A stretch of DNA of 64,000 nt from the NCBI RefSeq assembly GCF_000732605.1, contig NZ_JPME01000020.1:1-64000 (forward strand). The letters are read 5' to 3'. This DNA is from Lacrimispora celerecrescens. GTDB taxonomy: Bacteria; Bacillota; Clostridia; Lachnospirales; Lachnospiraceae. The notes under the pieces were generated by a model, which searched no databases, was not told the origin of the DNA, and was given only the letters and a program-made list of their open reading frames with translations. Position numbers and translations under genes: made by a program. Below, piece after piece: positions 1-64,000 of the stretch; the first letter of the stretch is position 1, and every line of letters starts with the position of its first letter.

Positions 1-255
1 CCAATACTGTTTCACCATAATGAACCAGATCATTGATCAGTCCAATGGTTTTCTCATCGGTATTGGTGAGTAAATAGCTTAAATGCTCAAGGCGGTCTTT
101 TGAATCTAATACATACGTCTTTTCAATTTCGGAATCTGTAATTTGTTGGCCAACTTTTTTTTTTTGAACGAAATTCCTGTTGAATAGACGATTGATTCAT
201 GGCCACCTTTTTCAACTATTGCAATGTTATTATTCAGGATCTTTTTTACCCGCAC
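1..255 (-). pseudogene. BglG/LicT-family transcriptional antiterminator, 5' part, frameshifted
   Basis: This is the N-terminal part of a PRD-type RNA-binding antiterminator; it runs off the window edge. Translation from a GTG at 255 (AAAGGAG seven bases upstream) gives VRVKKILNNNIAIVEKGG, the typical start of the CAT RNA-binding domain, and further on KTYVLDSKDRLEHL and the beginning of PRD1. The two parts are in different frames. They are separated by a run of 11 A (plus-strand T at 155-165), where 9 or 12 would keep the frame, so as written the protein stops after about 50 residues. Family members bind a RAT hairpin in beta-glucoside or sucrose PTS operon leaders and prevent termination; the leader here (273-365) carries such an element. 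Either a real frameshift, a homopolymer sequencing error, or a slippage site. Family assignment is firm; the substrate cannot be told. Confidence 0.8.
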
Positions 256-272
256 CGTGTACTCCTTTCAAG

Positions 273-339
273 AAAAAAAACTCAGATTACATACCAATTA
301 ACCCAGTAAAAATGGGCTGATTAATATGGAATCTGAGTT
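273..339 (-). terminator. Leader terminator of the BglG/LicT-type gene
   Basis: On the minus strand a 10-bp perfect outer stem (AACTCAGATT with AATCTGAGTT) encloses a second imperfect stem and is followed by eight T, directly before the ribosome binding site of the antiterminator gene. Its 5' arm shares AACTC with the RAT hairpin at 335-365, so the two structures exclude each other. Confidence 0.85.
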
Positions 340-365
340 CTGCCTGCTTATCAGTAACATAACTC
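335..365 (-). promoter_or_regulatory. RAT (ribonucleic antiterminator) element
   Basis: The minus strand holds GTTACTGATAAGCAGGC, matching from memory the core of the LicT/BglG RAT target. It is flanked by GAGTT and AACTC, which pair as the outer stem. The 3' arm is also the 5' arm of the terminator. Binding of phosphorylation-controlled antiterminator protein here would block termination, giving autoregulation. Confidence 0.8.
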
Positions 366-416
366 AAGAAATAACTACTTTGTTATTCCTGATTTTTTCT
401 TTCTTACACTACAGGT

Positions 417-445
417 ATAATATCACTAATTTATTCCTGTGTCAA
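417..445 (-). promoter_or_regulatory. Sigma-A promoter of the antiterminator gene
   Basis: A perfect TTGACA (440-445) and TATTAT (417-422) are separated by 17 bp. Transcription would start near 410, giving a leader of about 150 bases with the RAT and terminator. It lies just after the stop codon of the ABC-F gene. Confidence 0.8.
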
Positions 446-473
446 CGCCTATTTTTTGTATAAATAGAGCAAT

Positions 474-1973
474 TTATAACTCTACTGCTTCAGTTGCCAC
501 CTTCCTGGTAAATGCATCATCATGCTCCACAAGCAGCATGGTCGGCTGGAACTTAAGGATCAGATCCTCGATTTGGATCCTGGAATATACATCAATGAAA
601 TTAAGCGGTTCATCCCAGATATACAGATGAGCCTGTTCACAGAGACTGCGGGCAATAAGAACCTTTTTCTTCTGTCCTTCACTATAAGATTCCATCGGTT
701 TTTCCAACTGCTCCCTGGAGAAGTCCAGCTTGCGAAGGAGCGCCTTGAACAGTGAGTCTTCGATACCGTTTTCCCTGGAGTATTCCGTCAGGCTGCCTTT
801 TAAAAATGAAGTATCCTGAGATATATAGGATATCTTAAGACCGCTTGATATTTCCATATACCCTTCAAAGGAAATATTTTCTCCTGCAAGATCCCTGCCA
901 ACCACCAGCTTCAATATACTGGATTTTCCGCAGCCATTTTTCCCCTGCAGGGATATCCTCTGTCCCTGTTCCAGTGTGAAGCTGACAGGTTTGCAGACAG
1001 GTCCTTCATAGTAAGGAACAACATCTTTTAATGAAAGAATTCTGGAAGAGCGGTATTTTAAAGGATAGAGCTTAAGATCTTCTGCCTCTTCTATATTTTT
1101 CAAAAGACCTTTTTTATTCTCAATGGCATAGTTCTGCCTGTTTTCCAGATTCTTTCTGCGCATCTGCATCCGCCTGGACTTTTCCCCTACATAAGCCCGT
1201 GTGTCAATGGATTTTTCCCGGTTCATGGATTTTTTCCCGATCTTTGTGGACTCCACCTGGTCCGCCCATTCCCCTGACTGTCTTGCGGCTGCCTCCAGAT
1301 GACGGATGTCCTTTTTTAATCGCTCATTTTCGGACCGTTCATACTGATCCTGCATTTGCTTGTTCTCATACCAGGAGGTAAAATTGCCTCTCTGAACTTC
1401 AATACTTGTTTTGTTTATGGACAGGATATGGTCCACGGATGCATCCAGGAATTTCCGGTCATGAGAAACCAGGATAAATCCCTTTTTGCTATTTAGATAC
1501 TGACTTACCAGTTCTCTGGCCTCCCGGTCAAGGTGGTTGGTGGGTTCATCGATCAGCAGGAAGTGACCTTCTCTTAAGAACAGGGCTGCTAAAAGAACCT
1601 TAGTCCTCTCTCCGTTTGAAAGTGTGTAAAAAGGCCGGTATAGCACATCCTCAGAGACCTTTAATCTGGACAACTCTCTTTGAAGCTCCCAAAACGGATA
1701 TTCACCAAGGATGGAATCCAGAATTTCCAGAGTATCCAATTCCTCATCCGGCACAGGAAAAGGGAAATAGTCAAATATGACATTTGAAATAATAGTTCCT
1801 GTGTAGTTATAAAGGTTCATCAATAAATTTAAAAAAGTGGTTTTTCCTCTCCCGTTTCTTCCTGTAAAGCCCAGTTTCCAATCCGTATCAATCTGAAAGG
1901 ATACGTGTTCGAAGACGGGATCTGGGCTTCCTTCATAGGTAAAAGATAAATCAGTGACTTGTATTAATGACAT
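474..1973 (-). CDS. ABC-F ribosomal protection ATPase, Lsa/Vga type
   Basis: A 499-residue ABC-F protein with two ATPase domains and no membrane segments. Such proteins bind the ribosomal E site and displace drugs from the peptidyl transferase centre. Domain 1 has Walker A GRNGRGKTT (about 36-44), signature LSNGERTKVLL and Walker B LLIDEPTNHLD. A charged linker rich in K/R/E follows. Domain 2 has GKNGCGKSS, YSEGQKKKVLI and the degenerate IWDEPLNFIDV typical of the Lsa/Vga/Msr group. The start at 1973 follows GGAGGAAGCTCT; a longer reading from 2030 would start inside the attenuator. Known relatives give resistance to lincosamides, streptogramin A and pleuromutilins; which of these applies here is inference. 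Transcription is controlled by the attenuator at 2013-2223. Confidence 0.88.
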   Translation of the reverse strand: MSLIQVTDLSFTYEGSPDPVFEHVSFQIDTDWKLGFTGRNGRGKTTFLNLLMNLYNYTGTIISNVIFDYFPFPVPDEELDTLEILDSILGEYPFWELQRELSRLKVSEDVLYRPFYTLSNGERTKVLLAALFLREGHFLLIDEPTNHLDREARELVSQYLNSKKGFILVSHDRKFLDASVDHILSINKTSIEVQRGNFTSWYENKQMQDQYERSENERLKKDIRHLEAAARQSGEWADQVESTKIGKKSMNREKSIDTRAYVGEKSRRMQMRRKNLENRQNYAIENKKGLLKNIEEAEDLKLYPLKYRSSRILSLKDVVPYYEGPVCKPVSFTLEQGQRISLQGKNGCGKSSILKLVVGRDLAGENISFEGYMEISSGLKISYISQDTSFLKGSLTEYSRENGIEDSLFKALLRKLDFSREQLEKPMESYSEGQKKKVLIARSLCEQAHLYIWDEPLNFIDVYSRIQIEDLILKFQPTMLLVEHDDAFTRKVATEAVEL

Positions 1974-2012
1974 AGAGCTTCCTCCATTCAGGCAGAAAAT
2001 AAGATTTCTGCA

Positions 2013-2052
2013 CAAAAAAAACGACTGCAAGAATCCTTTATCTCACAGCCGT
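2013..2052 (-). terminator. Attenuator terminator upstream of the ABC-F gene
   Basis: On the minus strand ACGGCTGTGAGA pairs with TCTTGCAGTCGT over 12 positions (G-U pairs allowed), with an eight-base loop and a following run of eight T. It sits 40 bases before the ABC-F start, so it must be bypassed for expression. Confidence 0.85.
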
Positions 2053-2054
2053 TC

Positions 2055-2142
2055 GCATAAAATAAGCCCATAGGGCTAATATTTTGCATGATCCATGTCA
2101 TTTTATGACAAAAAGGGCAGGAGAATGAAATACTATTCTTGC
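2055..2142 (-). promoter_or_regulatory. Antiterminator arm and spacer hairpins of the ABC-F leader
   Basis: The arm at 2125-2142 reads GCAAGAATAGTATTTCAT on the minus strand. It can pair either with the leader ORF region (2205-2223; two 8-bp blocks with a small internal loop) or, through TGCAAGAAT, with ATTCTTGCA in the terminator (2026-2034). Between them, hairpins at 2096-2110 and 2055-2087 fold compactly and bring arm and terminator close together. Confidence 0.7.
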
Positions 2143-2214
2143 AAAAACAGGCATGACAAAAAAAAGACAATGTCTCTTTTTCTTCTCATCATGCAGTTAC
2201 TTGAGCAAGAATTG

Positions 2215-2223
2215 TTATTTCAT
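2215..2223 (-). CDS. Two-codon leader ORF (Met-Lys-stop) of the ABC-F attenuator
   Basis: ATG AAA TAA is preceded by GAGGTG at ideal spacing, on the only transcript that could lead into the ABC-F gene. The ORF itself is part of the first pairing arm, so a ribosome held on it would mask 2205-2223 and free the antiterminator arm. Drugs that block the first peptide bonds would be sensed this way. The ORF and pairing are seen; the drug-sensing role is inference from known ABC-F and erm leader attenuation. Confidence 0.65.
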   Translation of the reverse strand: MK

Positions 2224-2254
2224 CCTTTCACCTCATTTCGATTTATATGCCCGT

Positions 2255-2283
2255 AGTCTATCATAAATATATATTATTGTCAA
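2255..2283 (-). promoter_or_regulatory. Sigma-A promoter of the ABC-F gene
   Basis: TTGACA (2278-2283), a 17-bp spacer and TAGACT (2255-2260) place the transcription start about 25 bases before the leader ORF. Together with the leader ORF, pairing arms and terminator this accounts for most of the 360-base gap between motB and the ABC-F gene. Confidence 0.75.
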
Positions 2284-2334
2284 ATAATAATGAGCTGAAT
2301 ACGGGAACTATTCCATAGTATGTGCGGATCTTTC

Positions 2335-3030
2335 CTAATTAGCCCGTCCCGTAATGGTAATTTCTACCCGACGATTTTTTGCTCTTCCTTCTTCCGTGTC
2401 ATTGGAAGCAATGGGATTGTAATGAGAATTTCCCTCAATGGACATCTTACCTGGTTCTAACCCCATAGTGGTCATCTGGTTTAGAACCGCCACGGCCCTG
2501 TTTACGGACAGCTGCCAGGAATCCGCCTCATTGGCCGCATCATGGTGGCCTAAATCCGCCGTATTGCCTGTGATCGTAATGTGGTTGATGTCACTGTAAA
2601 TGGCCTCAAGGCTGGTGCTGATTTCCTGTATGACCGGCTTGCTTTCCGGAAGCAGGATGGCTGTATCCGGTTGGAACAGCATGGCATCTTTTAAATGTAT
2701 GCTTACAGCTGATCCATTGGAAGATACATCGATCATATTTCCCAGACTGTGATCGGCGATATAAGCTTTTAAAGCCAGATAGACATTGTCCAGATTTTCC
2801 GCAGAAATAGAAACACTGTCTCCTATTGTGGAACCGCTTACCTGACCCGTATGGTTTAAAACCTGTTCCAGCCCATGGGACATCTCCTTTAGCTTCATCG
2901 TATCAACCGAGCTCATGCCGTACAAGATGATAAACAAAGCCAAAAGCAATGTGATCATATCAGAATATGTAAGCAGCCACCGCTCTGAATTGTCCTTTTC
3001 TCCTTCTGCTTCTGTGTATCTTCTGCGCAT
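2335..3030 (-). CDS. motB: Flagellar motor stator protein MotB
   Basis: MotB anchors the ion-conducting stator ring to peptidoglycan. The 231 residues begin with a charged cytoplasmic tail, then one membrane helix (about 19-39) with the essential proton-binding Asp24 in LLTYSDMITLLLALF. The C-terminal half is an OmpA/MotB peptidoglycan-binding domain, with a late NRRVEITI motif. It follows motA by 18 bases with its own GGGAGG site. No other flagellar or chemotaxis gene lies nearby, so the motor must be encoded elsewhere. The acidic ion-binding residue and context suit MotB; a sodium-type PomB-like variant cannot be excluded. Confidence 0.92.
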   Translation of the reverse strand: MRRRYTEAEGEKDNSERWLLTYSDMITLLLALFIILYGMSSVDTMKLKEMSHGLEQVLNHTGQVSGSTIGDSVSISAENLDNVYLALKAYIADHSLGNMIDVSSNGSAVSIHLKDAMLFQPDTAILLPESKPVIQEISTSLEAIYSDINHITITGNTADLGHHDAANEADSWQLSVNRAVAVLNQMTTMGLEPGKMSIEGNSHYNPIASNDTEEGRAKNRRVEITITGRAN

Positions 3031-3048
3031 CCTTTATTCCTCCCAATT

Positions 3049-3855
3049 TTAGTTTTCAATTCCCCGTTTGTAACGTGTGGCTCCATCTGAAAAAGCCTGG
3101 AAATAAAGGGCGAGTTCATTTTCAATATTTCGGGAGGTATTTCCATTGGCAATCATACATACGCCATCTACGATCATTTCTTTTTGAATATGTTTTCTCT
3201 TTAATTGTGTTTTCAATTTGTTTGCAATTGGCATGTAAATAAGATTGGCAAAGCACACGCCATAAAGGGTTGCCACAAATGCAGTACCGATGGAACCTGC
3301 AAGCTCAGATGGATCCTCAAAACCTGAAGCAAGTACCATGATCAGTCCCATAACGGTACCGATAACTCCCATGGTAGGCGAAAATCCAGCAGCAGCCTCA
3401 AATACACTTGCCTCTATACTCTTTTGCTGAACATAGGCTCTGATATCAGATTCCAGGGTGTACTGGATAGACTCCGGCGACTTCATTTCCTGGATAAGCA
3501 CCAGGCCTTCTTTAAGAAGCAGATATTCCTCCTGATTCAGTTCCGGATCCCTGCTTATATTTTCCAGGCAAGTAACTCCCTCCGCCCGGTAGCGGGTCGC
3601 AATCATTGATATCTTGGCAATCATCTTTTCCAGACTGGCGGAATGGGGATGCTTAAAACTTCGGAACATCGCCCGCATAGCCATAGCTATGTCAGTCAGA
3701 GAATAGGATGCGATGACAGCGCCAACGGTTCCTCCTACCACTATGATGAAAGGGCTTAACAGGAAAAGAGAGTATATGGCACCCTTTTCCAGAACAAAGC
3801 CTGTTATAAGAGCACCTATTCCAATAATGATACCAATAAGTAATGAAAAATCCAT
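3049..3855 (-). CDS. motA: Flagellar motor stator protein MotA
   Basis: MotA forms the ring around MotB and couples ion flow to torque on FliG. The 268 residues contain four membrane segments: two near the N-terminus (LLIGIIIGIGALITGFVL and LFLLSPFIIVVGGTVGAVIA) and two in the second half, in the region with AAAGFSPTMGVIGTVMGLI. A cytoplasmic loop with charged residues lies between the pairs. I chose ATG 3855, after AAAGGAG, over an upstream ATG at 3888 that lacks a site. It forms a two-gene operon with motB. A TATAAT box lies about 40 bases upstream, but I see no convincing -35 and no flagellar sigma-D promoter. Confidence 0.92.
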   Translation of the reverse strand: MDFSLLIGIIIGIGALITGFVLEKGAIYSLFLLSPFIIVVGGTVGAVIASYSLTDIAMAMRAMFRSFKHPHSASLEKMIAKISMIATRYRAEGVTCLENISRDPELNQEEYLLLKEGLVLIQEMKSPESIQYTLESDIRAYVQQKSIEASVFEAAAGFSPTMGVIGTVMGLIMVLASGFEDPSELAGSIGTAFVATLYGVCFANLIYMPIANKLKTQLKRKHIQKEMIVDGVCMIANGNTSRNIENELALYFQAFSDGATRYKRGIEN

Positions 3856-3987
3856 AATTTTCTCCTTTGTAACCAATATTTGTAACATTATAATTCTATC
3901 ATATAACGTGGAATCTCTGATGCTAAAATATTGCTAATATTACAATCGGATTTTTTATGGATTTTCGCATTTTTTAAAAACTTACAG

Positions 3988-5232
3988 CTATGGACGGATC
4001 TGTCCATTGCCATAAATAATATATTTAGTTGTTGTCAATTCCTTGAGTCCCATAGGTCCTCTTGCATGAAGTTTCTGGGTACTGATCCCTATTTCAGCTC
4101 CAAAACCGAACTCAAACCCGTCGGTAAAACGGGTGGATGCATTAACATAAACGGCTGCCGCATCAATTTCATTTAAAAACTTTTGGGCATTGTTATAATC
4201 TGATGTGATGATAGCTTCCGAATGCTTGGTGTTATAGCGGTTAATATGAGATATGGCTTCCTCCACAGAACCTACGATCTTTAAGGACAGGATATAATCT
4301 AAATATTCACAACCCCAATCCTTTTCTGTGGCAGGAACAAAGCCTTCTGCCATCGTGCAAGCTTCCTCATCCGCCCGGATTTCAACAGATTTTAATGAAA
4401 GCCTTTCTTTTAATAGAGGCAGGAAACGGGGCGCGATCTCTCTGTGAATGACCAGGGACTCGCAAGCGTTGCACACACCAATCCTCTGGGTCTTTGCATT
4501 AAATATGATATCCAAAGCCATATCAAAATCTGCAGTTTCATCGACAAAAATATGGCAGTTTCCTGTTCCTGTTTCAATGACAGGAATGGTACTGTTGTCC
4601 ACTACCGTCTTTATTAACCCGGCGCCTCCCCTTGGAATCAATACATCTACATATTCCCTGAGGCGCATGAATTCCTTAGTCACTTCCCGGTTTGTATCGG
4701 TAATGAGCTGAATGGCATCCTCTGGAAGGCCTGCATTCTTTAAACCGGTACGAAGCCATTTTACAATGGCTTTATTGGATTCCAGAGCATCGCTTCCGCC
4801 TTTTAAGATCACGGCATTTCCTGATTTGAAACAGAGCCCGAAAGCGTCGGCAGTTACATTTGGTCTGGCTTCGTAGATAATACCCACAACACCCATAGGC
4901 ACGCGCTTCTGGCCAATGGTAAGGCCATTGGGGCGAACCTTCATGGAAAGTACTTCCCCTACCGGGTCATCCAGTGTGGCAACGGATAAAAGTCCGTCAG
5001 CCATAGCTTCAATTCTCGCAGGAGTCAGTTCCAGACGGTCAATTAACCCAGCGTTCATTCCGGAGGCGGCAGCCTTGATTACGTCTTCCTGGTTTGCTGC
5101 AAGAATTTCCGCTTCCCCTTCCAACAGAGCTGCTGCTGCTGCTTTTAAACCGTCATTTTTTTGGGCTGAACCTAGTATCCCTATGGCTCCAGCTGTTTCC
5201 TTTGCTGTCTTTCCAATCTCAGTAATCGTCAT
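3988..5232 (-). CDS. proA: Gamma-glutamyl phosphate reductase
   Basis: ProA makes glutamate-5-semialdehyde from gamma-glutamyl phosphate with NADPH, the second step of proline synthesis. The 414 residues match the usual family length. The catalytic cysteine is in [14 protein letters not shown], and the nucleotide-binding region includes [12 protein letters not shown]. The C-terminus [19 protein letters not shown] is strongly conserved. The start is ATG 5232 behind GGAGG; a TTG at 5247 overlaps that site and is unlikely. It is the last gene of the proB-DUF896-cyclo-ligase-proA operon, 27 bases behind the cyclo-ligase gene. Confidence 0.95.
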
Positions 5233-5259
5233 AAAAGAGTCCTCCAATCGTTTCCTTAT

Positions 5260-5802
5260 CTAAGGAGTGATAATCCGATCCATACGTTTGTCATGTGGTT
5301 CCGTAGGAATATGGTCAAAGATCTGGAAGCCGTAGGCTATGGCAATGCGGGCATGGTTTGGTTCTCTTTCAAAAAGCCGGTCATAATATCCGCCACCGTA
5401 ACCAAGCCGGTTTCCGGATTTGTCAAAAGCAACTCCCGGAACAATGACGGGAGCTTCCGGGTCATGGATTTTTAAACAGGTTGGCTTTGGCTCCATAATA
5501 CCCATGATGCCTTCTTCTAAGTCTGCTTTTCCGGAAATTATATAAAATTCCAGTTCCTTTCCAACGACCTTTGGTACGGCTACGCATTTCCCTTGCTTTA
5601 ATAATGCCTCCATGAACCTCCAGGTACCTGCCTCCCGGCGAAAGGATACATAGCAGTAAACACAAAATGCCCGAAGGATATCATCAAGACTCAATAGCTG
5701 CTCGCAGATGGCATCGTTCCACATACTCTCAGCAGTCGTTTCCAAGGTCTTACGCTTTTCCTTTATTAATAACCTGATATCATTCTTCTCCAACTTTTCC
5801 AT
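5260..5802 (-). CDS. 5-formyltetrahydrofolate cyclo-ligase
   Basis: This enzyme converts 5-formyl-THF to 5,10-methenyl-THF using ATP, returning a storage folate to one-carbon metabolism. The 180-residue product has the N-terminal K/R-rich helix (IRLLIKEKRKTL), the substrate-loop region CYVSFRREAGT and the C-terminal signature RLGYGGGYYDR typical of the family (YqgN/YgfA/MTHFS). Its start overlaps the end of the DUF896 gene by 23 bases, so the two are translationally coupled. Its place between proB and proA is not metabolically obvious; it may simply be expressed with an operon active in growth. Confidence 0.92.
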   Translation of the reverse strand: MEKLEKNDIRLLIKEKRKTLETTAESMWNDAICEQLLSLDDILRAFCVYCYVSFRREAGTWRFMEALLKQGKCVAVPKVVGKELEFYIISGKADLEEGIMGIMEPKPTCLKIHDPEAPVIVPGVAFDKSGNRLGYGGGYYDRLFEREPNHARIAIAYGFQIFDHIPTEPHDKRMDRIITP

Positions 5803-6001
5803 ATTTCTTACCTAAATCTGTTACGGTACCGTCATCCTCCTGAATGGAAATGTTATTTAGATTTCCACGTAAACTGTTGCGGATGGATTCGATGTACTCT
5901 TTTCGTAAAGCGGCCTGCTCCGCTTTTTCTTCTTCTGATAATCCGGTTGCTTTTGATTTATGATAAAGTGTATTGATTCTGTCAATCTTATCCTGATTCA
6001 T
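5780..6001 (-). CDS. DUF896 small protein (YnzC family)
   Basis: A 73-residue protein beginning MNQDKIDRINTLYHKSKATG, followed by the conserved LSEEEKAEQAALRKEYI segment. Both are hallmarks of the DUF896/YnzC family of small two-helix proteins. In Bacillus subtilis members are linked to the SOS-induced yneA operon, but the molecular role is unclear. It lies 10 bases after proB and overlaps the folate cyclo-ligase gene by 23 bases, so it is part of that operon. No LexA-like operator was seen upstream. Confidence 0.85.
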   Translation of the reverse strand: MNQDKIDRINTLYHKSKATGLSEEEKAEQAALRKEYIESIRNSLRGNLNNISIQEDDGTVTDLGKKYGKVGEE

Positions 6002-6011
6002 AGGGTTCTCC

Positions 6012-6887
6012 TTAATATTCGTGATTGATGTAGTCCATTAAGTCAAAGTCATGGTTTGGATGGGCCAGGAACAGGGTTCCTTTTTCTTCCCCTGTTACGA
6101 TCTGCTCGATGACTTCCACCTGGTCGCCATTTGCAATGACCATATCGGAACCACCGTCTGTAGCAATACGGGCGGCAGCAAGCTTTGCAGCCATGCCTCC
6201 GGTACCCACGTCACTTCCGGATGTGGATTTTCCCATCTCCATCAGCTTAGGTGTGATCTGCTTTACCAATCCGATAAACTCTGCCTTAGGGTTTTGTCTT
6301 GGATCGTCGGAATAAAGGCCGTCAATATCCGATAATAATATCAGAAGATCTGCCCCGATCAATGCGGCAACAATGGCGGAAAGCCGGTCATTATCGCCGA
6401 AATTATCCACAAGAGGAATTTCAGAGGTGGATACGGTATCGTTTTCATTGACAATCGGGATGGTCCCAAGTTTTAAAAGTTCATCAAACGTGTTCTGGGC
6501 ATTATAGCGGCTGCTGTCATTAACCATAGTATTTTTGGTTAAAAGAACTTGTGCTGCTATTTGATTATATTCTGCAAACAGCTTTTGGTACACCATCATA
6601 AGTCTGGCCTGGCCCACGGCGGCAAATGCCTGTTTTTCCGATATGGTTACAGGTCTGGTATGGTGCCCAAGTGCCTGACGCCCAGCTGCAATTGCACCGG
6701 AGGAAACTAAAACCACCTGTTTTCCCTGCCCTTTTAAATCGCTGATCACCCGAACCAGTTTTTCTATTTTCATCAGATTCAAATCCCCGGTATACGCATG
6801 GGTTAAGGATGATGATCCGATCTTTATTACAATCCTATTTTTATCCTTTAGTTTTTCTCGCTCTGTGACGCTCATCTTCATTATCAT
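6012..6887 (-). CDS. proB: Glutamate 5-kinase, PUA-less form
   Basis: ProB phosphorylates glutamate to gamma-glutamyl phosphate, the first and usually proline-inhibited step of proline synthesis. The 291-residue protein has the amino acid kinase fold: IVIKIGSSSLT at the N-terminus, LVSSGAIAAG, NENDTVST and the late SDVGTGGMAAK. It ends about 80-100 residues earlier than Escherichia coli ProB because the C-terminal PUA domain is absent, a known variant. The start is uncertain: ATGs at 6887, 6881 and 6875 lie close together and the ribosome site is weak. A sigma-A promoter lies at 6916-6944. Confidence 0.93.
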   Translation of the reverse strand: MIMKMSVTEREKLKDKNRIVIKIGSSSLTHAYTGDLNLMKIEKLVRVISDLKGQGKQVVLVSSGAIAAGRQALGHHTRPVTISEKQAFAAVGQARLMMVYQKLFAEYNQIAAQVLLTKNTMVNDSSRYNAQNTFDELLKLGTIPIVNENDTVSTSEIPLVDNFGDNDRLSAIVAALIGADLLILLSDIDGLYSDDPRQNPKAEFIGLVKQITPKLMEMGKSTSGSDVGTGGMAAKLAAARIATDGGSDMVIANGDQVEVIEQIVTGEEKGTLFLAHPNHDFDLMDYINHEY

Positions 6888-6915
6888 CTGCTTTCTGGAA
6901 TTCTTTTTGTTTCAT

Positions 6916-6944
6916 ATCTTACATCATTTTTATGATTTCGTCAA
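6916..6944 (-). promoter_or_regulatory. proB: Sigma-A promoter of the proB operon
   Basis: TTGACG (6939-6944) and TAAGAT (6916-6921) are 17 bp apart, right at the stop codon of the upstream oxidoreductase gene and 28 bases before the first proB ATG. Confidence 0.65.
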
Positions 6945-6945
6945 T

Positions 6946-8541
6946 TTATATAGAAAACCTATCAAATCTGGAAGCAATGGCTTCCGCCACCTTTAAACCA
7001 TCGATTGCAGCAGAGGTGATTCCTCCAGCATATCCGGCACCTTCTCCGCATGGATAGATCCCTTTCATACTGCATTCAAAGGATTCATCCCTTGGAATAC
7101 GTACCGGAGAAGAGGTTCTGCTTTCCACGCCTGCCAAGATAGCATCCGGTCTGGAAAAGCCGCGAATTCTGCGTTCAAAGGCTTCCACTCCCTGGATTAG
7201 GGATTCTGACAAGTATGCAGGAAGAAACTCTCTGATATTAGTAAAATCATATAAGCCTTTAAAGGCCGGTTCCACATCACCAAATGCCTTTGAAGGCTGA
7301 TTCTTTTTAAAATCACCGTAAAGCTGGACCGGAATTTTCCCGTTGTTACTTAGAAAGGCCGCTTCTTCCAGCCGTCTTTGATAAGCGATTCCGGCAAGAG
7401 GAGTCGTTCCGCCAAAATCCTCCGGTGTTACGGTAACAATCAGGGCGCTGTTGGCATTTACACCATCTCTCTTGTGGTAGCTCATTCCGTTTACCGCAAG
7501 CCTGTTATCCTCGGAAGATGCATTGACTACATATCCTCCGGGACACATACAGAAGGTATAAACACCTCTTCCATTTGTGCACTGATGGGTCAGCTTATAA
7601 TCCGCCGGGCCCAGTATGGGATGGTTTCCCGTGCCATATTGAGAACGGTTTATGCTTTCCTGTGGATGCTGAATTCTTAAGCCCACTGCAAAAGCTTTTG
7701 CTTCCATTGGAATTCCTCTTTCATTCAGGACTTCGAACGTGTCCCTGGCACTGTGCCCGATCGCCAGCACAAGGATTTCAGCCGGAATCTCTTCCTTTTC
7801 CTCGACCATCACTCCCTTAAACCTTCCGTCCTTCACTATGAAATCGGTTACGCGGCTGTTAAAGCGGACCTCTCCTCCAAGATTTATGATCTCCTTCCTC
7901 ATCCCACTCACGATGCCGCTTAAAACATCGGTGCCGATATGAGGCTTATTTACATAGAGAATAGAGGGATCAGCTCCGAATTCCACAAAAAGCTCCAACA
8001 CCTTCCGGTTCCTCATAAGGGGATCTTTCACAAGGGTATTAAGCTTTCCATCGGAAAAGGTGCCTGCACCTCCCTCTCCAAACTGTACATTACAATCCGG
8101 TCTTAATGTTCCGCCTTTCCAGAATAAGTCCACAGCTTCACTGCGCTTTTCCACGGACTCTCCCCGTTCCAGAAGAAGGGGACGGTATCCGTGCCTTGCC
8201 AGCATGAGCCCGCAAAAAAGTCCGGCCGGTCCGGCGCCGATGATTACCGGCCGGCTGGCCATTGTTTCGGTCCCCGGCTTTGGAAAGACGTATTCTTTTT
8301 TCTCTGATATTCCAATGTCTCCGCTTTTGACTTTATGTATCACAGACTCTTCTTTTGCAGTTTCCACGTCAATGCAGTAAGTAAAATGGATTTCCTCTTT
8401 TTTTCTTGCATCAACAGACTGTTTGATTATTTGAATGGAGCGTATTTCTTTTACCGGAATCTTTAGTGCTTTTGCTGCTTTTGCCCATAAGGCTTCTTCT
8501 GTGTGTTCCACCGGCAGCTTTAATTGATTAATTCTGATCAT
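6946..8541 (-). CDS. FAD-dependent dehydrogenase of the COG2509 type
   Basis: A 531-residue flavoprotein of unassigned substrate. The N-terminal 90 residues form a small alpha/beta domain. Then comes the dinucleotide-binding motif PVIIGAGPAGLFCGLMLARH and an FAD-contacting ERG. The later segments FGEGGAGTFSDGKLNT and IYPCGEGAGYAGGITSAA are characteristic of this widespread Firmicute group. ATG 8541 follows GGAGGAAACA; longer readings have no site. Its start overlaps the end of the BaiN-family gene by 14 bases, so two FAD enzymes are coupled. It may act in redox or hydroxylated-substrate metabolism; no substrate can be inferred. Confidence 0.85.
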   Translation of the reverse strand: MIRINQLKLPVEHTEEALWAKAAKALKIPVKEIRSIQIIKQSVDARKKEEIHFTYCIDVETAKEESVIHKVKSGDIGISEKKEYVFPKPGTETMASRPVIIGAGPAGLFCGLMLARHGYRPLLLERGESVEKRSEAVDLFWKGGTLRPDCNVQFGEGGAGTFSDGKLNTLVKDPLMRNRKVLELFVEFGADPSILYVNKPHIGTDVLSGIVSGMRKEIINLGGEVRFNSRVTDFIVKDGRFKGVMVEEKEEIPAEILVLAIGHSARDTFEVLNERGIPMEAKAFAVGLRIQHPQESINRSQYGTGNHPILGPADYKLTHQCTNGRGVYTFCMCPGGYVVNASSEDNRLAVNGMSYHKRDGVNANSALIVTVTPEDFGGTTPLAGIAYQRRLEEAAFLSNNGKIPVQLYGDFKKNQPSKAFGDVEPAFKGLYDFTNIREFLPAYLSESLIQGVEAFERRIRGFSRPDAILAGVESRTSSPVRIPRDESFECSMKGIYPCGEGAGYAGGITSAAIDGLKVAEAIASRFDRFSI

Positions 8542-9754
8542 TGTTTCCTCCTGCATTTGTACCAGCCAGTATGCCGCAAGACCACGCCCATTGCAGGTTA
8601 TAACCTCCGCAGATGCCGTCCACGTCAAGAATTTCTCCAGCAAGGTAAAGTCCGTTTACAAGTTTTGATTCCATGGTATTTGGATCGACATCCCTGGTAT
8701 CAATTCCTCCGCTGCACACCTGCGCCTGATCAAAAGAATTGGCGGCAAGGATTTCTGTTTCAAGCCCCTTTAAGACAGAGGTCAACTTTTTTATCTGTAT
8801 ATTTGTGATATCTTTAACAAAACCTTTTTCTGTTATACCGGCTTCCTTTAATAGAATCCGGGCCAGCTTATGATTTAATACGCCATTTAAGAATTCTTCC
8901 GCTGGACGGTAGCTAAAGCGCTTCGCTCGATCCGAAAGAAGCTGTCTGGTACTGTTAAAATCCATGGAAGGTAATAAATCAAGCTCAGCCGTCACCTGTC
9001 GGCCTGTATCGATTCCTCTGGCAGCAAAACGGCTAATCTGGAAAACCGGAATGCCGGAGATTCCGTAATCCGTGAATTGAAGTTCTCCGCGGTCGGCTGC
9101 AGCAGTTTTTCCGTCTATTTTAAGCGTCACAGAGGCCTCTGTCCTGACTCCGGCGGCCTGTTTGTACCACTTTTCCCTGCACTTAAGCTGCACCAGGGCA
9201 GGCAGCGGCTTAACGATGCGGTGTCCCAAAGCCCTTGCCAGTTGATAACCGCTTCCATCGGAACCTGTTTTGGGAGCTGCCATGGAACCTGCCGCTAAAA
9301 TGACGGCATCCGCCTTTTTCTTTCCTTTGGAAGTTATTAAGGATAAATCCTTCCTGATCTCTTCAACATTACAGTCAGTAACGATGGAAACGCCCAGATG
9401 GTCCAGTTCAAAGAGAAGAGCTTCCAGAACGGAGGCGGCTTGTCCGGAGTTTGGATAGACATATCCGTTCCGGTCTGTAAGAACAAGGCCTAAATCCCGG
9501 AAAAATTCCAGGGTCTGTTCCACGGTAACGTGATCCAGGACTTTTTTAATAAACTCTTGCTGACCTCCCCGGTAAGCACCATCAGGGGTCATTAAATTAG
9601 TTAAGTTGCATTTCCCATTTCCGGTGGAAAGAAGTTTTTTCCCCGGTTTGGCTGTATGTTCTAAAATGGTAACAGAAGCACCCTGTCTGGCTGCCTGGAT
9701 AGCCGCTGCCAGACCGGAAGCTCCTGCTCCTACAATGATTACCTGTTGTTTCAT
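8528..9754 (-). CDS. BaiN/HI0933-family NAD(P)/FAD-dependent oxidoreductase
   Basis: A 408-residue flavoprotein beginning VIIVGAGASGLAAAIQAAR, with the diagnostic KPGKKLLSTGNGKCNLTN motif that follows the Rossmann fold in the HI0933/YhiN/BaiN family. The C-terminal part has the expected GLYLAGEILDVDGICGGYNLQWA. BaiN itself was proposed to reduce bile acid intermediates; most family members are uncharacterised, so I do not assign that role. The gene has its own promoter (9784-9812) and GGAGG site, and is coupled to the COG2509 flavoprotein downstream. Confidence 0.88.
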   Translation of the reverse strand: MKQQVIIVGAGASGLAAAIQAARQGASVTILEHTAKPGKKLLSTGNGKCNLTNLMTPDGAYRGGQQEFIKKVLDHVTVEQTLEFFRDLGLVLTDRNGYVYPNSGQAASVLEALLFELDHLGVSIVTDCNVEEIRKDLSLITSKGKKKADAVILAAGSMAAPKTGSDGSGYQLARALGHRIVKPLPALVQLKCREKWYKQAAGVRTEASVTLKIDGKTAAADRGELQFTDYGISGIPVFQISRFAARGIDTGRQVTAELDLLPSMDFNSTRQLLSDRAKRFSYRPAEEFLNGVLNHKLARILLKEAGITEKGFVKDITNIQIKKLTSVLKGLETEILAANSFDQAQVCSGGIDTRDVDPNTMESKLVNGLYLAGEILDVDGICGGYNLQWAWSCGILAGTNAGGNNDQN

Positions 9755-9783
9755 AAAATCCTCCTGTATCCTCAGACAGACCT

Positions 9784-9812
9784 ATTGTATCCAGTTTGCC
9801 GCTTCATTTCAA
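9784..9812 (-). promoter_or_regulatory. Sigma-A promoter of the flavoprotein pair
   Basis: TTGAAA (9807-9812) and TACAAT (9784-9789) are separated by 17 bp and lie 30 bases before the BaiN-family start, in the gap after the small anchored-protein gene. Confidence 0.65.
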
Positions 9813-9820
9813 GTATTTCT

Positions 9821-10207
9821 TTAGCTTGTATAGGATTCCAGGTAATTAAATACCTCGATCATGGAAGAAAACCATATGCCATCCATTAATTTTCCTCGTT
9901 CTTCTTCGGGAAAGTCTGTGATGGGCATATGGGTATAAAGGCAGATGGTTGTTTTATCCTGGTAGAGGACGAGAAGATATCCGTCCTCTGAGACAAGATA
10001 AAATTTTTCTTTGCCCTTTGCATTTACGGGTTCAACCTCTTCCTGGTTTATCACAATCTGTGCTTCCGTTACAGTTTCTGTTTCTATGGTTGCCCCCGGC
10101 AGAGCCTCCTCAGGCCTTACGCTGTCCTTTGTAATGGCAAATCCAATCCCTAGGCAAATGGCAGATGCCGCTACGAACAAAAGAAAGCAGAACATATACT
10201 TCTTCAT
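9821..10207 (-). CDS. Small membrane-anchored protein, possible BofC-like C-terminal domain
   Basis: A 128-residue protein with an N-terminal signal/anchor (MKKYMFCFLLFVAASAICLGIGFA), a Glu/Thr-rich linker, and a compact C-terminal domain from KEKFYLVSEDGYLL to EVFNYLESYTS. Similar proteins are common in Lachnospiraceae. The C-terminal domain recalls the BofC C-terminal region of spore-formers, but I judge this only from memory of the pattern. It lies 54 bases behind a SpoVB/MurJ-like flippase gene, in keeping with a cell envelope or spore setting. Function unknown. Confidence 0.55.
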   Translation of the reverse strand: MKKYMFCFLLFVAASAICLGIGFAITKDSVRPEEALPGATIETETVTEAQIVINQEEVEPVNAKGKEKFYLVSEDGYLLVLYQDKTTICLYTHMPITDFPEEERGKLMDGIWFSSMIEVFNYLESYTS

Positions 10208-10261
10208 GAGATGATACCTCCTTCATGTAAGTATAGTATCTGCCTTCTTCCTTGGTTTTAA

Positions 10262-11935
10262 TCACAAAAGATGGAATTTTCTTGCAATGCGCACCAGCTT
10301 CTTGCCTCCGGGAACACTTAAAAGCTCTGTTTCATCTACGCAACGCAGTTTTAAAAGAATAATTCCATAAACCACCACAGCCACAGCTATGGCGGCAAGA
10401 ACTCCAAATACATTGCGCTTTAAGGTCAGGTGCACAAGGAAATAGGTGCCATACGTAGCCGCTCCCATGATTCCTGATGCCAGGATGGGAAGGATAAAGG
10501 TCTTTTTATATTCCTGTCTGTAATTTAAAAACCGACCGATTGAGAGCCCGTTTAACGTACACATCGTAAAAGCAAACAGGATATTGGAGTATACTACGCT
10601 ATAGATTCCTAACCGGAATCCAAAAAGCATGACACAAAGGATGATGATGTGGAGTATTAAAGAAATGATAGCATTCTTTAAGGGGGTCTGCATCCGGTTG
10701 ATGCCCTGTAATACTCCGTTAGTAACTGTGGAGAGGGAGAAGAAAACCACGGCCACAGATCCGTACATCACCATTTTAATAAGGGCCGAATTATCATTCC
10801 TGCTAAACAGCATATTGCAGATAGGGCCTGCCAGTACGGTAAGACCGACCGTGGCCGGTATAGCGATGAGCATGGAAAAACGGATTACCATGGAAACCTT
10901 GCTTTTTAGCTGTCCTCTCTGACCTTCCGCCATTGCCCTTGACAGGGAGGGGATGAGGGCAGAGGCAAGGGAATTGGCAATTGCCACCGGAATGCTGTAG
11001 AGAAGCTGATACTTTCCAACTACACCCCAGTTAGAAGCAATCTCTGATGCCCCCATGCCCATGGCCGCCATGCTGTTTCCATAAATGCTGTTATCTATCA
11101 CTGTACTGATGTTATAGGCCACACTGCTTAATACAATGGGAAAAACGGTCATGAAAAGAACACCGGAAAGTTCCCCATAGGACTCCCGACGTTTTGTCCT
11201 GTCCCTTCTCGCCTGTTTTCTCATAATTGGCTTGTAGCTGAGTAAAATAAACAAAAGAAACAGCAGGGCAGCCACAGCCCCGGCTCCCGTTCCAATGGTT
11301 CCTCCCGCCGCTCCAAGGGCAAAGGAGTATTCTGTGGATCCGTGAACCAGATTGGACCGAAGTCCTGCCTGAAACAGCCTGGAGGCTGCATATACACTGA
11401 TGATTGCATTGACGATCTGTTCGAGCACCTGGGATATGGCTGTCGGAAGCATAGTCCCAATACCCTGGAAATATCCCCGGAATACGCCGAGGTAGGCTAT
11501 CACCCAAATGGTGGGAGCCAGTGTCTTTAAAGCATAGTAGGTGTAAGGCATCTTTAAAAAACGGTTGGCAAATAGATCCGCTCCAAACCAAAGCACAGCA
11601 GCCCCCAGCCCTCCTACAATTGTACCGTAAAACAGGGAGACCTTTAACACCCTTATGGAATTGCAATATTCTTTTCTCGCCAGCCTAGTGGCAATCATCT
11701 TGGATACTGCCGTAGGCAGACTGTAAGATGATACAATCAAAAGGAGGGAATAAATGGAATAGGCTGAGCTATAATAGCCGTTTCCTTCATTCCCTAAAAT
11801 ATCCGCCAAAGGGATACGGTAAAACATGCCAATGACCCGAACGATAATACCTGCCACCGCAAGGATGGCTCCCTGTATCAGGAAATTAGAAGATCCCTTT
11901 TTTGTTGTTTTTTTGCTTGTCCTATTCTTTTCCAT
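10262..11935 (-). CDS. MOP-superfamily lipid/polysaccharide flippase (SpoVB/MurJ-like)
   Basis: A 557-residue integral membrane protein with about 14 predicted helices. After a basic N-terminus (residues 1-17) it reads FLIQGAILAVAGIIVRVIGM, then FYRIPLADILGNEGNGYY, the classic start of the SpoVB/YtgP/MurJ branch. Members flip lipid-linked precursors such as lipid II; SpoVB is needed for spore cortex synthesis. Sequence alone does not separate a housekeeping MurJ role from a sporulation role. The start overlaps the end of the YerB-type lipoprotein gene by 14 bases, so it sits at the end of the phoH-ybeY run. Confidence 0.85.
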   Translation of the reverse strand: MEKNRTSKKTTKKGSSNFLIQGAILAVAGIIVRVIGMFYRIPLADILGNEGNGYYSSAYSIYSLLLIVSSYSLPTAVSKMIATRLARKEYCNSIRVLKVSLFYGTIVGGLGAAVLWFGADLFANRFLKMPYTYYALKTLAPTIWVIAYLGVFRGYFQGIGTMLPTAISQVLEQIVNAIISVYAASRLFQAGLRSNLVHGSTEYSFALGAAGGTIGTGAGAVAALLFLLFILLSYKPIMRKQARRDRTKRRESYGELSGVLFMTVFPIVLSSVAYNISTVIDNSIYGNSMAAMGMGASEIASNWGVVGKYQLLYSIPVAIANSLASALIPSLSRAMAEGQRGQLKSKVSMVIRFSMLIAIPATVGLTVLAGPICNMLFSRNDNSALIKMVMYGSVAVVFFSLSTVTNGVLQGINRMQTPLKNAIISLILHIIILCVMLFGFRLGIYSVVYSNILFAFTMCTLNGLSIGRFLNYRQEYKKTFILPILASGIMGAATYGTYFLVHLTLKRNVFGVLAAIAVAVVVYGIILLKLRCVDETELLSVPGGKKLVRIARKFHLL

Positions 11936-13076
11936 ATAACTTTACATTGGGAGAATCCTGTGCAGAAATAATGCATACCCAGGTTTTTCCCTGGTTCAGG
12001 ATAATCTCGTTATTCTCCATGTCGTAATAATGTGTTGGGCCGAATTCTCCGTCCTTACTCCATTTTATGGGGATGGAACGGCCTTCTGTCACGTAACAGC
12101 CATAAGAGTCATCCTGTACGTTGATGTTTAAATAATCTGTCGTTGCATAATGGGCGGAAGGACAGTACTGAAGTATGATATTCTTAACTTTAATCTGACC
12201 TTCATTGCCCTTATGGGGAGCCCCATACTGAAACCGGTAATAAAGCCCGTCCTCTTCATGATATTCAAACCACGGCTTATTGAGCACATAGCCTGGATAT
12301 ACCTTATAGGCGTCGACGACGCTATTTGCGTCTTCCAGTGTCACCATCGTGCCATCCTTAGCAAAACGGTAATGGCCGCGGTAAGACGGGGCGTAGCTTT
12401 GTGAGTATCCCAGCTGAAGGATGGACTTGTTTAATCGGTCCCCGCTGGTGTATGCGTTGTGGGGAGCTTTCCGGTCTTTGGTGCGGAAATATGCCACCGT
12501 ACCGATGCCATCGAGCCCGTTAATGTTATCCACATTGGCTAAATAAGGCTTTGCAAAGGTGCTCTGCCCGTAATGAGCATAGATGGCATCAAACTCACGG
12601 GCAAAATATGTATAATAGGTGCGGCAGCTCCTAACGGAGCCGATCCGGTCCAGATCATCATAATTTTCCAAAATAGCCATGTAACGGTTCATCCCCCCTT
12701 CTGCCGGTGCTTCATAGACCACTCCGGCACGGTTGATCCCGTATTGGGGAAGAGCTTCTTTGTCATTGCTCATCATTACTGCAACCGGCCTCCGGTTTCC
12801 GTAGGCAGAATCCACCATCTCCCCGGTAAGGTAGCTGCGTATCATTCCATCTTTTTCGGTACGTTCTTCAAAGGTATAGTATTCACCGGTATTCGCATCG
12901 GTCTCTTCGTCTGCTGTCTCACTGCTGCTGATTTTGATTTCTTTTGTCTCCGGAGCCTGGGATGTTTCCATCGATTGATCCGGAACCCACACCTTTTCGT
13001 ATTTTTTACTGCAGCCGGATAAAAAAGCAGCAGAAAGCATGACGCCAGCGAATCCAAACCATACCCTTTTCATCAT
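11922..13076 (-). CDS. DUF3048 (YerB-type) lipoprotein
   Basis: A 384-residue secreted lipoprotein. The signal peptide ends in the lipobox LSGC (Cys at about 22), so it should be diacylated and held on the outer membrane face. A low-complexity Ser/Thr/Glu linker (about 35-65) leads to the DUF3048 domain, with RRPVAVMMSNDKEALPQYGI, VYEAPAEGGMNRYMAI and IGSVRSCRTYY. The C-terminal part carries the second family segment (NEIILNQGKTWVCII). B. subtilis YerB is the reference member; its function is not known. It overlaps ybeY by four bases upstream and the flippase downstream. Confidence 0.88.
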   Translation of the reverse strand: MMKRVWFGFAGVMLSAAFLSGCSKKYEKVWVPDQSMETSQAPETKEIKISSSETADEETDANTGEYYTFEERTEKDGMIRSYLTGEMVDSAYGNRRPVAVMMSNDKEALPQYGINRAGVVYEAPAEGGMNRYMAILENYDDLDRIGSVRSCRTYYTYFAREFDAIYAHYGQSTFAKPYLANVDNINGLDGIGTVAYFRTKDRKAPHNAYTSGDRLNKSILQLGYSQSYAPSYRGHYRFAKDGTMVTLEDANSVVDAYKVYPGYVLNKPWFEYHEEDGLYYRFQYGAPHKGNEGQIKVKNIILQYCPSAHYATTDYLNINVQDDSYGCYVTEGRSIPIKWSKDGEFGPTHYYDMENNEIILNQGKTWVCIISAQDSPNVKLYGKE

Positions 13077-13570
13077 CTTACATATCCTCCCCGGCTTAAG
13101 ATTTCCTCCTGCTTCCGTTCCATGATCTTTCGTTCTTCTTCTTCCATATGATCATAGCCGCAAAGATGAAGCATGCTGTGAGCGACTAAAAAGGCAAGCT
13201 CCCTTGTTTGGGAGTGGCCGTATTTTTCAGCTTGTTCTTCTACCTTATCGATAGATATAACAATATCTCCCAGTAAAAGTTCTCCTGTATCCGGGTGAAA
13301 GCAGTCATCTCCTGATTCTTCCAGGAATTCAAAATCCGAAGGTCTTTCATATTCAATCATGGGAAAGGAAAGAACATCCGTAGGGTTGTCTATATTCCGA
13401 TATTCGTTATTGATCTGGCGGATATCCTCATTGTCGGTAATGAGGACATTGACCTCAGCCTCATAAGGGCAGTCTTCATAATCCAGCGAATCTTCCACTA
13501 CCCTTGTAATAATATCTTCATATGGGAGGTCCAGCTTTTTTTCGGCCTCATATTCAATATTAATCGTCAT
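13073..13570 (-). CDS. ybeY: rRNA maturation endonuclease YbeY
   Basis: YbeY is a zinc endoribonuclease needed for 16S rRNA 3'-end maturation and ribosome quality control. The zinc motif H-x3-H-x5-H is seen in AHSMLHLCGYDHMEEEE. The 165-residue length from ATG 13570 is normal; a longer reading from 13654 would add about 28 residues lying inside phoH. The start overlaps the phoH stop by 11 bases, the usual phoH-ybeY arrangement in Firmicutes. Confidence 0.93.
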   Translation of the reverse strand: MTINIEYEAEKKLDLPYEDIITRVVEDSLDYEDCPYEAEVNVLITDNEDIRQINNEYRNIDNPTDVLSFPMIEYERPSDFEFLEESGDDCFHPDTGELLLGDIVISIDKVEEQAEKYGHSQTRELAFLVAHSMLHLCGYDHMEEEERKIMERKQEEILSRGGYVR

Positions 13571-14576
13571 AACGTGCCTTTCTGCCGCCAATGGCTTTTG
13601 TCTTTCGTTCAACCGGCTTTTTCTTCGACTCATAATCATCGTAAGCCTGTACAATCTTCTGTACCAGAGGATGACGAACCACGTCGCTGCTGGTTAGCTG
13701 GCAGAAACCGATGTCGTCAATTCTCTTTAATATTTTCATAGCCATATCAAGTCCTGATAAGCTACCGTTAGGAAGATCTTTTTGTGTTAAGTCACCCGTT
13801 ACAATCACCTTTGACCCAAAGCCGATTCTGGTGAGGAACATCTTCATCTGGGCAGGAGTGGTATTCTGGGCTTCATCAAGAATAATATAGGCATTGTCTA
13901 AGGTACGGCCTCTCATATAAGCCAGAGGTGCTACCTCAATCAGGCCTTTCTCTGAATTATGGAGATAACTCTCCGCTCCCATGATCTGATAGAGAGCATC
14001 ATACAACGGCCTTAAATAAGGATCTATTTTGCTTTGCAGATCTCCCGGGAGAAACCCCAGCTTTTCTCCGGCCTCTATGGCAGGCCTGGTCAGGATGATC
14101 CGGCCTACCTCTCCGTTTTTAAAAGCCTGGATGGCCATTGCCATGGCAAGATAGGTTTTTCCGGTTCCTGCAGGACCAATTCCGAAAACGACCATCTTCT
14201 TTCTGATCTGGTCCACATACTGCTTTTGTCCAAGGGTTTTGGGTTTTACCGGTTTTCCGTTAATTGTTCTGCAGATAATGTCCTTGTCGATTTCTAAAAT
14301 TTGACTATCGCTTTCAGAAAATGACAGAGATAGAGCATAATCTACATTTTGTTCTGTAATGGCATTCCCCCGCTTGGAAAGCTCAATTAAGTTATTAAAT
14401 ACACTTTTTGCTTTCTGTACCATTTGCTCTGACCCAATGATCTTAAGGGCGCCATCACGTCCAATCATGGTAACATGCAGAGTCCGTTCGATTTTCTTTA
14501 AATAGCTGTCAAACTGTCCACATACATTTTTTTCGTGTTCAGCTGGGATGTCTATGATTGTCTCAATTACGCTCAT
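13560..14576 (-). CDS. phoH: PhoH-family P-loop ATPase
   Basis: A 338-residue PhoH-like protein. An N-terminal KH-like part (about 1-115) precedes the ATPase domain with Walker A GIGPAGTGKTYLA and Walker B IILDEAQNTTP. Members are predicted RNA helicase/NTPases; the constant pairing with ybeY suggests a role in rRNA processing or quality control. It is coupled to yqfD upstream by a 14-base overlap and to ybeY downstream. Confidence 0.93.
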   Translation of the reverse strand: MSVIETIIDIPAEHEKNVCGQFDSYLKKIERTLHVTMIGRDGALKIIGSEQMVQKAKSVFNNLIELSKRGNAITEQNVDYALSLSFSESDSQILEIDKDIICRTINGKPVKPKTLGQKQYVDQIRKKMVVFGIGPAGTGKTYLAMAMAIQAFKNGEVGRIILTRPAIEAGEKLGFLPGDLQSKIDPYLRPLYDALYQIMGAESYLHNSEKGLIEVAPLAYMRGRTLDNAYIILDEAQNTTPAQMKMFLTRIGFGSKVIVTGDLTQKDLPNGSLSGLDMAMKILKRIDDIGFCQLTSSDVVRHPLVQKIVQAYDDYESKKKPVERKTKAIGGRKARYDD

Positions 14577-15807
14577 TTGAATGATTTGTCTCCTCCGGTT
14601 CCTCTGATCTTTGCATCTTAACCGCCTCCCGCCTTCCTACGGGCTCCTCTGCCACGAAATCTATGGCAACCTGGCATAAAGATTCATTATCTAGTATTTT
14701 AACATGATTTTCCAGAATTTGTACCCCTTTTTCTATTAAATTTTTTTTGTGCCTCTCGTTCATATCCTCAGACAGCAGTTTTTTCTCTTCCTCTGTATAG
14801 GGACGCTCGTAGGATATATACTCTTTCCCTGTTATTTTACCAAAATAAATAGGAAGATAAAAATTCTGGAATAAATGAAGCTGCTCTTCTTCCATGGTTC
14901 GTTTCCATGAAGTTCCCTCTGGCTTGGGACGGATTAACAGGAAGGAAAAGCGAAAAGCTTTCATATAGTACCCATTCCTTACTTTTCCTGTTTCTACGTC
15001 AACTTTCTTAAAAAGTGGCATCTGTCTCGTAAAATGATATTCTGTTCTGGCTGTTATATCCGCATCCGATCGTACAAAGTGCGTGTTTATCACTGTTTCG
15101 CTGTCGTCGGTAATGGGTAGAGTGCCGCTGATCAGTACCTGCCCTTGTGTTATGGTATCGCCTATGGCTACCATCGGAACACCGCTTCGAACGATCATGG
15201 AGGTTATTACACCGTCCTTTTCTGCTATGATGTCACATGGGGTTTCATCCTTTGCAGGAATCTCTGACAACACTTCATTTTCTTTTATTTTAACCAGAAG
15301 GCGTGTTCCTGATACCCTTGCCGATACCCAGGTTATTTCAGGAAATTTGGTGCGAAAAGCTTCTTCCAGGACATCACAGTCAATGTTTGACTTTCTCATA
15401 CCATACCGGATTTCTTCCGATTCACAGAACTTTATAAGAGTGTCGTATGTATACATCCGGTTCCCATCGAATTCAATATCCCAGATAAACAGGGAAAGGG
15501 AATAGAGGATCAAAAAAAAGCTGATGAACCCAGCTGCATATAATTTCCGTTTTTTGTTCCGATGTAAAAAAAAAGGAAGTCCAAACTTTTTTAAAATCCT
15601 AAGTCTGACCTTCGATTTGCGCACAAGTGGCTTCACCTTACGGAACCCTTGTACCGTCATGAAAAGCTGATAGGAATGTCCGCAATTGATGACCTTCCAC
15701 AATTCAATTTCATGGACACTGCACATGTTAAGAAAACGTTCCGGGGAAAAACCGGTCATTTCTATAGAAAGATAACCGAATAAATAATGATTCAGCCATG
15801 CAAGCAT
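14563..15807 (-). CDS. yqfD: Sporulation protein YqfD
   Basis: A 414-residue membrane protein of the spore-specific YqfD family. The N-terminal domain (about 1-85) contains GYLSIEMTGFSPERFLNMC; a membrane helix follows at about 92-114 (KLYAAGFISFFLILYSLSLF), then a large external domain with VSARVSGTRLLVKIKE. In B. subtilis the gene belongs to the sigma-E regulon and is needed for efficient sporulation; the biochemical role is unknown. It lies 24 bases behind yqfC and should share the sigma-E-like promoter at 16159-16186. Confidence 0.9.
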   Translation of the reverse strand: MLAWLNHYLFGYLSIEMTGFSPERFLNMCSVHEIELWKVINCGHSYQLFMTVQGFRKVKPLVRKSKVRLRILKKFGLPFFLHRNKKRKLYAAGFISFFLILYSLSLFIWDIEFDGNRMYTYDTLIKFCESEEIRYGMRKSNIDCDVLEEAFRTKFPEITWVSARVSGTRLLVKIKENEVLSEIPAKDETPCDIIAEKDGVITSMIVRSGVPMVAIGDTITQGQVLISGTLPITDDSETVINTHFVRSDADITARTEYHFTRQMPLFKKVDVETGKVRNGYYMKAFRFSFLLIRPKPEGTSWKRTMEEEQLHLFQNFYLPIYFGKITGKEYISYERPYTEEEKKLLSEDMNERHKKNLIEKGVQILENHVKILDNESLCQVAIDFVAEEPVGRREAVKMQRSEEPEETNHSNERN

Positions 15808-15831
15808 TTTACTTCACCTCCATTTCCCCTT

Positions 15832-16098
15832 TTATTCAAATTCCAGGGATTTTATATAACCGTTGATTTTCATCTCCTCATTGGTGTAGTATTCTATCAT
15901 CAGCCTGCTTCCGCCAATGATTACACGACAGTTCTTTGCCTGAAGTTTGATGGAACAGTCTGTATACAGGATAATGCTTCGGTAATTTTCTATGACAACG
16001 CTGTGACGTCCAAGAAAAGATACAAGCACTTCTCCCAGAACCACGTCCTTCGGGAGTTTTAAGGCGGAAGCTGCTTTTTCCTTTGATTCCTCAAACAT
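15832..16098 (-). CDS. yqfC: Sporulation protein YqfC
   Basis: An 88-residue protein with the YqfC pattern: LKLPKDVVLGEVLVSFLGRHSV is split over residues 13-34, and IIGGSRLMIEYYTNEEMKING closes the domain. It has no membrane helix. YqfC and YqfD are always paired in endospore formers and are mother-cell genes. The ribosome site is AAAAGGG. It is preceded by a sigma-E-like promoter. Confidence 0.9.
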   Translation of the reverse strand: MFEESKEKAASALKLPKDVVLGEVLVSFLGRHSVVIENYRSIILYTDCSIKLQAKNCRVIIGGSRLMIEYYTNEEMKINGYIKSLEFE

Positions 16099-16158
16099 AA
16101 TCCCTTTTCTGCCCCTCTCTTTTTATTTTTGCATACAATGGGGTTTTAATCCCTTTAT

Positions 16159-16186
16159 ACTATATGCAAAAAGATGCGGAACATTC
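16159..16186 (-). promoter_or_regulatory. Sigma-E-like promoter of yqfC-yqfD
   Basis: GAATGTT (16180-16186), a 13-bp spacer and CATATAGT (16159-16166). The same architecture, with identical -10, precedes spoIVA (24141-24168). Sigma-E control of both loci is known in B. subtilis. It lies just past the rpsU terminator. Confidence 0.55.
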
Positions 16187-16203
16187 TACGGCCTTAAAAG
16201 TCG

Positions 16204-16239
16204 AAAAAACCCCTGGTCACATAGAAATGGGACCAGGGG
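16204..16239 (-). terminator. Intrinsic terminator after rpsU
   Basis: CCCCTGGTC pairs perfectly with GACCAGGGG around a 12-base loop, followed by six T on the minus strand, 16 bases past the rpsU stop. Confidence 0.92.
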
Positions 16240-16254
16240 CTCATCTTTTAACTA

Positions 16255-16431
16255 TTAGTTATATTTACGTTTTCTTGCAGCTTCGGACTTTTTCTTACGT
16301 CTTACGCTTGGTTTCTCGTAATGCTCTCTCTTACGAATTTCCTGCTGGATACCTGCTTTTGCACAGTTTCTTTTGAATCTGCGTAAAGCACTATCTAAGG
16401 TCTCGTTGTCTTTAACGATAACATTTGACAT
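16255..16431 (-). CDS. rpsU: Ribosomal protein bS21
   Basis: A 58-residue basic protein too short for many gene callers. It starts [20 protein letters not shown] and ends in the basic tail [15 protein letters not shown]. bS21 sits on the small subunit platform and promotes initiation. AGGTG lies six bases before the ATG. The gene has its own promoter (16508-16535) and a strong terminator, so it is a separate transcription unit ahead of the yqfC operon. Confidence 0.96.
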
Positions 16432-16507
16432 AGCTCACACCTAACCTCCCTCCAGTTGTGTACTTGTGCATAATACAACTGTTTGGGTATTTTATAGCAC
16501 TGATATG

Positions 16508-16535
16508 ATTATAGCATAATTTTGCCATACGTCAA
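16508..16535 (-). promoter_or_regulatory. rpsU: Sigma-A promoter of rpsU
   Basis: TTGACG (16530-16535) and a perfect TATAAT (16508-16513) with a 16-bp spacer, about 75 bases before the rpsU start. Confidence 0.75.
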
Positions 16536-16570
16536 GAAAAACTTTTATATTTTTCTTAATGTTTCCCTTG

Positions 16571-19210
16571 TTAATTCAGTTGTTCTGCAACAACTTCTGT
16601 AACTTTTTCAAGGCACGCATCGACTCCTGCCGGATTTTTTCCGCCTGCCTGAGCCATATTCGGACGTCCGCCGCCGCCTCCGCCGACTAAGGAAGCAATG
16701 GCTTTGATTAAGTTGCCTGCATGGGCTCCCTTCTTCTGCGCTTCCTCCGTGACAGTAGCCATCAGATTCACTTTATCATCCTGAATAGAGGCGATTACAA
16801 TGACTCCGTCGCCTAATTTATCTTTCAGCTGGTCGCCTAAATTGCGGAGTCCATTCATATCCACATCAAGAACTTTTGTGGCAAGGACCTTTACTCCCTT
16901 AATCTCTTTTACCTGTTCCATTACATTTCCAAGAGAATCTTTTGCAAGTTTGCTTTTTAACTTTTCATTCTCAGAATGCAGGGCTTTTATTTCTTCTAAA
17001 AGAGATTCGATTTTTGCCGTCAGGGATGAAGGCGTTGTCTTGGCAGTCTTTGCCGCTTCATGAAGTTCCTTTTCTGTTTCCTGATAATAATGCATCAGGC
17101 CGTCTCCGGTCAGAGCTTCGATTCTCCGGACTCCGGCTGCAATACCGGTTTCGGACAGGATCTTAAAGGAGCCGATGACTCCCGTATTGTTAATATGGGT
17201 GCCGCCGCAAAGTTCCGTGGAAAAGTCTCCCATCTTTACTACGCGGACCGTATCACCGTATTTTTCCCCAAACAGTGCCATAGCACCAGATTTTTTAGCT
17301 TCCTCTAACGTCATGATTTCCGTTTTTACAGGAAGAGATTCCTTGATTTTCTCATTTACAAGTGTTTCCACCTGGTCAATCTCTTGAAGTGTCATGGCTG
17401 AGAAATGAGTAAAGTCGAAACGCAGTCTGTCTCCGTCAACGAAGGAACCGGCCTGTTCCACATGATTGCCCAGAACAGCTCTTAAGGCTTTCTGGAGAAG
17501 ATGGGTTGCACTGTGGTTTTTCCCTGTATTCTGGCGGTTGTTCTCACAAACCTTTAAGGTAACCACATCACCAGTTTGCAGCATTCCCTTTATCATTCTG
17601 CCCACGTGGCCTACTTTTCCACCCTGTAAATGGATGGTATCTTCCACCTTAAATTCGCCCATATCACTTACAATCCTGCCAACATCGCCCTGCTGGCCTC
17701 CCATGGTTCCGTAAAATACGGTCTGTTCCGTCACGATCGTTCCGGTCTCTCCGTCGGTAAGCGCCTCCACCAAGTCTGTTTCCGAGGTGAGGACAAGGAT
17801 TTTGGAGTCACAAACCAGCTTATCATAGCCGATAAACTCCGTTGTAATGGTTGGATCAATGGATTGGTAGACAGTGACGTCTGCACCCATGTAATTGGTA
17901 GTCTTTCTGGCATTTCTGGCTGTTTCCCTTTGCTTTTGCATGGCAGCTTTAAAGCCGTCTTCATCGACTCCGAAATTCTTTTCTTCCAGAATCTCCAAAG
18001 TCAGATCAAGGGGGAATCCATAAGTATCATATAATTTGAAGGCATTCTCGCCGGAAAGGATGGTGACTTTCTCTTTGATCATCTCCTCTTCCAGCTCACC
18101 AAGAATGGCAAGGCCCTGGTCTATGGTCTTATTGAACTTGTCTTCCTCCTGGGTCAGAACTTTTAGAATCATCTCTTTCTTTTCTTCCAGCTCCGGATAC
18201 CCATCCTTAGATAGGTCAATTACGGTGGTGGATAAGTCTGCAAGGAATTTTCCTTCGATTCCCAAAAGTCTTCCGTGACGGGCTGCTCTTCTTAAAAGGC
18301 GGCGGAGAACATAGCCCCTTCCTTCATTGGAAGGCATGATGCCATCGGATATCATAAAGGTACAGGAACGGACGTGATCTGTAATCAATCGAAGAGATAC
18401 ATCCACATCAAGATCCTTCTTGTATTCTGTTCTGGCCAGTTCAGCCACACGGGTTAAAAGAGCTTTTATTGTATCAACATCAAAAATGGAATCAACATCC
18501 TGAACAACTACGGCCAGACGCTCAAGGCCCATGCCGGTATCAATGTTTTTCTGCTGCAATTCCTCATAATTTCCATTGCCGTCATTTTCAAACTGTGTGA
18601 ATACATTATTCCACACTTCCATATAACGGTCACATTCACAGCCAACGGTACAGTCTGGCTTGCCGCAGCCGTACTTCTCTCCCCTGTCGTAGTAAATCTC
18701 AGAACAGGGGCCGCAGGGACCTGCGCCGTGCTCCCAGAAATTGTCTGCCTTACCCAAACGGAAAATTCGCTCAGGCGCAATGCCGATTTTCTTATTCCAG
18801 ATTTCAAAGGCCTCATCATCTTCCAGATATACGGAGGGATACAGCCTGTCCGGGTCAAGACCGACTACCTGGGTCAAAAATTCCCATGACCAGTGAATCG
18901 CCTCATCCTTAAAATAATCCCCAAAGGAAAAGTTTCCCAGCATCTCAAAGAATGTGCCGTGGCGAGCGGTCTTGCCAACGTTCTCAATATCTCCTGTCCG
19001 GATACACTTCTGACAGGTAGTCACCCTTTTTCTTGGCGGGATTTCCTGGCCTGTAAAATATGGCTTAAGGGGAGCCATGCCCGAGTTGATTAACAACAAG
19101 CTGTTATCATTATGCGGAACCAGGGAGAAGCTTTTCATCGCCAGATGTCCCTTACTTTCAAAAAATTCAAGGAACATTCTCCTCAGTTCATTCACACCGT
19201 AGTTCTTCAC
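16571..19210 (-). CDS. alaS: Alanyl-tRNA synthetase
   Basis: AlaS charges tRNA-Ala. The 879 residues have the class II catalytic core at the N-terminus (motif 2 near FFEMLGNFSFGDYFK), the editing domain with zinc ligands in NHSATHLLQKALR and LCGGTHINNTG, and the C-terminal DHHA1 domain ending in the glycine run LVGGGGGGRPNMAQAGG. The start is GTG 19210, seven bases after GGAGG; no ATG fits. No T-box leader is seen. A 49-residue membrane protein gene lies 18 bases upstream and probably shares the transcript. Confidence 0.97.
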   Translation of the reverse strand: MKNYGVNELRRMFLEFFESKGHLAMKSFSLVPHNDNSLLLINSGMAPLKPYFTGQEIPPRKRVTTCQKCIRTGDIENVGKTARHGTFFEMLGNFSFGDYFKDEAIHWSWEFLTQVVGLDPDRLYPSVYLEDDEAFEIWNKKIGIAPERIFRLGKADNFWEHGAGPCGPCSEIYYDRGEKYGCGKPDCTVGCECDRYMEVWNNVFTQFENDGNGNYEELQQKNIDTGMGLERLAVVVQDVDSIFDVDTIKALLTRVAELARTEYKKDLDVDVSLRLITDHVRSCTFMISDGIMPSNEGRGYVLRRLLRRAARHGRLLGIEGKFLADLSTTVIDLSKDGYPELEEKKEMILKVLTQEEDKFNKTIDQGLAILGELEEEMIKEKVTILSGENAFKLYDTYGFPLDLTLEILEEKNFGVDEDGFKAAMQKQRETARNARKTTNYMGADVTVYQSIDPTITTEFIGYDKLVCDSKILVLTSETDLVEALTDGETGTIVTEQTVFYGTMGGQQGDVGRIVSDMGEFKVEDTIHLQGGKVGHVGRMIKGMLQTGDVVTLKVCENNRQNTGKNHSATHLLQKALRAVLGNHVEQAGSFVDGDRLRFDFTHFSAMTLQEIDQVETLVNEKIKESLPVKTEIMTLEEAKKSGAMALFGEKYGDTVRVVKMGDFSTELCGGTHINNTGVIGSFKILSETGIAAGVRRIEALTGDGLMHYYQETEKELHEAAKTAKTTPSSLTAKIESLLEEIKALHSENEKLKSKLAKDSLGNVMEQVKEIKGVKVLATKVLDVDMNGLRNLGDQLKDKLGDGVIVIASIQDDKVNLMATVTEEAQKKGAHAGNLIKAIASLVGGGGGGRPNMAQAGGKNPAGVDACLEKVTEVVAEQLN

Positions 19211-19228
19211 GTTACTGTCCTCCGTTTG

Positions 19229-19378
19229 CTATTTTGTCTCTTTTGTCGCACTGCCGCTGTTTACGGCATCCTTATGATCTCTGTATTTCTTGCCGCATAC
19301 GATACCGCCCCAAGCAAGAAACAGGAAGAACAGAAATTTTATCGCGGCCTCCAATAAACTTGCAAATATAGCTGTCAT
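19229..19378 (-). CDS. Small membrane protein upstream of alaS
   Basis: A 49-residue reading frame with GGGAGG eight bases before its ATG. The product has one hydrophobic helix (about 4-26, with FLFFLFLAWGGIV) and then a short basic/polar tail starting CGKKYRDHKDA. I recall similar short proteins with a CGKK(Y/F)RD tail in Lachnospiraceae genomes, sometimes mislabelled, but no function is established. Its stop is 18 bases before alaS. The clear ribosome site, the complete helix and its place on the alaS transcript support a real gene. Confidence 0.7.
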   Translation of the reverse strand: MTAIFASLLEAAIKFLFFLFLAWGGIVCGKKYRDHKDAVNSGSATKETK

Positions 19379-19423
19379 ATTTTTTTCCTCCCGAAAAATT
19401 CATATAGTATCACTCATTTTACT

Positions 19424-19452
19424 ATCCTATCATATGGGATTTTATTTATCAA
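19424..19452 (-). promoter_or_regulatory. Probable promoter of the small membrane protein-alaS operon
   Basis: TTGATA (19447-19452) and TAGGAT (19424-19429) are 17 bp apart, after the terminator of the previous gene. The -10 is weak, so the assignment is tentative. Confidence 0.45.
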
Positions 19453-19484
19453 GATGTAGCTATGGAATTTTTTTCGAACAAAAT

Positions 19485-19512
19485 AAAAAGTACGGCAAAT
19501 ACCGTACTTTTT
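19485..19512 (-). terminator. Terminator after the DUF1311 gene
   Basis: AAAAAGTACGG pairs with CCGTACTTTTT around a six-base loop; the T run is present on both strands. The minus-strand arm begins inside the stop codon that the DUF1311 gene would use if its frameshift were corrected (TAA at 19511-19513). Confidence 0.85.
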
Positions 19513-19551
19513 ACTGTCCATCTTCCGAAGAGAGAACATCCATGTATTCCG

Positions 19552-20373
19552 TTACCAGATCATAGGCCCGCGCCTCGTGGATTCTGCCATGGAAGCCGTG
19601 TACTCAACCTCTTCCAGACTTCCGCCGCTATATTTTTTTGCGGCCTCCTCTGCCTTTGCATCCCTGCTTTTGATCCATGCCTGCTGTGTGGTTTCAAGGG
19701 CTTCCTTATCTTCGTCAGTCAGCCCCTCTATAATAGCGGCATAAATCGCATTCTGTTCCCTGGTCCACAGCTTTAGTTCTTTTTCCACCAGAGCCTTCAT
19801 GGAATAGGTATTGGAATCTCCTGATTCCCCCCGCATCTTTTTGATCTGGGCATCCAGTTCCAGTAAGTGCTTCTGATAATAGGCTGCCCCTTCCATAGGA
19901 GCGGCAGCATTCGCCTGCCTGCTTTTTAAATCCGGACTTATTGGCGAGATTACGATTTCCCCAGTGGAAGCCTCATTAGAGCTTTCTACTGCCTGGGGGG
20001 CCGCTTCTGCCTGATCGGAAACTGCAGCACTTTTCATCCGAAATTCGGCTTCTGCCGGCTGGGATCTGTTCTCCACAGCAGTTTCGGCGATTGGAGCAGC
20101 AGCCGGACCGACCTTCCTCATCTTTGAGTCCTCTGCGGAAGCAGGTGCTTCCTGAGGAGCCGCAGCATCCGCTGAAAACAATTCCGGCGTTCCGCCATAA
20201 GCTTTTGCTTCTGCATGAGCATCCGGAATTTCGGAGTTAGAAAGCCCGGTAATTCCCAGAGGATCCGAATCATTTTCCTTGCTTTTAACAAAACTGGATG
20301 TGGCAAGGGTTATGAGGATTCCAATGACCAGAATGCTTCCGATTACAATCCAAATTCCTCTATTTTTATTCAT
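19552..20373 (-). CDS. Membrane-anchored DUF1311/LprI-like protein with frameshifted C-terminus
   Basis: A 273-residue protein with an N-terminal anchor (IWIVIGSILVIGILITLATS), a long Ala/Glu/Pro-rich linker (about 45-165) and a C-terminal DUF1311/LprI-like domain: HLLELDAQIKKMR, LKLWTREQNAIYAAI, LETTQQAWIKSRDA and KKYSGGSLEEVEY. LprI is a lysozyme-inhibitor-type protein; for this one only an extracytoplasmic role can be inferred. The tail as read (TRRGPMIW) is not family-like. One base further on, the frame gives ARAYDLVTEYMDVLSSEDGQ, which fits the family, and stops at 19511 at the terminator. A one-base loss near 19575 is therefore likely. Confidence 0.75.
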   Translation of the reverse strand: MNKNRGIWIVIGSILVIGILITLATSSFVKSKENDSDPLGITGLSNSEIPDAHAEAKAYGGTPELFSADAAAPQEAPASAEDSKMRKVGPAAAPIAETAVENRSQPAEAEFRMKSAAVSDQAEAAPQAVESSNEASTGEIVISPISPDLKSRQANAAAPMEGAAYYQKHLLELDAQIKKMRGESGDSNTYSMKALVEKELKLWTREQNAIYAAIIEGLTDEDKEALETTQQAWIKSRDAKAEEAAKKYSGGSLEEVEYTASMAESTRRGPMIW

Positions 20374-20502
20374 GAAATATCATCCTAACCTAGTTGATGA
20401 AAATAACATAGCACAAATAAAAAAGAAAGAAAATAGGAATTCGCAATTAGTAAGACATTGTAAGAGATATGTAAGTTTTTGACATTTTCCTTGCTTGCCA
20501 TA

Positions 20503-20979
20503 TCATATCCCTTCGTCGATCAGTAGATCATCTCCATCCGCAGCGCTTGTAGCCAGGACATCACACCGTTCATTCTGCGGGTGACCAGCATGTCCCTTTA
20601 CCCAGTGAAAACTTACCTGATGAGGTTCCATGGCCCTTAACAGCCGTTCCCATAGATCAATGTTCTTTACAGGGCCGCTTTTGCCTCTTTTCCAGTTGTT
20701 TTTTACCCAGTTATCAATCCAATGCTGATTAAATGCGTCCGTCACATATTTAGAATCAGAGTATAATTCTACCTTGCAGGGCCTGGTAAGTGCTTCCAGA
20801 CCTGCAATGGCCGCCATAAGTTCCATACGGTTGTTGGTGGTCTTTACATATCCCGCCGACATGGTTTTTTCGTGGAGCTGCCCTTTGGAATCCGTAAATT
20901 GCAAAACCGCACCATAGCCTCCCGGCCCATCGGGGTTTCCTCTTGCAGCTCCGTCGGTAAATAATTGTACATTCGTCAC
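20503..20979 (-). CDS. rnhA: Ribonuclease HI
   Basis: RNase HI cleaves RNA in RNA-DNA hybrids. The 158 residues contain all catalytic acids: Asp in [18 protein letters not shown], Glu in [12 protein letters not shown], Asp in LYSDSKYV and the late Asp in NERCDVLA. The basic segment [17 protein letters not shown] matches the substrate-binding handle of E. coli-type enzymes. The gene follows the beta-CASP protein gene by 14 bases and probably shares its promoter. A type HII enzyme is encoded at 36469-37119. Confidence 0.95.
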
Positions 20980-20993
20980 TTCTTTTGTTCTCC

Positions 20994-22595
20994 TTATCTA
21001 TCCCATTTATCACATAATGAATTAATTTGATCCGCAAATTTGGCAAGATCCTTGTTGGCTCCGCCTTCGTTGTGACGGATAACCTGCAAAAGCCTTTCGC
21101 CGGCAGCAAAAAGCCTTCCATAAACACCCACTGGTTTTTTTGAGATTTCCGGTGCTTTGACAACTGCAACACCCTCTGTTTCATCCAGCCATCTTCCTAG
21201 AGATAGATCATAAACAGAACCGGAGTGAGGGGCCTTTACCCTATATCCGTAATCCTTCTCAAGGAGCTGTTCAAAGGAGCTGCAAACCTGATCATCACCG
21301 TGTACCAGAAATACTTGTCGCGGTTTTTCTTCAAAAGCATTCAACCAGGCAATCAATCCTTCCATATCTGCGTGGGAACTCATTCCCTCCATCTGTTCTA
21401 TATGGGCTTCCACCTGAATGGTTTCGCCAAATAGTCTTACTTCACTGCAGCCTTCAATCAGGCTTCTTCCCAGTGTTCCTATGGACTGGTATCCGGTAAA
21501 AACAATGGTACATGACCGTCTCCATAAATTATGCTTTAAGTGATGGCGGATACGGCCTGCATCACACATGCCTGCCGCTGATATGATCACTTTTGGTTTT
21601 GAATTAAAATTAATGTTCTTGGATTCTTCACTGGTAACCGACAGCTTTAGGCCTGGAAAGGAAATGGGGTTGATGCCTTTCATAACCAGTTCCTTTGTTT
21701 CTTCATCGTAGCAGTCTACCAGATTATCTTTAAAAATCTGGGTTGCTTCCACTGCCAGAGGGCTGTCGACATAAACCTCAAACCCGTCGTGACCGGTGAC
21801 CAATTTCTCTGCTTTGATACGGCGGAACATATAGAGGAGCTCCTGGGTCCTTCCTACTGCAAATGCTGGTATTACCACGTTTCCGCCTCTATCAAGGGTC
21901 TTCTGGACAATTCCTGCAAGAATGGAAACATGATCCGGTATCACACCGTGAAGCCGGTCTCCGTAGGTGCATTCCATAACCACATAATCCGCCTCTTTTA
22001 TGTAGTGAGGGTCACGGATTAAGGGTTTGTTCTTGTTGCCGATATCACCGGAAAATACGATTTTTCTAGAGGTCCCGCTTTCTGTGATCCAGATTTCAAC
22101 AGAGGCGGAACCAAGAAGATGGCCTACGTCTATAAAGCGGATTGTAAAGCCATCCTCCAGTTCCACCTTTTCGTTGTAATTGTAGGAATGAAACAGCTCC
22201 AATACGCCCATGGCATCATTGATTCCGTACAGGGGTTCTTCTTCCGGGAGTCCTGCCCGCCTGGCTTTTCTGTTCTTCCACTCTGTTTCTGACTCCTGAA
22301 TATGGGCGCTGTCCTTCAGCATAATGCCGCAAAGGTCGGCGGTTGCCACTGTGGAGATCACCTGTCCCCGGAACCCTCTTGCATAGATAAAAGGAAGCAT
22401 TCCTGCATGATCGATATGAGCATGGGTCAAAAGAACATAATCGATTTCCGCATAGCTGACCGGCAGATCCACATTTACAAATTTATCAATCCCCTGCTCC
22501 ATACCGCAGTCCACAAGGATTTTAAAACCGGCAGCTTCCAGATAATGACAGCTCCCGGTTACCTCGCGGGCTGCGCCGATGAACATTAATTTCAT
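20994..22595 (-). CDS. MBL-fold/beta-CASP RNase-like protein (RNA specificity domain)
   Basis: A 533-residue metallo-beta-lactamase protein. The zinc motif [15 protein letters not shown] is near residue 55, with [13 protein letters not shown] at the N-terminus. The beta-CASP region contains [14 protein letters not shown] and [17 protein letters not shown]. The C-terminal part has [13 protein letters not shown]-like and VHGDDQ segments (here [14 protein letters not shown] and VFLVHGDDQ). The family (COG1236, YSH1/CPSF-like) processes RNA in archaea and eukaryotes; bacterial members are poorly known. It is not RNase J, which has a different C-terminus. It has its own promoter at 22625-22654. 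Confidence 0.88.
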
Positions 22596-22624
22596 ATAGC
22601 CCTCCTTTTGTACCTGTTTTTTGT

Positions 22625-22654
22625 ATTATACCATTAATTTAGATAATAATGCAA
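22625..22654 (-). promoter_or_regulatory. Sigma-A promoter of the beta-CASP gene and rnhA
   Basis: TTGCAT (22649-22654), an 18-bp spacer and TATAAT (22625-22630), overlapping the last codons of spoIVA; AGGAGG precedes the start. Confidence 0.7.
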
Positions 22655-24114
22655 ATCATACCGCCATTACTATCGTTAATTATTTTTTGGAGGGTGTCCT
22701 GAAGTTTTATTTGACAGTCTTCTGTAAGCTGGGAGACCTTTTGCTGAATGCCGTCTTCTACGATCTGTTCAATGGATTTTCCAAAGATATTGGTATTCCA
22801 TATTCCGTCTTCGCTTTCTCTTGCATTTTCTTTAATGTAAGCGATTAAATCTTCTGCCTGCTGTTCGCTTCCAACAATGGGGGCGATCTCCGTCTGGATA
22901 TGGGCTTTAATTAAATTGATGGAAGGTGCTTCTGCCCGCATTTTTACTCCGTATTTATTCCCGTGCTTAATGACTTCCGGTTCATCCAGTATAATCTCGG
23001 ACCGTTCCGGGGTCACGATTCCATAACCTTTGAAACGAACCTGACTCATGGCCTGATTGACCTTTTCGTATTCTGCCTTCATTTTTGCAAGCTCGCTTAG
23101 GGTTTGCATCAACTGGTATTCTCCCTCAATCGGAAGTCCTACGTAATCACTTAAAATCTGATAATAATAACTGTCATCCACATCCATGGCAACGGATACG
23201 CTGCCGTCGGCCATATTTAAGTTCTGGATCTTAATAGACCGGACGCTTTCTGTTGACCCGTCAAATAAGTCTGGTGATACGTCCTTCATGTGGGATACTT
23301 TTTTAACCATATCTTTTGCAGCCTGGATGACCTGGGCCTTCAGCCAGTGGGTTGCAGGGAGGATCTCAAGCCATTTGGGAATAAAGAAATCCATTTCCGT
23401 TACGGGGAATTCCTTTAATACCCGTTCAAGAATGTTGTTTACATCATCCTTTTTTAACTGTTCACAGTTAATGGGCAAAACCGTTACCCCATATTTCTGG
23501 CTCATATCCCTTGAGAGTGCCGCCGTTTCATCGGAATACGGCTTTGCAGAATTGAGCAGAATGATAAATGGTTTCCCTAAGTTTCTTAATTCCTGTACGG
23601 TGCGCTCTTCTGCAGCTATGTAGTTGGGACGCTTCAATTCGCCGATGGAACCGTCTGTGGTTATGACTACGCCAATGGTAGAATGGTCATTAATAACCTT
23701 TCTGGTACCGATTTCTGCTGCTTTTGTAAAAGGTATCTCGTAATCAAACCAGGGTGTCTTCACTAGCCGTTCTTCATCATTTTCAATATGGCCGGCAGCA
23801 CCGTCTACCATAAAGCCTACACAGTCGATTAAGCGGACTTTTGTTTCGATTTCATCTCCCAGACGGATGATGGCCGCTTCTTTGGGGATGAATTTGGGTT
23901 CCGTGGTCATGATGGTTTTTCCTGCCGCACTCTGGGGCAGTTCGTCCCTTGTTTGAGTTTTCTGGTGTTCATCCTCCATGCCCGGCAGAACCATTAATTC
24001 CATAAAACGCTTGATAAATGTCGATTTTCCTGTTCTTACCGGCCCCACAACTCCGATGTAGATTTCTCCGTTGGTTCGGGCTTTGATATCATTGTATACG
24101 TTATAATTGTCCAT
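22639..24114 (-). CDS. spoIVA: Stage IV sporulation protein A, coat morphogenetic ATPase
   Basis: SpoIVA polymerises on the outer forespore membrane with ATP hydrolysis and forms the base of the spore coat. The 491 residues have Walker A GPVRTGKSTFIKRF near residue 24, RLIDCVGFMVDGA and the long conserved middle. The C-terminus ends in NDSNGGMICIII, the hydrophobic tail typical of the family and needed for localisation. AAGGGGG precedes the ATG. A sigma-E-like promoter at 24141-24168 fits mother-cell expression. It proves that the host forms endospores or descends from spore-formers. Confidence 0.97.
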   Translation of the reverse strand: MDNYNVYNDIKARTNGEIYIGVVGPVRTGKSTFIKRFMELMVLPGMEDEHQKTQTRDELPQSAAGKTIMTTEPKFIPKEAAIIRLGDEIETKVRLIDCVGFMVDGAAGHIENDEERLVKTPWFDYEIPFTKAAEIGTRKVINDHSTIGVVITTDGSIGELKRPNYIAAEERTVQELRNLGKPFIILLNSAKPYSDETAALSRDMSQKYGVTVLPINCEQLKKDDVNNILERVLKEFPVTEMDFFIPKWLEILPATHWLKAQVIQAAKDMVKKVSHMKDVSPDLFDGSTESVRSIKIQNLNMADGSVSVAMDVDDSYYYQILSDYVGLPIEGEYQLMQTLSELAKMKAEYEKVNQAMSQVRFKGYGIVTPERSEIILDEPEVIKHGNKYGVKMRAEAPSINLIKAHIQTEIAPIVGSEQQAEDLIAYIKENARESEDGIWNTNIFGKSIEQIVEDGIQQKVSQLTEDCQIKLQDTLQKIINDSNGGMICIII

Positions 24115-24140
24115 AAAGATTCCCCCTTCTGTGCTGTTAT

Positions 24141-24168
24141 ACTATATGCATGGGAGAAAGGATTATTC
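24141..24168 (-). promoter_or_regulatory. spoIVA: Sigma-E-like promoter of spoIVA
   Basis: GAATAAT (24162-24168), a 13-bp spacer and CATATAGT (24141-24148), giving a short leader before AAGGGGG and the ATG. The -10 and spacing equal those ahead of yqfC. Confidence 0.65.
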
Positions 24169-24173
24169 TGAAA

Positions 24174-24228
24174 AAGAAAAAAATTAAAGGATGGCAAAAA
24201 AGCTTTTACACTTCTTTTGCCATCCTTA
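24174..24228 (-). terminator. Terminator after livF
   Basis: AAGGATGGCAAAAG pairs with CTTTTTTGCCATCCTT and is followed by a T-rich run on the minus strand. It ends the branched-chain amino acid transporter operon just upstream of the spoIVA promoter. Confidence 0.85.
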
Positions 24229-24258
24229 ATAATTTACAATTCTTAGTAAGCCATATGA

Positions 24259-24969
24259 TTATTCGCTTAGATATGCCTTCTTTACCGAGTCATTATTCAT
24301 CAGCTCATGAGCATCGCCGCTTAAAGCAATGGCTCCTGTTTCCAAAACATAAGCGCGGTTTGCAATGGACAAAGCTTTTTTCGCATTTTGTTCTACCAGC
24401 AGAACCGTGGTTCCTGACTTATTGACCTCCTGAATGATATCAAAAATCTCATTCACATAAATCGGAGAAAGTCCCATGGAGGGCTCGTCAAGCACGATCA
24501 CCTTCGGATGGCTCATAAGTGCACGTCCCATGGCCAACATCTGCTGCTCTCCGCCGCTTAGAGTTCCCGCAGGCTGGTTCTTTCTCTCCAGAAGCCTTGG
24601 GAAACGTTTGTAGATCATCTGCAGGGTTTCATCAATCTCATTTTTATCCCGTCTTGTATAAGCGCCCAGCTTTAAATTTTCATAAACGCTTAAAGCTGCA
24701 AAAACCCGCCGTCCTTCCGGTACATGAGCCATACCCATGCCCACAATTTTATCACCACGAATTTTTGTGATATCGTGGCCGTCAAACTGGATGGTACCGG
24801 AGGCCGATTTTAAAAGGCCGGTTATGGTATGAAGGGTCGTGGTCTTTCCGGCGCCGTTGGCGCCGATCAGGGCTACGATTTCACCTTCATTTACCTCAAA
24901 GGAAATATTTTTAAGCGCCTTGATGACGCCATAATAGACTTCTAAATCTTTTACTTCAAGTAATGCCAT
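24259..24969 (-). CDS. livF: Branched-chain amino acid ABC transporter ATPase LivF
   Basis: The second ATPase of a HAAT-type importer. The 236 residues have Walker A GANGAGKTT, signature TLSGGEQQMLAMGRAL and Walker B VIVLDEPSMGLSP. The pattern LEVYYGVIKALKNISFEV at the start is typical of LivF. It follows livG by 13 bases and is the last gene of the operon, before a strong terminator. Confidence 0.94.
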   Translation of the reverse strand: MALLEVKDLEVYYGVIKALKNISFEVNEGEIVALIGANGAGKTTTLHTITGLLKSASGTIQFDGHDITKIRGDKIVGMGMAHVPEGRRVFAALSVYENLKLGAYTRRDKNEIDETLQMIYKRFPRLLERKNQPAGTLSGGEQQMLAMGRALMSHPKVIVLDEPSMGLSPIYVNEIFDIIQEVNKSGTTVLLVEQNAKKALSIANRAYVLETGAIALSGDAHELMNNDSVKKAYLSE

Positions 24970-24982
24970 TCCTTAAGCCTCC

Positions 24983-25741
24983 TTATTCTCCCAGATATGC
25001 CTTGATGACTTCCGGATCATTAAGCACATCCGCCGTTTTTCCCTGGGTAAGCACCTGGCCGAAATTCAGTACGGTCAGTCTTTCACAGATGCCGGAAACA
25101 AGCTTCATATCGTGTTCAATGAGCAGAATGGTCATATCAAAATTATCCCGTACAAAGCGTATGGTATCCATAAGCTCTGTGGTTTCGTTGGGATTCATAC
25201 CGGCTGCCGGTTCATCCAGAAGCAAAAGCTTAGGACCTGTGGCAAGGGCACGGGCGATCTCCAGCTTCCTCTGCTTTCCATATGGAAGGTTGGAAGCGAG
25301 GATATCCTTTTCCTCATCAAGGCCAAATACTTTTAAAAGCTCTATAGCCCGCTCATCCATTTCCTTTTCCACTTTAAAATACTTAGGTAGGCGGAGAATT
25401 CCTGTAACCGTCCCATAGGAATAAGCGTTGTGAAGACCGGTTTTTACATTATCAAGAACAGTTAATTCCTTAAACAGACGGATATTCTGAAAGGTCCTAG
25501 CGATTCCGGCCCTGTTAATATCCACTGTTTTTTTCCCTGTTATGTTCTCTCCATCCAATAAAATGGTACCTGTATTGGGTTTATATACACCGGTTAAAAG
25601 GTTAAAAATTGTGGTTTTACCGGCACCGTTTGGGCCGATCAGACCATAAAGCTGTCCTTTTTCAATGGTGATGCTGAAATTATCTACGGCGCGCAATCCG
25701 CCAAAGGATATTCCAAGATTATCGATTTCCAGTAAAGCCAT
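24983..25741 (-). CDS. livG: Branched-chain amino acid ABC transporter ATPase LivG
   Basis: The first ATPase of the importer. The 252 residues contain Walker A GPNGAGKTT, the LivG-specific insertion around VYKPNTGTILLDGENITG and ARTFQNIRLFKELTVLDNV, signature NLPYGKQRKLEIARAL (a LivG-type degenerate signature) and Walker B LLLDEPAAGMNP. It starts two bases after livM ends, so translation is coupled. Confidence 0.94.
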   Translation of the reverse strand: MALLEIDNLGISFGGLRAVDNFSITIEKGQLYGLIGPNGAGKTTIFNLLTGVYKPNTGTILLDGENITGKKTVDINRAGIARTFQNIRLFKELTVLDNVKTGLHNAYSYGTVTGILRLPKYFKVEKEMDERAIELLKVFGLDEEKDILASNLPYGKQRKLEIARALATGPKLLLLDEPAAGMNPNETTELMDTIRFVRDNFDMTILLIEHDMKLVSGICERLTVLNFGQVLTQGKTADVLNDPEVIKAYLGE

Positions 25742-25743
25742 GG

Positions 25744-26820
25744 TTATGCCCTCTCCTTCTCTGCCCTGTTCTTATGGAAATACCGTTTCCTTAAATCAAT
25801 TAATTTAGGACTCCAGTTAAAAATCATCATGACAATCAGGATGATGGCGTAAATCAGCATCCGGTAGGTATTTAAGCCTCTCAAAAGCTCCGGAAGCAGA
25901 GTCAGAAGAACTGCAGCGATCATGGAACCACGGATATTTCCGATTCCGCCGAGAACTACAAATACAAGAATCATAATGGACTGGTTATAGCCAAAATTCT
26001 TCTGTGTTGCAGTAAGTGCGGAAAGGTTATGGGAATACAGAACACCGGCCACGCCTGCTAAGGCAGCGGAAATGGTGAAGGCCATTAATTTGTATTTTGT
26101 TATATTGATACCAATGGACTCCGCCGCAATGCGGTTGTCTCGTACAGACATAATGGCCCGTCCGGATCTGGAGTGAATTAAATTCAGAACAATTACCAGT
26201 GTGATCAATATAAGGATAACACCAATGGTAAATGTGGAGTTTTTAGGCGTTCCCGTAATTCCCTGGGCACCGTTTATGATCACTGTCCCCTCTTTTGCCA
26301 TATTGAGAGCCATCGCGTTTTTTGTGGAAAAATGAAGCCCGCTAGCATCTTTTCCAATATAAACCACGCTTATCACATTCTTAATGATTTCTCCAAATGC
26401 CAGGGTAACAATGGCTAAATAATCGCCCCGAAGCCTTAAAACAGGAATTCCAACCACAATGCCAGCCAGTGCCGCAAAGAACGCTCCAATTAAAATAGCG
26501 AAAAAGAAACGGATTCCCGCATTGGGGATGGCATCTAGCATGGAAATGGAAAACAAGGCGCTGGAAAAGGCTCCCACACACATGAAACCTGCGTGACCCA
26601 GACTTAGTTCCCCAAGGATGCCTACGGTTAAGTTTAAGGATATTGCCATAATGGTATAAATGCAAATGGGTACCAAGAGGCCCTTCATTAAGTTGCTTAC
26701 CTGGCCTGCATTTACCAGAAGCTGTACAATTATATAGGCAGCAATCACAATCCCATAGGTTATTATATTGCTTTTTAATGTCTTATTCAGACGGAAATTT
26801 ATCTTCATACTTTTTTCCAT
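25744..26820 (-). CDS. livM: Branched-chain amino acid ABC transporter permease LivM
   Basis: A 358-residue permease with about ten membrane segments. The motifs LSLGHAGFMCVGAF and VLRLRGDYLAIVTLAFGEI and the late VLGGIGNIRGSMIAA are LivM hallmarks. ATG 26820 lies behind AGGTGG; a GTG at 26829 is at that site and is less likely. The livH stop is nine bases upstream. Confidence 0.92.
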   Translation of the reverse strand: MEKSMKINFRLNKTLKSNIITYGIVIAAYIIVQLLVNAGQVSNLMKGLLVPICIYTIMAISLNLTVGILGELSLGHAGFMCVGAFSSALFSISMLDAIPNAGIRFFFAILIGAFFAALAGIVVGIPVLRLRGDYLAIVTLAFGEIIKNVISVVYIGKDASGLHFSTKNAMALNMAKEGTVIINGAQGITGTPKNSTFTIGVILILITLVIVLNLIHSRSGRAIMSVRDNRIAAESIGINITKYKLMAFTISAALAGVAGVLYSHNLSALTATQKNFGYNQSIMILVFVVLGGIGNIRGSMIAAVLLTLLPELLRGLNTYRMLIYAIILIVMMIFNWSPKLIDLRKRYFHKNRAEKERA

Positions 26821-26829
26821 ATCGTCCAC

Positions 26830-27714
26830 CTATACTTTCTCGTTGATCTTCTTGCCAAGGATTCCGGTTGGTTTTACAAGAAGAACGACAATCAGGACTC
26901 CAAATACGATGGCATCGGAAAGCTGGGAAGAAATATAAGCCTTGCTTAAGTTTTCAATCACGCCCAATAAAAGTCCGCCGATAAACGCTCCAGGAATGGA
27001 GCCAATCCCGCCAAATACGGCAGCCACGAATGCCTTAATGCCTGGCATGGAGCCGGTATAGGGGGTAAGGGTCGGATAGGCGGAACAAAGAAGGGCACCT
27101 GCCACAGCAGCCAGGGCAGAGCCGATAGCAAAAGTAAGGGCAATGGTTCCGTCCACGTTAATTCCCATGAGCTGGGCGGCTCCTTTATCTTCCGATACGG
27201 CAAGCATGGCCTGTCCTGCTCTTGTTTTTTTGATAAACATCGTCAGACCGATCATAATGATGATACAGCTGATGATCGTAACAATGGTCTCACCGGAAAT
27301 AATCAGTTTTCCCTGTAAAAGCTTAAGAGCCGGAACTGTTACGACAGAAGTAAAGGACTTCGGATTAGAACCAAAAACGAGCAGTGCGATGTTTTGGAGC
27401 AGGTAGCTCACACCGATTGCCGTGATCAGAACCGCAAGAGGGCTTGCCATACGGAGAGGACGGTAAGCGACCCCCTCAATGACAACGCCAAGTACCGTGC
27501 ATAGGATCACTGCAAGAAGTATGCCGGCAACAGGGCCAAGGCCCATTGTGCTGACAACTGTGAACACCACGTATCCTCCGATCATAATTACATCGCCATG
27601 AGCAAAATTAAGCATCTTGGCAATGCCATATACCATGGTATACCCCAAGGCAATGATCGCATAAACACTGCCCAGACTTAGGCCATTAATAAAATAGGAT
27701 ATGAAACTCATCAT
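26830..27714 (-). CDS. livH: Branched-chain amino acid ABC transporter permease LivH
   Basis: A 294-residue permease with about eight membrane segments. GSVYAIIALGYTMVYGIAKM and NFAHGDVIMIGGY near the N-terminus and FGGIGSIPGAFIGG near the C-terminus identify LivH. ATG 27714 follows GAGGTG with normal spacing; the ATG at 27729 overlaps that site. It is the first gene after the intergenic terminator that follows livK. Confidence 0.92.
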   Translation of the reverse strand: MMSFISYFINGLSLGSVYAIIALGYTMVYGIAKMLNFAHGDVIMIGGYVVFTVVSTMGLGPVAGILLAVILCTVLGVVIEGVAYRPLRMASPLAVLITAIGVSYLLQNIALLVFGSNPKSFTSVVTVPALKLLQGKLIISGETIVTIISCIIIMIGLTMFIKKTRAGQAMLAVSEDKGAAQLMGINVDGTIALTFAIGSALAAVAGALLCSAYPTLTPYTGSMPGIKAFVAAVFGGIGSIPGAFIGGLLLGVIENLSKAYISSQLSDAIVFGVLIVVLLVKPTGILGKKINEKV

Positions 27715-27743
27715 ACCATCGCACCTCATTCGTTGTTTATTTT

Positions 27744-27776
27744 AAAAGAAGAGAGTCGTCCTCTGGACGACCCTCT
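27744..27776 (-). terminator. Partial terminator between livK and livH
   Basis: AGAGGGTCGTCC pairs with GGACGACTCTCT (one mismatch/wobble) and is followed by TCTTTTAAAA on the minus strand. Such leaky terminators commonly let the binding protein be made in excess over the membrane parts. Confidence 0.75.
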
Positions 27777-27811
27777 ATTGGGTCATTTACCAAATGAATG
27801 AAATTCAGTAA

Positions 27812-29029
27812 TTACATCGCTGTGTAAACACCATTTACGATCTTAACAGCTTTTGGTGCCTTATCCGGTTCTCCGTCTTTGGACCATTTCATGTTCTCGC
27901 CTGTTAAGCCGTTTACGGAAATTTCTGTCATAGATGTCTTTAAAGCATCGCAGATTGCAGAAGCATCCATGTCTGCTGTAATCGCAGCCTTTTCAGCAGC
28001 AGCCTTAATGGCGTATACTGCATCATAACCATCGGCAGCAAACTGGTTTGGTGTTTCGCCGTATTTCTCTTTGAATGTAGTAACAAACTTCTGGGTCAGT
28101 TCATCCTTTGCATCAGCAGCAAATGGTGTCAGAAGCATGACGTTTTCAGCTAAGGAAGTATCAAAGTTTTCTACGGTTAAAAGTCCGTCAAGTCCGTCAC
28201 AGCCAAAGAACTGTGGCTCATATCCCATCTGCTTTGCCTGTGCAAGGATTAAGGCAGCCTGGGAATAGTAGATCGGAAGGAATACAAGCTCAGCGCCTGA
28301 ATCCTGTGCCTTCTGAAGCTGTACGGAGAAGTTGGTATTGTTGTCTGCGGTAAATGCCTCATCAGACACAATTTCAATTCCCTGATTTGCTGCTTCAGAG
28401 AGGAATTTATCATGGATACCAGATGAATAAACATCGGAACTGTCATAAATAATAGCGACCTTGGTAGCCAGCTTGTTCTCACCAATGTACTGTGCGGAAG
28501 CTGCTCCCTGGTTTGGATCGGAGAAGCATACACGGAACTGGTTTTCAAATTTTGCGCAGTCTACGGCTGAACCGGAAGGAGTGAGCTGGAATATGTTATC
28601 GTTACTGGATTCCGCACCTACTGCGATACAGGGAGCGGAGGTAACAGTACCAACTAACATTTGCATACCCCAATCCTTTAAGGTATTGTACGCATTTACT
28701 GCTTTTTCCGTATCGTTTTCATCATCCTGGAAGTTGTAAACAATCTGAGCGCCATTGATTCCGCCATCTGCGTTAATTTCTTCAATGGCTAATTCCGCAC
28801 CGCGCATAACAGCCTGTCCGTAAATCGCTGTGCTTCCAGTGATCGGTCCGATACCGCCGATTTTAAAAGAACCTTCTCCAGAAGCAGCTGCTCCCGAGGA
28901 TTCTCCTGATGCCGCTTTTTCCCCTGCGGCGGTGGTTTCTGAAGTTTTGCCGCTTCCGCAGGCAGTTAAAGATGCAGCCAAAGCAATTGCCATGGCAAGG
29001 CTCAGTAACTTTTTCATAGATTTTTTCAT
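27812..29029 (-). CDS. Branched-chain amino acid-binding lipoprotein LivK/LivJ-type
   Basis: The substrate-binding protein of the importer. The 405 residues start with a lipoprotein signal ending in LTACGSG (Cys about 24), then a Gly/Ser/Glu-rich linker and a periplasmic-binding type I fold beginning FKIGGIGPITGSTAIYGQAV. Motifs such as INADGGINGAQIVY and FAADGYDAVYAIKAA are typical of Leu/Ile/Val- or amide-binding proteins. Specificity for leucine, isoleucine or valine is inferred from the family and the operon. A strong promoter lies about 150 bases upstream. Confidence 0.9.
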   Translation of the reverse strand: MKKSMKKLLSLAMAIALAASLTACGSGKTSETTAAGEKAASGESSGAAASGEGSFKIGGIGPITGSTAIYGQAVMRGAELAIEEINADGGINGAQIVYNFQDDENDTEKAVNAYNTLKDWGMQMLVGTVTSAPCIAVGAESSNDNIFQLTPSGSAVDCAKFENQFRVCFSDPNQGAASAQYIGENKLATKVAIIYDSSDVYSSGIHDKFLSEAANQGIEIVSDEAFTADNNTNFSVQLQKAQDSGAELVFLPIYYSQAALILAQAKQMGYEPQFFGCDGLDGLLTVENFDTSLAENVMLLTPFAADAKDELTQKFVTTFKEKYGETPNQFAADGYDAVYAIKAAAEKAAITADMDASAICDALKTSMTEISVNGLTGENMKWSKDGEPDKAPKAVKIVNGVYTAM

Positions 29030-29180
29030 AATCCATTCCTCCTCATAAAACGTTTTATATATACGGTTCCATTAGTAATATTTACTTGATAGAGGCAGAT
29101 AATACACACCGGAATCAAGCAAATCACCTGTTCAATAAGCCAGGGGCGGATCGAACTTCGTTGACGTATACATAGTCTTT

Positions 29181-29209
29181 ATAATAAATTGGCTTTTTAA
29201 AAAAGTCAA
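29181..29209 (-). promoter_or_regulatory. Sigma-A promoter of the liv operon
   Basis: TTGACT (29204-29209), a 17-bp spacer and TATTAT (29181-29186). The transcript has an unusually long leader of about 140 bases before livK; I see no known riboswitch or strong terminator in it. Confidence 0.75.
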
Positions 29210-29282
29210 CTGGTTTTAATTTAATTATAAAAAAATCCACATATTTCCTTTTTCCGGCCTGCAAATGAGAAATGTTTCTTTC

Positions 29283-30290
29283 TTAATCCCAGGGCAGATC
29301 AGAACTTTCAATGGTCTTATCCCTAAGCATTAAATCCTTGACAGCTTCAGAGGCTGGTTTGTTGTTAAATAAAACTGCATTTACCTGCTCCACAATCGGC
29401 ATGGAAACGCCGTATTTTTCCGACAGAGCCAGAGCGGCTTTGGCAGAATAAATGCCTTCTACCACCATCTTCACTTCTTTTGTTGCTTCATCCATAGTCT
29501 TACCCTGACCGATCAGAATTCCGGCTCTCCGGTTCCTGCTGTGCATACTTGCACAGGTCACGATCAGATCTCCGATTCCGGATAATCCGCAAAATGTCTG
29601 AAATTTACCGCCCATTTCCGTACCCAGCCTGGATATCTCGGCAATGCCCCTTGTGATCAGAGCGGCTTTTGTGTTATCACCATAGCCGAGTCCGTCTGCG
29701 ATACCGGCAGCAAGAGCAATGACATTTTTGATGGAGGATCCAAGCTCGATTCCCAGGATGTCAGGGCTTGTGTAGACCCGGAAAACCTCACTCATAAAAA
29801 TTCCCTGAATGAATTCCGCTGTCTTTCTGGTACGGGCACCTGCCACGCAGGTGGTGGGGAGATTTTTGCTCACCTCTTCCGCATGGCTGGGACCGGAAAG
29901 GACTGCCACATCTGCCATGGGAAGCTCTTCTTCCAATATTTCGGAGAGAGTCATAAGAGAAGCTTCTTCAATTCCTTTTGCAACGTTGACCACTACCTGA
30001 CCATATCTGCAAAATGGATTCATCTTTCTTGCCGTTGAACGGACATAAACAGAAGGAACTGCAGTTACAAGAAGATCCCTCCCTGTCATGGCTTCTTCTA
30101 AGTCTTCTGTAAAAGCCATGTCTCCGGCAAGCACCAGATCCGGAAGGGTATGATGCCTGTGAGTCGATCTCATCTCCGAAATTTCTTCGGGAAGAGCCGA
30201 CCAGACAGTTACCTCATGCCCATTATTATATAGAAGAGCCGCAAGCGCAATTCCCCAGCTCCCAGATCCGATTACTCCGATTTTAGCCAT
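29283..30290 (-). CDS. gpsA: Glycerol-3-phosphate dehydrogenase (NAD(P)+)
   Basis: GpsA reduces dihydroxyacetone phosphate to sn-glycerol-3-phosphate, the backbone of phospholipids. The 335 residues have the Rossmann motif IGVIGSGSWGIALAALL, then LSGPSHAEEV and the substrate/catalytic helix region GSSIKNVIALAAGI with Lys, and NTKAALITRGI. ATG 30290 follows GAGGTG; a GTG nine bases earlier overlaps it. It lies directly behind plsY, which uses its product. Confidence 0.96.
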   Translation of the reverse strand: MAKIGVIGSGSWGIALAALLYNNGHEVTVWSALPEEISEMRSTHRHHTLPDLVLAGDMAFTEDLEEAMTGRDLLVTAVPSVYVRSTARKMNPFCRYGQVVVNVAKGIEEASLMTLSEILEEELPMADVAVLSGPSHAEEVSKNLPTTCVAGARTRKTAEFIQGIFMSEVFRVYTSPDILGIELGSSIKNVIALAAGIADGLGYGDNTKAALITRGIAEISRLGTEMGGKFQTFCGLSGIGDLIVTCASMHSRNRRAGILIGQGKTMDEATKEVKMVVEGIYSAKAALALSEKYGVSMPIVEQVNAVLFNNKPASEAVKDLMLRDKTIESSDLPWD

Positions 30291-30305
30291 TTTCTTCACC
30301 TCATT

Positions 30306-30947
30306 TTATTTTTTTCCTGATTTAAAGGAAATTTTATTCTCTCTGCCACGGACAAGACGTCCGATATTTGCCCGGTGGCGCCAGAATGCCTGACCGCTTA
30401 TCAGTGCTGTCACTATGTAGAACTCCGGCAATAATCTTTGATCAAGACCATATGCGCCAATCCTTCCAAATATGAACAGCCATACGAAAAAGATTGTGGC
30501 AACCACCAGAGAACCCAAAGATACATATCTTGTAACAGCAACGATCAAAACAAATGCCACCAGACATAAAAGCATCATTCTTAAATCAGTAGCTACGATC
30601 AGCCCGGCCGTGGCAGCAATGCCCTTGCCGCCTTTGAAATTAAGATAGAACGGGTAATTATGGCCCAGGATAACGCCAAAGCCCGTATACAATATCAGAA
30701 GATAAACCATCTCCGGCTGGGACCGGAACAGAACCCGGATCATCAGGCAAGGAAGCAATGACTTTAAGAAATCGCCTAAAAAGACCACTGCTCCAGCCTT
30801 TGCCCCCATAACCCTTAAGGCGTTGGTCGTGCCTGAATTACCGCTTCCGTAATTGCGGATGTCAATTTTATGAGCCTTACCGTAAAAATAACCGGACTGT
30901 AAGAGTCCAAATAAATAACCAGCAAAAAGACAGATGATTCGTTCCAT
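30306..30947 (-). CDS. plsY: Glycerol-3-phosphate acyltransferase PlsY
   Basis: PlsY transfers an acyl group from acyl phosphate to glycerol-3-phosphate, forming lysophosphatidate. The 213-residue membrane protein has the three family motifs GSGNSGTTNALRVMG, GHNYPFYLNFKGGKGIA and the late ISGQAFWRHRANIGRL, with about five helices. It lies between der and gpsA, the common Firmicute order; the acyl-phosphate-making plsX is not in the window. Confidence 0.95.
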   Translation of the reverse strand: MERIICLFAGYLFGLLQSGYFYGKAHKIDIRNYGSGNSGTTNALRVMGAKAGAVVFLGDFLKSLLPCLMIRVLFRSQPEMVYLLILYTGFGVILGHNYPFYLNFKGGKGIAATAGLIVATDLRMMLLCLVAFVLIVAVTRYVSLGSLVVATIFFVWLFIFGRIGAYGLDQRLLPEFYIVTALISGQAFWRHRANIGRLVRGRENKISFKSGKK

Positions 30948-30948
30948 A

Positions 30949-32277
30949 CTATTGCTCCTTTCCGCTCCTTTCTCTATATATAAACTTTAGAGAGGTTCCT
31001 TTGAAACCGAATGCATCCCGGATCCTATTTTCCAGGTATCTAGTATAAGAAAAGTGAGTCAATTCCTTGTCATTTACAAAGATTACAAACGTCGGAGGCT
31101 TTACGGCAACCTGAGTGATATAATAGAGTCTTAATCGTTTGCCCTTATCAGACGGAGGCTGCTGAAGCGCTACGGCTTCTGTCATAATTTCATTTAAAAC
31201 TCCGGTAGCTACCCGAAGGGTCTGGTTCTCCCGTACCATGTCAATCACCTCGAACAGCTTATTCATCCTTTGTCCGGTTTTTGCAGAAATAAATACGTAC
31301 TCTGCATAAGGCATAAAGGACAGAGTATTCTTAATCTTATTTGTATATTCATAGATGGTCTTATCATTCTTTTCAATGGCATCCCATTTGTTGACTGCAA
31401 CAACAATGCCCTTTCCACGTTCATGGGCAATACCCGCAATTTTAGCGTCCTGTTCGGTTACGCCTTCTTCTGCGTCAATGACCACTACCACCACATCGGC
31501 CCGTTCAACTGCCGTAACGGTACGGATGATGCTGTAGCGCTCCAGCTCCTCTTTAATCTTACTCTTCCGTCTTAAACCTGCCGTATCAATGAACACATAC
31601 TCCGTGCCATTATGAACGATCTCCGTGTCCACCGCATCCCTGGTAGTGCCTGCAATATTGGAAACAATGACCCGGTTTTCTCCTAAGAGCTGATTTATAA
31701 TAGAAGATTTTCCTACGTTTGGCTTTCCTACAATTGCTATTCTTGGCCTGTCATCCTCTTCTTCCTCCGTATCAAAGGAACCGAAATGCTTTGCAACCTC
31801 ATCAAGAAGTTCTCCAAGACCCAGTCTGGAAGCAGCAGAAACAGGGACCGGATCCCCGATTCCCAGGTTATAGAACTCATATACATCATTCCCAAACTTC
31901 TGGAAGCTGTCTACCTTGTTGACAGCAAGGACGATGGGCTTTTTGGATTTCCGAAGCATGTCAGCGACCTTGGAATCCGAATCCACAAGTCCCTGACGAA
32001 CATCCACGATAAAGATGATAACATCTGCGGTGGCAATGGCAATCTCCGCCTGCTCCCTCATCTGGGACAGGATAACGTCGCTGCTGTCCGGTTCAATCCC
32101 TCCTGTATCAATCAGGGTAAAATTCATATCCAGCCAGGTACAGTCTGCATAGATCCGGTCCCTGGTAACGCCTGGTGTGTCCTTTACAATAGAAATGGTA
32201 TCACCGGCTAAAACATTAAACAACGTAGACTTTCCCACATTGGGGCGGCCTACGATGGCAACTATTGGTTTACTCAT
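30949..32277 (-). CDS. der: Ribosome-associated double GTPase Der (EngA)
   Basis: Der is an essential GTPase in 50S subunit assembly. The 442 residues contain two G domains, with P-loops [12 protein letters not shown] (about 8) and [13 protein letters not shown] (about 184), DTGG and DTAG switch motifs and NKVD/NKWD specificity motifs. A KH-like C-terminal domain ends the protein. It is followed by plsY after one base. Its leader carries a repeated hairpin-RBS element (32287-32337) that also occurs before rlmN and priA. Confidence 0.97.
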
Positions 32278-32286
32278 ATGTTATTT

Positions 32287-32337
32287 CCTTTCTTCTTGTC
32301 GTCCATGCTTTCCGGACAAAAAGGTATACCCGCAGGG
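32287..32337 (-). repeat. Hairpin-RBS repeat element, copy upstream of der
   Basis: On the minus strand CCCTGCGGGTATACC is followed by a GTCC/GGAC stem with a nine-base loop (GGAAAGCAT), then an A/G-rich stretch with the der ribosome site. Similar elements lie at 53411-53454 and 59248-59293, with a C-to-T/G-to-A compensatory change in the stem. Confidence 0.6.
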
Positions 32338-32340
32338 TAC

Positions 32341-32387
32341 TTCTCTATTCGTCCATGCCTTTTGAGCTTAAGGGTATGCCCGCAAGG
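32341..32387 (-). repeat. Degenerate tandem copy inside the DUF512 gene end
   Basis: CCTTGCGGGCATACCC, then GGCATGGACGAATAGAGAA, aligns with the der-leader copy that follows it directly. It encodes the last 14 residues of the DUF512 protein and its stop codon. The stem is not kept, so this copy is probably a decayed or co-opted repeat. Confidence 0.45.
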
Positions 32388-33739
32388 CTATTTAGTTCAT
32401 ATGCTTCATAAGAAGCTTCACTCTCTTCTACCGGCTCAAGTACTGCCTGTACAAAATCCTGACCGCTTGATTTTACAATATCTACCTGTACTTGTAAAGC
32501 ATTTTGTACATCTTGACGGGTCAGGTCATCAAGAAATACCTCTTCTCCGCTTCGGAACATGCATTCCGGAAGCAATAACCGCCTGCCCAGTGCCTGTCCT
32601 TTAAGCTGGCCGATTAAATCCTGGCCGGTAATTAAGCCTGCCACTGTGATTTGCTCGCCGAAAAAGACATTGGTAATCGGATAAACGTGAATGACACGCC
32701 CGGGGAATTTTTCCTGTACCATTTTTGAATGTCTTACAATATAAGGAGCAGCGAGTGTGCCTGTTGCGATTGAGATTTCTTCAGACTTGTGGTCATCCTT
32801 CATGGTTTCTAAAGCGGCCACAATCTCTTCTTCCAAAAGCCGCAGCATGCCTACGCCGTTTTCCAGCTGAATATATCCGTCGTAATTGTTCTCTTCCGGA
32901 AAGGGCAGCCCCGCCAGGATATAAAGCTCGTCGCTGGCATGAATGAAATGGTTTCCGTGGGTTTTATAAAGCTTTTTCTGCCATCGCCCGATGATTTCCA
33001 CGATCTCTTTTGCATCCTCGGCCGTAAACGGCTGTAAGGGATATAAACCTTCCCGGTATTTTGACATTCCAACAGGAACTGCTGAAACGCTCTCCATATA
33101 TGGAAGGTATTTTGATAAATCCTCTATGGTCCTCTCCAGTTCCTTTCCGTCATTGACGCCCTTGCACAGCACGATCTGTCCATTCATGGGGATCTCAGCC
33201 TCATACAGCCTCTGAATCTTATCCAGAGCTTCGCCTGCAAACCGGTTGTGTAGCATCTCACACCTTAAGGCGGGATTGGTGGTATGGACGGAAATGTTGA
33301 TCGGTGCCAGCTTAAACTTAATGATACGGTCAATATCATGATCGCTCATGTTGGTCAGCGTCACGTAGTTTCCCTGTAAAAAGGAAAGCCTGGAATCGTC
33401 ATCCTTAAAGTACAGGGTTTCTCTCATTCCAGGAGGCATCTGGTCAATAAAGCAGAAAATGCATTTATTCCGGCAGGATCTGTACTCGCTCATCAGCCCA
33501 TTTTCAAAGGTGATCCCCAGATCCTCGTATTGATTTTCTATTTCCAGTTCCCATTCTTCCCCATTCATCTTTTTCACAGCCATTAGAATGGACTCGCTGT
33601 TAATATAATACTCATAATCAAAAATGTCTTCCAGTTCATGGCCATCTATGGACAGGACTGTATCCCCTGGCTCAAGTTCCAGCTGATCCGCAATGGAGTC
33701 GGGATCAACTTCTTTTATGATATGTCCTCTTTTGCTCAT
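32345..33739 (-). CDS. DUF512 protein with PDZ-like and iron-sulfur (radical SAM-like) domains
   Basis: A 464-residue protein of the COG1625 family. The N-terminus is PDZ-like (IADQLELEPGDTVLSIDGHE). The cysteine cluster CRNKCIFCFIDQMPPGMRE is a C-x3-C-x2-C radical SAM-type motif, followed by a TIM-barrel-like region (LAPINISVHTTNPALR) and a C-terminal DUF512 domain (FFGEQITVAGLITGQDL). The reaction is unknown. ATG 33739 was chosen because AAAGG precedes it and family members start MSKRG-like; the upstream extension to 33859 runs into the prs promoter. It commonly sits just before der, as here. Confidence 0.85.
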   Translation of the reverse strand: MSKRGHIIKEVDPDSIADQLELEPGDTVLSIDGHELEDIFDYEYYINSESILMAVKKMNGEEWELEIENQYEDLGITFENGLMSEYRSCRNKCIFCFIDQMPPGMRETLYFKDDDSRLSFLQGNYVTLTNMSDHDIDRIIKFKLAPINISVHTTNPALRCEMLHNRFAGEALDKIQRLYEAEIPMNGQIVLCKGVNDGKELERTIEDLSKYLPYMESVSAVPVGMSKYREGLYPLQPFTAEDAKEIVEIIGRWQKKLYKTHGNHFIHASDELYILAGLPFPEENNYDGYIQLENGVGMLRLLEEEIVAALETMKDDHKSEEISIATGTLAAPYIVRHSKMVQEKFPGRVIHVYPITNVFFGEQITVAGLITGQDLIGQLKGQALGRRLLLPECMFRSGEEVFLDDLTRQDVQNALQVQVDIVKSSGQDFVQAVLEPVEESEASYEAYELNSLAGIPLSSKGMDE

Positions 33740-33842
33740 TATAATTTTACCTTTCTGTAGCTTCCAATATATCATAACAAGATTGTTACTCTTTGTAAAG
33801 GAAGCCTTTTTTGTTTTTTTCCTGGAAATACTGCCAAGGCTA

Positions 33843-33872
33843 TTGACGCATTCTGTCAATCAATGGTATAAA
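33843..33872 (+). promoter_or_regulatory. prs: Sigma-A promoter of prs with overlapping inverted repeat
   Basis: TTGACG (33843-33848), an 18-bp spacer and TATAAA (33867-33872). ATTGAC and GTCAAT (33842-33860) form a perfect 6-bp inverted repeat around seven bases and cover the -35, as an operator would. Confidence 0.65.
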
Positions 33873-33939
33873 AGGGTGTAAGATTAAAAGCAGGCAGTCT
33901 TACGACTGGCTGTTGATTTATTATGGAGGAATCTTTGTC

Positions 33940-35118
33940 ATGGCAAATGATTATGTATTTAACGACCAGCTACCTGTTGCTTCCTTAAAGATTGCAGCAC
34001 TGGAAAGCTGCCGGGAACTGGCCGGGAAAGTAAACGACCACATCGTAGGTTTCCGCAGAAATGATATCCAGGAGCTTATACGCCGAAAAGCCGATCTTCA
34101 CTATCGCGGATATGATGTGGACTCTTATCTTCTAAAATGCGAATGCCCGCGTTTTGGAAGCGGAGAAGCAAAAGGCATTATCAGGGAATCTGTCCGGGGC
34201 ACGGACGTATTTGTGATGGCAGACGTCACCAATAACAGCTTAACCTATACGGTCAATGGTTATACCAACCATATGTCTCCTGATGATCATTTTCAGGATT
34301 TAAAAAGGATCATCGGTGCATGCAGCGCAACGGCTCACAGAGTTAGTGTTATAATGCCGTTTTTATATGAAAGCCGCCAGCATAAGAGAACCAAAAGGGA
34401 ATCTTTAGACTGTGCCATGGCTTTGGAAGAGCTGGTTCATATGGGAGTAAGCAACATCATTACCTTTGACGCCCACGATCCCAGGGTCCAGAATGCCATC
34501 CCGTTAAACGGATTTGATAATTTCATGCCTACTTACCAGTTTGTCAAGGCAGTATTGAGGAAGTGTCCGGATTTAAAGATTGACAAAGAACATTTGATGG
34601 TAATCAGCCCGGATGAGGGTGCCATGGACCGTGCCGTATACCTGGCAAACAACTTAAGCGTGGACATGGGTATGTTTTATAAAAGACGTGATTACTCCAA
34701 AGTGGTTGATGGACGAAACCCCATTGTTGCCCATGAATTCTTAGGTGCCTCCGTAGAAGGCAAGACAGTGCTGATCGTAGACGATATGATCTCCTCCGGG
34801 GAAAGCATGCTGGATACGGCAAAGGAATTAAAAGAACGGAAAGCAGATAAAGTAATCGTTTGTTGTACGTTTGGTCTGTTCACCAACGGACTTGCTAAAT
34901 TTGACGAATATTACAGCCGGGGCTACATTGACTGTGTCGTTACAACAAATTTAAATTACCGTCCCAAGGAATTGCTGGAAAGGGAATGGTATGTGGAGGC
35001 AGACATCAGTAAATACATTGCGGCAATTGTGAATTCCTTAAATCATGATGTGCCCATTAGTACTGCCCTTTCTTCTACAGAAAAGATTCAGAATTTGTTA
35101 AAAAAATATCGGGCATAA
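33940..35118 (+). CDS. prs: Ribose-phosphate pyrophosphokinase, long Lachnospiraceae form
   Basis: PRPP synthetase makes the ribose donor for nucleotide, histidine and tryptophan synthesis. The 392 residues exceed the usual 315 or so; extra sequence at the N-terminus and around YESRQHKRTKRESLDC is typical of this clostridial branch. The PRPP-binding motif is seen as VLIVDDMISSGESMLDTAKEL, and FDAHDPRVQN matches the metal/ATP region. The start is ATG 33940 with GGAGG upstream; TTG 33913 is less likely. It is the only plus-strand gene of the window, transcribed divergently from the DUF512 gene and ended by a bidirectional terminator. Confidence 0.93.
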   Translation: MANDYVFNDQLPVASLKIAALESCRELAGKVNDHIVGFRRNDIQELIRRKADLHYRGYDVDSYLLKCECPRFGSGEAKGIIRESVRGTDVFVMADVTNNSLTYTVNGYTNHMSPDDHFQDLKRIIGACSATAHRVSVIMPFLYESRQHKRTKRESLDCAMALEELVHMGVSNIITFDAHDPRVQNAIPLNGFDNFMPTYQFVKAVLRKCPDLKIDKEHLMVISPDEGAMDRAVYLANNLSVDMGMFYKRRDYSKVVDGRNPIVAHEFLGASVEGKTVLIVDDMISSGESMLDTAKELKERKADKVIVCCTFGLFTNGLAKFDEYYSRGYIDCVVTTNLNYRPKELLEREWYVEADISKYIAAIVNSLNHDVPISTALSSTEKIQNLLKKYRA

Positions 35119-35129
35119 GATATACCTTA

Positions 35130-35147
35130 CTCCTGCAAACGCAGGAG
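35130..35147 (+). other. Small hairpin after prs
   Basis: CTCCTGC-AAAC-GCAGGAG forms a 7-bp perfect hairpin 12 bases past the prs stop, without a following T run. It may protect the mRNA end. Confidence 0.5.
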
Positions 35148-35173
35148 GGTGTAGGGTTCCTCTTCGTTTTAAC

Positions 35174-35216
35174 AAAAAAGTGAGATGCTGCTCTTTTGCA
35201 GCATCTCACTTTTTTT
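35174..35216 (+). terminator. Bidirectional terminator between prs and pgeF
   Basis: AAAAAAGTGAGATGCTGC pairs with GCAGCATCTCACTTTTTT around a short loop. T runs on both strands let it serve the converging prs and pgeF genes. Confidence 0.93.
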
Positions 35217-35249
35217 GAACTTATAAATGATAAAAAATCAAGCGTATGA

Positions 35250-36107
35250 TTAACCGTTGTTTTTCTCAGCAAGCCCTAAAAATGCCGCCAGATTCCCTCT
35301 CTCATTGCCGGTCGTCCGATGAGAAAATAAGAGATCTGAATTACAATGGGTACAGATATCCGTAATCTGGATGTTCTCCTGCTTTATCCCTGCTTCCAGC
35401 AGCACAATTTCATTCGCCCGCCAAAGATCAAGCATATATTTACCATCTTTTTTTTCAGTTAATATATCGCCCCAATGCTTCTTATCAAACCCTTTCATAA
35501 ACTCCTGGGCTACTTCGCTTCCTACCTCGTAACATTCCTTGCAAATGCTGGGACCGATGCAGGCGATTACATCCTCTGCCTTTGTTTCAAAGGCTTCTTC
35601 CATTTTTTTAATCGTAACTTCTCCCATGCGCTTTACAGTTCCCCTCCAGCCGGAATGGCTGAGACCGATGGCCTGATGGATTGGATCTAGAAAATAAAGG
35701 GGCACGCAATCTGCATAAAAGGTGACCAGGGTAATTCCAGGAATATTGGTGATCAATCCATCCACATCTTCATAATCCCGTTCCTTTACAATCCCTTTCC
35801 CCGCATCCTCTTTCGTTACCAGCTTAACATTCGTGGTATGGGTCTGATAGGACAAAACCATCCGCTCTGTATCAACCCCCAGGGCCTTTCCCATCCTGCG
35901 GTAGTTTTCCATTACATGCAGCCGATTATCACCCCGGGTAAATGTAAAATTCATAGTAGCATACTTTCCCTGGCTGACGCCTCCCAGTTTTGTTGAAAAT
36001 CCCTGCTTCACCAACCCTGTTTTTTCTAAAATAGGAAAGGACAAATAAGGTACCTGTTCCACTGTCTTATAATCCATTCCTATATCACTTGTTTTACGCT
36101 TCCACAT
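35250..36107 (-). CDS. pgeF: Peptidoglycan editing factor PgeF / laccase-domain protein
   Basis: A 285-residue YfiH/DUF152 protein. E. coli PgeF is an amidase that removes wrongly placed amino acids from UDP-MurNAc precursors; others were described as laccases or purine nucleoside enzymes. The metal/active-site residues are seen in QTHTTNV, AIGLSHSGWRGTVKRMG and ITDICTHCNSDLLFSHR. GTG 36119 is an alternative start; ATG 36107 has AAAGGTG further upstream. It ends the rnhB-yraN-pgeF run and converges with prs. Confidence 0.88.
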   Translation of the reverse strand: MWKRKTSDIGMDYKTVEQVPYLSFPILEKTGLVKQGFSTKLGGVSQGKYATMNFTFTRGDNRLHVMENYRRMGKALGVDTERMVLSYQTHTTNVKLVTKEDAGKGIVKERDYEDVDGLITNIPGITLVTFYADCVPLYFLDPIHQAIGLSHSGWRGTVKRMGEVTIKKMEEAFETKAEDVIACIGPSICKECYEVGSEVAQEFMKGFDKKHWGDILTEKKDGKYMLDLWRANEIVLLEAGIKQENIQITDICTHCNSDLLFSHRTTGNERGNLAAFLGLAEKNNG

Positions 36108-36127
36108 ATTTTTAATCACACCTTTGT

Positions 36128-36478
36128 TTAAAATGCGTCTTTAATCAGCCGGATTTCCTGTCCCAGAATTGCCACCACATCAAACCGGCAGGGAATGTCT
36201 TCTCCCAAATGGCACCGGTACAAATATCTCCTGGCAGCATCCCTGATTTTCTTCTGCTTCGAAAAATGGACAGCTTCCGCCGGATCTCCTTTTTCTAAGT
36301 TCCGCCGGTACTTTACCTCTATAAAGACGAGTTCCCTTCCATCCTTTGCGATGATATCAATTTCTCCCTTACGGTCTCCAAAATTTCGTTCTAATATAAC
36401 ATATCCTTTACTTTCCAGATATGCTGCGGCCGTATCTTCAAATTCGCTTCCAATCTCCCGATTGTTCCTCAAAGACAA
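36128..36478 (-). CDS. YraN family (UPF0102) nuclease-like protein
   Basis: A 116-residue protein with the restriction-endonuclease-like fold of the UPF0102 family: GSEFEDTAAAYLESKGY, then the acidic core GDRKGEIDIIAKDG and FIEVKYR, which corresponds to D-x(n)-E-x-K. The role is unproven, although it nearly always sits next to rnhB, as here (10-base overlap). Confidence 0.88.
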   Translation of the reverse strand: MSLRNNREIGSEFEDTAAAYLESKGYVILERNFGDRKGEIDIIAKDGRELVFIEVKYRRNLEKGDPAEAVHFSKQKKIRDAARRYLYRCHLGEDIPCRFDVVAILGQEIRLIKDAF

Positions 36479-37119
36479 CCTCCCACAAAGTTCTTAATAA
36501 AGCTGCGTCTGTGAATGGGACAGGGGCCAAACTCCTTTAGGGCGTTAATATGAGCTGCCGTTCCATACCCCTTATGCTTTGCAAAACCATATTCCGGAAA
36601 CAATTTGTCATATTCCTCCATCATATGATCCCTGGTCACTTTTGCCATAATGCTTGCAGCGGCAATTGAAACACTCTTTGCATCTCCCTTGACGATAGGA
36701 ACCTGGGAAAGGGTAATTCCCGGGATCGTAACCGCATCATTTAAAAGGACTTCCGGTTCTGCTCCCAATTCGCTTATGGCAAGCCTCATCGCTTCATAGG
36801 TAGCCTGCAGGATATTTATTTCATCGATCCTGTCTGCTCCAACCACTCCCACTGCAAATGCGGAGGCTTTTTCCTGGATTTCTTCAAAAAGGGCTTCCCG
36901 CCGTTTCTCTGACAGCTTTTTTGAATCATTTAAAAAAAGGATTTCGCAAGCCCTGGGCAGGATTACCGCACCGGCTACCACCGGCCCGGCCAGAGGTCCA
37001 CGTCCGGCCTCATCGATTCCACAGACCAGGATATGATCCTCATACTGACGTTCAAACTCTTTCATCTTCTCCAGGCGCTCCTGTTCCGCCTGAAGCTTTT
37101 CTTCCGTTAATTTTCTCAT
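36469..37119 (-). CDS. rnhB: Ribonuclease HII
   Basis: RNase HII removes single ribonucleotides misincorporated in DNA. The 216 residues have the catalytic motif CGIDEAGRGPLAGPVVAGAV, a further Asp in LLNDAVT, and AAASIMAKVTRD and AKHKGYGT. ATG 37119 has GGGAG upstream; a reading from 37179 would cover the RbgA terminal region and lacks a site. It stands between rbgA and yraN, as in B. subtilis. Confidence 0.95.
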   Translation of the reverse strand: MRKLTEEKLQAEQERLEKMKEFERQYEDHILVCGIDEAGRGPLAGPVVAGAVILPRACEILFLNDSKKLSEKRREALFEEIQEKASAFAVGVVGADRIDEINILQATYEAMRLAISELGAEPEVLLNDAVTIPGITLSQVPIVKGDAKSVSIAAASIMAKVTRDHMMEEYDKLFPEYGFAKHKGYGTAAHINALKEFGPCPIHRRSFIKNFVGGCL

Positions 37120-37200
37120 TTCATTAAGCTCCCATTTTATGATTGAAAAACAGGGCCTTGCTCTTTTTCCAAAAAGCAAAACCCTATCATTTAATTCTTG

Positions 37201-38043
37201 TTATTGCGCAGGAAGTTCCAGAGTCATCCGACCAAGCTTTCCGCTTCTGAAATCATCAATTAATAGATTCGAAGCCTTTACCAGGTCCAGTTCTCCGCCT
37301 TTTGCAAGACAGGCCTTAGCCTTTGCCACCTGCATTAATGCCTCAAGGGCATCTTCGGTTTCTATTCCATATTTTTCAGAAAGAACTCTGGGATATTTTT
37401 CATTCAGGAAACGGATGAGCTCCATTGCCAGTTCATCCTTATTCAGTATCTCATCATTGACGGAACCAATGAGGGCAAGACGGATTCCCACCTGCTGATC
37501 CTCAAATTTCGGCCATAAAATACCGGGGGTATCAAGAAGCTCTAAGCTCTTATTAAGCCTGATCCATTGATTCCCTTTTGTCACTCCTGGTCTATTTCCT
37601 GTTTTTGTACATGCTTTTCCTGCAAAGGAGTTGATAAAGGTGGATTTTCCTACATTAGGAATACCTACCACCATGGCTCTCACCGGGCGGTTTAAAATTC
37701 CTCTTCTGCGGTCACGTTCTATTTTCTCTTTGCAAGCTTCCTGAACAACACCGTTAATCTGCTTTAACCCTGCACCGCTCTTGGAATTTACCTTAACAAC
37801 GTGGCAGCCCTGAGCCACAAAATAAGTCTCCCAGGCACTGTTGCAGCGTTCATCCGCAAGATCGGATTTATTAAGCAGAACGATACGTGCCTTTCCGGCT
37901 CCTAATTCATCAATATCAGGATTCCGGCTGCTTAAGGGCACTCTCGCGTCCACCAGTTCTATTATCAAATCAATTAATTTGATATCTTCCTTCATAGCCC
38001 TTTTGGCTTTGGTCATATGACCTGGATACCATTGTATATTCAT
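37201..38043 (-). CDS. rbgA: Ribosome biogenesis GTPase RbgA (YlqF)
   Basis: RbgA is a circularly permuted GTPase needed for late 50S assembly (uL6, uL16 region). In the 280 residues, G4 (LLNKSDLAD, about 57) precedes the P-loop GIPNVGKSTFIN (about 125), the switch TKGNQWIRL and DTPGILWPKF. The N-terminal IQWYPGHMTKAKR is diagnostic. It lies nine bases behind lepB. Confidence 0.95.
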   Translation of the reverse strand: MNIQWYPGHMTKAKRAMKEDIKLIDLIIELVDARVPLSSRNPDIDELGAGKARIVLLNKSDLADERCNSAWETYFVAQGCHVVKVNSKSGAGLKQINGVVQEACKEKIERDRRRGILNRPVRAMVVGIPNVGKSTFINSFAGKACTKTGNRPGVTKGNQWIRLNKSLELLDTPGILWPKFEDQQVGIRLALIGSVNDEILNKDELAMELIRFLNEKYPRVLSEKYGIETEDALEALMQVAKAKACLAKGGELDLVKASNLLIDDFRSGKLGRMTLELPAQ

Positions 38044-38052
38044 AACATTCCT

Positions 38053-38604
38053 CTACTTTGAACGAATTAGTTCCATTTTTATAAAAGGCATCATCCGGAA
38101 CCAAACCTTTCCCTGAATCTGGCCTCTGCTTACATTTCCGATATTGGCAAAACGACTGTCCTCGCTGCTGTCTCTGTTATCACCCAGCAGAAAATATTCA
38201 TCACTCCCAAGCTTGACCGGCTTTTCCGCAAGTCCGGCAAGGGAGATCCGGCCAGGACCGGACGGTTCTTTTAGCTTTTCGCCGTCAATCAAGATTTCAT
38301 CGTTTTTTATCTGCACAGTTTCCCCTGGCAGGCCGATGACTCTTTTTACATTCATTTTCTGATCTTCTCTTTGAAATACCACCACATCAAACCGATCCGG
38401 GTTTCCAAAATCATAAGCCAGCCGGTCCATCAAAACCACATCATCCGAAGCGAGAAGAGGAAGCATGGAATGCCCTGCAATCACAATCTGTGTTCCATAA
38501 GCATAGACCAGAAACCATGCTAAGGCAATCACTACTACAATATCGACAATCCAATTGACTATTTGCCGGAGCTTATTATTATCTTCACTGCGATAAAAAT
38601 CCAT
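38053..38604 (-). CDS. lepB: Type I signal peptidase
   Basis: LepB cleaves signal peptides at the outer membrane face. The 183 residues have an N-terminal helix (IVDIVVVIALAWFLVYAYG), the catalytic Ser in IAGHSMLPLLASDD, the catalytic Lys in MNVKRVIGLPGETV, and GDNRDSSEDSR near the end. Its position between rplS and rbgA is the normal clostridial order. Confidence 0.95.
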   Translation of the reverse strand: MDFYRSEDNNKLRQIVNWIVDIVVVIALAWFLVYAYGTQIVIAGHSMLPLLASDDVVLMDRLAYDFGNPDRFDVVVFQREDQKMNVKRVIGLPGETVQIKNDEILIDGEKLKEPSGPGRISLAGLAEKPVKLGSDEYFLLGDNRDSSEDSRFANIGNVSRGQIQGKVWFRMMPFIKMELIRSK

Positions 38605-38670
38605 GTGTGAAACCCCCCATCTATTATAAGGAAGTTCGCTTCGCTTACCTTCATTAAGTGACTTATGTCA

Positions 38671-38700
38671 AGAAAGGGACAATTTGCATTGTCCCCCTCA
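38671..38700 (-). terminator. Terminator after rplS
   Basis: GGGACAAT pairs with ATTGTCCC around a four-base loop, followed by TTTCTT on the minus strand, shortly after the rplS stop. Confidence 0.75.
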
Positions 38701-38712
38701 CCTGATCCGGAA

Positions 38713-39060
38713 TTATTTAACTGATTCTTTAACCTTAGCAGCTTTACCTACTCTGTCTCTTAAGTAGTAAAGTTTTGCTCTTCTTACTTTACCTCTTCTA
38801 ACAACTTCAATGTTGTCTACAGAAGGGGAATGTAATGGCCAAGTCTTCTCAACGCCAATGCCGTTAGAATTCTTTCTTACGGTAAATGTTTCTCTAGCGC
38901 CGCCGTTCTGTCTTTTAATAACGGTTCCTTCAAAAATCTGGATTCTTTCGCGGGCACCCTCTTTGATCTTGTTGTATACCTTAACGGTATCGCCAACGTT
39001 GAACTGAGGAACTTCCTGCTTTAACTGTGCTGCTTCAATATTCTTAATAATTTCGTTCAT
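38713..39060 (-). CDS. rplS: Ribosomal protein bL19
   Basis: A 115-residue protein at the 30S-50S interface. [35 protein letters not shown] and [22 protein letters not shown] are signature segments. It has its own promoter (39154-39182) and a 90-base leader in addition to read-through from trmD, which allows higher expression. Confidence 0.97.
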
Positions 39061-39153
39061 TGTGTGAACCTCCTTGATATTATTTGATGTTCTTAATACT
39101 TCATTTTAAAATCCGTAACAGAGGACCATCGCCTTTTCATCACAACGTTTTAC

Positions 39154-39182
39154 ATTTTATCATAAAGAAACTTGGATTGCAA
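39154..39182 (-). promoter_or_regulatory. rplS: Sigma-A promoter of rplS
   Basis: TTGCAA (39177-39182), a 17-bp spacer and TAAAAT (39154-39159). The leader that follows could hold an L19-type autoregulatory element, but I cannot fold it with confidence. Confidence 0.6.
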
Positions 39183-39191
39183 GTCCTTTAC

Positions 39192-39923
39192 TTACTCATT
39201 TTCAAGCTTTTTTAAATATTCTGCTTCTTTTTTAGACAGGCTGGCATCCGCCAAAAGATCCGGCCTGCGTTCCAGGGTCCGTTTAATGGATTGTTCCCTT
39301 CGCCAAGTTTCGATATTTTTATGATGACCGGATAAAAGGATATCAGGAACCCTAAGTCCCCTGTACTCTTCCGGCCTGGTATACTGAGGGTATTCCAGCA
39401 GATTGTCGTGGAAGGATTCAAATTCTGCAGAGGTATCGTTATTTAAGACCCCTGGGATCAGCCGGGAGATGCAGTCAATCATGACCATGGCAGGAAGCTC
39501 GCCTCCTGTCAGCACATAGTCACCGATAGAAAGATAATCCGTGGCAATCAGTTCCAAAGCTCTCTCATCAATTCCTTCATAATGACCGCATAGGAAAACG
39601 AGATCTTCTTCCTGTGCCAGTTCCTCCGCAATTTTCTGGTTAAAAACCCTCCCTTGGGGAGTCATATAGATTACCCTTGGTTTTTTCCCGATTTTCCCAC
39701 ACAAATCATCATAGGCTTCACAGATAGGCATAGGCTGCATGACCATTCCGGCTCCGCCCCCATAAGGATAATCATCCACATGGCGATGCTTGTCCGTTGA
39801 ATATTCCCGGATATCAATGGCTTCTATAGAGAGCAGGCCCTTTTCCGCCGCTCTCCCGATAATACTGGTGTGGAGGCCGTTTAGGACCATCTCAGGAAAA
39901 AGGGTTAATATGTGATAATTCAT
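39192..39923 (-). CDS. trmD: tRNA (guanine-37-N1)-methyltransferase
   Basis: TrmD makes m1G37 in tRNAs for Leu, Pro and Arg, preventing frameshifts. The 243 residues have the trefoil-knot SAM motifs CGHYEGIDERALE and SIGDYVLTGGELPAMVMID, plus YGGGAGMVMQPMPI. It is followed by rplS and preceded by rimM (22 bases), the universal order. Confidence 0.97.
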   Translation of the reverse strand: MNYHILTLFPEMVLNGLHTSIIGRAAEKGLLSIEAIDIREYSTDKHRHVDDYPYGGGAGMVMQPMPICEAYDDLCGKIGKKPRVIYMTPQGRVFNQKIAEELAQEEDLVFLCGHYEGIDERALELIATDYLSIGDYVLTGGELPAMVMIDCISRLIPGVLNNDTSAEFESFHDNLLEYPQYTRPEEYRGLRVPDILLSGHHKNIETWRREQSIKRTLERRPDLLADASLSKKEAEYLKKLENE

Positions 39924-39945
39924 TGTCTATTTCCACTCCTCTATT

Positions 39946-40455
39946 TTAATCCAGAAGCCCGTCCATGATGTGAACCGTAACAATTCCTTCTGTTAAATCC
40001 ACATTTAATACGCATTCCTTGATTGCCGGAAACAGGACTTCCTTCCCTTCTGCCGTCTTTACTTCATAGACATCATTGGCTCCGGTCTTAATCACATCGG
40101 TCAGGGTTCCAAACTCTTCTCCATTATCAGTGATTACACGAAGTCCAATTAAATCAACGATGAAATTTTCATCCGGTCCAAGTTCTACAGCCTGGTCCCT
40201 GGTTATGAGCAGATCTTTTCCTTTATATTTTTCAATATCATCAATAGAATCAAATCCTTTGAACTTAAGGATTACCATATTCTTAAAAAACTTTACTCCC
40301 TGGATTTCCAGATCCATATGCTCCCGACCGTTATCCAGAATTACATTCTTTAAACTTTTAAAACGATTTACGTCATCTGTGGTTGGATAAACCTTTACTT
40401 CTCCTCTCACCCCGTGGGTGGATGAAATTACGCCAACTCTTAACAAATTATCCAT
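39946..40455 (-). CDS. rimM: 16S rRNA processing protein RimM
   Basis: RimM helps 30S head assembly by binding uS19. The 169 residues contain [20 protein letters not shown] at the N-terminus and the PRC-barrel segment [22 protein letters not shown] 40455 follows GGAG; ATGs at 40476 and 40467 are possible but have no site. It comes after a terminator hairpin (40512-40537), which may lower expression relative to rpsP-khpA. Confidence 0.94.
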
Positions 40456-40511
40456 CTGTCTCTCCATATTATGCAAAGGGAATCCGATTCGCTTTGCTCA
40501 TTGAACCATGT

Positions 40512-40537
40512 CAAAGAAACCGGATATCACTATCCGG
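40512..40537 (-). terminator. Intercistronic hairpin between khpA and rimM
   Basis: CCGGATA pairs with TATCCGG around a four-base loop and is followed by TTTCTTT on the minus strand. With the hairpin at 40574-40607 it probably makes a partial stop inside the rpsP-rplS operon. Confidence 0.65.
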
Positions 40538-40573
40538 CTTGTTCTTAAGCATTTGCACAAAGAAAATGATACC

Positions 40574-40607
40574 AAAAGGACCGTCGTCCCGACAGGCCGG
40601 CGGTCTT
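40574..40607 (-). terminator. Hairpin directly after khpA
   Basis: GACCGCCG pairs with CGACGGTC (one mismatch) and is followed by CCTTTTGG on the minus strand, a few bases past the khpA stop. The T run is short, so termination is likely partial. Confidence 0.55.
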
Positions 40608-40613
40608 TTACGA

Positions 40614-40841
40614 TTACTGGATTTCTACAGTAACCTTTTTGTCTTCTTTGGAAGCTGCTGCTTTTACAACAGAACGGATAGCTTTTGCAATCCTGCCCTG
40701 CTTGCCAATTACCTTACCCATGTCAGAAGGTGCAACCGTAAGTTCAAGGATTATCTCATCGTCCTTTACGGTTTCAGTAACAACAACCTGATCCGGGTTA
40801 TCAACCAGTGCTCTTGCAATTACTTCTACTAATTCCTTCAT
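40614..40841 (-). CDS. khpA: KH-domain RNA-binding protein KhpA (YlqC)
   Basis: A 75-residue single KH domain. The GxxG loop is seen in MGKVIGKQGRIAKAIR. In several Firmicutes KhpA works with KhpB/EloR in RNA binding and cell elongation. ATG 40841 follows GAGGTG; GTG 40850 overlaps that site. It starts 15 bases after rpsP. Confidence 0.93.
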   Translation of the reverse strand: MKELVEVIARALVDNPDQVVVTETVKDDEIILELTVAPSDMGKVIGKQGRIAKAIRSVVKAAASKEDKKVTVEIQ

Positions 40842-40856
40842 ATGCTTCACCTCTCA

Positions 40857-41099
40857 CTACTGGATACCGGCGATCTTTAAAAGCTTGCTTACAACTTCGG
40901 TTGGCTGAGCACCTGCAGTTAACCACTTCTTTGCGTTCTCTTCGTTAAACTTGATTACGCTTGGTTCTGTGGTAGGATCATAGTAACCAACCTCTTCGAT
41001 GAATCTGCCATCTCTTGGAGATCTGGAATCTGCAACTACAATTCTATAGAAAGGAGCCTTTTTCTGACCCATTCTTTTTAATCTCATTTTTACTGCCAT
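40857..41099 (-). CDS. rpsP: Ribosomal protein bS16
   Basis: An 80-residue protein of the 30S body. [20 protein letters not shown] and [14 protein letters not shown] are signature segments. ATG 41099 follows a full AAGGAGGTG site; GTG 41111 lies inside that site. It follows ffh in the SRP-ribosome operon. Confidence 0.97.
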
Positions 41100-41185
41100 T
41101 TTGAAATTCACCTCCTTAAATCTTGGATTCTAAAACTAATTTATAGCGAACGCAGAAAATCTGCTTTGCTAACGTAAAAGAGTAA

Positions 41186-42535
41186 TTAAAACGGTAACTT
41201 CATCTTGCCGAACAAACCGCCATGACGCTTACCGCCGCCCATCATGCCGGGAAGCTGCTTCATCATCTTCTTCATCTGATCAAACTGCTTGACTATGCGG
41301 TTTACTTCGGTGATATCCACTCCCGCACCCTTTGCTACACGCTGCTTTCTGGAAGCATTTTTCATGAGCTCCGGATTCAATCGTTCTTTGTTGCTCATGG
41401 AAAGGATGATCGCTTCTACCCGGTCCATGGCTTTTTCATCAAAGTCCATGTCCTTCATCTGGCCCATGCCTGGCATCATGCTTAATATGCTTGCCATGCC
41501 GCCCATTTTCTTTACCTGGTTCATTTGGTCTAAAAAGTCATTGTAATCAAATTCCGCCTTGCGGAGCTTTTGGGACAACTCTTTTGCTTTCTCTTCGTCA
41601 ACCTGGCTTTCGGCCTTTTCAATAAGGGAAAGGATATCGCCCATACCAAGGATTCTGGAAGCCATACGGTCCGGATAAAACTGTTCCAAATCGGAAAGCT
41701 TTTCTCCCATACCTACATAAAGAACCGGTTTTCCAGTTACTGCACGGATTGAGAGGGCGGCTCCGCCCCTGGTATCACCGTCCAGCTTGGTAATGATAAC
41801 GCCGTCAATGCCGATTTTGTCGTTGAACATTCCTGCTACATTTACCGCATCTTGTCCTGTCATGGCATCGACTACCAGTATTGTCTGATGAACATCTACC
41901 GCATCTTTAATTTCGATCAGCTCGCTCATCATGTCTTCATCAATGTGAAGACGGCCCGCCGTATCCAAAATGATCACATTCTGATCATTCTTTGCCGCAT
42001 AAGCAACAGCGGCTTTTGCAATATCTGCCGGTTTATGATTTTCTCCCATGGAGAAAACGGGAACGCCCTGCTTTTCCCCATTGATCTGCAGCTGCTTGAT
42101 AGCAGCCGGACGATAAACGTCACAGGCAACGAGAAGCGGCTTCCTGCCTTTTGCCTTAAGCTTACCGGCAATCTTGGCAGTGGTTGTCGTTTTACCGGCA
42201 CCTTGAAGACCGGCCATCATGATGATGGTCATATCGCTGGCAGGCTTTAACGAAATCTCAGTTGTTTCCGATCCCATCAGCTTTACCAGCTCTTCATTTA
42301 CAATCTTTATTACCATCTGTCCGGGAGTCAGACTGTTCTGGACATCCTGTCCGATTGCCCGCTCCTGTACAGCACTTATAAACTGTTTAACAACCTTAAA
42401 ACTTACATCGGCTTCCAGTAAAGCCATCTTCACTTCTTTAAGGGCTGTTTTCACATCGGCTTCGGACAAGCGTCCTTTGCCTCTTAAATTCTTAAATACA
42501 TTCTGTAATTTATCGGATAAGCTCTCAAAAGCCAT
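41186..42535 (-). CDS. ffh: Signal recognition particle protein Ffh
   Basis: Ffh binds signal sequences and 4.5S RNA and targets nascent membrane proteins. The 449 residues comprise the N domain, the G domain with GLQGAGKTTTTAKIA, DTAGRLHIDEDM and TKLDGDTRGG, and the Met-rich M domain from about residue 325 (MNQVKKMGGMASILSMMPGM). It lies 11 bases behind ylxM. The receptor gene ftsY, often upstream of ylxM, is not present. Confidence 0.97.
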   Translation of the reverse strand: MAFESLSDKLQNVFKNLRGKGRLSEADVKTALKEVKMALLEADVSFKVVKQFISAVQERAIGQDVQNSLTPGQMVIKIVNEELVKLMGSETTEISLKPASDMTIIMMAGLQGAGKTTTTAKIAGKLKAKGRKPLLVACDVYRPAAIKQLQINGEKQGVPVFSMGENHKPADIAKAAVAYAAKNDQNVIILDTAGRLHIDEDMMSELIEIKDAVDVHQTILVVDAMTGQDAVNVAGMFNDKIGIDGVIITKLDGDTRGGAALSIRAVTGKPVLYVGMGEKLSDLEQFYPDRMASRILGMGDILSLIEKAESQVDEEKAKELSQKLRKAEFDYNDFLDQMNQVKKMGGMASILSMMPGMGQMKDMDFDEKAMDRVEAIILSMSNKERLNPELMKNASRKQRVAKGAGVDITEVNRIVKQFDQMKKMMKQLPGMMGGGKRHGGLFGKMKLPF

Positions 42536-42546
42536 CTAACGCCCTC

Positions 42547-42897
42547 CTAATGAGCTTCCAGCTCGATGATTTCGCCCGATATCTCCTCAATGCGATGGAT
42601 CAGATTCATATCTGAACTGCCGGCAAACTCCTTTGTCAGACTCTGGATTTCTCTGGCCAGTTTTTTTGTCTGCTCAAACTTTTTTACCAAATGAAGTTTT
42701 TCTTCATAATCTTCCAGAATCTTATTACACCGTTTAATGAGGTCATGGACACCTTGACGGCTGATTCCCTGTTCTTCTGCAATCTCACTTAAAGAAAGGT
42801 CGTAAAAAACCACATCTTCGTAGATATGCCTTTGATGCTCTGTTAAAAGAGCGCCGTAGAAATCATATAACAAGCCCTGTCTTGCAATCCTCTCCAT
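42547..42897 (-). CDS. ylxM: YlxM family SRP-associated helix-turn-helix protein
   Basis: A 116-residue UPF0122 protein. The sigma-4-like helix-turn-helix is seen in [23 protein letters not shown], followed by a coiled C-terminal helix. It modulates SRP GTPase activity in some streptococci. ATG 42897 follows CAGGTG; the reading from 42921 lacks a site. Confidence 0.93.
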
Positions 42898-42970
42898 ATC
42901 ATCACCTGGGATATCATACAATATTTTTTATATGGTGTCAAGTGTTTTTTCTTTACACCCCTGTTTTATT

Positions 42971-43654
42971 TTAAATATATTTTTCTAAGGGAATCGGTCT
43001 TTCAAGAAACTTCTTCATAAAATAATAAAGTTTCCTGCTGTGTACGATATAACTGCCATGCCCTTCTCCGGGAAGGATTTTTAGACAGCTGCCTTTGATT
43101 TTTGAGGCAAGATAACGGGTGTGGGATTCACGGACCATATCTCGTTCTCCAGCCAAAATAAGGACCGGAACCGGAATGCTCTCCAGCTCTTTGACCGTTA
43201 TATGAGGTTCTCGGAGTATCATCAAAAGTTTTGGATCGTGGTTTATGGCTTCCTGCAAAGCGAAGAATTTAAGCCAATGCCATTTTAAACCCTGAGGATA
43301 AGCATTGGCACCGCAAAACACCATCTTTGAAAAAACCTCTGGATAACGGACGGCGGCCAGAATCCCAATGATTCCGCCGTCACTGAATCCGCAGTAACAG
43401 GGTTTTTCAAGTTTCAGCTTCCTGACAAATTCTGCCACGTCTTCCGCCATCACCTCATATCCCAGCATTTTCACTCTGGAACTTTTTCCATGACCTCTGG
43501 AATCCAGGGCGTATACAGTATAATCTTCACTTAAAAGCTCCGCTGTCTCATTAAAAATACTGTGATCCTCTCCATTCCCATGGACAAGAAGAATAGCCGG
43601 GCCGCTTCCTGATACCTCATAGTATAACGTGACTCCATTTACTTCAATATACAC
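42971..43654 (-). CDS. Alpha/beta hydrolase
   Basis: A 227-residue alpha/beta-hydrolase-fold protein. The oxyanion region is ILLVHGNGEDHS, the nucleophile elbow is GFSDGG (Ser in G-F-S-D-G), the acid is probably Asp in LILAGERDMVRE, and the histidine is in LPGEGHGSYI. The triad is complete, so it should be active; the substrate is unknown. It starts nine bases after the VOC gene, on the same transcript. Confidence 0.88.
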   Translation of the reverse strand: MYIEVNGVTLYYEVSGSGPAILLVHGNGEDHSIFNETAELLSEDYTVYALDSRGHGKSSRVKMLGYEVMAEDVAEFVRKLKLEKPCYCGFSDGGIIGILAAVRYPEVFSKMVFCGANAYPQGLKWHWLKFFALQEAINHDPKLLMILREPHITVKELESIPVPVLILAGERDMVRESHTRYLASKIKGSCLKILPGEGHGSYIVHSRKLYYFMKKFLERPIPLEKYI

Positions 43655-43663
43655 GGCTTCTCC

Positions 43664-44029
43664 TTATCTGGCGGGAACAATTTCGATCCAATAGCCGTCA
43701 GGATCACTGATGAAATAAATGCCCATGGCAGGGTTTTCATAGCAGATAACGCCCATTTCTTTATGTTTCTTATAGAAGCTTTCATATTCATCCGTTTTAA
43801 ATGCCAGATGAAATTCACATTCTCCCAGGTTATAAGGCTCTTTTCGTTCGGTTAAGTAAGTCAGTTCCAGAGTAAAATCACTTTTTCCATCACCTAAATA
43901 TATCAGTTTAAAGGAACCGTCTGACGCTGTTTTTTCACGCACAGGGTTAAGGCCCAGTGCATCCTTATAGAATGTCAAGCTCTTTTCCAGATCAAGTACA
44001 TTAAAATTAAAATGGTTAAATGTAATCAT
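43664..44029 (-). CDS. VOC-family (glyoxalase I-like) protein
   Basis: A 121-residue protein of the vicinal oxygen chelate fold. FNHFNFNVLDLEKSLTFYKDALG starts (split over about 4-26) with the first metal His. EFHLAFK, and GIYFISDPDGYWIEIVPA at the end with its Glu, give the other ligands. This matches lactoylglutathione lyase-like proteins, which in anaerobes may handle methylglyoxal, but the substrate is not shown. ATG 44029 follows AGGAG; ATG 44050 is less likely. Confidence 0.85.
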   Translation of the reverse strand: MITFNHFNFNVLDLEKSLTFYKDALGLNPVREKTASDGSFKLIYLGDGKSDFTLELTYLTERKEPYNLGECEFHLAFKTDEYESFYKKHKEMGVICYENPAMGIYFISDPDGYWIEIVPAR

Positions 44030-44108
44030 ACCGCCGTCACTCCTTTTCATTTTTCGTGCCAGCTGCGTTTTCCCTATTACCGGTTACGCACCTGTCTTAG
44101 TCATATCC

Positions 44109-44139
44109 ATCATACCATACCTATGATCCCACTTGTCAA
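44109..44139 (-). promoter_or_regulatory. Possible promoter of the VOC-hydrolase pair
   Basis: A perfect TTGACA (44134-44139) and TATGAT (44109-44114) have a rather long 19-bp spacer, after the serS terminator and about 80 bases before the VOC start. Confidence 0.5.
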
Positions 44140-44168
44140 CTGCAACCGTATATCTTGTGTGGGAAAAG

Positions 44169-44204
44169 TTAAAAGGTCCGGCCTTTCAGAAAAAGCCGGA
44201 CCTT
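44169..44204 (-). terminator. Terminator after serS
   Basis: AAGGTCCGGC pairs perfectly with GCCGGACCTT and is followed by TTAACTTTT on the minus strand, ten bases past the serS stop. Confidence 0.9.
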
Positions 44205-44214
44205 ATTATGATTC

Positions 44215-45504
44215 TTATTTTTTAGGCATAAGTGCTTTCGTGCCTCCCATATAGGGCTGTAACGCCTCAGGAATCCTCACGGTTCCATCCGCCTGTAAGT
44301 TGTTTTCCAGGAAAGCGATCAGCATTCTTGGAGGAGCAGCTACGGTGTTATTTAACGTATGGGCAAAATACTTTCTACCATCGTCTCCAGAAACACGAAT
44401 TTTAAGTCTTCTTGCCTGAGCATCACCTAAATTAGAGCAGCTTCCTACCTCAAAATACTTTTTCTGTCTTGGGGACCAAGCCTCCACATCCACTGATTTC
44501 ACCTTTAAATCCGCCAAATCTCCGGAACAGCATTCCAGAGTTCTTACCGGGATATCCAGGGAACGGAATAAGTCAACCGTATTCTGCCATAATTTATCAT
44601 ACCAATCCATACTTTCTTCTGGCTTGCAGACAACGATCATCTCCTGCTTTTCAAACTGATGGATCCGGTACACTCCACGTTCTTCCAAACCATGAGCGCC
44701 TTTCTCCTTACGGAAACAAGGAGAATAACTGGTTAAGGTCTGAGGAAGCTTTTCTTCCGGAAGAATGGTATCAATGAATTTTCCAATCATGGAATGCTCG
44801 CTGGTACCGATCAGATATAAATCCTCTCCTTCAATCTTATACATCATGGCATCCATTTCAGCAAAGCTCATAACGCCGGTAACCACTTCACTGCGGATCA
44901 TGAAAGGAGGGATGCAATAGGTAAAACCACGGCTGATCATGAAATCCCTTGCATAGGAAAGTACGGAAGAATGAAGTCTTGCAATATCGCCCATCAGGTA
45001 ATAAAAGCCATTGCCTGCCACTTTTCTTGCGCTGTCAAGGTCAATGCCGTCAAAGCTTTCCATGATATCTGTGTGATAGGGAATCTCGAATTCAGGAACA
45101 ACCGGCTCGCCGTAACGCTCTACCTCTACGTTCTCGCTGTCATCCTTACCGATGGGTACGCTGGAATCAATGATATTCGGAATCGTCATCATGATCTTTT
45201 TGATTCTTTCTTCCAGATCACGTTCCTTTTCTTCCAACCGAGCCAGATGATCAGAAGCATCGGTCACGTTCTTCTTCATTTCCTCTGCTTCTTCCTTTTT
45301 ACCCTGTCCCATCAAGGCGCCGATCTGTTTGGAAAGTTTGTTACGTTCAGCTCTTAAAGCATCCCCTTCCTGCTTCGCTGTACGGTTCTGCTCATCAAGT
45401 TCAATGACCTCGTCAACTAATGGCAGCTTGCTATCCTGGAATTTATTTTTAATGTTTTCCTTTACAATTTCAGGATTTTCTCTTACAAACTTTAAATCTA
45501 ACAT
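44215..45504 (-). CDS. serS: Seryl-tRNA synthetase
   Basis: SerS charges tRNA-Ser and, for selenocysteine users, tRNA-Sec. The 429 residues show the N-terminal coiled-coil arm (about 30-105) that holds the long variable arm of the tRNA, then class II motifs: IGTSEHSMIG, FRKEKGAHGLEERGVYRIHQF and SGDDGRKYFAHTLNNT. GGAGG precedes the ATG. No T-box leader is seen in the 130-base gap upstream. Confidence 0.97.
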   Translation of the reverse strand: MLDLKFVRENPEIVKENIKNKFQDSKLPLVDEVIELDEQNRTAKQEGDALRAERNKLSKQIGALMGQGKKEEAEEMKKNVTDASDHLARLEEKERDLEERIKKIMMTIPNIIDSSVPIGKDDSENVEVERYGEPVVPEFEIPYHTDIMESFDGIDLDSARKVAGNGFYYLMGDIARLHSSVLSYARDFMISRGFTYCIPPFMIRSEVVTGVMSFAEMDAMMYKIEGEDLYLIGTSEHSMIGKFIDTILPEEKLPQTLTSYSPCFRKEKGAHGLEERGVYRIHQFEKQEMIVVCKPEESMDWYDKLWQNTVDLFRSLDIPVRTLECCSGDLADLKVKSVDVEAWSPRQKKYFEVGSCSNLGDAQARRLKIRVSGDDGRKYFAHTLNNTVAAPPRMLIAFLENNLQADGTVRIPEALQPYMGGTKALMPKK

Positions 45505-45580
45505 GGTGTTCCTCCTGGTTTTTCCTCAATATTTTCTGCGAAAGTTGTCCCGCATGATAGTCTGCCGTTGATTATACTAC

Positions 45581-45608
45581 AAAAAAAGGGCAAAGAAAAG
45601 CCCCTTTC
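45581..45608 (-). terminator. Terminator after the pyridoxamine kinase gene
   Basis: AAAGGGGC pairs with GCCCTTT around an eight- or nine-base loop and is followed by TTTTTTT on the minus strand; it separates the kinase from serS. Confidence 0.85.
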
Positions 45609-45636
45609 CTAAAATTCCCCATCCTTCGCCTCATTC

Positions 45637-46477
45637 TTATCCCCGAATCAGCATAGAAAGGATTTCTTCAAAGCACACTCCGTTTTTAATCGGGACATGC
45701 AGCTCATCGGATTTTATAATACTGGCCTTTACAAAACCGGCCGCTTTTTTCACTGATTCTGTTAATGGAATCCCTTTCACGGTCTGGGCTGCGAGGATGC
45801 TGGAAAACACATCTCCGGTCCCCGGCCGTTCACTTCCTACATGAAGAGAGCGCAAAAAATGGGGCTCCCGGTTCTTCTCCGCCACTACATTGGTCACATA
45901 GTTGCCTTCCCTTACTCCCGTGATCACCACGGAATCCGGTCCCATATCCCATATCTCTGCGGCCATGGAAAGAAGCTCTGAACGCTTCCAGCCTGATGAC
46001 CGGTATTTTCTGCCGGTTAAGATACAGGCCTCTGTCAGATTTGGGGTCACAATGTCACCAAAGCCCACCAGTTCCTTCATACGGCTGCACATCCGTTCCG
46101 TATAGGTCTGATAAGCCTTGCCGTGATCTCCCATAATAGGATCTACCAAAACCGTTGTTTCCGGTGTTCTAAACTCCTTAATCATGTCAATGACAATTCC
46201 AATCTGTTCCTCGGAACCTAAAAACCCGCTGTAAATTCCGTCAAAGGATAAATCCAGTTTCTTCCACTGTTCAATATATAAGGGCATTTTTTCTGTATAA
46301 TCGTCGAAAAAGTAGGTGGAAAATCCGGTATGGCTGGATAGAATGGATGTGGGAACCGGACAACACTGTACCTTTAAGGCTGAAAGAATAGGAAGAGCCA
46401 CTGTTAAGGAACAGCGGCCATATCCCGACAGATCATGAATAACAGCAATTTTTTTTCTGATGTTTTTCTGATGTCAT
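45637..46477 (-). pseudogene. Pyridoxamine/pyridoxal kinase, frameshifted near its start
   Basis: A PfkB/ThiD-type vitamin B6 kinase of about 279 residues if intact. The expected start is ATG 46477, with AGGAG five bases upstream; it reads MTSEKHQKK and then runs out of frame in eight A (plus-strand T at 46449-46456). With seven A the frame continues IAVIHDLSGYGRCSLT, the conserved N-terminus, into ALPILSALKVQ, SSHTGFSTYFFDDYT and the catalytic GTGDVFSSILAA. As written only a fragment from GTG 46401 is open, lacking the first substrate-binding strand. Either a homopolymer error, a mutation, or slippage. It is coupled to an ECF S component. Confidence 0.8.
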
Positions 46478-46485
46478 AAGAGCTC

Positions 46486-47073
46486 CTAACAAATTTTTGT
46501 AAATAAACCCGACTTAATCAATGAATTTCTAAGAGGCATGTAAATGATGACGGAAACAATGGCGGAGGTGATTGCATTAATCGAAGTGGCTGCAACGTTC
46601 CACGCCAGTGTAAGCTCTGCCGCCGGTTTCCCCAGAATCAGAAGCTTGTAATAATAACCGACCAGCGGATCAAAAATTACATTGAACAATAGTCCCCCTG
46701 CAACTGCCGTAATGGTCCAGGTCAGAATATGCTTTTTGTCAGAGGATTCATTGATCTTACCGATTCTATGGGCCAGAAATCCTGTAATAAGACCGATGCA
46801 CAATTTTAATACAAATGTCTTTGGCGCATATACCACATAAACCGGATCAAAAAGGTCTCCTATGGTCATACCGATCGCGCCGCCTAATCCGCCGTACAGC
46901 CCGCCTAATAAAAGTGCTCCCAAAACACAGACCGAATTTCCTAAGTGAATGGAAGTGGCATCCCCTCCCGGAAGTGTGATCTTAAATTGCAGGAATGTAA
47001 ATACTACGTAGGACATAGCGGCAAACAGTCCTGTCAGTGCGGTTTTATAAATCCTGTTGTCTGTTTTACTCAT
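46486..47073 (-). CDS. ECF transporter S component, probably vitamin B6-related
   Basis: A 195-residue membrane protein with about six helices. IYKTALTGLFAAMSYVVFTF and the glycine-rich segment LGALLLGGLYGGLGGAIGM match the ECF S-component fold, in which the substrate binder joins a shared ATPase/T module. The stop is eight bases before the pyridoxamine kinase ATG. That pairing suggests a B6 precursor (pyridoxine/pyridoxamine) as substrate, resembling the PdxU group; this is inference from context. Preceded by GGGAGG. Confidence 0.8.
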   Translation of the reverse strand: MSKTDNRIYKTALTGLFAAMSYVVFTFLQFKITLPGGDATSIHLGNSVCVLGALLLGGLYGGLGGAIGMTIGDLFDPVYVVYAPKTFVLKLCIGLITGFLAHRIGKINESSDKKHILTWTITAVAGGLLFNVIFDPLVGYYYKLLILGKPAAELTLAWNVAATSINAITSAIVSVIIYMPLRNSLIKSGLFTKIC

Positions 47074-47169
47074 TGGTAATTCCTCCCTTGCTGCTCTTGT
47101 TGTTCTTTATCTTAGCACGCAAGTGGAGTGATATAAATATCCAGTTTCGATATATTAAGCCATGCCAGT

Positions 47170-47832
47170 CTAGTCATGGGATTGGATACAGATTAAGGTA
47201 CCGGAAGCAAATTCGATTGTGCCCTCTTCACCAGTCAGCTCATTGCTGATGCATAAGCTGGTTCCTAAGTCAATGTCCTTTTCATAAAGAGGATACTTGA
47301 AACCGGTCAGTGTGATTTTCTTCACTTCCCCGCACAGGGGAAGAAAGGAGATATACTTTCCCCATAATGTTTCAGCCAGAAACGTTCTCCCTTTATCAAT
47401 CACTGTGATCCAGTTCTTTTCATCAACAATGGCAGCTTCCACACCCTTTTTTAGGCAGGCATAAAGAAGATGGAGATTGCCGATAAAATGATCCATCCTT
47501 CCTCCTGTTGCCCCCAGCAGGACCAGCTTCGAGCAGCCAAGTCCTATGGCGGTATTTAAGGCAAGCTCTGTATCTGTTTCATCCTTTTCCGGTTTGTGTA
47601 TTTCCCAGGTAATATTGTCTGAACTGTTTTTATACTCTGCCAGGATATCTTCTGCTACCGAATCAAAATCTCCAACAATGGCATCCGGCTTTAACTGAAG
47701 TCTGGAAAGAGCTGCCAGTCCCCCATCTACTGCGATGATTTTATCAAACGTTCTGTTTTCTAAGAAGCTGCCGGCAAATCCATAATCTATGATTCCCCCG
47801 GTAACAATCAAACCTGTAGTTTCTTCTTTCAC
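47170..47832 (-). CDS. thiN: Thiamine pyrophosphokinase
   Basis: This enzyme converts thiamine to the cofactor TPP with ATP. The 220 residues show IIAVDGGLAAL, DAIVGDFDSV, KDETDTELALNTAI and the signature LLGATGGRMDHFIGNLHLL. It overlaps rpe by four bases and is the last gene of the priA-to-thiN run. No TPP riboswitch is seen. Confidence 0.94.
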   Translation of the reverse strand: MKEETTGLIVTGGIIDYGFAGSFLENRTFDKIIAVDGGLAALSRLQLKPDAIVGDFDSVAEDILAEYKNSSDNITWEIHKPEKDETDTELALNTAIGLGCSKLVLLGATGGRMDHFIGNLHLLYACLKKGVEAAIVDEKNWITVIDKGRTFLAETLWGKYISFLPLCGEVKKITLTGFKYPLYEKDIDLGTSLCISNELTGEEGTIEFASGTLICIQSHD

Positions 47833-48491
47833 ACTTCATATTCCTCAAATATTTTTAAGAATGCCTTTGTATTCTCAGCCGCATTTCCTTTAAATACAGC
47901 GGAACCAGCCACAAATACATTGGCGCCTGCTTCAATCAGTTCTCTCACGTTATCACAGGTAACGCCACCGTCAACCTGGATATCTGTCTCTAAATTCCGC
48001 TCCTTACAGATGCGCCTTAAGGCCCTGACCTTATCAAGTGTATACGGAATAAATTTTTGTCCGCCAAAGCCTGGGTTTACCGTCATGATTAAAACCATGT
48101 CTACTTCCGGCAAAATGAAATCCAGGACAGATAAGGAGGTTGCCGGATTTAAGGCCACTCCGGCTTTTAGCCCTGCTTCCTTGATCTGGTTTATGGTACG
48201 GTCTAAGTGGGTGCAGGCTTCCGCATGAACACAGATGAGATCAGCTCCCGCTTCTTTGATATCATTGATATATCTTCCAGGTTCTTCAACCATCATGTGG
48301 ACATCGAATACCCGGTCAGAGCAGCTTCGCAGGCTTCCGATAACCGGCATTCCAAATGAAATACTGGGCACAAATGCACCATCCATCACATCCAGATGAA
48401 TGTACTGGGCTCCTGCCTCCGACACTTCAGCTACCTGCTGTCCAAGTTTTTTAAAGTCTGCCGCTAATATGGAAGGGGCAAGTTTAAGCAT
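47829..48491 (-). CDS. rpe: Ribulose-phosphate 3-epimerase
   Basis: Rpe interconverts ribulose-5-phosphate and xylulose-5-phosphate in the pentose phosphate pathway. The 220 residues form a TIM barrel: KLAPSILAADFKKLG, HLDVMDGAFVPSISFG, MTVNPGFGGQKFIP and VDGGVTCDNV. All metal and catalytic residues are seen. It starts one base after rsgA. Confidence 0.97.
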   Translation of the reverse strand: MLKLAPSILAADFKKLGQQVAEVSEAGAQYIHLDVMDGAFVPSISFGMPVIGSLRSCSDRVFDVHMMVEEPGRYINDIKEAGADLICVHAEACTHLDRTINQIKEAGLKAGVALNPATSLSVLDFILPEVDMVLIMTVNPGFGGQKFIPYTLDKVRALRRICKERNLETDIQVDGGVTCDNVRELIEAGANVFVAGSAVFKGNAAENTKAFLKIFEEYEV

Positions 48492-48492
48492 A

Positions 48493-49371
48493 TTAATATC
48501 TCCTTTTCTCTTTTAGATCCTGATATAAAAGCCGGTAATTTTCATATCGGCCCCGGTTTATTTTTCCTTCTTCTACCGCAGCTTTTATGCCGCAGGTTTT
48601 TTCTCCTATGTGCACACAGCCCAGGAACCGGCACCCGTCTTCATAGGATTCAAACTCCGGAAAATAATCCTTCAGTTGACCGCACTCCAAGTCTTCCAAG
48701 TACATGGAACTAAATCCCGGTGTATCCATAAGGTACGTATCACGTCCGATGCCAAAAAGCTCAGAATGCCTGGTCGTATGCTTTCCTCTCTGAATTTTCT
48801 CGCTGATATTGGCAGTCTCCATCTCAGCCTGAGGATAGAGGAGGTTGGTTAAGGAGGACTTTCCCACTCCGGAAGGCCCTGCCAGAACCGTGGTTTTCCC
48901 ACGCACCAGATCTCTGATCTCCTCAATTCCCTGATCGTCATAGGTACTGGTAAAATATACGGGATAGCCAGCTGCCTCATAGATTGCTCCAAGAGCCAGC
49001 TTTTCTTCTCTATTTGTTAAATCAGTTTTATTAAAACAGATTTTTACTGGAACCTCCTGAACTTCCATCATAACCAGAAAACGATCCAGCAGATTTAAGT
49101 TGGGTTCCGGATGGGTGATGGCAAATAGCACCAGCGCCTGATCCACATTGGCTACGGCAGGTCGAACCAGGGTATTTTTCCTTGGGAGGATTTGATCGAT
49201 GTTTCCTTTCATTTCCAAACTGTCCAGAATAGAAAATTCCACATCATCTCCAACCAGAGGCTTCACATTTTTATTGCGAAAAATACCCTTTGCTTTACAT
49301 TCATAGATGTTTTCGTCCGTGCCGTGCACATAGTAAAAACCTGCAATTCCTTTCAAAATTTTTCCTGTCAT
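48493..49371 (-). CDS. rsgA: Small-subunit assembly GTPase RsgA
   Basis: RsgA is a circularly permuted GTPase that checks 30S maturation. The 292 residues have an OB fold at the N-terminus, G4 as CFNKTDLTN, the P-loop LAGPSGVGKSSLTNLL, a DTPGFSSM motif, and the zinc knuckle around CRFLGCVHIGEKTCGIK. It lies between prkC and rpe, as in most Firmicutes. Confidence 0.96.
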   Translation of the reverse strand: MTGKILKGIAGFYYVHGTDENIYECKAKGIFRNKNVKPLVGDDVEFSILDSLEMKGNIDQILPRKNTLVRPAVANVDQALVLFAITHPEPNLNLLDRFLVMMEVQEVPVKICFNKTDLTNREEKLALGAIYEAAGYPVYFTSTYDDQGIEEIRDLVRGKTTVLAGPSGVGKSSLTNLLYPQAEMETANISEKIQRGKHTTRHSELFGIGRDTYLMDTPGFSSMYLEDLECGQLKDYFPEFESYEDGCRFLGCVHIGEKTCGIKAAVEEGKINRGRYENYRLLYQDLKEKRRY

Positions 49372-49410
49372 ATATTTTCCTTTTTTCCTGATACCCGAAG
49401 GGTGTGTTCC

Positions 49411-51570
49411 TTACGATTGCGGTACCGGAATAAACGTGACGTAATAAGAATTAATTATATCACCTGTTTCCACATTCACGATTTCTACTGTCCCGCCGGA
49501 GATGCCGTAAACGCCTTCTATATTTTTAAACGATACGGGAAGCGACTGGTCGCCTGCCATGGTAACGGGTCCCATAAGTTCTCTGATTTCGTCCCTTCCA
49601 TTCACCGACTGTCTCAGCTGTATCTTTAAGGTAAGCTGGGTGCTGCCGGAGCCTGGTCCGATAATATTTTGCAGTGGATAAGACTTTTCAATGGAAGCCA
49701 GATATTTGTATTTAGACTGTTGGGCGGTTCCGCTGCTGAGGACAAAATCCACGGCTGTACCCGCTTCTACCTGGCTGTTTTCAGTTAAGGACTGACTGAT
49801 AACGCTGCCACGGGGAACCGTCTCAGAGGCGGCTTCTGTAACCGTTCCCTGAACCAGCCCTGCATCAGCCAGCATCTCCACAGCGATCTCCTGGGTCTGG
49901 CCGACAATGTTCGGAACAGTGGTCGGATTGGCAAGAGCCGGACCGCTGCTTAATACCAGAGTTACGGTTTCTCCTTCTTTTGCCTTATCAGGACTGTAGC
50001 TGATTACATATCCTGACGCTACGGTTTCGCTGTTCTTCTGTTCCACATTGACTGTCAGGCCATTGCCCTCCAGCGCTGTTTTGGCAGCAACGCCATCCAT
50101 CTTCTCTAAGTCTAGCTTTGTTAAATCAATGGTCGCATGCTCCGGTCCCTTGCTGACCACTACATAAACAGCAGAATATTTATCAATTACCGTACCCTCT
50201 GCCGGGTCCTGAGACACAATATCACCTTTGTCTACGGTGTCATCAAATACATAATCACTTACCTTCATGTACAGACCGCCGTTATCTTTTAACTTCTGCT
50301 CAGCAATATCCGTAGCCAATCCCACAACGCTTGTCATTTTTACTTTTTTATCACTTAACGTTTCTTCTGTAGAAATCTCCGCAGTTGGTTCGGTTTCCTT
50401 GGGAGAACCGGAACGGAATAATCCGCCCACTTTAGAGAACACAATAACCAGTACGATCACAATGAGAATGGCTACAACAACGCCTGCCGCAGTGAGCAGT
50501 CTTTCGATTTTAGGATTGATGTCATCCTCTGTATCCTGTTTCCTGGCTTTGCTGCTTCCTTGCTGCCCTCCCGCGTTTTTATCCGGGCGGCGTTCCGGCC
50601 GCTGCTCCTGATTCCTGTTTCCATTCCGGCCGGCAATGGGATCTGCCTGGATCTTCCGGCCGGAACGAATCTGTTCTAACTCCGGTTTTCCGATAATAAC
50701 CGTCTGGGAATCATCCACCTGGGAATTATATTGTACAAAATCTCCGTCAGGATTCACAAGAGCCTTCCGTAAGTCGGATATGACCTCATGCATGCTTCCA
50801 TAACGGTACTCCGGTTTCTTTTCGGTACATTTTAAAATAATATTTTCAAGACCTACCGGAATGTTCTCATTATAATAACTGGGCGGTGTGATAGGGTCTT
50901 CCAAATGGGCCAGGGCAACCGTCACGGTATTATCGCCCTGAAACGGGACTCTGCCAGCCACCATTTCGTACATGGTGATACCCAGAGAATAAACATCACT
51001 TCTCACATCACTGTAACCGCCTCTTGCCTGTTCAGGAGATATGTAATGGACTGAACCTACCGCGGTAGCACTTAAGGTCTGGGAAGAGGCTGCCCGTGCG
51101 ATTCCAAAATCAGCCACTTTTACTTTTCCATCCCTGGCAATGATGATATTCTGCGGCTTGATATCCCGATGTATGATCCCTTGTTCATGAGCCGCTTCGA
51201 TTCCCTGTGCAACGGAAATAGCAACACCAATGGCCTCCTTAACATCAAGACAGCCTTTTTTATTAATATAATTTTTTAATGTAATTCCTTCAATCAGTTC
51301 CATAACAATGTAATGAAGATTCCCTTCATCCACTACATCATAGATATTTACGATGTTGGGATGGGAAAGGCGGGCAGCCGCCTGGGCTTCCATTTTAAAC
51401 TTGCTGACAAAACCGCTGTCAGAACTGAATTCTTCCTTCAAGACCTTTATGGCAACAGGGCGGTTTAATTTATGGCACAGGGCCTTATACACATCTGACA
51501 TCCCGCCGGAACCAATCTGCTCCAGTATTTCATATCTGTCCTGTAAAAATGTCCCCGGTCTTAAGATCAT
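49411..51570 (-). CDS. prkC: PASTA-domain Ser/Thr kinase PrkC
   Basis: PrkC senses muropeptides and phosphorylates proteins in cell wall and germination control. In 719 residues, the kinase domain (about 12-272) has GSGGMSDVYKA, the HRD motif at 135 (IIHRDIKPQN) and DFG at 154. A basic linker leads to one membrane helix (about 360-379). Three external PASTA repeats follow (about 410-476, 477-545, 546-615), then a C-terminal extension of about 100 residues. It overlaps prpC by four bases. Confidence 0.95.
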   Translation of the reverse strand: MILRPGTFLQDRYEILEQIGSGGMSDVYKALCHKLNRPVAIKVLKEEFSSDSGFVSKFKMEAQAAARLSHPNIVNIYDVVDEGNLHYIVMELIEGITLKNYINKKGCLDVKEAIGVAISVAQGIEAAHEQGIIHRDIKPQNIIIARDGKVKVADFGIARAASSQTLSATAVGSVHYISPEQARGGYSDVRSDVYSLGITMYEMVAGRVPFQGDNTVTVALAHLEDPITPPSYYNENIPVGLENIILKCTEKKPEYRYGSMHEVISDLRKALVNPDGDFVQYNSQVDDSQTVIIGKPELEQIRSGRKIQADPIAGRNGNRNQEQRPERRPDKNAGGQQGSSKARKQDTEDDINPKIERLLTAAGVVVAILIVIVLVIVFSKVGGLFRSGSPKETEPTAEISTEETLSDKKVKMTSVVGLATDIAEQKLKDNGGLYMKVSDYVFDDTVDKGDIVSQDPAEGTVIDKYSAVYVVVSKGPEHATIDLTKLDLEKMDGVAAKTALEGNGLTVNVEQKNSETVASGYVISYSPDKAKEGETVTLVLSSGPALANPTTVPNIVGQTQEIAVEMLADAGLVQGTVTEAASETVPRGSVISQSLTENSQVEAGTAVDFVLSSGTAQQSKYKYLASIEKSYPLQNIIGPGSGSTQLTLKIQLRQSVNGRDEIRELMGPVTMAGDQSLPVSFKNIEGVYGISGGTVEIVNVETGDIINSYYVTFIPVPQS

Positions 51571-52310
51571 AAGCTTACCTCCCTGCCAATTTGCGGATCA
51601 ATTAAAACAACAGCTATATTGTCTTTTCCGCCATTATCATTGGCTATTGTAATCAACTTCTCTGCCTTTTCTGGCAGTTCCAGTTCCGAGCATATAATTT
51701 CTTCTATCTCAGCGTCCTCAAGCATATTACTGAGTCCATCGGAACACATGAGCACATAATCCCCTGGTTCCAGGCTGACTTCAAAAAAATCAATCTCCAG
51801 CTTATCCTCTGTACCAACCGCTCTTGTAATAATATTCTTCTTTTCCCGGTAATCCCGGCTTCCCCGTTCCAGTTGGCCTAAAGATACCAGTTCTTCCACG
51901 TAGGAATGGTCCTTTGTAATCTGCTGCAGGCGATTCCTTACCAGATACAGACGGCTGTCTCCTACGTTAGCCACATACATCGTAGTGTCTTCGATCACTG
52001 CCGCCACAAGGGTTGTTCCCATGCCGTTTAATTCTGTGCTTTTCATAGATTCCTGGTAAAGCATTCCGTTGACCTTCAAGATTTCCTCCCGAAGAAGCGG
52101 AACAATACCCAGCGAATCCGCTTGTTTTAAATGAGCCACCAGACTTTCGGCAATATATCTGGAGGCATAATCTCCGGCCTGATGACCGCCCATACCGTCT
52201 GCAACCAAAAAAAGATTGGGCAGAGTACCCAAGGGCTCCGTCTGGGCATAGACATAATCCTGATTGGCCGTACGAACCCTTCCGGTGTCCGTCATAGCGC
52301 AAGCCTTCAT
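51567..52310 (-). CDS. prpC: PP2C-family Ser/Thr phosphatase PrpC
   Basis: PrpC reverses PrkC phosphorylation. The 247 residues contain the metal motifs DTGRVRTANQDY, LVADGMGGHQAGD, GDSRLYLVR and MCSDGLSNML, and the late GGKDNIAVVLID. The gene is translationally coupled to prkC, as in other Firmicutes. Preceded by rlmN after 28 bases. Confidence 0.95.
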   Translation of the reverse strand: MKACAMTDTGRVRTANQDYVYAQTEPLGTLPNLFLVADGMGGHQAGDYASRYIAESLVAHLKQADSLGIVPLLREEILKVNGMLYQESMKSTELNGMGTTLVAAVIEDTTMYVANVGDSRLYLVRNRLQQITKDHSYVEELVSLGQLERGSRDYREKKNIITRAVGTEDKLEIDFFEVSLEPGDYVLMCSDGLSNMLEDAEIEEIICSELELPEKAEKLITIANDNGGKDNIAVVLIDPQIGREVSL

Positions 52311-52337
52311 CGTTTTATTCTCACTTCCTCTTTATTT

Positions 52338-53402
52338 CTATAGCAACGAGCCAGGCGCAGTAACTGACTCTTGATTTAAAAAGCTTTTCCTCAGCTGTCC
52401 ACAGGCGCCGTTAATATCCCGTCCCATTTCTCTTCTTATAGTAACATTTATTCCGTTTTTTTCAAGAAGATTTTTAAATGCTTCTATAGCTTTTCGGTCT
52501 GACTGTACGTAATTACGCTCTTTAATAGGATTTACCGGAATCAGATTCACATGTCCATGTTGTCCTTTTAAAAGAGCAGTAAGTGCGGAGGCTTCCTTTA
52601 AATTGTCGTTAACTCCGCTCACCAGGCTGTATTCAAAGGTAAGCCTTCTCCCGGTTTTTTCAAAATACGTCTGGCAGGCATCCAGTACATCTTTTAGAGG
52701 GAAGCGATTGGCAACGGGCATCAGGGTTTTCCTCACTTCATCGTTTGGTGCATGAAGAGACAATGCCAGAGTAATCTGTAAATCCTCTTCAGCCAAACGA
52801 AGAATTCCCGGAACAATGCCGCAGGTGGATACCGTTATGCCTCGCTGGCTGATATTCAGCCCATTTTCATCAGTAAGAAGACGAATGAATTGAACCAGAT
52901 TATCATAATTGTCTAGAGGTTCTCCGGAGCCCATGACAACCACATTGGAAACCCGTTCTCCGGTAATTCTCTGAATCCGGTATATCTGATCAAGCATTTC
53001 AGAAGGAGTTAGGTTTCTTTCCAGCCCGTCAAGTGTGGAAGCGCAGAACCGGCAGCCCATGCGGCAGCCCACCTGAGATGAAATGCAGACTGAATTTCCA
53101 TGCTTGTACTTCATTAAAACGCTTTCAATCACATTTCCATCGGAAAGGGCAAATAAGTATTTTCTTGTTTCATCTATTTTTGAAATCTTTTCCTCTACAA
53201 CTGTAAGGCACGTAAATTCTGCCAGCTGCAAAAGCTTTTCCTTCAGTGCGTTAGGAAGATTGGTCATTTCATTAAAATCAGAAGCCAGCTTCTGGTGCAT
53301 CCATTCATAAAGCTGCTTTGCACGGAAGGGCTTTTCTCCGATGGACACCATATAGGATGTTAAGCGTTCCATATCAAGAGATTTAATATCTATCTTATCC
53401 AT
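52338..53402 (-). CDS. rlmN: Dual-specificity RNA methyltransferase RlmN
   Basis: RlmN is a radical SAM enzyme that makes m2A in 23S rRNA (A2503) and tRNA. The 354 residues carry the cluster motif CRMGCRFCAS, the SAM region VVMGSGEPLDNYDNL and the essential late Cys in NGACGQLRK. Position 2503 sits in the drug-binding peptidyl transferase centre. It is a housekeeping RlmN, not Cfr, judged from its length and operon place. The leader carries the repeated hairpin-RBS element at 53411-53454. Confidence 0.96.
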   Translation of the reverse strand: MDKIDIKSLDMERLTSYMVSIGEKPFRAKQLYEWMHQKLASDFNEMTNLPNALKEKLLQLAEFTCLTVVEEKISKIDETRKYLFALSDGNVIESVLMKYKHGNSVCISSQVGCRMGCRFCASTLDGLERNLTPSEMLDQIYRIQRITGERVSNVVVMGSGEPLDNYDNLVQFIRLLTDENGLNISQRGITVSTCGIVPGILRLAEEDLQITLALSLHAPNDEVRKTLMPVANRFPLKDVLDACQTYFEKTGRRLTFEYSLVSGVNDNLKEASALTALLKGQHGHVNLIPVNPIKERNYVQSDRKAIEAFKNLLEKNGINVTIRREMGRDINGACGQLRKSFLNQESVTAPGSLL

Positions 53403-53410
53403 TATCCATT

Positions 53411-53454
53411 TCCTCTATTCTGCCCATGCTCTTTGGGCAGTGCCCACCCCGCTT
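53411..53454 (-). repeat. Hairpin-RBS repeat element, copy upstream of rlmN
   Basis: AGCGGGG is followed by the stem CTGCCC/GGGCAG with a nine-base loop (AAAGAGCAT), then AATAGAGGAAATGG with the rlmN ribosome site. It matches the copies before der and priA in stem position, loop length and downstream sequence. Confidence 0.6.
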
Positions 53455-53471
53455 TATCGGGTGTAAAGGCT

Positions 53472-54803
53472 CTACCGTTTCTGAAATGCCGCAATAAAAA
53501 ATCCGTCACAGGGATGGATTCCCGGCAAAAGCTGTATAAAATCCCGGTTTGCGGCGGCCGAATCCAGCTTCTCTCCGAGTTTTCCTTTAAGACTAATACA
53601 GTCAAAAGGAAATTGCTCAAGAAACCACCGGGCATTTTCTTCATTTTCTTTTCGGTTTATGGTACATGTACTGAAAATCAGACGTCCGCCCGGTTTTACA
53701 TATGCCTGGGCAACCGTAAGGATATTCCGCTGAAGCGCGGCCAAAGATTCCAGGGCATCCGGCGTCATACGGTATTTGATGTCCGGCTTTCGTCCGATGA
53801 TACCAAGTCCGGAACATGGCAGGTCGGCAATAACAATATCCGCCTTTTCCACTGAATCCGGGTCAGTGACAAGCGCATCCTGGACTTTTGTACGGATATT
53901 TAAATATCCGCATCGCCGAATATTTTCTTCGACCATATTTATCTTAAGAAGACTTAAATCCCGGACTTCCACCATACCCGTCCCGTCAAGTTTATCTGCA
54001 ATATGAATGCTCTTTCCTCCCGGTGCTCCGCAGACATCGATAACGTAATCTCCCTTTTTAGGATCAGCTATCTCACCTACAAAGCTGGAGCTTAGATCCT
54101 GAACCTGGATATATCCCTTTTGGAACGCCTCCAGTCCTTCCATATAATCATATTTTTCAATGCAAAGCACTGCTTCTGAAATTCCGGACTCACTTACTTC
54201 TGCCCCCTGGTTTCTAAGGCTTTGAATAATTTCTTCTTTTGAAGCCTTTGCAAGATTACAGCGGACAGTCGTTTTTTTATTTTTTAAAAAAGATTCCATC
54301 ATGGTGACTGCTGTTTCTCTGCCATAGGATTCCTCCCACATGGATACGATCCATGCCGGCATGGAATAACGGACAGAATCATTGGGCCAGCTTAATCCCT
54401 CTTTATTTCTGGAAATATTTCTCAGCACTCCATTGACAAAACCCTTTAATCCTGTAAATTTCCGTTTCACGGCAAGTTTCACCGCTTCGTTACATACGGC
54501 TGAATCAGGAACACGGTCCATATAAATAAGCTGATAGACCGACATGCGTAAAATAGTTCGTATTACCGGTTTCATCTTTGAAACTTTCGTATTGGAAAAG
54601 GAATCAATGATATAATCGATCTGAAGCAGGTATTCTACAGTTCCTTCTGCGATTCTGGAAATGAAGGCCCGTTCCGATTTATCCAGATACTGATACTTAT
54701 TTAAGGCCTGGCGCAGGATGATATGGCTGTAGCCTCCCCGCTCCAGAATCTCTAACAGGATATCCAGTGCGATTTCCCTGCTGTCTGTCTCTTTAGTCAT
54801 CAT
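53472..54803 (-). CDS. rsmB: 16S rRNA (cytosine-967-C5)-methyltransferase RsmB
   Basis: RsmB makes m5C967 in the 30S head. The 443 residues have an N-terminal NusB-like domain (about 1-145, with YSHIILRQALNKY), then the methyltransferase domain with VIDVCGAPGGKSIHIAD, DLPCSGLGIIGRKPD (catalytic Cys) and IFSTCTINRKENEEN (second Cys). The second ATG (54800) is an alternative start. It overlaps the yugP-type gene by 11 bases. Confidence 0.95.
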   Translation of the reverse strand: MMTKETDSREIALDILLEILERGGYSHIILRQALNKYQYLDKSERAFISRIAEGTVEYLLQIDYIIDSFSNTKVSKMKPVIRTILRMSVYQLIYMDRVPDSAVCNEAVKLAVKRKFTGLKGFVNGVLRNISRNKEGLSWPNDSVRYSMPAWIVSMWEESYGRETAVTMMESFLKNKKTTVRCNLAKASKEEIIQSLRNQGAEVSESGISEAVLCIEKYDYMEGLEAFQKGYIQVQDLSSSFVGEIADPKKGDYVIDVCGAPGGKSIHIADKLDGTGMVEVRDLSLLKINMVEENIRRCGYLNIRTKVQDALVTDPDSVEKADIVIADLPCSGLGIIGRKPDIKYRMTPDALESLAALQRNILTVAQAYVKPGGRLIFSTCTINRKENEENARWFLEQFPFDCISLKGKLGEKLDSAAANRDFIQLLPGIHPCDGFFIAAFQKR

Positions 54804-55509
54804 TCCTTCTTCCTCCGAACAAGATAACCAGCCTTAGAAGCTGAAGTACGGTAGCAGCAAGCGCCGCCACATAGGTAAGGGCTGCCGCACCCAGCACTTT
54901 TCTGGTATAACCCAATTCCTGGTCACCTAAAATCCCTACCTGGCCTAAAAGAGTAACCGCCCGGCTGGAGGCATTGAATTCCACAGGCAGGGTGACCAAC
55001 TGAAATAATACCGCCAGAGAAAACAGAATCAGGCCGATATTCACTAAGGGAGAACCCATTCCCCCGATTATAACACCGAGAATAATGAGAGGCAGTGCCG
55101 CCTTAGAGCCAATATTGGCCGCAGGAACAATAGCCGCCCGAAGTTTCAGAGGAATATAACCTGTGCTGTCCTGCATTACATGACCGCATTCGTGTGCTGC
55201 GACACCGATTGCCGCCACTGATGTGGAACCATAAACAGAGTCGGACAAATTAACAGTTTTGGTTCTGGGGTCATAATGATCCGTAAGCTGTCCGCTTACA
55301 GACCTTACCTGAACATCATAAATGCCCTGGGAATTTAAAAGGCGTTTTGCCGCTTCTGCCCCAGTCATTCCGGACATACTTCTTACTTTTGAATATTTAT
55401 TGAAAGTGCTGTTTACTTTTGCAGATGCCACCATGGACAAAACTGCTCCGATGATGACTAAGATCCAGGTCGGATCTAGGTAATATCCCATCATTCCGCC
55501 ATAATACAT
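54793..55509 (-). CDS. Membrane zinc metallopeptidase, YugP family
   Basis: A 238-residue DUF2268/YugP-like membrane protease. The zinc motif AAHECGHVMQDSTGY (H-E-x2-H) is at about residue 107. An N-terminal helix and three or four more helices in the second half place the site at the membrane. Family substrates are unknown. It lies between fmt and rsmB, a common clostridial position. Confidence 0.9.
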   Translation of the reverse strand: MYYGGMMGYYLDPTWILVIIGAVLSMVASAKVNSTFNKYSKVRSMSGMTGAEAAKRLLNSQGIYDVQVRSVSGQLTDHYDPRTKTVNLSDSVYGSTSVAAIGVAAHECGHVMQDSTGYIPLKLRAAIVPAANIGSKAALPLIILGVIIGGMGSPLVNIGLILFSLAVLFQLVTLPVEFNASSRAVTLLGQVGILGDQELGYTRKVLGAAALTYVAALAATVLQLLRLVILFGGRRNDD

Positions 55510-55511
55510 AA

Positions 55512-56498
55512 TCAGACTCCCCTTTCTTCTTTCTTGCCAGCGTTAGGGCTTGAAGGTACGTCTGCAAGGCGCTCCAAAATGGTGCCTTCTGCAATGGGAT
55601 ATCCGCGAAGAAATGCGTCGATATCCATGCATTTTTTCCCTTGCAGCTGAAGTTTTCGAATAGAAAGGCCGCCTTTTCCGGTTTTTATGACCAAAGAATT
55701 CCGGCTAACCTCTGCCACCTGGCCATAAGCCCCTTCATACTCCTTATCTACCACGTCTGCTTCCCATAGTTTCATCACTTTTCCATTCCAGACTGTATAA
55801 GCGCTGGGCCATGGGTTTAATCCACGAATCAAGCGTTCTATGGATACAGCATCCAAGGACCAGTCAATATCTCCCATAGACTTTTTTATCATGCCTACGT
55901 AGCAGGACTTGGAATCATCCTGGGGGATACGGATTGCCGTTCCATCTTCCAGTTTGTTTATGGTTTTTAATATAAGGCCGCCGCCCAACCTGCTCAGTTT
56001 ATCATGAAGGCTGCCGAAGGTTTCCTTTTCATCCAAAGAAGTGGATTCCTGATCCAGCATATCTCCGGTATCCAGAAGCTCCGCCATCATCATGGTCGTG
56101 ACTCCGCTTTCTTTTTCCCCGTTAATGACCGCATACTGTAAGGGAGATGCGCCGCGGTACTTGGGAAGCAGAGAAGCGTGGATATTCACACAACCATATT
56201 TAGGAATATCCAGAATGGACTTTGGCAGGAGCTGTCCAAAAGCGATCACTATGATCAGATCCGGTTCCATATCTGAAAGAATTTTTACAAACTCCGGATC
56301 CCTTGCTTTAACCGGCTGGTAAACAGGGAGATTGTATTCCATTGCTTTCTCCTTTACCGGAGTCATCTGGACTTCCTTCCCTCTTCCCTTGGGTTTATCC
56401 GGCTGGGTAACTACCGCAAGGATCTCATGTCCGGCCTCATGTATAGCCTCAAGAGCAGGAACGGAAAAATCAGGTGTTCCCATAAAAATGATACGCAT
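55512..56498 (-). CDS. fmt: Methionyl-tRNA formyltransferase
   Basis: Fmt formylates initiator Met-tRNA with 10-formyl-THF. The 328 residues show IIFMGTPDFSVPAL, the catalytic NIHASLLPKYRGASPLQ and the C-terminal OB-like tRNA-binding domain. It starts two bases after def, which removes the formyl group later. Fhs at 62269-63939 supplies the formyl donor. Confidence 0.97.
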   Translation of the reverse strand: MRIIFMGTPDFSVPALEAIHEAGHEILAVVTQPDKPKGRGKEVQMTPVKEKAMEYNLPVYQPVKARDPEFVKILSDMEPDLIIVIAFGQLLPKSILDIPKYGCVNIHASLLPKYRGASPLQYAVINGEKESGVTTMMMAELLDTGDMLDQESTSLDEKETFGSLHDKLSRLGGGLILKTINKLEDGTAIRIPQDDSKSCYVGMIKKSMGDIDWSLDAVSIERLIRGLNPWPSAYTVWNGKVMKLWEADVVDKEYEGAYGQVAEVSRNSLVIKTGKGGLSIRKLQLQGKKCMDIDAFLRGYPIAEGTILERLADVPSSPNAGKKEERGV

Positions 56499-56500
56499 AA

Positions 56501-56995
56501 TTATTCTTCTACCTCGCCTTCTTCTTCCTCATCCAGGGAGACATCCTCCAACTCGCCTTCCACCTTATCTACGTATAAATCACCATTTAAATGGTCGCAT
56601 TCATGGCAGATTGCACGAGCTAAAAATCCTTCCCCTTCCAGTTCGAACGGTTCCATGGAAGCATCAAAAGCTTTTACCTTTACGTATTCAGGCCTTGTAA
56701 CCGTTCCGGATTTTCCCGGCACGCTTAAGCAGCCTTCCGGTCCGGTCTGGCTTCCCCTTGTCTCCACGATTTCCGGATTAATCAGTACATACTGATTCCC
56801 GTCATCTACATCTATAACTACGATCTGTTTTAAAATCCCCACCTGGGAAGCTGCAAGGCCAACTCCGTTTGTTTCATACATGGTCTCAAACATATCTACG
56901 ATCAGTTCGGTAATCCTTGGTGTGATCTCTTTTACAGGTTTGCAGTGCTTTCTTAAAATTTCATCTCCAATGGTTCTAATCTTTCTAATTGCCAT
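56501..56995 (-). CDS. def: Peptide deformylase
   Basis: Def removes the N-formyl group from new proteins. The 164 residues contain the three motifs GVGLAASQVG, EGCLSVPG and HECDHLNGDLYVD (metal H-E-x2-H). An acidic C-terminal tail (about 145-164) is unusual but seen in relatives. It lies 18 bases behind priA. Confidence 0.97.
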   Translation of the reverse strand: MAIRKIRTIGDEILRKHCKPVKEITPRITELIVDMFETMYETNGVGLAASQVGILKQIVVIDVDDGNQYVLINPEIVETRGSQTGPEGCLSVPGKSGTVTRPEYVKVKAFDASMEPFELEGEGFLARAICHECDHLNGDLYVDKVEGELEDVSLDEEEEGEVEE

Positions 56996-57013
56996 TTTCT
57001 TTTATCCTCTCAT

Positions 57014-59242
57014 TTATGAAAAATCGTATTGAATCATCACCTGATCAAACAATTGCCGATGATTTTCTGAAAAAACATCGATCTGATCCCTGATTTTTAT
57101 TAGTATATCATAGTTTTCCTGTTTCAAGTATAAAATTTTTCTATAGATATCATTAATTTTGTAAACGCTTGCCTCTACCGGGCCGATGACCTGTACTGCT
57201 TCCTGTTCCGAAAGGGGGGCGATAAACCCGGCTGCCAAAGCCGCTGCTTCTATTAAGCAGTCTTCCTGTCTGGATGAGAACTGAACGGTTAAAAGGCCGC
57301 TTGCCGGAGGGTATTTCATCAGGCGCCGATAAGCCATTTCCTGTTGGTAAAACGCGTCATAATCCTGATTTGCAGCGGTCTCAATGCTGTAATGCTCCGG
57401 ACTATAGGTCTGAATGACCACATCACCGTTTCGAGAATCACGCCCGGCTCTTCCTGCCGCCTGGGTCAAGAGCTGGAAGGTCCTCTCTGCAGAGCGGTAG
57501 TCCGGGGTATTCAAAGACAAGTCTGCCGCCAGTACTCCTACCAAGGTCACATTGGGGAAATCGTGCCCCTTTACGATCATCTGGGTGCCAATTAGGATGT
57601 CAGCCTCTCCCTCCGAAAAGGCGGTGAGTATCTCCTCATGTCCTCCCTTTTTTGAGGTTGTATCCAGATCCATTCGTAAGACTCTGGAAGCTGGAAACAT
57701 CTTTTTTGTCATTTGCTCAATCTTCTGGGTTCCCACTCCGAAATTGGCAATGTAAGGAGAACTGCATGCAGGACAGCGGTCCGGCATGGGGATAGAATAA
57801 CCGCAATAATGACAAACAAGGCGGCTGTTATTATGAAGTGTCAGAGTCACGTCACAGTGAGGGCAGCGAATGGCTTCGCCGCAGGATCGGCAGGAAACAA
57901 AATTTGCATAGCCGCGCCTATTGATAAACAGCATGACCTGTTCCCGCTTCTCCAGCCGGTCCTGGATCAGGGCCTGTAAGTTCCTGCTGAAAATGGATTT
58001 ATTGCCTTCTTTTAACTCCTGCCTTAAATCCACCACAGAAACCGCCGCCAGACGGCTGTTTTTTTTGGCCCGTTCCGTCAGGCGAAAAAGCCTGTATTCC
58101 CCCAGAAGGGCTTTTGTATAAGCTTCCAGGGATGGGGTCGCTGAGCCTAAAACCAAAGATGCTCCCTGCATGGAGGCCCTTTTCTCAGCCACCTCTCTGG
58201 CATGGTATCTTGGGGATACCTCACTTTTGTAAGCTCCCTCATGCTCTTCGTCTATGAGAATCAGTCCAAGACGGGAAAAGGGGGTAAACAGGGCTGAACG
58301 GGGACCGATCATAATATCAATATCTCCGTTTCTTGCCCGTTCAAACTGGTCATACCGTTCTCCTGCCGACAATCTTGAATTGATGATGGACACCCGGTTC
58401 CCAAATCTTCCATAGAACCGCAGGACTGTTTGATAGGTCAGGGCAATCTCAGGAATGAGCACGATCACCTGTTTTCCATCTTCTATGACTCTTTGGATCA
58501 ATTCCATATAAACTTCCGTTTTTCCACTTCCCGTAATGCCGTGGATCAAATAGGTATTTCTTATCGCTTGGGAATAATCCAGGCAAAAGCTGTCTACGAT
58601 GGCCTGCTGCTCCCTATTTAAAACCACTTTGTTTCTTTCTTTTGCCTCTGTTTTAACAGGATTTCTGTAGACCTCTTCACGATCAAGACTTACGTATCCT
58701 TTTTCTATAACCGGCTTTAAAGTGGCCGCAGAAAGGTTCATCTGGTTGACCGCAATTTCGTATGGAATGACAGGATTTTCCATTAATGCCTGGAAGAGGC
58801 GTACCCTGGCCTTATATTTCTTTTTTTCCGCTTCCTCTAAAGCATTGATAAGCTGGGAAGGATCTAAAAGACTTTTAAGTACCTTTTTTTCCTTCGGCTT
58901 AACCTTTTGCTTTACCGGAAGCACTGTTTTTAATGCCTGGTTCATGGTGGAACCATACCGTTCTTTCAGCCACCATGCCAGGGAAATAAGCAGGGATTCC
59001 GCTGAAACACCATCCGTTACGATCCCTGCAATATCCTTAATTTTATCCGGATCATAATCCGCATGGGCGGCAATGCCGACCACATACCCTTTCCGCATGG
59101 AATTTCCTTTTCCAAAAGGAATCAAAACCAGAGACCCCACAGCCACTTCATCAAAAAGCCCGGCCGGAATCCGGTAATCAAAGGTTCTGTCAACTTTTTC
59201 ATGGGAAATATCAATAATAATCCGGGCATATCGTTCCGTCAT
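57014..59242 (-). CDS. priA: Primosomal replication restart helicase PriA
   Basis: PriA reloads the replicative helicase at stalled forks. The 742 residues show the N-terminal DNA-binding domain, Walker A GITGSGKTEVYMEL, the DEEH box in LILIDEEHEGAYK, and two zinc sites in CRSCGEAIRCPHC and CHYCGYSIPMPDRCPAC. Helicase motifs V/VI follow (IGTQMIVKGHDFP, TQAAGRAGR). Its leader holds a copy of the hairpin-RBS repeat (59248-59293). Confidence 0.97.
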   Translation of the reverse strand: MTERYARIIIDISHEKVDRTFDYRIPAGLFDEVAVGSLVLIPFGKGNSMRKGYVVGIAAHADYDPDKIKDIAGIVTDGVSAESLLISLAWWLKERYGSTMNQALKTVLPVKQKVKPKEKKVLKSLLDPSQLINALEEAEKKKYKARVRLFQALMENPVIPYEIAVNQMNLSAATLKPVIEKGYVSLDREEVYRNPVKTEAKERNKVVLNREQQAIVDSFCLDYSQAIRNTYLIHGITGSGKTEVYMELIQRVIEDGKQVIVLIPEIALTYQTVLRFYGRFGNRVSIINSRLSAGERYDQFERARNGDIDIMIGPRSALFTPFSRLGLILIDEEHEGAYKSEVSPRYHAREVAEKRASMQGASLVLGSATPSLEAYTKALLGEYRLFRLTERAKKNSRLAAVSVVDLRQELKEGNKSIFSRNLQALIQDRLEKREQVMLFINRRGYANFVSCRSCGEAIRCPHCDVTLTLHNNSRLVCHYCGYSIPMPDRCPACSSPYIANFGVGTQKIEQMTKKMFPASRVLRMDLDTTSKKGGHEEILTAFSEGEADILIGTQMIVKGHDFPNVTLVGVLAADLSLNTPDYRSAERTFQLLTQAAGRAGRDSRNGDVVIQTYSPEHYSIETAANQDYDAFYQQEMAYRRLMKYPPASGLLTVQFSSRQEDCLIEAAALAAGFIAPLSEQEAVQVIGPVEASVYKINDIYRKILYLKQENYDILIKIRDQIDVFSENHRQLFDQVMIQYDFS

Positions 59243-59247
59243 TGTAA

Positions 59248-59293
59248 TCCTCTTTTCTGCCCACGCCTTTTGGGCATAAAGGTATGCCTCGCC
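59248..59293 (-). repeat. Hairpin-RBS repeat element, copy upstream of priA
   Basis: GGCGAGGCATACC is followed by the stem TGCCC/GGGCA with a nine-base loop (AAAAGGCGT), then AGAAAAGAGGATTACA with the priA ribosome site. It resembles the der-leader copy over about 45 bases. Confidence 0.6.
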
Positions 59294-59320
59294 TTATGCT
59301 GCATGAGCTCCAGAAGGCTG

Positions 59321-60691
59321 TCAAGGCCGGTAAAATTTCTCCGCTACAGGACCAAGGTTCATGCTGTTGGAGCCCTTAAACAGCACACAGTCCCCTTCCT
59401 TTAATTCCTTATTTAAGTAAGTTACCAGAAGCTCCGGCTCCATAAATTCTTTAACCAAGATATGAGGAGCGTGTTCCTTCACCGCTCTGGCGATCTCCCC
59501 TGCCATTTCTCCTAAAGTCACCAACTCATATACCGGATGTTCTGCAATGTATTCTCCGATTTCATAGTGATATTCCGGGGACTTTTCTCCCAGTTCTTTC
59601 ATATCGGCCAATACAGCGATCCTTCGTTCCGCCTTTGTTATAGAACCCAAAACCTCCAGTCCTGCTTTCATGGAAACCGGGCTGGCGTTATACGTATCAT
59701 CGATAATGGTAATTCCCGCCACATGATAGATCTGCTGCCGGTTTTTAAAACCTGTGAAATCCTGAAGACATTTAGCGGCTTCTTCCATAGGAATGCCGCA
59801 CTCAGAAGCCACTGCAAGAGACACCATTGCATTTAACACGTTATGGCTTCCCATTACTGCCAGGCGTATCGGAACCCTCTTCTGGCCGAAAGCTGCAGTA
59901 AAGGCCGGAAAGCCCTCCTCTATATGGACATCCAAGGCCCTGTAATCACAGTTTTCTCTTGTTCCGTAATAGATGGTCTTACAGCCTTCCTTGGCCTTTG
60001 TTGTTTTTAAAAGCGGGTCATCCCCATTTAAAAACAGGATTCCGCCTTCCATCAGGCCATCCTGGATGGACATCTTTTCTCTGTAAATATTTTCCTGGGA
60101 TCCTAACTGCTCGATATGGGTTACTCCGATGTTGGTAATCACAGCCATCTGGATTTTTGCGATCTTGGCAATGACGGTCAATTCTCCCGGCTCACTCATT
60201 CCCAGTTCAATGACTCCGATTTCATCCTCGGCCGAGATCTCCGATAAGGTAATGGGCACTCCCACCTGGCTGTTATGGTTTCCAGGGGTTTTATAAACAG
60301 AATAACGGGCAGACAGGGCGCAAGCGACCATTTCTCTAGTAGTGGTCTTTCCTACGCTTCCCGTAATTCCCACAAGGGGAAGTTTTAAACAGTCCCTGTA
60401 ATAGCTCCCAATGGCCTGAAGAGCCTTTTTTGTATCCTCTACCCGGATCCAGGGTTGGTCCAAGTCCATGGCGTCATGTTCGCTGGTAAGCGTCGCCGTT
60501 GCCCCATTGTCAAATGCCTGCCCGATAAAACGGTGAGCATCTTGCTTTTCTCCTATAATAGGGACAAACAGATCATTCCCCTTCATAGATCTGGAGTCAA
60601 TACTGATGTGCTCTAAAACTGTATCCTCGTTTCCGCAAAGAAGCCTTCCTCCTGTGGCTGAAAGTATTTCTTTTACTGTCATATTAACCAT
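59321..60691 (-). CDS. murF: UDP-MurNAc-tripeptide-D-Ala-D-Ala ligase MurF
   Basis: MurF adds D-Ala-D-Ala to the UDP-MurNAc tripeptide, the last cytoplasmic step of the peptidoglycan monomer. The 456 residues have the ATP loop GITGSVGKTTTREMV, TNIGVTHIEQLGS and DDTYNASPVSMKAGL. ATG 60691 follows GGAGGAAGCT; the reading from 60703 is less likely. It follows murE across an 88-base gap with a strong hairpin. Confidence 0.96.
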   Translation of the reverse strand: MVNMTVKEILSATGGRLLCGNEDTVLEHISIDSRSMKGNDLFVPIIGEKQDAHRFIGQAFDNGATATLTSEHDAMDLDQPWIRVEDTKKALQAIGSYYRDCLKLPLVGITGSVGKTTTREMVACALSARYSVYKTPGNHNSQVGVPITLSEISAEDEIGVIELGMSEPGELTVIAKIAKIQMAVITNIGVTHIEQLGSQENIYREKMSIQDGLMEGGILFLNGDDPLLKTTKAKEGCKTIYYGTRENCDYRALDVHIEEGFPAFTAAFGQKRVPIRLAVMGSHNVLNAMVSLAVASECGIPMEEAAKCLQDFTGFKNRQQIYHVAGITIIDDTYNASPVSMKAGLEVLGSITKAERRIAVLADMKELGEKSPEYHYEIGEYIAEHPVYELVTLGEMAGEIARAVKEHAPHILVKEFMEPELLVTYLNKELKEGDCVLFKGSNSMNLGPVAEKFYRP

Positions 60692-60717
60692 AGCTTCCTC
60701 CATTCCATCTACCGTGG

Positions 60718-60757
60718 AAATGCCGAAAGCCGCATCTTCCTACGGCTTCCGGCATTT
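60718..60757 (-). other. Long stable hairpin between murE and murF
   Basis: A 15-bp stem (AAATGCCGGAAGCCG with CGGCTTTCGGCATTT, one G-U pair) and a ten-base loop. On the minus strand only TTTCC follows, so it is a poor terminator in the direction of the genes; it may protect or process the transcript. On the plus strand a T-rich run follows, but no gene needs it. Confidence 0.7.
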
Positions 60758-60779
60758 TATTTATCGTTGTGCCTTCCTT

Positions 60780-62255
60780 TTAAACATCCTTTGAAAGCTG
60801 GGCATCCACCGCTTTTAAGACCTCTTCCCGGTCTGAAAAATGATGACGGACTCCGTTTATCTCCTGGTAATCCTCATGTCCTTTTCCTATAATGGCAATC
60901 ATGTCGCCCGGTTCAGCATGAATGATGCTGAAGCGGATCGCTTCCCTGCGGTCCGGGATTTCTATGTATTTTCCTCCGGTTTTTTCAAGGCTTCCACGAA
61001 TATCTGCAATGATATCTTCCGTTTTTTCGTATCTGGAATTGTCCGCAGTGATAATCGTAAAATCTGCCAGGCGTCCCGCACTGTCACCCATGGTGATACG
61101 CCGGTCCTTGGAACGGTTCCCGCCGCAGCCGAAGACGCAGACAAGGCGCTTTGGATGGTAATCCCTTAAAGTTGAAAGCAGGCTTTCCATACTGACCGCA
61201 TTATGGGCATAATCTACGATTACCGTACATTTCTCAGAGGCATATACGATTTCCATACGTCCGTTTACATTTAAATGCTCCAGCCCATGGCAGATACTCT
61301 CTTTCGGAAGGTCTAAAAAGCTTAAAACACTGACCGCAGCCAATGCATTGGCAACGTTAAAGCGTCCCGGAATATTCACCCGGACAGAAAGCTCACAAGT
61401 CCCTTTGATGTCAAATTCCAGTCCAACAAAATCCGGTTGGGCGATGTATCGTATGTCTTCTGCTTTAAAGTCCGTTCCATCTTTATCCATAGAGAAAGAA
61501 TAGAGTTTGCAGGAGGCGTCCTTTACCACTTCTTCCCAGTGCTCGTCATCGCCGTTCATGATGCCCACTTTAGAGCAGCAAAAAATCCTGGATTTGTAAA
61601 AAAGATATTCCTCAAAATCCTGGTGCTCATCCGGTCCGATATGATCAGGAGAAATATTGGTAAACAGCCCGTAATCAAAACAGATCCCATCGACCCGGTG
61701 CATCTTAAAGGCCTGGGAGGAAACCTCCATCACCATATATTCGCAACCGGCCTCCACCATACGGCTAAAGGCAAGATGAAGTTCATAGGACTCTGGAGTT
61801 GTATTCATCGTAGGCGTTACATCCTGGCCGATGACAATCCCTGTGGTTCCGATCATTCCCACTTTTTTCCCGCAGGCTTCCAGAATTGTCTTGATCATGT
61901 GCGTGGTTGTGGTTTTTCCCTTGGTTCCGGTCACTCCAATGGTAACCATCTTTTCCGCCGGATAGTCAAACCTGGCAGCTGAAAGCAAAGCCAGCGCCTC
62001 TCTTGCATGATCTACGAGAATGGCAGTTACGCCATCCGGAACTTTTATCCTTTGCTCCACTACAAGGATCTCCACCCCGGCATTCACCACCTCAGGGATG
62101 AATTCATGGGAGTCCGTTCTCGTTCCTTTCATGCAGACAAATACAACTCCCTTTCGGGCCTTTCGGGAGTCATAAATGACATCCTCTGCCTCCACGTCCA
62201 GGCTACCCTGCAATACTTCATATTTTAAGTCTTTTAGCCATTCTCTAAACTTCAT
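60780..62255 (-). CDS. murE: UDP-MurNAc-tripeptide synthetase MurE
   Basis: MurE adds the third amino acid to UDP-MurNAc-Ala-Glu. The 491 residues have the ATP loop GVTGTKGKTTTTHMIKTI, TNISPDHIGPDEHQDFEEY and VDYAHNAVSMESLL. The site that reads DNPR in diaminopimelate-adding enzymes is DNSRYE here (Asp405), so the third residue cannot be read off safely. ATG 62255 follows GGAGG; a TTG at 62267 covers that site. It lies 13 bases behind fhs. Confidence 0.92.
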   Translation of the reverse strand: MKFREWLKDLKYEVLQGSLDVEAEDVIYDSRKARKGVVFVCMKGTRTDSHEFIPEVVNAGVEILVVEQRIKVPDGVTAILVDHAREALALLSAARFDYPAEKMVTIGVTGTKGKTTTTHMIKTILEACGKKVGMIGTTGIVIGQDVTPTMNTTPESYELHLAFSRMVEAGCEYMVMEVSSQAFKMHRVDGICFDYGLFTNISPDHIGPDEHQDFEEYLFYKSRIFCCSKVGIMNGDDEHWEEVVKDASCKLYSFSMDKDGTDFKAEDIRYIAQPDFVGLEFDIKGTCELSVRVNIPGRFNVANALAAVSVLSFLDLPKESICHGLEHLNVNGRMEIVYASEKCTVIVDYAHNAVSMESLLSTLRDYHPKRLVCVFGCGGNRSKDRRITMGDSAGRLADFTIITADNSRYEKTEDIIADIRGSLEKTGGKYIEIPDRREAIRFSIIHAEPGDMIAIIGKGHEDYQEINGVRHHFSDREEVLKAVDAQLSKDV

Positions 62256-62268
62256 TAAAACCTCCAAA

Positions 62269-63939
62269 TCAGAATAATCCGGTGATTACTCCATCTTCAT
62301 TTACGTCAATATTATCTGCGGCCGGCTTCTTTGGAAGACCTGGCATGGTCATAATGGCTCCGGTTAAAATGACCACAAATCCAGCTCCGGCAGATACATA
62401 AGCATCTCTTACGTTAATGTCAAAGCCTTCCGGTCTCCCAAGCTTTGCCTGGTCATCGGATAAGGAATATTGTGTCTTTGCCATACACACAGGAAGGCTG
62501 CCAAAGCCCATTTCTTCAAACTTTCTTATGGCTTTTAACGCTGCCGGAGCATAGGTCACTCCAGCTGCGCCATAGATTCCTCTTGCAATTGTGGCAATCT
62601 TATTTTCCAACCCCATTTCATCTGGATAAATGGGTGCAAAATTACTTTCTTTATGTTCCAGGGTATAAAGAACTTTTTCTGCCAGCTCTATGCCGCCCTC
62701 TCCGCCTTTTTCCCATACCTGGGATAAGGCAAACTCACAGCCTCTCTCCTCACAAAACTCTTTGACAAACTGGTGTTCTGCCTCTGCGTCTGTGATAAAG
62801 GAATTTAAGGTGACAATGACCGGAACGCCGTATTTCATCATATTTTCAATGTGCTTTTCCAGATTAACAATCCCTTTTTCGAGGGCTGCCAGGTTTTCTT
62901 CCTTTAACTGGTCCTTAGGCACTCCGCCGTTGTATTTTAAGGCTCTTACGGTTGCCACCAGAACAATGGCATCGGGCTTTAATCCAGCTTTCCTGCATTT
63001 GATGTCCAGGAACTTTTCCGCGCCTAAATCCGCGCCAAACCCTGCCTCTGTCACAACAACATCAGCCAGCTTTAAGGCTGTTTTAGTTGCACGCACACTG
63101 TTACAGCCATGAGCGATGTTTGCAAAAGGTCCGCCGTGAACGATGGCACCGGTATGCTCCAGAGTTTGTATCAGGTTGGGCTTTAACGCATCCTTTAACA
63201 AAGCAGCCATAGCCCCCACTGCATTTAACTGGGCGGCAGTCACAGGCTCCCCAGCATAATTATATGCCACAATGATTCTTCCCAGCCGTTCTTTTAAATC
63301 TTCCATATCATTTGCAAGGCAAAGAATCGCCATGATTTCCGATGCAACCGTGATTACAAAGTGATCCTCTCTCACAAATCCTTCTGCTTTGGAACCAAGA
63401 CCTACCACAATGTTTCTGAGAGCACGGTCATTCATATCCAGGCAGCGTTTCCAGAGAATCTGGCGGGTATCGATTCCAAGCGCATTCCCCTGATGAATGT
63501 GATTATCCAACAGAGCTGCAAGCAGGTTATTGGCAGAGGTTATGGCATGGAAATCACCGGTAAAATGAAGATTTAAGTCTTCCATAGGCACAACCTGGGC
63601 ATATCCGCCGCCTGCCGCACCGCCTTTTATGCCAAAGCATGGTCCGAGGGAGGGTTCTCTGAGGGCGATAATCGCCTTTTTATCCAATTTCCCCAAGGCC
63701 TGCCCGAGGCCTACCGTAGTCGTGGTCTTCCCTTCTCCTGCCGGAGTAGGATTGATGGCGGTTACCAGAACCAGTTTGCCATCGGGGCGGTCTTTTACCC
63801 GCTCCCATAATTCATCCGTAAGCTTTGCCTTATACTTTCCGTAAAGTTCCAGCTCATCCTCACCGATCCCGTAGGATACAGCTACGTCTTTAATCGGATA
63901 CATTCTTGCCTCTTGTGCGATTTCGATATCTGTTTTCAT
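62269..63939 (-). CDS. fhs: Formate-tetrahydrofolate ligase
   Basis: Fhs makes 10-formyl-THF from formate, THF and ATP, feeding purines, fMet and, in acetogens, the Wood-Ljungdahl methyl branch. The 556 residues are the usual length. The P-loop is [19 protein letters not shown] (about 63-81), followed by [19 protein letters not shown] and [19 protein letters not shown] precedes the ATG. No other acetogenesis gene is nearby, so a housekeeping role is the safer reading. Confidence 0.97.
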
Positions 63940-64000
63940 TCTCCAATCCTCCTTCTATGTAAGTAACACAGTTCTATCATTAATAACCCTGGGAAAGTAT

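Follow-up and report, generated by a model that had tools for sequence, protein, structure and literature searches.

A putative ribosome-controlled attenuator with a two-codon leader ORF ahead of an Lsa-like ABC-F gene in Lacrimispora celerecrescens, and start-stop leaders among its relatives

The gene and the parts of its leader

The window analysed here, a stretch of 64,000 nucleotides from Lacrimispora celerecrescens, carries on its minus strand an ABC-F ribosomal protection gene that is preceded by a leader ORF of only two codons. This raises the question of what so short an ORF could sense and how it could control the gene behind it. We consider it highly probable that the element is a ribosome-controlled transcription attenuator of the ABC-F gene, in which a drug-stalled ribosome on the start codon frees an RNA arm, here called B.

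The gene (1973-474, minus strand) encodes 499 amino acids including the methionine, with its own start ATG at 1973-1971 and its own Shine-Dalgarno sequence, GGAGG, at 1985-1981. The protein passes the ribosomal-protection model NCBIfam NF000355 (444 bits, cut-off 380) and does not pass the curated Lsa family model NCBIfam NF000167 (680.1 bits, cut-off 750), while its nearest solved structure is Lsa(A) (7nhk, E 4e-113); the gene is therefore named Lsa-like only. Matches at E 1e-100 were found in 22 of the 24 other genomes of the genus, one of them (G015) in two pieces, and a second copy in the window's own genome is 59% identical.

The sequence-only reading had described a promoter, a leader ORF with a ribosome site, alternative pairings and a terminator, and each part was found where it had been placed, on the minus strand. 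A consensus scan gives a sigma-70 type promoter at 2283-2255 (TTGACA-17-TAGACT, with TG before the -10 element); promoter-like sites as such are common, four being found against 2.0 +/- 1.5 in shuffles. The leader ORF, ATGAAATAA (ATG AAA TAA, Met-Lys-stop), is located at 2223-2215 and its start codon is kept in relatives. It is served by a Shine-Dalgarno sequence, GAGGTG, at 2234-2229, similar in the clade alignment, with 7 nt from the end of GAGG to the ATG. Arm A (ATTCTTGC, 2212-2205) is the anti-antiterminator strand, assigned from the fold and from covariation, and its partner, arm B, consists of GCAAGAAT (2142-2135) and TATTTCAT (2132-2125), assigned in the same way. The pairing of B with the ORF region that had been proposed comprises two exact 8-bp blocks, 2142-2125 against 2223-2205. 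Both blocks can pair with arm A and the ORF, and the first can alternatively pair with the 3' arm of an intrinsic terminator at 2054-2014, a hairpin of 14 pairs (stem 2054-2019) with a T8 run to 2014 that is supported by scan and covariation. This alternative, likewise foreseen, uses a copy of ATTCTTGC at 2034-2027 within the terminator 3' arm, here called arm D, which sequence and covariation identify as B's partner in the antiterminator.

A small hairpin occupies the spacer between arms A and B, and two more lie between B and the terminator. Directly 3' of the anti-antiterminator hairpin, a T5 run (2114-2110) is possibly a first terminator or an early pause site; by eye, a T-run after the first hairpin occurs in many but not all clade leaders, and since some lack it a tandem-terminator reading led nowhere. 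Between the terminator and the Shine-Dalgarno sequence of the gene there is a small inverted repeat, GCAGAAA/TTTTCTGC (2011-1992), with similar repeats seen by eye in several relatives of the genus. No leader family of Rfam 15 scored above gathering over the element, and a known Rfam element was therefore rejected as its identity. Elsewhere in the window, a bglG/LicT-type antiterminator RNA (Rfam RF03530, 119.8 bits) was observed at 256-396 on the minus strand.

Covariation of the pairings and the predicted switch

In the proposed mechanism, a ribosome would translate the two codons in the absence of drug and then leave, upon which arm A, the ORF and its Shine-Dalgarno sequence would fold back onto B. 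With B occupied, the downstream hairpin would stop transcription short of the ABC-F gene. If formation of the first peptide bond were blocked by a drug (a pleuromutilin, a lincosamide or a streptogramin A, the drugs countered by Lsa-type proteins), the ribosome would be frozen on the start codon, where it would cover much of arm A. The freed B would then take ATTCTTGC out of the emerging terminator and the ABC-F gene would be transcribed. Translation of the ORF, stalling, drug specificity and read-through are the four steps of this scheme that we infer.

The leader folds at -81.5 kcal/mol, compared with -52.8 +/- 4.2 for 200 dinucleotide shuffles, none of which was as low. Terminator-like sites on both strands between 1900 and 2400 number three against 0.3 +/- 0.7 expected, where one is the leader terminator and the other two belong to a single small palindrome. 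When only the segment between arm A and the terminator was shuffled by single bases, one of 100 shuffles gave an 8-base B that fits both A and D. The comparative evidence for the element is stronger than these fold and shuffle results.

Covariation was examined in 24 leaders of the window's clade, taken from 28 listed (L011, L012, L014 and L107 were left out). The anti-antiterminator was paired in 88.2% of cells (slid controls 45-56%), the terminator in 93.0% (slid 43-58%) and the antiterminator B:D in 98.4% (slid 26-52%), where the structures come from the window's own fold and so favour the unslid version on this measure. Two-sided change was observed at nine, five and two pairs respectively. 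In shuffles that ignore relatedness (500 per pairing), none was as high on percentage paired for any of the three, and only 3, 1 and 6 of the 500 were as high on two-sided change for the anti-antiterminator, the terminator and the antiterminator. For further pair types, 51, 2 and 107 of 500 shuffles were as high, so the antiterminator is not unusual on this last measure. Among the 24 leaders, three pairs of the anti-antiterminator fail in 14, 11 and 21 cases respectively. The third base of codon 2 and its partner in B were found as G-C in 13 leaders, A-U in 5, G-U in 2, U-A in 1 and unpaired in 3, and this covariation suggests that the choice of the second codon follows the fold. The arms also co-vary in wider relatives, as TTCCTG/GCAGGAA/TTCCTG in L014 and L016 and as TTTCTG/GCAGAAA/TTTCTG in L017, and in the clade alignment the stretches outside the arms are much more variable than the arms. 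Conservation of the ORF and the arms in relatives, on which the sequence-only reading had staked its case, was thus observed both in the covariation of the 24 leaders and in the kept start codon.

A parked ribosome was modelled by holding bases -12 to +16 around the AUG single-stranded, in folds that ended before the gene's own Shine-Dalgarno sequence (1985-1981). Under this mask 129 of 183 leaders moved from terminator to antiterminator at equilibrium, whereas an equally large control mask placed in the spacer switched none of the 145 leaders in which it fits. Mean terminator probability fell from 0.98 to 0.05 in leaders whose start codon is directly followed by a stop (start-stop leaders), from 0.96 to 0.44 in two-codon, 0.97 to 0.48 in three-codon, 0.96 to 0.42 in six-codon and 0.94 to 0.67 in seven-codon leaders. 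Masking of the ORF region, which had been suggested as a check, therefore flips most leaders of the family but leaves the window's own leader unmoved at equilibrium: at full length with the ribosome parked, its terminator is predicted with a probability of 0.99 and the antiterminator is 2.8 kcal/mol worse. Among the clade leaders 14 of 25 switch, and 11 of 25, the window included, keep the terminator (L001, L009, L017, L024, L089, L092, L093, L095, L103, L105 and L109); the second copy, L002, was also found to keep it. When the terminator 3' arm of the window was folded as it emerges with the ribosome parked, B:D was predicted to form first, with a probability of 1.0 once 8-10 nt had emerged, and to be overtaken by the terminator at about 14 nt, the polymerase footprint being ignored. 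Since B competes for the 3' arm of the terminator, which is made last, a working switch in the window would have to be kinetic. In these models the missing equilibrium switch is the weakest point of the case.

Start codon, spacing and ORF length across relatives

Upstream stretches were gathered within the family, across the families of the Paenibacillus row L075 and the Brevibacillus row L065, and in other Bacilli. Rows dropped before counting were L003-L008 (other ABC genes), duplicates with identical upstream DNA, L206, L262, L263 and L268 (wrong frame or orientation) and L153, L241 and L254 (no recognised core, where by eye L254 is start-stop and L241 has three codons); L266 and L291 were flagged and kept after reading. 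The arm finder gives a bonus for a Shine-Dalgarno-like motif and none for a start codon. A set of A, B and D of at least 6 bases was found in 226 of 265 distinct upstream stretches, although many 6-base sets look like chance, and the other 39 had no three-arm set even at 6 bases. Arms of at least 7 bases together with a core and a start codon define a set of 184 leaders, which leans to Paenibacillus kin because those were fetched on purpose. The ORF has one codon in 69 of these, two in 21, three in 13, five in 8, six in 49, seven in 21 and eight in 2; the remaining one, L012, was mis-assigned by the script, its true ORF by eye being ATGAAGTAA.

Whatever the length of the ORF, 182 of the 184 leaders place the first base of the arm-A core at +10 to +17, counted from the A of the ATG; the two outliers are L012 and L027, in the latter of which two starts overlap and the script chose the two-codon one. 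Of 199 leaders found by their arms, 196 have an ATG at a distance of 9-16 nt ahead of the arm-A core and the other three (L125, L314 and L343) a GTG, in a search that also required a TTCTTG-type core and with a 9-16 range set after the 184-leader result. Background windows in spacers have an ATG at this distance in 204 of 1129 cases (18%). Most six- and seven-codon ORFs were observed to follow the pattern M-x-x-x-S-C, in some cases extended by one residue, and their Ser-Cys codons lie within arm A; the short ORFs stop ahead of arm A yet keep the arm.

Within the genus 22 leaders were read, the window's included and G015 left out, and all have a two- or three-codon ORF encoding MK (5), MN (2), MI (1), MKK (9), MKL (4) or MEL (1). 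In L107 (G022, same genus) the ORF MEL and arm B are kept and no T-run terminator was found ahead of the gene. The second Lsa-like copy of the window's genome (L002, 900-1320) has a six-codon leader, MINFSC, with the same arms, and a second small ORF of 26 codons (MINKDTLLTHVSIHIESDTAGGTYME) between leader and gene which is possibly a second sensor. Related ORFs with a T-H motif occur in L111, L133, L178-L181, L329-L332 and L334; the search for them returned 13 hits among 299 stretches, of which L191 is probably unrelated. On a tree of 108 proteins, made by a quick method that leaves 41 of 105 inner branches open and with ten ORF labels set by hand (L012, L015, L026, L027, L042, L086, L102, L107, L110 and L115), the window's clade holds 29 rows; its support, 93, falls short of the 95 threshold. 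Its 27 labelled rows have two- or three-codon leaders only, and the other two are a duplicate leader (L104) and one with no arms (L051). Two-codon leaders outside the clade occur in Ruminiclostridium (L037, L080), Brevibacillus laterosporus (L052), Paenibacillus senegalensis (L042, by eye) and the Brevibacillus family (L274, L285, L288). No leader of the arm-A type was seen at Bacilli genes of 38-46% identity (L336-L342). The Paenibacillus-type orthologues L076, L087, L218, L221, L228, L230 and L238 are without a three-arm leader and have in common a different short stretch, TATAGTTATCCTTTCCTTCGAA, upstream near the gene.

Within the genus, codon 2 encodes Lys, Asn, Ile or Glu; in the near relatives L011 and L024 it encodes Arg. 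The sequence and length of the peptide vary while the start codon, the spacing and the arms stay, which argues that the peptide is not the sensor. The anatomy described beforehand and its interpretation as an attenuator hold, but the dipeptide does not stand as the sensing element. The comparison fits a sensing element made of the start codon plus spacing, with ribosomes that would be stalled at the start codon.

Other explanations have to be weighed against control by a drug-stalled ribosome. The ORF could be incidental, with a metabolite or drug binding the RNA itself or with the hairpin acting as a fixed partial terminator. The strong RNA structure favours this explanation, and an element without a covering Rfam family might be a new RNA element; however, all 199 leaders found by their arms have a start codon whose distance from arm A is conserved, and the arms vary far less than their surroundings in the clade alignment. 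We regard an incidental ORF as very improbable. Less probable still is a minigene effect, in which the two-codon ORF would act through drop-off of peptidyl-tRNA or through protection of the mRNA against RNases rather than through an RNA switch. There is a precedent in the two-codon minigene of axe-txe, which raises Txe translation in cis, possibly by mRNA protection, according to the accessible part of that report (PMC8708949). Against a minigene effect, the mutually exclusive pairings of the present leaders covary, and relatives carry five- to eight-codon ORFs at the same position. To our knowledge, drop-off is not expected with ORFs of that length.

The lysine codon at position 2 of the window and of many relatives would agree with an amino-acid attenuator that senses charged lysine tRNA, where starvation would stall the ribosome at this codon. 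We rejected lysine-starvation sensing, which is the least probable of these alternatives, because codon 2 is not kept: it varies among Lys, Asn, Ile, Glu and Arg and is a stop in 69 of the 184 leaders. In addition, the gene product is a ribosome-protection protein and not an amino-acid enzyme or transporter. For attenuation by a drug-stalled ribosome, the analysis shows the anatomy, its conservation, compensatory change in all three pairings and, in the folds of most relatives, a predicted switch.

Start-stop leaders and known short leader ORFs

In 69 of the 184 leaders, mostly from Paenibacillus, Cohnella, Brevibacillus and kin, the same three arms accompany a start codon with a stop immediately after it. 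The sequence is ATGTAA in 44, ATGTAG in 17 and ATGTGA in 8, and examples about 190-240 nt before the ABC-F start include L031, L050, L060, L065, L075 (Paenibacillus hemerocallicola), L198 and L215; further cases exist beyond the 69, among them GTGTAG in L308 and L314. On the tree, all 23 start-stop rows belong to a single clade of 40 rows from Paenibacillus, Cohnella, Brevibacillus and Shimazuella, which also holds eight rows with five to eight codons, three with two or three and six unlabelled ones. In this stretch L213 (ATGTACAACTTTTCTTGCTAA) differs by one base from L050 and L216 (ATGTAAAACTTTTCTTGCTAA), and this pair could show how a start-stop leader originates.

All three letters of the stop pair with arm B (A, U, U on its side) in 56 of the 69 predicted folds, so base pairing may be what produces the stop. 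On these grounds, and because a GURR constraint yields a stop in three of four cases, an account by selection on the stop codon as such was rejected. Spacing between Shine-Dalgarno sequence and AUG is long (10-12 nt) in 60 of the 69, a feature shared by some five- and six-codon leaders. An in-frame TTG, GTG or ATG occurs within 21 nt upstream in 51 of the 69; these codons mostly overlap, adjoin or precede the Shine-Dalgarno sequence and are unlikely to be the true starts.

We lean, with moderate confidence, towards an attenuator in Paenibacillus, Cohnella, Brevibacillus, Shimazuella and kin that is driven by the start-stop AUG-UAA, AUG-UAG or AUG-UGA (GUG-UAG in L308 and L314) and would sense the drug without elongation. 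The whole signal would then be a ribosome that stays on the start codon, either because release of formyl-methionine is blocked or because turnover is delayed, and the two-codon ORF of the window would represent one member of a natural series running from one to eight codons, with arm A nearly equidistant from the start codon. Release-factor reactions are a further target of some of these drugs. The start-stop version in the relatives is the least expected result of this analysis and would surprise a specialist.

VmlR of Bacillus subtilis belongs to another ABC-F subfamily. In the accessible parts of the papers cited here, the vmlR leader has a three-codon ORF, Met-Ile-Asn, and follows the same attenuator logic by experiment, where induction needs the start codon and the Shine-Dalgarno sequence of the ORF (PMC9226507). 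The variants MDN and MDK are at least equal to MIN and MRK is weaker (PMC9226507), whereas according to the cplR paper efficient vmlR induction depends critically on the identity of MIN (PMC10201436). Within the same scope, the vmlR leader resembles the window's in layout, with a short ORF in the anti-antiterminator, an antiterminator against an intrinsic terminator and an ABC-F gene downstream, and also in that several ORF sequence variants work. It differs in having three codons instead of two and in partly hiding the Shine-Dalgarno sequence of its gene, a site before which the folds of the window end. The cplR leader of Clostridioides difficile, as far as its report is accessible, has a three-codon ORF, MR[I/M], is induced by retapamulin and lincomycin, and likewise has its short ORF sequestered by a 5' hairpin together with a terminator, but that terminator also sequesters the gene's Shine-Dalgarno sequence (PMC10201436). 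CplR is of a different family, the window's protein scoring 176.5 bits against a CplR cut-off of 780. For lsaA the same text gives a uORF4u consensus of MAGN (PMC10201436), again a short ORF before an ABC-F gene and one whose product, Lsa(A), is the nearest solved structure, but with four codons; no lsaA leader was identified among the loci collected here. A start-stop AUGUAA also serves as a ribosome-stalling sensor in plant NIP5;1, as proposed here for the Paenibacillus-type leaders, although the accessible account of it (PMC11915504) concerns a eukaryotic, boron-responsive system that acts through mRNA decay and no relation is implied.

With an ABC-F gene downstream, an ORF with its Shine-Dalgarno sequence, an anti-antiterminator that contains the ORF and an exclusive antiterminator, all observed from sequence and covariation, the leader has the layout of the vmlR/cplR type, and its assignment to a known attenuator class with an unusually short ORF is well supported at the sequence level. 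The novelty that had been claimed for the minimal leader is reduced, since published three-codon leaders of vmlR and cplR have, in the text available, the same logic (PMC9226507, PMC10201436); that it has two codons, and is thus shorter, still holds. The literature matches listed, whose coverage leaves out most subscription papers and the supplements, contain no two-codon or start-stop ABC-F leader.

These leaders form a natural series of one, two, three and five to eight codons with common arms and spacing, and comparison of its members makes it directly testable whether sensing of the drugs takes place at initiation, during formation of the first peptide bond or at release. The default minimum of uORF4u is nine nucleotides, or three codons, in the accessible description of the tool (PMC10219788), and a tool with such a limit would probably miss the shortest leaders. 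Antibiotic-inducible genes may thus be under-counted.
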